Source of the DNA: Nitrospinota bacterium
Lineage (GTDB): Bacteria; Nitrospinota; Nitrospinia; JACRGO01
Length of the DNA: 18,665 bases
NCBI GenBank assembly: GCA_016212295.1
Contig: JACRGO010000023.1
Span: forward strand, 1 to 18,665
Direction: 5' to 3'
Every line of letters starts with the position of its first letter. The stretch's first letter is position 1. Made by a program: the position numbers and the translations under genes. Of the stretch, positions 1-18,665 are shown one piece after another. The notes under the pieces are model-generated. The model saw only the letters and a list, made by a program, of their open reading frames with translations, made no database searches and had not been told where the DNA came from.

Positions 1-35
1 ATATCCTATTGAAAGGACGCCACCGCCTATGAATT

Positions 36-63
36 CCCCTCTTGAGAGGGGTGGCCGAAGGCC
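36..63. repeat. REP-like double hairpin at the left edge
   Basis: CCCCTC-TTGA-GAGGGG (36-51) is followed at once by GGCC-GAA-GGCC (53-63) and then CCGGGGTGTGTC. Two adjacent small stem-loops in a non-coding stretch look like a repetitive extragenic palindrome. Only this copy is seen in the window, so calling it a genome-wide repeat is inference. The rest of 1-215 shows no convincing coding sequence. Confidence 0.5.
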
Positions 64-98
64 GGGGTGTGTCAGCGGGCTTTTTATACCAATCGCAT

Positions 99-126
99 GT
101 TTGCCTTTCGGGGCAAACTTTTTTTT
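99..126 (+). terminator. Rho-independent terminator-like hairpin, plus strand
   Basis: The stem GTTTGCC (99-105) pairs with GGCAAAC (112-118) across a 6-nt loop and is followed by eight T (119-126). It reads as an intrinsic terminator on the plus strand. It would end transcription from a plus-strand gene left of the window, convergent with the gsp operon. That gene is not visible. Confidence 0.55.
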
Positions 127-153
127 CAAGACAGCTTCTAATAATTTTTCCTT

Positions 154-200
154 TGCGTTTAATAATTTTTCCATTGCGTTCTTTGCGCCTTTGCGGTGGA
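154..200. repeat. CTTTGCG-type dispersed repeat copy
   Basis: Just downstream of gspH lies an AT-rich stretch with repeated TTTGCG/ATTGCG units ending in CTTTGCGCCTTTGCGGTGG. The same word family recurs at 5282-5434 and 9589-9692, always in a gene gap. Confidence 0.5.
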
Positions 201-215
201 GCTGAACTATTACAA

Positions 216-863
216 TTATTGCTCTTCTTCCATCTCTTTTGTTTTCACCCGGCCTGTTACCGGGTCCACTTCTATTTCAAAAAAAAGGGGACGTTTGGTT
301 TCCTGGGCGGTTATAATATGGATCAAGCCGCCGGTGCAATTCCCAAAGGGGGTAAAAGCGATCTTCACGGTCCCGAAATCGATCTCCTCGCCTCCTCCTG
401 TAAAAATATCCAACCTGACCAGTTGACTAATGGAATGTTTCTTTAACTCCACTGTCTTTTTGGGAACCAAGGCTTTCTCTGTGTCCTCTTGTATACCCTC
501 TTCCTCAAGCAAACCGCTTTCTTCAATGCCTTTCAGATCCCGGTCCTCTTTAGCAGTGATTATCCAAAATTGCTGCTCATCGAGGTCGATATAAAAGCGC
601 ACCTCTTTCTTTTGGGAAATGGCCATGCTTCTGCCGTAGCGGAGGCTTGAGGCGATTTCCTTAACGGCGGCCCTTATCTGGACACGTTCAAGGGTCCAGA
701 AAATAAAAGGAGCGGTAATGGCCATAGCTATCCCGACGATGACCAGGACCACGATCAACTCGATTAGGGAGAAACCGCTTTCGGCCCTTCGGGGTTTATT
801 TTGAATTTTAGATTTCGGATTTCGGATTTCGGATTTAAATCCCAAATCCATAGTCCTTTCCAT
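216..863 (-). CDS. gspH: Type II secretion minor pseudopilin GspH-like
   Basis: This is a minor pseudopilin expected in the short periplasmic pseudopilus of the T2SS. A type III (prepilin) signal is visible: cleavage after G30 in ESG|FSLIELIVVLVIVGIAMA, with the conserved Glu at +5 (E35) and a hydrophobic helix of about 20 residues. The rest resembles GspH/FimT pseudopilins: a helix with the segment 'ASSLRYGRSMAIS' and a beta-rich C-terminal half. The ATG directly follows the gspG stop; a second in-frame ATG at 851 would shorten the leader by four residues. The leader (25-30 aa) is long for a pseudopilin, and its residues 9-22 are translated from a dispersed repeat, so the start is uncertain. 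It is the last gsp gene in the window; position (after gspG) and the motif support GspH over GspI or GspJ. Confidence 0.8.
   Translation of the reverse strand: MERTMDLGFKSEIRNPKSKIQNKPRRAESGFSLIELIVVLVIVGIAMAITAPFIFWTLERVQIRAAVKEIASSLRYGRSMAISQKKEVRFYIDLDEQQFWIITAKEDRDLKGIEESGLLEEEGIQEDTEKALVPKKTVELKKHSISQLVRLDIFTGGGEEIDFGTVKIAFTPFGNCTGGLIHIITAQETKRPLFFEIEVDPVTGRVKTKEMEEEQ
798..839. repeat. GATTTCG heptamer repeat inside the gspH leader
   Basis: Three tandem GATTTCG units (811-831) plus a partial unit lie in a stretch of ATTTTAGATTT-type sequence. Read on the minus strand they encode gspH residues 9-22 (FKSEIRNPKSKIQN). Very similar AAATCTAAAATC-type text lies intergenically next to ptsP (about 16931-16962 and 17015-17047), where it is clearly non-coding. 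Confidence 0.7.
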
Positions 864-1283
864 TTACTCGGATTCTTCCCAATTCACGATGTCCTTATTG
901 AAATCCTCCCCGCCTTGAGCGCCGTCTTTACCAAGGGAGAGCAGGTCAAATTCCGAGCCGTGCTCGCCGGGATACCGGTAGACATAAGGATGGCCCCAGG
1001 GGTCCTTGGGAATCTCCTTCATATAATCCGGCTTGAGCACATTGAGCCCTTCTTCCGTGGTGGGATATTTATGCGTGTCCAGCCTGTATTGCTGCAGGGC
1101 GCTTTCGAAATTCTTGATCTGGGCCTTGGCCGCCGTCACATAGGATTTGTCCACGTTCTTGAACAGCTTGGGGCTGACCAACGCGGCCAACAGCCCTATG
1201 ATGACCATAACCACCAGCAGTTCTATCAAGCTGAAACCCGCCCTCTCAGCAAGCAAGCTCCTTAGCGGTTTCCTGTTTTTCAT
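864..1283 (-). CDS. gspG: Type II secretion major pseudopilin GspG
   Basis: This is the major subunit of the T2SS pseudopilus, processed by prepilin peptidase. The leader MKNRKPLRSLLAERAG is cleaved before F17 of FSLIELLVVMVIIGLLAALV, with Glu at +5 (E21). The mature part has the classical GspG pattern: KAQIKNFESALQQYRLD, then YPTTEEGL, then DPWGHPY and a C-terminal loop DLLSLGKDGAQGGEDFNKDI that forms the calcium-binding site in known GspG proteins. Its length of 139 aa is normal. A good ribosome binding site (AAAGGAGG, 9 nt before the ATG) supports the start. It is followed without a gap by gspH and separated from gspF by 180 bp of repeats. Confidence 0.95.
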   Translation of the reverse strand: MKNRKPLRSLLAERAGFSLIELLVVMVIIGLLAALVSPKLFKNVDKSYVTAAKAQIKNFESALQQYRLDTHKYPTTEEGLNVLKPDYMKEIPKDPWGHPYVYRYPGEHGSEFDLLSLGKDGAQGGEDFNKDIVNWEESE

Positions 1284-1314
1284 TGGTTAAATCCTCCTTT
1301 TAAAAGTAAATTAA

Positions 1315-1403
1315 CGCCCTTCGGGCGAAGTCATTGGTCATTGGTCACTGGTCATTAGTCATTGGTCATTAGAACGTCTTCCTGCTTATCAATGACCAAT
1401 GAC
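1315..1403. repeat. Heptamer array GTCATTG/GTCATTA with inverted copy, gspF-gspG gap
   Basis: A small hairpin CGCCC-TTC-GGGCG (1315-1327) is followed by six tandem 7-bp units (GTCATTG, GTCATTG, GTCACTG, GTCATTA, GTCATTG, GTCATTA; 1330-1371). After 18 nt comes the inverted sequence CAATGACCAATGAC (1390-1403). The transcript could fold into a stem inside the gsp operon. A further run of ACTTTAG/CACTTTAGTCACTT-type text fills the gap up to gspF. Confidence 0.75.
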
Positions 1404-1463
1404 TATTACCTGTAACTTTAGGCACTTTAGTCACTTCTAACTTTCAACTTTAAAGGTCTTCCA

Positions 1464-2675
1464 TCATATCGGTATTTCATTCATGCTGAAAATCGCAAGA
1501 AGCATGGAAATCACTATGAATCCGACGACCATTCCCATGAAAAGGATCATAAGCGGCTCCAAGAGCGACGTGAGGCTTTTCACGGAACGCGTGATTTCCT
1601 CGTCAAAGGTCTCTGCCACCTTGTAGAGCATGTCTTCCATCTTTCCGGTCTCCTCTCCAACGGTAATCATGTGGACCGCCAGAGGAGGAAACACACCCGT
1701 CCGCCTCAAGGGAGCGGAAATTCCCCCGCCTTCCTTGACCCCCTTGTAAAGTTCCACCACCGCGGCCCCAACCACGGAATTGGTGGCGGTCTCCTTCACT
1801 ATGTTAAGGGAATTCAGTATGGGTACGCCACTTTTTAAAAGGGTGCCAAGCATCCTGGCGAACCTGGACACCTCGATTTTGCGGATAAGGGTCCCGAAGA
1901 CAGGAATTCCGAGCTTGAACATGTCCCATTTTTCTTTCCCTTTTCCCTTTGAGATAAATGCCTTGAACAGCACAAATGACGCCGCTGATCCCAATATCAT
2001 GGCCCACCAATAGCTCTTCACGAAAAAACTCACGGCAAGCAAAATCTCGGTGGAGACAGGCAAGGTCTGCCCGGTTTCCTTGAAAATCTCCGCGAAACGT
2101 GGAATCACGAAGGTCAACAAAACCGCTATGGCCGCGCCGCCGGCAAAGGTCAGCAGTATGGGATACACCATGGCGGCCCGCACATCGTCCCTTAGCCTTT
2201 GGGATTGCTCCAGAAAACTCTCCAGGCGGAGCAGGACCGTATCCAGCACCCCCCCGGTTTCCCCGGCCTTTACCATGTTCACGTACAGTTTTGAAAAAGT
2301 ATCTGGATATTTGGCCAGGGCGTCGGCAAAGGAACTCCCGGCATGAACGCTCTTTTGTATTTCATCCACCAGCTTTCCTATCTTTTTATTTTTGGCCAAC
2401 TCTCCCAGAATGGAGAAACGTCTGTCTATGGGCAGGCCGGCCTTTATAAGGGTCGCCAACTCCTGGGTGAAGATCAGGACTTCCTTTTCGCCGACCTTGT
2501 TAAAAAGATTGATTTTGAAATCGAATGCGCCCGGCTCCTTTTTAACGGCTATCTTGATGGGGAAATAATTCATACCCCTGACCCTGCTCAAGGCGCCGGC
2601 TTCATCCCTGGCGTCCAAAGACCCTTCTATCTTTTTCCCTGATCTATCCGTGGCTGAATAAACGAAGGTGGGCAT
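1464..2675 (-). CDS. gspF: Type II secretion inner-membrane platform protein GspF
   Basis: This is the polytopic core of the T2SS inner-membrane platform, which contacts the GspE ATPase. It starts MPTFVYSATDRSGKKIEG, typical of GspF, and carries two homologous GspF domains: one with KAGETGGVLD (about residue 150) and one with VGEETGKMEDML (about residue 345). Predicted membrane helices lie near residues 170-190, 220-240 and 375-398. The frame is open further upstream to 2786, but those residues overlap gspE and lack family character. The ATG at 2675 lies one base after the gspE stop (TGAAATG), with GAGGAAG about 12 nt upstream, giving 403 aa, the usual family size. Tight coupling with gspE implies co-translation. 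Confidence 0.93.
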   Translation of the reverse strand: MPTFVYSATDRSGKKIEGSLDARDEAGALSRVRGMNYFPIKIAVKKEPGAFDFKINLFNKVGEKEVLIFTQELATLIKAGLPIDRRFSILGELAKNKKIGKLVDEIQKSVHAGSSFADALAKYPDTFSKLYVNMVKAGETGGVLDTVLLRLESFLEQSQRLRDDVRAAMVYPILLTFAGGAAIAVLLTFVIPRFAEIFKETGQTLPVSTEILLAVSFFVKSYWWAMILGSAASFVLFKAFISKGKGKEKWDMFKLGIPVFGTLIRKIEVSRFARMLGTLLKSGVPILNSLNIVKETATNSVVGAAVVELYKGVKEGGGISAPLRRTGVFPPLAVHMITVGEETGKMEDMLYKVAETFDEEITRSVKSLTSLLEPLMILFMGMVVGFIVISMLLAIFSMNEIPI

Positions 2676-2676
2676 T

Positions 2677-4389
2677 TCAGTAAACGTCTTCCTCAAGTGT
2701 GACTCGATAAATTTCAGAGACGGTGGTGGTCCCGGCCCTGACCTTTTTCCATCCGTCTTCCCGGAGAGTGGACATCCCGCCTCCACGCCTGGCGGCTTCC
2801 TTGATAATGTTGGCGCTGGACTTTTCCAGAATCAGCTTTCTTATTTCATCATTAACCACCAGAAACTCAAAAATTCCAACCCTGCCTTTATAGCCGGTAT
2901 TATTGCATTCCGGGCATCCAACGCTTTTGTATATGACGTCCACCCCTTCGCTTCCGCCCGCCATTATCTCCTTCAAGAGTTTTTCGTCCGGCCTGTATGG
3001 TTCCCGGCAATTCCTGCAAATTATCCTGACGAGTCTTTGCGCCAGGACGCCCAGCAGGGAGGATGATATCAGATAATTTTCAATCCCCATGTCCAGCAAC
3101 CGCGTCACAGCGCCGGCTGAATCGTTGGTATGGACTGTGCTGAAGACCATGTGCCCGGTCAGGGCCGCCTGGATGGCCACATCGGCCGTTTCCGAGTCCC
3201 GTATCTCTCCGACCATTATGACGTCCGGGTCTTGCCTTACTATTGAGCGGAGCCCGTTGGCGAAGGTGAGGCCTATGCTCGACTTCACGTGGATTTGATT
3301 CACTCCGTGCAGTTGATATTCCACCGGGTCCTCGATGGTTATGATTTTTTTGTCCGGTGAGTTGATTTTGGTCAAAGCGGCGTACAAGGTGGTTGTTTTA
3401 CCGCTGCCGGTTGGACCAGTGACCAGGAACATCCCGTAAGGCATGGTTATGATTTTGGAAAATCCAGCCAGCTCCTTTGGCGGAAAACCTATTTTTTCCA
3501 GGGAAAAAACAATGGTCCCGCGGTCCAATATTCTCATGACCACGCTCTCTCCGTAAAGGGTCGGGAGGGTGGAAACGCGGAGGTCTATATCTTTTCCAAG
3601 GATTTTTAATCTGATCCTGCCGTCCTGGGGCAGGCGCCTCTCCGCTATATTCAGTTTGGCCATGATTTTTATTCTGGATATGACGGCGGCCTGAAACTGT
3701 TTTGGGGGTGACTCCTCGTTGTGAAGTATCCCATCCACACGGTAACGCACTACAAGGCTCCCCTCGAATGGTTCTATATGGACGTCGCTTGCCCCTTCCT
3801 TTATCGCCCTGCTGACTATAAGATTGACAAGCTTGATGACCGGGGCCTCGGAGGCCATGTCCTTGAGGCTGTCCAGGTTCTCTTCCTCCTCCTTGCCCAT
3901 GACCTCTATTTCCCCTTCCGCCATATCGCCCACTATCTGCTGCATGGCTGAAGCGCCGGTGCCATAGAATTTTTCTATGGCCTCGGTGATTTCCGCTTCC
4001 CTGGCAAGGCAGACCTTGATTTCATAACCGAGCGTCAGGCTCAGGTCATCCGCCACAAAGGCGTCAAAAGGATCAGCCGCGGCAATCGTCAATGCATTGT
4101 CTTGCAGGTTCAATGGAAAAATCTTGAATTCCTTCAGATATTTGGCTTGCAGTTTTTCTCCGAGGTTGGGAATGGATTCCTCCGGGACATCCGGAATTTT
4201 TATAAAAGGCAGACCCATCCGCTTGGAGGCAATGCCGAGAAAATCATCCTCGCTCACAAAACCCAGCTCCACGAGTTGTTTTCCCCTGGAGCCTCCCCTG
4301 GCCGGCAGGGAAACAGCCTCCTCGATTTGCTTTTGCGAGACCTTGCCTTCCTTGAGAAGGATTTCTTCCATGGATTCCAGATTTTTCAT
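2677..4389 (-). CDS. gspE: Type II secretion ATPase GspE
   Basis: This is the cytoplasmic hexameric ATPase that powers the pseudopilus. Order of parts: an N-terminal MshEN/GspE-N type domain (about 1-145), then the catalytic core. Walker A GPTGSGKT is at 325-332, the Asp box TIEDPVEY at 351-358, Walker B IMVGEIRD at 391-398, and the His box is TGHMVFSTVHTNDS. A zinc-binding tetracysteine (C458, C461, C492, C495) is followed by GYKGRVGIFE. All key residues are present at 570 aa. The ATG at 4389 has AAAAGGA about 7 nt upstream. PilB of type IV pili shares this architecture; the neighbours gspC, gspG and gspH favour T2SS. Confidence 0.93.
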   Translation of the reverse strand: MKNLESMEEILLKEGKVSQKQIEEAVSLPARGGSRGKQLVELGFVSEDDFLGIASKRMGLPFIKIPDVPEESIPNLGEKLQAKYLKEFKIFPLNLQDNALTIAAADPFDAFVADDLSLTLGYEIKVCLAREAEITEAIEKFYGTGASAMQQIVGDMAEGEIEVMGKEEEENLDSLKDMASEAPVIKLVNLIVSRAIKEGASDVHIEPFEGSLVVRYRVDGILHNEESPPKQFQAAVISRIKIMAKLNIAERRLPQDGRIRLKILGKDIDLRVSTLPTLYGESVVMRILDRGTIVFSLEKIGFPPKELAGFSKIITMPYGMFLVTGPTGSGKTTTLYAALTKINSPDKKIITIEDPVEYQLHGVNQIHVKSSIGLTFANGLRSIVRQDPDVIMVGEIRDSETADVAIQAALTGHMVFSTVHTNDSAGAVTRLLDMGIENYLISSSLLGVLAQRLVRIICRNCREPYRPDEKLLKEIMAGGSEGVDVIYKSVGCPECNNTGYKGRVGIFEFLVVNDEIRKLILEKSSANIIKEAARRGGGMSTLREDGWKKVRAGTTTVSEIYRVTLEEDVY

Positions 4390-4417
4390 TCAAAAATCCT
4401 TTTAAAATCCCCCCTGC

Positions 4418-4493
4418 CCCCCTTTTTTAAAGGGGGAATTACTCTTTAAAATAAGGAGACTGGGAAAATCCCCCTTTGGAAAAGGGGGATTTT
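4418..4493. repeat. Two G/C-run hairpins between gspC and gspE
   Basis: CCCCCTTT-TTT-AAAGGGGG (4418-4436) and AAAATCCCCCTTT-GGA-AAAGGGGGATTTT (4465-4493, 13-bp perfect arms) lie in the 145-bp gap between gspC and gspE. The second hairpin ends in a short T run on either strand, so it could act as a partial terminator or RNA-processing site within the operon. The same word family recurs at 13327-13433. Confidence 0.75.
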
Positions 4494-4534
4494 CATTTTC
4501 CTTCGTGAATTTTAGTTCATGAATGTTTCATTTT

Positions 4535-5260
4535 TTATGAACCGGATATTTTGGGCCCTGGCGCCGAGGCCGGAGGCCGGGAACCGCAGATATTGGGAAC
4601 GGAAGGTGATTGCAAGCCTGGCGTTTCAAGGGTGATGGCGCCGGACCCGGATGATGAACCTATTTTTTTAATGCCCATGCTGACTTCCACCTTCTCGCCG
4701 CTATCGGTTGTGAGGATCACGCGGTTTTTGTGTATCTCCGACAAGGTATAGAAGTCGGCCACCCTTTCGTTGATCCTGTAAAATTTTTTATTGCCCAATT
4801 TCAAGGCATTTTTCTCCCCTTCCACCTTCCTGGAAACCGTCTTTGTGACCCCTGATATTTCCACTGTTTCCATAATGGTTTTTTCCGCTGGATCATTGAG
4901 AAAGGCGAATTTCTGGGTCCCTTCGGAATAAATTACCCCGGTCAGGTCAAGACCTGGCAGTTTTTCCTTTTCCGCTTCCGGGGCAGGCGGCGGGGGTGGA
5001 GGGGGCGGAGGGGGCGGAGGAGTCCACTCTTTCCTTTCCGGACGGAAAAGATTTTTCTCCGATATAACGTTAAAGGCTTCCATGGATTGAGGCTCCCTTT
5101 TTAGACGCAGGTTTGTCTCTTTCTCACTGGATGAGTCCTTACCGTCATTACCCATTAAAGCGCTTCCCTGTGAAAACCATATTTTCACCGAGAAAAACAA
5201 AAGCATCCCAGCGATTATGGAAAGAACGAAATTGACGGGTATAAGGTATTTTTTAAACAT
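4535..5260 (-). CDS. gspC: GspC-like type II secretion protein with polyproline linker
   Basis: This probably links the outer-membrane secretin to the inner-membrane platform. Visible parts: a short cytoplasmic N terminus, one membrane helix (about residues 7-30), a conserved-looking segment FNVISEKNLFRPERKEW (63-79), twelve consecutive prolines (81-92), and a GspC homology-region-like domain starting LDLTGVIY (104-) and ending KNRVILTTDSGEKVEV. The C-terminal tail is rich in Ser, Gly and Pro. No PDZ or coiled-coil domain follows the homology region, unlike long GspC proteins. No clear Shine-Dalgarno precedes the ATG at 5260. The call rests on architecture and on the gspE-H neighbours. gspD, often next to gspC, is not found here. 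Confidence 0.75.
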   Translation of the reverse strand: MFKKYLIPVNFVLSIIAGMLLFFSVKIWFSQGSALMGNDGKDSSSEKETNLRLKREPQSMEAFNVISEKNLFRPERKEWTPPPPPPPPPPPPAPEAEKEKLPGLDLTGVIYSEGTQKFAFLNDPAEKTIMETVEISGVTKTVSRKVEGEKNALKLGNKKFYRINERVADFYTLSEIHKNRVILTTDSGEKVEVSMGIKKIGSSSGSGAITLETPGLQSPSVPNICGSRPPASAPGPKISGS

Positions 5261-5281
5261 GGCAATTCAGAAAGATAAGAA

Positions 5282-5434
5282 TTAACCGCAAAGACGCAAA
5301 GTTCGCAAAGAAAAGCTTGGCAAGAAAAAACAAAAAAGAAATTTTTATCATGGGTTTCTAAAATTTTTCGACCATTTTCTTAATTTTTTTTATCCACAAA
5401 ATCCACTTTGCGCTTTTTGCGTCTTTGCGGTGAA
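5282..5434. repeat. Inverted CGCAAAG-type repeat pair upstream of gspC
   Basis: A 29-nt arm at 5282-5310 (core CCGCAAAGACGCAAAG) faces an imperfect inverted copy at 5406-5434 (core GCGTCTTTGCGG) across about 95 bp of AT-rich sequence. It fills the gap between the radical SAM gene stop and the gspC start, so it lies where a gspC promoter would be expected. No clear promoter was recognised here. Confidence 0.75.
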
Positions 5435-6673
5435 CTATTTTGAATTTTGCTTCTTTTTTTCCAGGTCTTTATAGAACTTATAGGAAAAGATTTTACTCAT
5501 CAATTTAAGTTTTATTTCCTTCATCCGGTATTTGTTCGGATTATCAAGAAAATAACGCCCTTCCTCCGGCAGGAGCACCAGGGAAACCTTCACATTGGGG
5601 GCCACGCCTATTGGAAGATTTCTTTCCATGCAGGCCTCGTACATACGCCTGAATACTGGAATAATGTCTTCCGTATTCGGGGGGGGGATGTTTTCCGAGT
5701 CGGTTCCCTTGAGAGGCCTGAACACGCAGACAGTAGGAATTGCCCCCACGGAGGTGATCCTGTCAATGGCGGCGATGGAGCTCTCCGGCGGTTCCAGGCC
5801 GACAACTATCTCCCCGTTGCTGACCCAGGGTTCAAACATGGCCCCTCCCTTTGAGAGCCTCGCGCAATAGTCCATTGTGTCGAGATACCTTTTCAAACCA
5901 TATTGTTTATGCTTTCCAGGACAAACCTCGATGAATTTATCCTGGTTATAAATCTCGAAACAGAAAGAGACGCGGTTTACCCCCATTTTTTTCAAGGCGT
6001 CATAACGCTTGAGATCGGCGTGTGGAGGCGTCTGAATGCCTATTAAAAGGCCGGTCTCTTTCTTGATTCGTTTAATATATGGCTCCAGTATATCCAGATA
6101 AGTCTCCCCTGGATAATGCCCGGTGTTGAAATCAACGTATGTGATTTTGGATTCCTGGAGGGCGGCATGGACCACGTCAAGGACCTCGTCCACGCTCTTT
6201 TCATCCGCGTCGTCTTGTCCCAGGTTCAAACCCACGGAGCAGAATTGGCAGTTTTCCCTTTTCGGCTCCCTGGTCCAATACTCACAAACCTTGGAGGGAT
6301 ATATGGCGAGGTATGTTCCTTGAAGGGAACCGATTCTGCGCATTTTTTTGCCCGACCTTGTGTCCTTGTCATACCAAGCCGGCTTGGGGGACAGTTTTAC
6401 CTTTGCCACCTCCCTGCCTCTCAGCTTGATCAAATAGTTCCCGTTTTCCCTGTGAAAGGTATAGGGGGAGTTCCTGGCGAAATCCTCCACCACGGGAATA
6501 TTGGTCCATAGCCCGCCGGGAAGGATCACTTCCAAGCCGCTCCCAAGGCCGGCGCGGGTCCGTATAATTCCCCTCCCTTCCCCGCCTTCCAAGGCCCCTT
6601 CTTCTATCCGGATTCCCTTGCAATAAAGGTCGAGCTTTAAAAGTCCCGGATTTTTACCTGCATCCATTTCCAT
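5435..6673 (-). CDS. Radical SAM protein with CX11CX2C cluster motif, function unknown
   Basis: Three cysteines C130, C142 and C145 in KVCEYWTREPKRENCQFCSVG have the look of a radical SAM iron-sulfur site, followed by GLNLG and a TIM-barrel-like pattern (YVDFNTGHYPGETYLD, then GVNRVSFCFEIYNQDKF, then VGLEPPESSIAAID). The spacing CX11CX2C differs from the common CX3CX2C; Elp3 is a known case of a long first gap (CX9CX2C). A beta-rich N-terminal region of about 100 residues precedes the motif. The product is 412 aa. The ATG at 6673 has AGAGGCGG about 7 nt upstream. It is on the same strand as gspC but 174 bp away across a repeat pair, so co-transcription is uncertain. I do not recognise the subfamily or its substrate. 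Confidence 0.75.
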   Translation of the reverse strand: MEMDAGKNPGLLKLDLYCKGIRIEEGALEGGEGRGIIRTRAGLGSGLEVILPGGLWTNIPVVEDFARNSPYTFHRENGNYLIKLRGREVAKVKLSPKPAWYDKDTRSGKKMRRIGSLQGTYLAIYPSKVCEYWTREPKRENCQFCSVGLNLGQDDADEKSVDEVLDVVHAALQESKITYVDFNTGHYPGETYLDILEPYIKRIKKETGLLIGIQTPPHADLKRYDALKKMGVNRVSFCFEIYNQDKFIEVCPGKHKQYGLKRYLDTMDYCARLSKGGAMFEPWVSNGEIVVGLEPPESSIAAIDRITSVGAIPTVCVFRPLKGTDSENIPPPNTEDIIPVFRRMYEACMERNLPIGVAPNVKVSLVLLPEEGRYFLDNPNKYRMKEIKLKLMSKIFSYKFYKDLEKKKQNSK

Positions 6674-6710
6674 GATAATCCGCCTCTAATAAAAATAGAT
6701 AACATCTTTT

Positions 6711-6847
6711 GTAACCGTTCACGGTTCAGGGTTCCAAGTTTTAGGAAACCCTGTATCAACGCTTATCTCAAAAAACCGCTTACCAATGCGGATTTTCATT
6801 AAGCACTGCTAAGCAGTTTAACCAACAGGCCTACCGTGAACGGTTAC
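6711..6847. mobile_element. MITE-like element, 137 bp, IS66-type ends
   Basis: The ends are perfect 15-bp inverted repeats: GTAACCGTTCACGGT (6711-6725) and ACCGTGAACGGTTAC (6833-6847). An 8-bp direct repeat CATCTTTT flanks both sides (6703-6710 and 6848-6855), as a target duplication would. The inside has no ORF but three hairpins: CAGGGTTCC/GGAAACCCTG (6727-6753), CCGC/GCGG (6776-6791) and ACTGCT-A-AGCAGT (6805-6817). IS66-family insertion sequences are known for ends beginning GTAA and 8-bp duplications, so this is likely a non-autonomous derivative. The family assignment is inference. Confidence 0.85.
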
Positions 6848-6857
6848 CATCTTTTTT

Positions 6858-6937
6858 AGCCACGAATGAACACGAATTCACGCTAATATTATTTTTGAGG
6901 AATTGTAATTCGTGTGAATTCGTGTTCATTCGTGGCT
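6858..6937. repeat. Inverted repeat with 24-bp perfect arms
   Basis: A 24-nt arm at 6858-6881 (starting AGCCACGAATGAACACG) is perfectly inverted at 6914-6937, with a 32-nt AT-rich spacer. It begins two bases after the target duplication of the adjacent MITE. There is no T-run suitable for a terminator and no flanking duplication. Transcribed, it would fold into a very stable stem. Confidence 0.85.
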
Positions 6938-7000
6938 GATTTTCATTAAAATAATAACACATCCAGGAAAATCGGGCAAATTTTGTGCCGTGAAAAGGGA

Positions 7001-7030
7001 TTGACAATTCATCATGTTTAAAGCTAGAAT
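7001..7030 (+). promoter_or_regulatory. Sigma70-type promoter for the secreted repeat protein
   Basis: A consensus -35 TTGACA (7001-7006) and a -10 TAGAAT (7025-7030) are separated by 18 bp. The expected start near 7037 gives a leader of about 60 nt, which includes a small GTTCCA-GGCGG-TGGAAC hairpin before the ATG at 7097. Confidence 0.65.
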
Positions 7031-7096
7031 AGGGCCTGATTCAGGGCTTGCCCGTTCCAGGCGGTGGAACTTTTATAAAATATAAAAGGGGGAAAA

Positions 7097-8389
7097 ATGG
7101 GATTTAAGGAAATGAGAAAAACCGTACTTCTCGTGGTAGTTTTAGCGGCGTTTTTCACCTTCATGGTGTTGGATGAAAGGACATTCGCCGCGGTAACGAA
7201 AAAGACGAGACCCGCAAAATTGGTAATATACGCCAAACTTGAAGACAGCAATGGCAGATTGACCGCTCTAAAGGCGGCCCCCATCTACGTAAATGAGGAG
7301 CTTAAGGGGAAGGGAAGCGTGACCTTGCCGGGACTCGACGCCGGAAATTACCGGGTCAATTTCGGTTATCTTAAAGGATATGAGGTGCATGACCCTGAAG
7401 GCGGGGAGACAGTGGTCAACTTGCAGCCAGGGAAAAGCAAGAGCGTCATAGGGAAATATAAAGCCGGCGCCCTGACCGCGGCGCAAAAAGGGACGCTGAA
7501 CGCTCAGACAGTGGCCGGTAAGGACCAAGTGAAAGCGCCTATCAGCATAGATGGCGCCTTTATAGGGACCGGAAAAGTATCCATCGATCTCGAGGCCAGA
7601 AAACAAAAATATGTTGTAAGCTTTGGCTACCTGGACGGTTACACGATCATTTCTCCTCCAAAGGGAGTAAGGGAAATTCCCATCCTGGCGAAAAAGACCG
7701 CCAATGTAAAGGCCCAATATAGAAAGCTCAATGCAAACGAAATAGATGCGACCGCTCCAACCACCAAGGCTGATCCGACCCCAAAGAAGGGCGAGGTATA
7801 CAACCTCCCGGTGGATGTTGGGTTAACATGCGCGGATCCCAGGGTAGGAAAAAGGGTCACCTCCGGCTGCGAATTCACTTATTACACCGACAATGGGAAA
7901 GAGCCAACCAACACCTCCACTGTTTATACGGATAAGCTCACTCTTACCACCTCCAAGACGCTGAAGTTTTTCAGCGTGGATTACGCTGGGAACGCGGAAA
8001 AGGCCAATACCGTTGACTACACAGTGAAAATAGTGGATAAAATCGCGCCTATCACTGCTGTTTCAAAGGCCACCAATGCCACGTGGGGAACTACAAAATA
8101 CACTGTGGCTTCAGGGGCAACGACCTTGATAACCCTTGGATGCACGGACACGGCGGGAACGGGATTCACGCCCGTGGGATGCAAGGCCACCTATTACCAG
8201 ACCACGGAGAAGGGAGTCACCAGCGCCGAGCAAACCTATGACTCCACAAAAGGGATCACGCTTGGGCCTAAGCCGAAATCCTCCGGGACCGTCACCTTGA
8301 CCTATTACAGTATAGATAAGGCATTAAACAAGGAGGTGTCTAAATCCACGACATTCTACTTTGCCTCATCGGGGACGTTCACCATGTGA
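7097..8389 (+). CDS. Secreted protein with two PEGA-like and two chitobiase-C-like repeats
   Basis: An N-terminal signal peptide (MRKTVLLVVVLAAFFTFMVL, likely cut near 31-33, FAA|V) marks export. Residues 37-210 hold two related beta-rich units, seen as YRVNFGYLKGYEV (85-97) and YVVSFGYLDGYTI (172-184), resembling PEGA-type domains. Residues 218-430 hold two Ig-like units similar to chitobiase/hexosaminidase C-terminal (CHB_HEX_C) domains: LTC(245)...GC(258)EFTYYT...LKFFSVDYAGN and LGC(349)...GC(362)KATYYQT...LTYYSIDKALN. Each has a cysteine pair 13 positions apart, probably a disulfide. No catalytic domain is seen, so a structural or binding role at the cell surface is inferred. GGGGG lies about 4 nt before the chosen ATG; an ATG at 7112 is an alternative. 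It has its own promoter and terminator, so it is monocistronic. Confidence 0.8.
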   Translation: MGFKEMRKTVLLVVVLAAFFTFMVLDERTFAAVTKKTRPAKLVIYAKLEDSNGRLTALKAAPIYVNEELKGKGSVTLPGLDAGNYRVNFGYLKGYEVHDPEGGETVVNLQPGKSKSVIGKYKAGALTAAQKGTLNAQTVAGKDQVKAPISIDGAFIGTGKVSIDLEARKQKYVVSFGYLDGYTIISPPKGVREIPILAKKTANVKAQYRKLNANEIDATAPTTKADPTPKKGEVYNLPVDVGLTCADPRVGKRVTSGCEFTYYTDNGKEPTNTSTVYTDKLTLTTSKTLKFFSVDYAGNAEKANTVDYTVKIVDKIAPITAVSKATNATWGTTKYTVASGATTLITLGCTDTAGTGFTPVGCKATYYQTTEKGVTSAEQTYDSTKGITLGPKPKSSGTVTLTYYSIDKALNKEVSKSTTFYFASSGTFTM

Positions 8390-8422
8390 CCCCAGGCATT
8401 ATTGATTAAAAACGCTAAACCG

Positions 8423-8455
8423 AAAAGGGGGGGCCGCCCGGCCCCCCTTTTTTTT
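8423..8455 (+). terminator. Strong intrinsic terminator after the secreted-protein gene
   Basis: GGGGGGCC (8428-8435) pairs with GGCCCCCC (8440-8447) around a GCCC loop, preceded by AAAA and followed by eight T (8448-8455). It ends only 14 bp before the gcvT ATG, so gcvT needs read-through, relief of termination, or a promoter overlapping this region. Confidence 0.9.
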
Positions 8456-8469
8456 AACAAAAAGATTAC

Positions 8470-9585
8470 ATGGCTGGCATGAAAAAAACCCCTCTTTTTG
8501 AAACACACCAGGCCCTGAACGCCAAAATCATAGATTTCGGTGGATGGGGAATGCCGGTTCAATACTCAAGCGTCCTGGAAGAGCACAGGGCTGTCCGGAA
8601 CGCCGCCGGCCTGTTCGACGTGAGCCACATGGGGGAAATCGAGGTGAAGGGCAGGGACGCCTTGGCGCTCCTTCAATCCCTGGCAACCAACGACGTCTCC
8701 AAAATCCCGGATTCAGGCGCTCAATACACCGTGATGTGCTATCCCAACGGCGGGACAGTGGACGACCTTCTCATATATCGCCACTCCCAGGACCATTACC
8801 TGCTCTGCGTGAACGCCTCAAATATTGAAAAGGACTTTCAGTGGATATTGGAAAATAACAAGACCCCGGCGGAGGTCACGGACCTCAGCCCCCAAACCGC
8901 GCAACTTGCCATACAGGGGCCTCGATCAGAGTTTGTCATGCAAAAGCTAACGGAGACCGACCTTTCCTCAATCCGTTATTACCACTTCCAGCGCGGAAAA
9001 ATTCACGGAATAGAGTCCATTATCGCCAGGACCGGGTACACAGGCGAGGACGGATTTGAAATCTTCCTCCCTGCCGGAAAAGCCGCTGATTTATGGAGAG
9101 AAATCTCCGAGGCTGGGAAGGAGGAGGGTCTTCTTCCAGTTGGACTCGGCGCCAGGGACACCTTGCGCCTGGAAATGGGATACCCGCTTTATGGGCATGA
9201 ATTGGACCAGGACCACGGCCCTCTGTGCGCTGGCCTTGGATGGATAGTTAAAATGGACAAGGAAAGCAATTTTAGCGGGAATTTCATTGGAAGGGACGCC
9301 CTGTTGAGGCAGAAGGAGCAAGGGCCTGGAGAGCGGTTAATAGGATTTGAAATCCCAGGGCGAGGAATTCCCAGGGCTGAATACCCTATTCTGAAGAACG
9401 GAGAGGTAATCGGCAAGGTGACGAGTGGTTCCTTTTCGCCTTCCCTTAACAAGGGTATAGGCATGGGATATGTCAGAACAGAGTATGCGGCGCCGGGGGG
9501 AGAGCTGGAAATCGGCATCCGTTCCAATACCGCCCCATGCGTGGTGGTTAAGACGCCGTTTTGTAAGAGCAAGGTGAAAAAATAA
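8470..9585 (+). CDS. gcvT: Glycine cleavage system T protein (aminomethyltransferase)
   Basis: GcvT moves the methylene group from aminomethyl-lipoyl GcvH to tetrahydrofolate, releasing ammonia. Family marks are clear: TPLFETHQALNAKIIDFGGWGMPVQY, FDVSHMGEIEVKG, YPNGGTVDDLLIYR (D98/D99 contain the catalytic Asp), RTGYTGEDGFEIF and LGARDTLRLEMGYPLYGHEL. Its length, 371 aa, is normal. Starts at 8470 and 8479 (MKKTPLF) are both possible; neither has a good Shine-Dalgarno, and the second fits the family better. It is the first gene of gcvT-gcvH-gcvPA and sits immediately after a terminator. Confidence 0.95.
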   Translation: MAGMKKTPLFETHQALNAKIIDFGGWGMPVQYSSVLEEHRAVRNAAGLFDVSHMGEIEVKGRDALALLQSLATNDVSKIPDSGAQYTVMCYPNGGTVDDLLIYRHSQDHYLLCVNASNIEKDFQWILENNKTPAEVTDLSPQTAQLAIQGPRSEFVMQKLTETDLSSIRYYHFQRGKIHGIESIIARTGYTGEDGFEIFLPAGKAADLWREISEAGKEEGLLPVGLGARDTLRLEMGYPLYGHELDQDHGPLCAGLGWIVKMDKESNFSGNFIGRDALLRQKEQGPGERLIGFEIPGRGIPRAEYPILKNGEVIGKVTSGSFSPSLNKGIGMGYVRTEYAAPGGELEIGIRSNTAPCVVVKTPFCKSKVKK

Positions 9586-9588
9586 TAG

Positions 9589-9692
9589 AACCGCAAAGAC
9601 GCAAAGTACGACCAAGGAAGATAAAATTTCACGTGAAATTATTGGGGCGCCAATTGAAGTTCACAAGTATTGGGGACCGGGGCTTTGCGGTT
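9589..9692. repeat. Inverted AACCGCAAAG pair enclosing a palindrome, gcvT-gcvH gap
   Basis: AACCGCAAAG (9589-9598) is inverted as CTTTGCGGTT (9683-9692). Between them lies a perfect 16-bp palindrome AATTTCACGTGAAATT (9625-9640). The outer arms belong to the same word family as 5282-5434. The whole fills the 134-bp gap inside the gcv operon. Confidence 0.7.
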
Positions 9693-9719
9693 AAAAAAAT
9701 TTAAAAAGGAGAGTACCTT

Positions 9720-10112
9720 ATGAATTTCCCAAGCAATCTCTTATACACAAAGGAACATGAATGGATCAGCGTCGATGGCGGCAAGGCCAGGATAGGCGTC
9801 ACCGATTACGCCCAAAGCCAGCTTGGCGACATTGTCTTCGTGGAGGTCCCGGAAGCGGGCCGGCGCCTTAAAAAACAGGAGACCTTCGGCGTCGTGGAGT
9901 CCGTTAAGACCGTGTCCGATATCTACTCCCCGGTTGGAGGAGAGGTCTTGAGCGTGAATGCCGGATTGGAGGCGGCCCCGGAATTGGTCAACCAGTCTCC
10001 GTACGAAAAGGGGTGGATGATCGAGATTCGCATAGGAGACCAGGGCGAATTGGCCGGACTTCTCTCCGCCGAGGCATACAGGAAATACGTGGAGGAAGAG
10101 GCCGGACAATGA
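9720..10112 (+). CDS. gcvH: Glycine cleavage system H protein (lipoyl carrier)
   Basis: GcvH carries the aminomethyl group on a lipoyl arm between the P, T and L proteins. The lipoylation lysine is K63 in GVVESVKTVSDIYSPVGGEV. The N-terminal LYTKEHEWISVDGGKARIGVTDYAQSQLGDIVFVEVP is canonical. At 130 aa it has the normal length. AAAGGAG about 9 nt upstream supports the ATG at 9720. Its stop overlaps the gcvPA start (ATGA, 10109-10112), showing translational coupling. Confidence 0.96.
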   Translation: MNFPSNLLYTKEHEWISVDGGKARIGVTDYAQSQLGDIVFVEVPEAGRRLKKQETFGVVESVKTVSDIYSPVGGEVLSVNAGLEAAPELVNQSPYEKGWMIEIRIGDQGELAGLLSAEAYRKYVEEEAGQ

Positions 10113-11458
10113 CGAACCGATACATCCCCAACACGCCGGAGGACCGCTCGGAAATGCTGGAAGCCATCGGGGTGGGTTCCATTGAGGACCTCTGGAAGAC
10201 CATCCCCGAAGATCTGAGGCTTAAGTCCAGGCTCCGCCTTCCTTCCGCCTTGCCGGAGCCCGACCTGCTCCGCCATTTGAAAAACATGAGCGGACAAAAC
10301 TCCGACGTGGGGCGTTTCCCCTCCTTCCTTGGGGCCGGCGCTTATAACCACTACATCCCCTCGGCGGTGAACCATCTTGCCTCGCAGCCGGGATTCTACA
10401 CCGCTTACACGCCTTACCAGCCGGAGGTCAGCCAGGGGATACTTCAAGCCATATTCGAATTCCAGTCCTACATCACTTTGCTGGCAGGCCTGGACGTTGC
10501 CAACGCCTCGATGTACGACGGTCCCTCGGCGGCGGCAGAGGCCGTCCTCATGGCTAAGAGGGTAACAAAAAGGGATGAGGTGATCATTCCAAGGAACGCG
10601 CACCCGGAGTACAGGCAGGTTATAGAAACCTATATACGCGATCTCGATATGAAGATTGTGGAAGCCCCTTTCCTGGAAGACGGGCGGATTGATTATGACG
10701 CGGTTAAAAAGTCATTAAACGATAAAACAGCGGCCCTGGTTGTTCAGAACCCCAATTTTTTCGGATGCGTGGAAACGCCTGAGGCCATTTCCCAATCCCT
10801 CCGGGAAAACTGCACCCTTCTGATCCAGACCACGGTCGAGGCCCTCTCCCTGGCCATCCTTAAATCGCCAGGAGAATGCGGGGCCGACATATTCGCGGGT
10901 GAGGGGCAATCCTTCGGGAACCCTCTTTCCTTCGGTGGGCCTTATGTAGGGCTTTTCGCGGCCAGGAAGGATTTCATCAGGAACATGCCCGGCCGGTTGG
11001 TTGGGGAGACCCTGGACAAAAAAGGAAAGAGGGGATACGTGCTGACCCTTTCCACAAGGGAGCAGCATATAAGAAGGGACCGCGCCACTTCCAACATTTG
11101 CAGCAACCAGTCCCTTTGCGCCATAAGGAGCGCCATCTATTTATCCACGCTCGGCAAAAAGGGCGTCCGCGGCCTGGCCTTGATGAACATGAGGAAGGCC
11201 GCGTACATGCGGAAAAAGATTTCTTCCCTTCCAGGATACCGGGCCTTGTTTTCCGCTCCGGTTTTTAACGAGTTCGTTGCCGGAACGCCTGTCCCTCCTG
11301 AAGAGATCAACGAAGCCCTGGAAAAGGAAGGGATTATAGGAGGCCTTGATCTTGGAAAATTTTACCCGGAACTTGGCAACGCCATGCTTTTTTGCGCCAC
11401 GGAAATGGTCCGCAAGGAAGACATGGACCGGCTGGTGGATGTTCTAAGCCGTTATTGA
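10109..11458 (+). CDS. gcvPA: Glycine dehydrogenase (decarboxylating) subunit 1
   Basis: This is the N-terminal half of the split P protein, which decarboxylates glycine in complex with GcvPB (the PLP-lysine subunit). Signature segments: FLGAGAYNHYIPSAVNHLASQPGFYTAYTPYQPEVSQG, then ANASMYDGPSAAAEA, then GEGQSFGNPLSFGGPYVGLFA, then TLSTREQHIRRDRATSNICSNQ. The frame is open further upstream to 10013, but those residues lie inside gcvH; the ATG at 10109 (MTNRYIPNT) overlaps the gcvH stop by 4 bp and gives the usual 449 aa. gcvPB, normally next, is not found downstream. Confidence 0.95.
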   Translation: MTNRYIPNTPEDRSEMLEAIGVGSIEDLWKTIPEDLRLKSRLRLPSALPEPDLLRHLKNMSGQNSDVGRFPSFLGAGAYNHYIPSAVNHLASQPGFYTAYTPYQPEVSQGILQAIFEFQSYITLLAGLDVANASMYDGPSAAAEAVLMAKRVTKRDEVIIPRNAHPEYRQVIETYIRDLDMKIVEAPFLEDGRIDYDAVKKSLNDKTAALVVQNPNFFGCVETPEAISQSLRENCTLLIQTTVEALSLAILKSPGECGADIFAGEGQSFGNPLSFGGPYVGLFAARKDFIRNMPGRLVGETLDKKGKRGYVLTLSTREQHIRRDRATSNICSNQSLCAIRSAIYLSTLGKKGVRGLALMNMRKAAYMRKKISSLPGYRALFSAPVFNEFVAGTPVPPEEINEALEKEGIIGGLDLGKFYPELGNAMLFCATEMVRKEDMDRLVDVLSRY

Positions 11459-11605
11459 ACCTAAATTTTTCATTTAAAAATCTTTTTCCTGCCTTCCTGG
11501 CTTCCTAATATACTAATTATTTATAAGGAATGCATGAAACCAGGAGAAAAAGAGAAATCACTTCTCAGGTGAAAAAATATAGTTATTTTTATTTCCGCTC
11601 GTCGT

Positions 11606-11655
11606 GGATTACAAATCCTGGCGGAAGATGCGTTACAGGTTGCAAACCTGTAACG
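11606..11655. repeat. REP-like paired palindromes after gcvPA
   Basis: GGATT-ACA-AATCC (11606-11618) and CGTTACAGGTT-GCA-AACCTGTAACG (11631-11655, 11-bp perfect stem) lie 12 bp apart in the 284-bp gap between gcvPA and the methyltransferase gene. Two adjacent hairpins with fixed spacing recall REP/BIME elements mobilised by TnpA_REP transposases. No such transposase is in the window. The remaining gap holds AT-rich sequence and a CTGATCCCTGACACCTG copy (11710-11726). Confidence 0.7.
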
Positions 11656-11742
11656 AGCAGTAAAGGGCAAATATTGACGGGAATAGATTTCGTTTGTTTT
11701 TCCTGACTCCTGATCCCTGACACCTGTAAACTATTACTTGAA

Positions 11743-13044
11743 ATGAAAACCTCCCACAGGATCATCTCCGGCGATTCCAGGCAAATGAAGGAAACCGGGG
11801 ACGAATCAGTCCACCTTGTCATCACCTCCCCCCCGTATTGGCAGTTGAAGGACTATGGCGGCGGGGAGCAGATAGGCTACAACAATACCTACGAGGAGTA
11901 CATCAACAACCTGAACCTGGTATGGAAGGAATGCCACAGGGTATTGCACAAGGCCTGCCGCTTATGCGTAAACATCGGAGACCAGTTCGCGCGCTCAGTT
12001 TATTACGGCAGATACAAGGTTATCCCCATCAGGACGGAGATCATCAAATTCTGCGAGGCCGCGGGTTTTGATTACATGGGCGCGGTGATATGGCAAAAGG
12101 TCACCACCACAAACACAAGCGGCGGAGCAACCATCATGGGTTCCTTTCCCTATCCTAGGAACGGGATCCTCAAACTTGATTACGAATTCATCCTGCTTTT
12201 CAAGAAACCCGGCGACCCGCCTCCAGTATCACAGGAAATAAAAGAGCAATCCAAAATGTCCACGGAGGAATGGAACCAATTCTTCGCCGGACATTGGAAC
12301 TTTACCGGTGAGAAGCAAGGCCGCCATATAGCCATGTTTCCGGAAGAGCTGCCTAGGCGGCTCATTAAAATGTTCAGCTTCGTGGGTGACACAGTGTTAG
12401 ACCCCTTTCTTGGGAGCGGGACCACCTCCCTTGCCGCTAAAAACCTTGGCCGGAATTCCGTGGGATATGAAATCAACGAGGAATTTCTCCCAATTATAGA
12501 GGAAAAAATAGGGTGTAATCAGACATCAATGTTCGATGAGGCCGATTTCCGGATAATCAGGCAAAAAAAGCCGCCCAAGGGACACTTTGCAAGGGAAATC
12601 GAAAAACTTCCTTATATATTCAAGGACAAGGTGATTTTTGATAAAAAGGCGGACCCGAAAAAATTCCGGTTCGGCTCTAGGATAGACGCGACCCGTTCAA
12701 TGCGGGAGACATACTTTTCCGTAAGGGAAGTCCTTGACGCCGCGACCCTGGTTCTGAGCGACGGCAGGACGGTCAAGCTGCTGGGGGTGAAGCAAAGCCC
12801 TGGAACGCTGGAGGAGGCGGTGCGGTTTCTCCAGGAAAAAACCAAGGGGCAAAGGGTATTTCTGAGGTCCGATCCAAAGCGGAATGGCGAGGACAACGGC
12901 GTCCTGTTTTATATGTACCTGAAGAACAGGACTTGCCTGAATGCCCGCATGATTAAATCCGGTTTTTCGGATGTGGACACGGACCTGGATTACAGGATGA
13001 AGAAAAGGTTTTTGAGATACTCGAAGAGCATTGAACGCGGATAA
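11743..13044 (+). CDS. Beta-class DNA methyltransferase fused to an SNase-like domain
   Basis: The N-terminal 260 residues form an amino-methyltransferase: catalytic motif IV TSPPYW (28-33) comes before the SAM-binding motif DPFLGSGTT (220-228), which is the beta-class order. SPPY suggests N4-cytosine or N6-adenine methylation; the target site cannot be told. A linker (260-320) leads to a C-terminal region (about 325-428) that reads like a staphylococcal-nuclease/Tudor-SN OB fold: VREVLDAATLVLSDGRTVKLLGV, EAVRFLQEKTKGQRVFL, NGVLFYMYLKN, LNARMIKSGFSDV. The SNase catalytic residues look changed (R35-like is K345, R87-like is V387, the PE motif is PG), so nuclease activity is doubtful and DNA binding more likely. 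No restriction gene is adjacent. No clear ribosome binding site precedes the ATG. Confidence 0.85.
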   Translation: MKTSHRIISGDSRQMKETGDESVHLVITSPPYWQLKDYGGGEQIGYNNTYEEYINNLNLVWKECHRVLHKACRLCVNIGDQFARSVYYGRYKVIPIRTEIIKFCEAAGFDYMGAVIWQKVTTTNTSGGATIMGSFPYPRNGILKLDYEFILLFKKPGDPPPVSQEIKEQSKMSTEEWNQFFAGHWNFTGEKQGRHIAMFPEELPRRLIKMFSFVGDTVLDPFLGSGTTSLAAKNLGRNSVGYEINEEFLPIIEEKIGCNQTSMFDEADFRIIRQKKPPKGHFAREIEKLPYIFKDKVIFDKKADPKKFRFGSRIDATRSMRETYFSVREVLDAATLVLSDGRTVKLLGVKQSPGTLEEAVRFLQEKTKGQRVFLRSDPKRNGEDNGVLFYMYLKNRTCLNARMIKSGFSDVDTDLDYRMKKRFLRYSKSIERG

Positions 13045-13055
13045 CATATATTATC

Positions 13056-13073
13056 GCGGCGCGGCTTCGCCGC
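13056..13073. repeat. GC-rich hairpin after the methyltransferase gene
   Basis: GCGGC-TTC-GCCGC (13061-13073), extendable to GCGGCG...CGCCGC (13056-13073), lies 11 bp after the methyltransferase stop. There is no T-run, so it is not a convincing terminator. Confidence 0.45.
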
Positions 13074-13087
13074 AACCAAAGGGAAAA

Positions 13088-13240
13088 CAAAATCCCAAAT
13101 GACAAATAGCAAATTACAAATAAACTACAAATTACAATTACTGAATGTCCAAAACAACTACATTTCCTTGTTTGTCATTTGTAATTTTGGTTATTGAGAT
13201 TTATTTGTTATTTGACAATTGAGATTTGGAGTTTCATAAA
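13088..13240. repeat. CAAATGACAAAT-type repeats in facing orientations
   Basis: AAATGACAAATAGCAAATTACAAAT-like text (about 13090-13140) faces TTTGTCATTTGTAATTTTGG-like text (about 13170-13240). They form an imperfect, AT-rich inverted pair in the 556-bp gap (13045-13600). No coding sequence is supported in this gap. Confidence 0.6.
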
Positions 13241-13270
13241 ACTTGCTGAAATTGGTTTATAATCAAAAAA

Positions 13271-13511
13271 TTTGTAACTACTCAGCGAAATATTATATAA
13301 CCCCGATAGTCGCCGTTAAATGCATCTTTACATCCCCCTTAATCCCCCTTTGTTAAGGGGGAATGGGTTGTGCCGTCCATCGCCCAGACATCGCCTAATT
13401 CCCCCTTGGAAAAGGGGGCCAGGGGGATGTAAAAAGACCGCAGGCTCCCTTTAACTATAAAAATTCAGTTTTAAGGAGAACAAAAATAAAAACACACTGA
13501 ATAGTTACAAA
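13271..13511. repeat. Nested inverted-repeat unit upstream of the prenyl synthase gene
   Basis: The outer arms TTTGTAACTACTCAGCG (13271-13287) and CACTGAATAGTTACAAA (13495-13511) are inverted with 15 of 17 matches. Inside lies a second inverted pair, TTTACATCCCCC (13327-13338) and GGGGGATGTAAA (13422-13433), itself enclosing CCCCCTTT/AAGGGGG hairpins. No flanking duplication was found. Similar G/C-run hairpins occur at 4418-4493. Confidence 0.65.
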
Positions 13512-13600
13512 AATTTTATGTATTTGTTGTACAGATTAAATTTTTTAAAAATCTGTGTAATCCGCGTCATCCGCGTTCTATTAGAAAAATAAAAACTCAC

Positions 13601-14491
13601 ATGCAATCAAACCTGAAATCCGTTCTGGACACAAAGAAAGCGGCTGTTGAAGGCGCGCTTGGAATTTATTCTTCTTGCAGCGGCGACGGTCCGGCTGAAA
13701 TACACGAGGCCATGGGATACAGCCTCTTTTCAAACGGGAAAAGAATCCGTCCCATATTGGCCCTGCTCACAAGCGAGGCAGTGGGAGGGTCCGAGGAAGA
13801 GACCCTTCCAGCGGCTTGCGCAATGGAGATGATCCACACCGCGTCCCTTATACTGGACGACCTCCCGTGCATGGATAACGCCTCCTACCGGAGGGGAATC
13901 GAGACCTGCCACAGGAAATTCGGCGAATCAACCGCCATCCTTGCATCAATGGCCCTCTTGAACAAGGCATACCGTGTGCTGGCCGAGTGGGACGCGTCCG
14001 GCAAAAAGGGGGAGCGGCTTAAGCTGCAAGTCCTGAAGGAAATACCGGAACTGGTGGGGCCGGCCGGGATTATCGGGGGCCAGATAGCGGACCTGGCCTC
14101 GGAAGGTAAGGCGCTGGACTTCGAGGCCCTGGAATATATTCACAGCAGGAAAACCGGCTCGCTGTTCATAGGGAGCATCAGGATCGGGGCCATTATCGGC
14201 GGGGCGTCCGAACAGGAACTCAGGGCGGCCACCAACTTCGCGAAGAATTTAGGACTCGCCTTTCAGATTCAAGACGATATCCTGGACGAGACCGGGGACC
14301 TCCAATCCATGGGAAAAGAGGGAAAGATGGACAAGAGAAGGAGCAATTTCGTCTCCTTTTGCGGAGTGGACAAGGCGTCGGAAATCGTCAGGGAACTCAC
14401 CGGACACGCGGTACTGTCATTGCAAATTTTCGGGGACCGGGCAAGGTGGCTAAAGGAAGCCGCTTATTATCTTGCGGTCCGGGACCATTAG
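13601..14491 (+). CDS. Polyprenyl diphosphate synthase (GGPP/FPP synthase type)
   Basis: This is a trans-isoprenyl diphosphate synthase that condenses IPP with allylic diphosphates. Motifs: NGKRIRP (45-51), the first Asp-rich motif DDLPCMD (86-92) followed by RRG, and the second Asp-rich motif DDILD (225-229) in LAFQIQDDILDETGD. The first motif has the two-residue insertion (DDX4D) of bacterial FPP and type II GGPP synthases. The residue five positions before it is Ala (A81 in HTASLILDD) rather than aromatic, as in CrtE-type GGPP synthases, so a C20 product is plausible but unproved. Its length of 296 aa is normal. No clear Shine-Dalgarno precedes the ATG at 13601. No partner isoprenoid gene is adjacent. 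Confidence 0.88.
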   Translation: MQSNLKSVLDTKKAAVEGALGIYSSCSGDGPAEIHEAMGYSLFSNGKRIRPILALLTSEAVGGSEEETLPAACAMEMIHTASLILDDLPCMDNASYRRGIETCHRKFGESTAILASMALLNKAYRVLAEWDASGKKGERLKLQVLKEIPELVGPAGIIGGQIADLASEGKALDFEALEYIHSRKTGSLFIGSIRIGAIIGGASEQELRAATNFAKNLGLAFQIQDDILDETGDLQSMGKEGKMDKRRSNFVSFCGVDKASEIVRELTGHAVLSLQIFGDRARWLKEAAYYLAVRDH

Positions 14492-14619
14492 AGCCTCCCG
14501 CGAGCAAGTAGCTAGCGCAACACTTTCTACTGGCGAGTGGTGACGTCTTCGTGAATGCCTATTGTATGGGAGTAGAGTGTCGTGTCAAACGGGGGGAGTC
14601 GCTGAGCCATTTGGGATTT

Positions 14620-16902
14620 TCAGGCCAATAACGGCGCATGTTTACGGATGACTGCCCTGAGCTGTTTTTCGGAGTCCTTGGGGTCGGAGGCGCGCAAGAG
14701 AGGGGCGCGCAGCTTGAACAAGACGCTCTCCGGGATTTTCCGCAACAGGTATTTTATTTCAGGCGCGCGCGAGGGGGAAAGGCTGAAGCGCCGGTATCCG
14801 AGCACAAGAAGCGCAAGGACGGTCAGGGGATCGCCCGCCATTTCGCCGCATACAGAGAAGGGCTTGGAAAAGACCGCCATTGATTTGAAAAGATGGTCCA
14901 GCGCCCTGAGAAGGGCCATGTGGAGCGGGTGGTAGAGGTGGTTCACGCGCGGGTCGTTCCTGTCCACCGCCAGGAGATACTGCGCCAGATCGTTCGTGCC
15001 GACGCTCAGGAAATCGGCCTCGGCCAGAAGCTCCTCGATCTCGAACAGGACCGCCGGGGTCTCCACCATTATCCCAAGGGGATAGTCCTTGCCGCCGGTC
15101 ACCTCCAGCAGGGTCTCCCGCACCGCGGTTATCTCCCAGGTGTGGGTGACCATCGGGACAAGGATTCGCGGGACCAGGCCGGACGCCTCCGAGGCCCGGT
15201 GTATGGCCTTCAATTGGCTGCGGAGGATTTCCGGATGGTCGAGGAGCAGGCGCACGGACCGGAATCCCATTGCGGAATTTTCCACCTTCAGCTCCGGCAT
15301 GTAACTCAGGAATTTGTCCCCCCCGATATCGATCAAGCGGATGGTGACGGAACCGTTGGGGAAAAAGCGCAGGAGGCGTTCATAGAAATTGGATTGGGCC
15401 TCTTCGTCCGGCCAACTGGTCTGGCTCATGTAATAAAACTCGGTGCGGAAGAGGCCGACCGAGCCGAACTCTTCCCTGATAGCCTGATCTATCTCAAAGG
15501 GGATGCCTATGTTGGCGTCAACTGTCACGTTCTTATAGAGGGACGGGGCGGTTCCAACCGGCTCTGACATGGCGCTCCGGATGGAGTCGGCTCGTTTTTT
15601 CAATGCCTTGGATTTTTCCAGGCTCTTGCCCTTGATCCTGGCGTCCGGGTTTATATAGACGAACCCGCTGTTGCCGTCCACCAGCATCTTGTCACCGGGC
15701 CTTACCGTGTCCGTTATGCCGGAAACGCCGAGGACAGCCGGCAGATTCAAGGCCCTGGCGAGGATGGCTGCGTGGGAATATTCTCCTCCCAATTCAGTGA
15801 CGATGCCGGAGACCTTGGTTGTGTTCAACCGGACCGTCTGCTGGGGGGTCAATTCCCTGGCCACGAGCACCATCTGGTCCTCCTCGAATTTCGGCTCTAG
15901 CTGCGTTACCTTTTCCCCCATCAACCTGAGAAGGGTGTCCCGGAGGTCCTTTAAGTCCTGGGCCTTCTCCCGCATGGTCTTGCTCTCGTAGGAGGAAAAC
16001 TTTTCGATATATTCGCCCATAACGGAGGCCACTACCCTGGGCGCGCTTTCTTCCCTGGCTTTCATGCCCTCTCGCACCTTGCGAAGGAACTCCTGGTCTT
16101 TAAGGATCATCTTGTGGGCAAGGAAGATGTTCGCTGCGGGCGTTGATGATTTATCCAGCATTCCAGCCAGATTGTCCATTTCCTGAATGGCCAGGTCCAG
16201 CGCCTTGTTGAAGAGGTCCTGCTCGAATTTCAGTCCCCGGAACCCGCGCGCGAGATACTCGACCTGGTCAGGAGAAGCGGCCAGGAGGTGGACCCTTGCC
16301 TCCCCGACTCCAGGGGAGACCGGCACGCCCACGAGGATGACAGGCTGGGCCTTGCCTATGGACCTAAGCGATAGCGCGATGTCCACTGCCTGCCCGATCT
16401 GGCTGGCCAGGATCTCGAGAAAATGAGTGTCAGCGGTTGAAAATTTGTAGGCCCCGACCGTTTGCACGGTGAGAACGCCTATGACCTTCCCGGCCCTGGA
16501 AAGAGGGACCGCGCCCAGGGAATGGAATTTTTCCTCCCTGGTTTCCGGGAAATATTTGAATCGCGGGTCCTGGGCCGCGTTTTCGAGAAAGATCGATCCC
16601 TCCTCGCTGAAGGCGCTCCCGACCAGTCCTTGGGATATAGGGAGCCGCACCTTGCCGACCGATTTGGAGGAGAGGCCGTGCGTGGCCGCAAGGACCAGTT
16701 CGTTGCTTTCCGGTTCCAGGATGTAGATGGAGCAGACGTCCCAGTCCAGTTCGGTGGCGACAATTTTAACCAAGTGGGCCAGGCGCTTGGTGGAGGTTGA
16801 CCCCACAACGGCCTCCATTGAGAGGGACCTGAGGACTTCCAGGTAATGGCGGTCTGTCTTTATTTCCGGCGGCGTAGCTGGTTTGCCTGCTTTTTTGGGC
16901 AT
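14620..16902 (-). CDS. ptsP: GAF-domain phosphoenolpyruvate-protein phosphotransferase (PtsP)
   Basis: This is the enzyme I paralogue of nitrogen-type PTS systems; it takes phosphate from PEP and passes it to an HPr/NPr protein. In the 760-aa protein a GAF domain (about 17-175: SIYILEPESNELVLAATHG, FKYFPETREEKFHSLGAVPL) precedes the enzyme I part. The phosphorylated His is H377 in ELGGEYSHAAILARALNLPAVLG. The PEP-binding barrel shows GLFRTEFYYM, RLIDIGGDK, MGFRSVR, MVETPAV, SVGTNDLAQY and the active-site Cys C685 in SVCGEMAGD. The ATG at 16902 (MPKKAGK) has AAGGAAA upstream; extension to 16989 would translate a dispersed repeat and is rejected. No NPr, EIIA or rpoN gene is in the window, so its partners lie elsewhere. 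Confidence 0.93.
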   Translation of the reverse strand: MPKKAGKPATPPEIKTDRHYLEVLRSLSMEAVVGSTSTKRLAHLVKIVATELDWDVCSIYILEPESNELVLAATHGLSSKSVGKVRLPISQGLVGSAFSEEGSIFLENAAQDPRFKYFPETREEKFHSLGAVPLSRAGKVIGVLTVQTVGAYKFSTADTHFLEILASQIGQAVDIALSLRSIGKAQPVILVGVPVSPGVGEARVHLLAASPDQVEYLARGFRGLKFEQDLFNKALDLAIQEMDNLAGMLDKSSTPAANIFLAHKMILKDQEFLRKVREGMKAREESAPRVVASVMGEYIEKFSSYESKTMREKAQDLKDLRDTLLRLMGEKVTQLEPKFEEDQMVLVARELTPQQTVRLNTTKVSGIVTELGGEYSHAAILARALNLPAVLGVSGITDTVRPGDKMLVDGNSGFVYINPDARIKGKSLEKSKALKKRADSIRSAMSEPVGTAPSLYKNVTVDANIGIPFEIDQAIREEFGSVGLFRTEFYYMSQTSWPDEEAQSNFYERLLRFFPNGSVTIRLIDIGGDKFLSYMPELKVENSAMGFRSVRLLLDHPEILRSQLKAIHRASEASGLVPRILVPMVTHTWEITAVRETLLEVTGGKDYPLGIMVETPAVLFEIEELLAEADFLSVGTNDLAQYLLAVDRNDPRVNHLYHPLHMALLRALDHLFKSMAVFSKPFSVCGEMAGDPLTVLALLVLGYRRFSLSPSRAPEIKYLLRKIPESVLFKLRAPLLRASDPKDSEKQLRAVIRKHAPLLA

Positions 16903-16930
16903 GAGTTTCCTTTTAAAAGCCGACGATATT

Positions 16931-17047
16931 AATTTTAGATTTGCGATTTTAGATTTCAGATTTGTGGTTGATTTTTTGTAACCGTTCACGGTTACGATTT
17001 TTTTTATATTCTTCCAATCTAAAATCTTAAATCTGAAATTTCAAATA
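16931..17047. repeat. AAATCTAAAATC-type repeats flanking the MITE remnant
   Basis: ATTTTAGATTTGCGATTTTAG-like text (16931-16962) and its inverted form AATCTAAAATCTTAAATCTG (from 17016) lie on either side of the 18-bp element remnant upstream of ptsP. The same word family forms the leader-coding part of gspH (798-839). Confidence 0.6.
16978..16995. mobile_element. Fused-end remnant of the GTAA-ended element with target duplication
   Basis: GTAACCGTTCACGGTTAC holds the complete 15-bp left end of the 6711-6847 element plus the terminal TAC of the right end. The same 8 bp, GATTTTTT, lies directly before it (16970-16977) and after it (16996-17003). This is what remains if the interior of an inserted copy is lost between its inverted ends. 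It lies 76 bp upstream of the ptsP start. The T-rich flanks make a chance match of the duplication more likely than at the first site. Confidence 0.65.
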
Positions 17048-17131
17048 TCTTTTGATAGCGCGTATTGCCATTGTAGTTGGTGGAGGAAAGATAATGCAAT
17101 CGGCCTCTTATCATTAAAAGCAAGGAGGGGG

Positions 17132-17278
17132 CAGGTGTCAGGGGGCGGTTTTCAGTTGCCAGTTGCCGGGAAAGTTTGTTATTTGAAATTTGGAATTTCG
17201 TTCCTAAAATCCTTTTGGCCCCGGCGCGTCCGGATCAGGTAAAGTCGAGCATTCCCTGTACCCTCCCCCTGACACCTG
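17132..17278. repeat. Inverted CAGGTGTCAGGGGG pair downstream of radA
   Basis: CAGGTGTCAGGGGG (17132-17145) and CCCCCTGACACCTG (17265-17278) are a perfect 14-bp inverted pair in the 401-bp ptsP-radA gap. The right copy continues as CTGATCCCTGA, the same order-shuffled words found at 11710-11726. A CAGTTGCCAGTTGCC direct repeat (about 17153-17167) lies inside. No coding sequence is supported in this gap. Confidence 0.75.
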
Positions 17279-17303
17279 ATCCCTGAATCCTGCCCCCTAT
17301 TTC

Positions 17304-18665
17304 CTATGCCCCGATGGAAAATAACGCCTCAAAGGCCTCGCTCAGGGAGGCAAGCCCTATTAATTTGATTTTTCCATCCGAGAGGTTTTTTAAATTCTTT
17401 GCCTTGGGCACGAGACATTGAGTGAAGCCTAATTTTTCGGCCTCGGCGATGCGGATCTCCAACTGCGGAATAGGGCGGATTTCGCCGTCCAGTCCAACCT
17501 CTCCCATGACCACCATTCTGGGGTCCACTGGTTTGTCCAGGAAGCTGGAAGCGATTGTGGCCACGATTCCGAGGTCCACGGATGGTTCGTTGATCCTTAG
17601 GCCCCCGGCCACGTTCACGAAGATATCCTGGCCCTGGAGCTGCAAGCCCATCCTTTTTTCCAGCAAGGCTATGAGCATGGAGAGGCGGTTGTGGTCCACC
17701 CCGGATGACATTCTCCTCGGCATCCCGGGGTTATTGGAGTGGGAAACCAGGGCCTGCAATTCCACCAGTATCGGCCTTGTCCCTTCCATGCACGAGACCA
17801 CTGCCGCGCCGGATGATTGGAAGGTCCGGTCGGACAGGAACAACTCAGAGGGATTTGACACTTCCCGCAGGCCCTCCTTTCTCATCTCGAATATGCCTAT
17901 TTCGTTGGTGGACCCGAACCGGTTCTTATGGGCGCGGAGGATGCGGTAGTTGTGTCCCCTGTCCCCTTCGAAGTACAGGACCGTGTCCGCCATGTGCTCA
18001 AGGACCCTTGGGCCGGCTATGGCCCCGTCCTTTGTGACATGGCCTATAAGGAATATGGCTGTGCCTTTTTTCTTGGCGTACCGCATCAGATTGGCCGAGA
18101 CTTCCCTGACCTGGCTCACGCTTCCCGGGGCGGAGCCTATTTGATTCGTGAATATGGTTTGTATGGAGTCGATTACCACCGATGGAGGATTGATCTTTTC
18201 CATGTGGGGGATAATTTCCTCCAGGCAGGTTTCAGGAAGGACCAGCAGTTTTTTTTGAATGCATCCGAGGCGGCGTCCGCGCATGGAGGTTTGGGCCGCT
18301 GATTCCTCCCCGGTCACGTAAATCACCTCCATTCCCCTTTTGGCAAGAAAGCCGAATGCCTGCAAAAGCAAAGTGGATTTCCCGATCCCGGGGTCCCCTC
18401 CCACAAGGACCACTGAGCCCGGGACAATGCCTCCGCCCAGGACCCGGTCGAATTCCTGGATGCCGGAAAAAATTCTGGCCTCCTGGCCAGTTTCGACCTC
18501 CGCGATGGAAGCCGGCCCCTTGGCCGGTCCTGGATAATAGACGAGCCTTTCAGCGCCGGTCTTTTCCGGAACGATTCTTTCCTCCACGAAGGTGTTCCAT
18601 TCCCCGCAGTCCGGGCATCTCCCCATCCATTTTGGAGACTGGGCGCCGCATGATCCGCACGAGAA
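17304..18665 (-). CDS. radA: DNA repair protein RadA (Sms), 5' end cut by the window
   Basis: RadA is a RecA-like ATPase that helps process recombination intermediates. Of the visible 453 residues, the first form a C4 zinc finger (C3, C6, C17, C20 in CGSCG...RCPDCGEW). Then come the Walker A GGDPGIGKST (about 89-98), a Walker-B-like VVIDSIQT, the RadA-specific KNRFG motif (247-251), and a Lon-protease-like C-terminal domain with NVAGGLRINEPSVDLGIVATIASS. The frame stays open to the right edge, and by family comparison only about five to ten N-terminal residues are missing. The stop is TAG at 17304-17306. Convergent or co-directional partners are not visible beyond ptsP. Confidence 0.95.
   Translation of the reverse strand, partial: FSCGSCGAQSPKWMGRCPDCGEWNTFVEERIVPEKTGAERLVYYPGPAKGPASIAEVETGQEARIFSGIQEFDRVLGGGIVPGSVVLVGGDPGIGKSTLLLQAFGFLAKRGMEVIYVTGEESAAQTSMRGRRLGCIQKKLLVLPETCLEEIIPHMEKINPPSVVIDSIQTIFTNQIGSAPGSVSQVREVSANLMRYAKKKGTAIFLIGHVTKDGAIAGPRVLEHMADTVLYFEGDRGHNYRILRAHKNRFGSTNEIGIFEMRKEGLREVSNPSELFLSDRTFQSSGAAVVSCMEGTRPILVELQALVSHSNNPGMPRRMSSGVDHNRLSMLIALLEKRMGLQLQGQDIFVNVAGGLRINEPSVDLGIVATIASSFLDKPVDPRMVVMGEVGLDGEIRPIPQLEIRIAEAEKLGFTQCLVPKAKNLKNLSDGKIKLIGLASLSEAFEALFSIGA

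Follow-up and report, generated by a model that had tools for sequence, protein, structure and literature searches.

A 137-bp miniature inverted-repeat element with IS66-type ends and an 8-bp target duplication in a Nitrospinota genome

The window, i.e. the whole stretch of 18,665 nucleotides from a Nitrospinota bacterium analysed here, contains a 137-bp element at positions 6711–6847. As an earlier note on this DNA had stated, it lies between two divergent genes, one for a radical SAM protein and one for another protein (Table 1). Direct reading of the window confirmed the ends and flanks of the element to the base. Its terminal inverted repeats (TIRs) are 15 bp long and form a perfect inverted repeat, and a perfect 8-bp target-site duplication (TSD), CATCTTTT, stands on either side, exactly as had been described. 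Neither an ORF of at least 80 aa nor a transposase gene was found within the 137 bp, in agreement with the earlier description of a sequence without ORF. The internal hairpins mentioned there are also reproduced: the predicted fold of the element, as RNA or DNA, is a closed 15-bp stem with several hairpins inside it. As RNA the predicted folding energy is −54.6 kcal/mol (z −9.2), for much of which the terminal stem accounts.

The upstream region of the radical SAM gene now contains the element. For the plus-strand gene, the best-scoring promoter-like site (11/12) is intact and lies outside the element. An influence on the expression of the two neighbours, as suggested by the earlier note, is not supported. 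Directly adjoining the element is an inverted repeat with arms of about 30 bp (AGCCACGAATGAACACGAATTCACG and its complement). It belongs to a separate repeat family, related copies of which are numerous both in the host genome and among other families of the class.

Table 1. Features of the window that concern the 137-bp element and its surroundings.
Feature	Position	Strand	Remarks
Radical SAM gene	start 6673	-	start codon some 30 bp away from the left target-site duplication copy
Left target-site duplication copy, CATCTTTT	6703–6710	.	direct reading; 8/8 match is the commonest class among siblings
Left terminal inverted repeat, GTAACCGTTCACGGT	6711–6725	+	direct reading; the 14-bp end likewise delimits the IS66 transposase genes of L138, L146 and L190/L393
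Non-coding interior, 107 bp	6726–6832	+	94–95% identity with the longer siblings L002/L003
Right terminal inverted repeat, ACCGTGAACGGTTAC (= GTAACCGTTCACGGT on the minus strand)	6833–6847	-	direct reading
Right target-site duplication copy, CATCTTTT	6848–6855	.	direct reading; sibling comparison
Inverted repeat of a separate family	6858–6937		adjoins the element directly
Promoter-like site of the plus-strand gene	7001–7030		outside the element
Another protein gene	start 7097	+	other side of the element
ORF of 789 aa	14620–16989	-	predicted GTG start
Both element ends fused, 18 bp, GTAACCGTTCACGGTTAC	16978–16995	+	flanks GATTTTTT at 16970–16977 and 16996–17003

The host genome assembly (3.74 Mb, 237 contigs, 90.5% complete) was searched for further copies, which the earlier note had expected, and a 153-bp query comprising the element and its flanks gave 37 matches. 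The 14-bp end GTAACCGTTCACGG occurs at 78 sites in this genome with at most one mismatch, versus one site for the reversed control pattern. When paired GTAACCGTTCACGG ends with up to three mismatches were collected, 41 pairs at distances of 62–281 bp were obtained, a few of which are probably spurious. By their interiors these pairs fall into a group of 24 that includes the window copy, a group of 13 and a few singletons, and the two main groups have little in common beyond the ends. Members of the second family (n = 13) measure about 206–252 bp and contain interiors with CATCCCCCTTGGTCCCCC...GGGGG palindromes. Members of this family (L049, L050, L058, L064–L066, L069, L071, L077 and L084) have the same ends and interior CATCCCCCTTGGTCCCCCTTTGCTAAGGGGG palindromes, and several of these show perfect 8-bp duplications. 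The boundaries of the siblings fall at the TIRs and the 8-bp repeats, which is what had been predicted for the element.

A perfect 8-bp duplication flanks 16 of the 41 TIR pairs, and 23 of the 41 match at seven or more of the eight positions. After shuffling of the flank partners (2000 times) a mean of 2.8% and a maximum of 14.6% was reached, and 12 offset controls yielded 0%. The length of the duplication is sharply defined, since perfect duplications amount to 39% at 8 bp and to 0–2.4% at 3–7 and 9–14 bp. The target sites average 81% A+T.

For the detection of empty sites, the element and one 8-bp copy were removed in silico and the joined flanks were searched. Paralogous sites without exactly one element and one 8-bp copy exist for three siblings. 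The site of the element on contig C235 is empty on C168 (104/112 identical, no gap) and C112, that of the C34 element on C15 and C133, and that of the C233 element, a member of the second family, on C130 and C151. The empty sites proposed by the earlier note are thus present for sibling copies; for the window copy itself none was found in relatives, where a 950-bp query matched only repeats. The relatives searched have no orthologous locus of the window copy at the DNA level, and a search of the same-genus genome for the radical SAM protein encoded next to it was negative. Taken together, these elements have transposed with 8-bp target duplication, they share their ends, and they comprise multiple families with empty sites.

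The window copy is shorter than its closest siblings. L002 (212 bp) and L003 (205 bp) are 94–95% identical to it over the first ~125 bases and then run on as (T/C)AATGTGGAGCGCCC...CCCTGAAC before the right end, while in the window copy CAGGCCTA is joined directly to CCGTGAACGGTTAC. Hence, it is without the segment adjoining the right end (TAATGTGGAGCGCCC...CCCTGAACC) that is present in the copies of 205–253 bp. Because of this missing segment the window copy is, as judged from the sequences, an internal-deletion derivative of a parent of about 205–250 bp. Other siblings bear other internal deletions, and the interior probably represents a neutral filler in which blocks are lost and gained.

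A second trace of such an element is present in the window, where both element ends are fused within 18 bp (Table 1). This remnant has its own perfect 8-bp duplication, and a paralogous site without the 18 bp exists on contig C9 (L018/L032). The simplest reading would be an element that lost its interior between short CGGTT repeats inside both ends; such a loss would leave the 18-bp remnant together with the original duplication at 16970–17003. The 789-aa ORF has its predicted GTG start within this trace; its true start probably lies further inside the ORF.

The earlier note had assigned the element to the IS66 family on account of the GTAA ends and the 8-bp duplication. This assignment gains support from identical 14-bp ends that bound IS66 transposase genes, recognised as PF03050/NF033517, in other organisms. 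In Treponema, a 1478-bp element (L393) carries GTAACCGTTCACGG exactly at both ends and a nearly complete IS66 transposase with one frameshift; its flanks, AAAGAATT and AAATATTT, match at 6/8 positions. Both ends are also exact in a 1238-bp element from a Planctomycete of the Sedimentisphaerales (L138), the IS66 transposase of which is deleted, with much of the catalytic domain missing, and the flanks of which match at 5/8 positions. One such end lies beside an IS66 gene in Halochromatium (L146), and another in Treponema (L190) on the same contig as L393. All DDE transposases that were recognised immediately within exact ends (L138, L146 and L190/L393) were of the IS66 family. Plasmid IS66 elements with a single ORF agree with the assignment as well, since five of the six examined have GTAA/GTAG ends and perfect 8-bp TSDs. 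An example is the plasmid element L387 from Nostoc, with GTAACCGTTCACAG and CTAAAAAC, one end of which matches GTAACCGTTCACGG at 13/14 positions. From published work, one end of ISDge4 (ISBst12 group) is GTAACTGCTCAGCA, with an 8-bp repeat (PMC12898284), GTAACCGTCCGGGCA is reported for other IS66 ends (PMC12888890), and IS66 elements of Paracoccus produce 8-bp repeats (PMC3281130). Since the same ends bound IS66 genes elsewhere and the published ends agree, the mobilising family was read from the ends and not from the interior.

The element itself was rejected as an autonomous IS66 insertion sequence, because its 137 bp hold no ORF, whereas such a sequence encodes TnpC, accompanied in the classic group by TnpA/TnpB, and PF05717 (TnpB) was not found in the host genome. 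A resident partner was considered as well. The sole PF03050 gene of the host genome (contig C81) was dismissed, as matching ends are absent within the 4.5 kb examined. Therefore, the mobilising enzyme is not seen in this assembly; it may have been lost, may be unassembled, may have come from a transient element or may be another protein. Among 77 genomes of the class, none yielded an intact autonomous IS66 element bearing precisely these ends, although G004 contains a fragment with GTAACTATTCAGCG and G057 a contig starting with GTAACCGTCCGGGC. Phage and plasmid records contained no DNA match to the element. The absence of a same-genome partner is weak evidence, because the assembly is 90.5% complete. 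The element carries all tested MITE features; of those of an IS66-derived MITE it lacks the autonomous partner in the same genome, which is a supporting and not a strictly defining feature.

The only IS66 domain found in the genus, in both of its genomes, is part of a fusion protein (L063:1656–3776 on the host contig C81 and L111:1378–3762 on contig C44 of the other genome). In these proteins an N-terminal TM0106 RecB-like nuclease is fused to the IS66 domain (TIGR03491 + NF033517). The fusions keep DDE-like motifs and have no matching element ends. The fusion is possibly a domesticated transposase.

Short elements delimited by the same 14-bp ends and accompanied by 8-bp duplications also occur in Planctomycetes, Acidobacteria, Parachlamydiaceae and Desulfobacterales and on one viral contig. 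The viral case is a 124-bp element on an IMG/VR contig (L287:7664–7787), the two ends of which are exact copies of GTAACCGTTCACGG and the 8-bp duplication of which, CTTCGCAC, is perfect. In IMG/VR contigs the 14-mer often lies within coding regions, where it turns up repeatedly in a single reading frame (with VTVHG as a possible translation), so that most viral matches are not elements and L287 is an exception. A 1095-bp element from a Planctomycete (L180:5105–6199), with exact ends and a perfect duplication of AAATTTTC, contains as an apparent passenger a Y1_Tnp (RAYT-like) gene together with REP-like palindromes.

Mobilisation by a transposase outside the IS66 family, e.g. of another DDE family that makes 8-bp duplications at convergently similar ends, is in our opinion very unlikely. 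Such an enzyme is suggested by a host assembly in which no IS66 gene bears these ends, and by the Planctomycete element just described, where the ends and the perfect TSD enclose a gene for a Y1 enzyme. However, Y1 enzymes are not expected to produce target duplications, and consequently the RAYT gene is more likely a passenger. The DDE transposases inside exact ends all belong to IS66, and the GTAA start in combination with 8 bp is an IS66 signature, as in the plasmid elements, which likewise argues against a different family.

The earlier note had also suggested that the hairpins may form a structured RNA. A structured non-coding RNA, or a REP/BIME-like regulatory palindrome, the copies of which are kept for their function, would fit the strong predicted folding and the intergenic bias of the copies, 12 of 30 sites being located in mechanically called ORFs (≥100 aa) versus 80% of random points. 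Purifying selection against the disruption of genes, however, is expected to produce this bias as well. Among 10 copies, none of the 35 consensus pairs shows compensatory change, and no Rfam family matches the element, so that the suggestion was not borne out. Moreover, many different deletions are tolerated in the interior, unrelated interiors have only the ends in common, and the TSDs and empty sites show transposition; we thus regard retention for such a function as highly improbable. A chance inverted repeat that happens to lie within a chance flanking repeat would require no transposition at all, but dozens of copies have the same ends and 8-bp duplications. This reading is already refuted and its probability is negligible.

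Hence, it is highly probable that the 137-bp sequence is a MITE with IS66-family (ISBst12-like) ends which was moved by an IS66-type transposase in trans. In this process, an IS66-type DDE transposase would bind the GTAACCGTTCACGG ends in trans and move the element into CATCTTTT, gap repair would yield the 8-bp duplication, and the window copy would have arisen from a parent of about 205–250 bp by internal deletion. The action of the IS66 transposase in trans is inferred from the ends. A wider proposal, which we consider unlikely, is that many MITE families of Desulfobacterota-like, Planctomycete, Acidobacterial and chlamydial genomes have the same 14-bp IS66-type ends around interiors that are not related to each other, that the ends alone suffice for mobilisation and that the elements keep capturing other repeats and even a RAYT gene. 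According to this proposal, the TM0106-fused IS66 domain might be a domesticated enzyme with a remaining activity on these elements.

The host genome provides a clean example of IS66-ended MITEs, with multiple copies, multiple families and empty sites, and these elements account for part of its dispersed repeat content. The 14-bp end is spread across several phyla, and the end pattern is usable as an annotation probe. The element type is fairly ordinary, and ideas about transposition are unchanged by the finding. An IS66-derived MITE is not described in the papers searched here that mention both IS66 and MITEs, and none of the papers searched gives the exact sequence of the end.

Among known systems, the element resembles the ISBst12 group of single-ORF IS66 elements (ISDge4, elements annotated as ISAva2 and the copies in Nostoc sp. 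C057) in its GTAA start, the TIR GTAACCGTTCACGG and the 8-bp duplication, the match to this TIR being 13/14 at one end in Nostoc and exact at both ends in Treponema. In contrast to these elements, it measures 137 bp, has neither transposase nor ORF, contains an unrelated interior and is non-autonomous. With bacterial MITEs such as MITEAba12 and MITEPsy1 it shares the short length, TIRs, a TSD, many copies and the lack of coding capacity, whereas those have been linked to IS families other than IS66 or to no family at all. Like REP/BIME palindromes it is repeated, extragenic, palindromic DNA with hairpin potential; REPs, however, are without TIRs and a fixed 8-bp target duplication, both of which are present in the element of the window.
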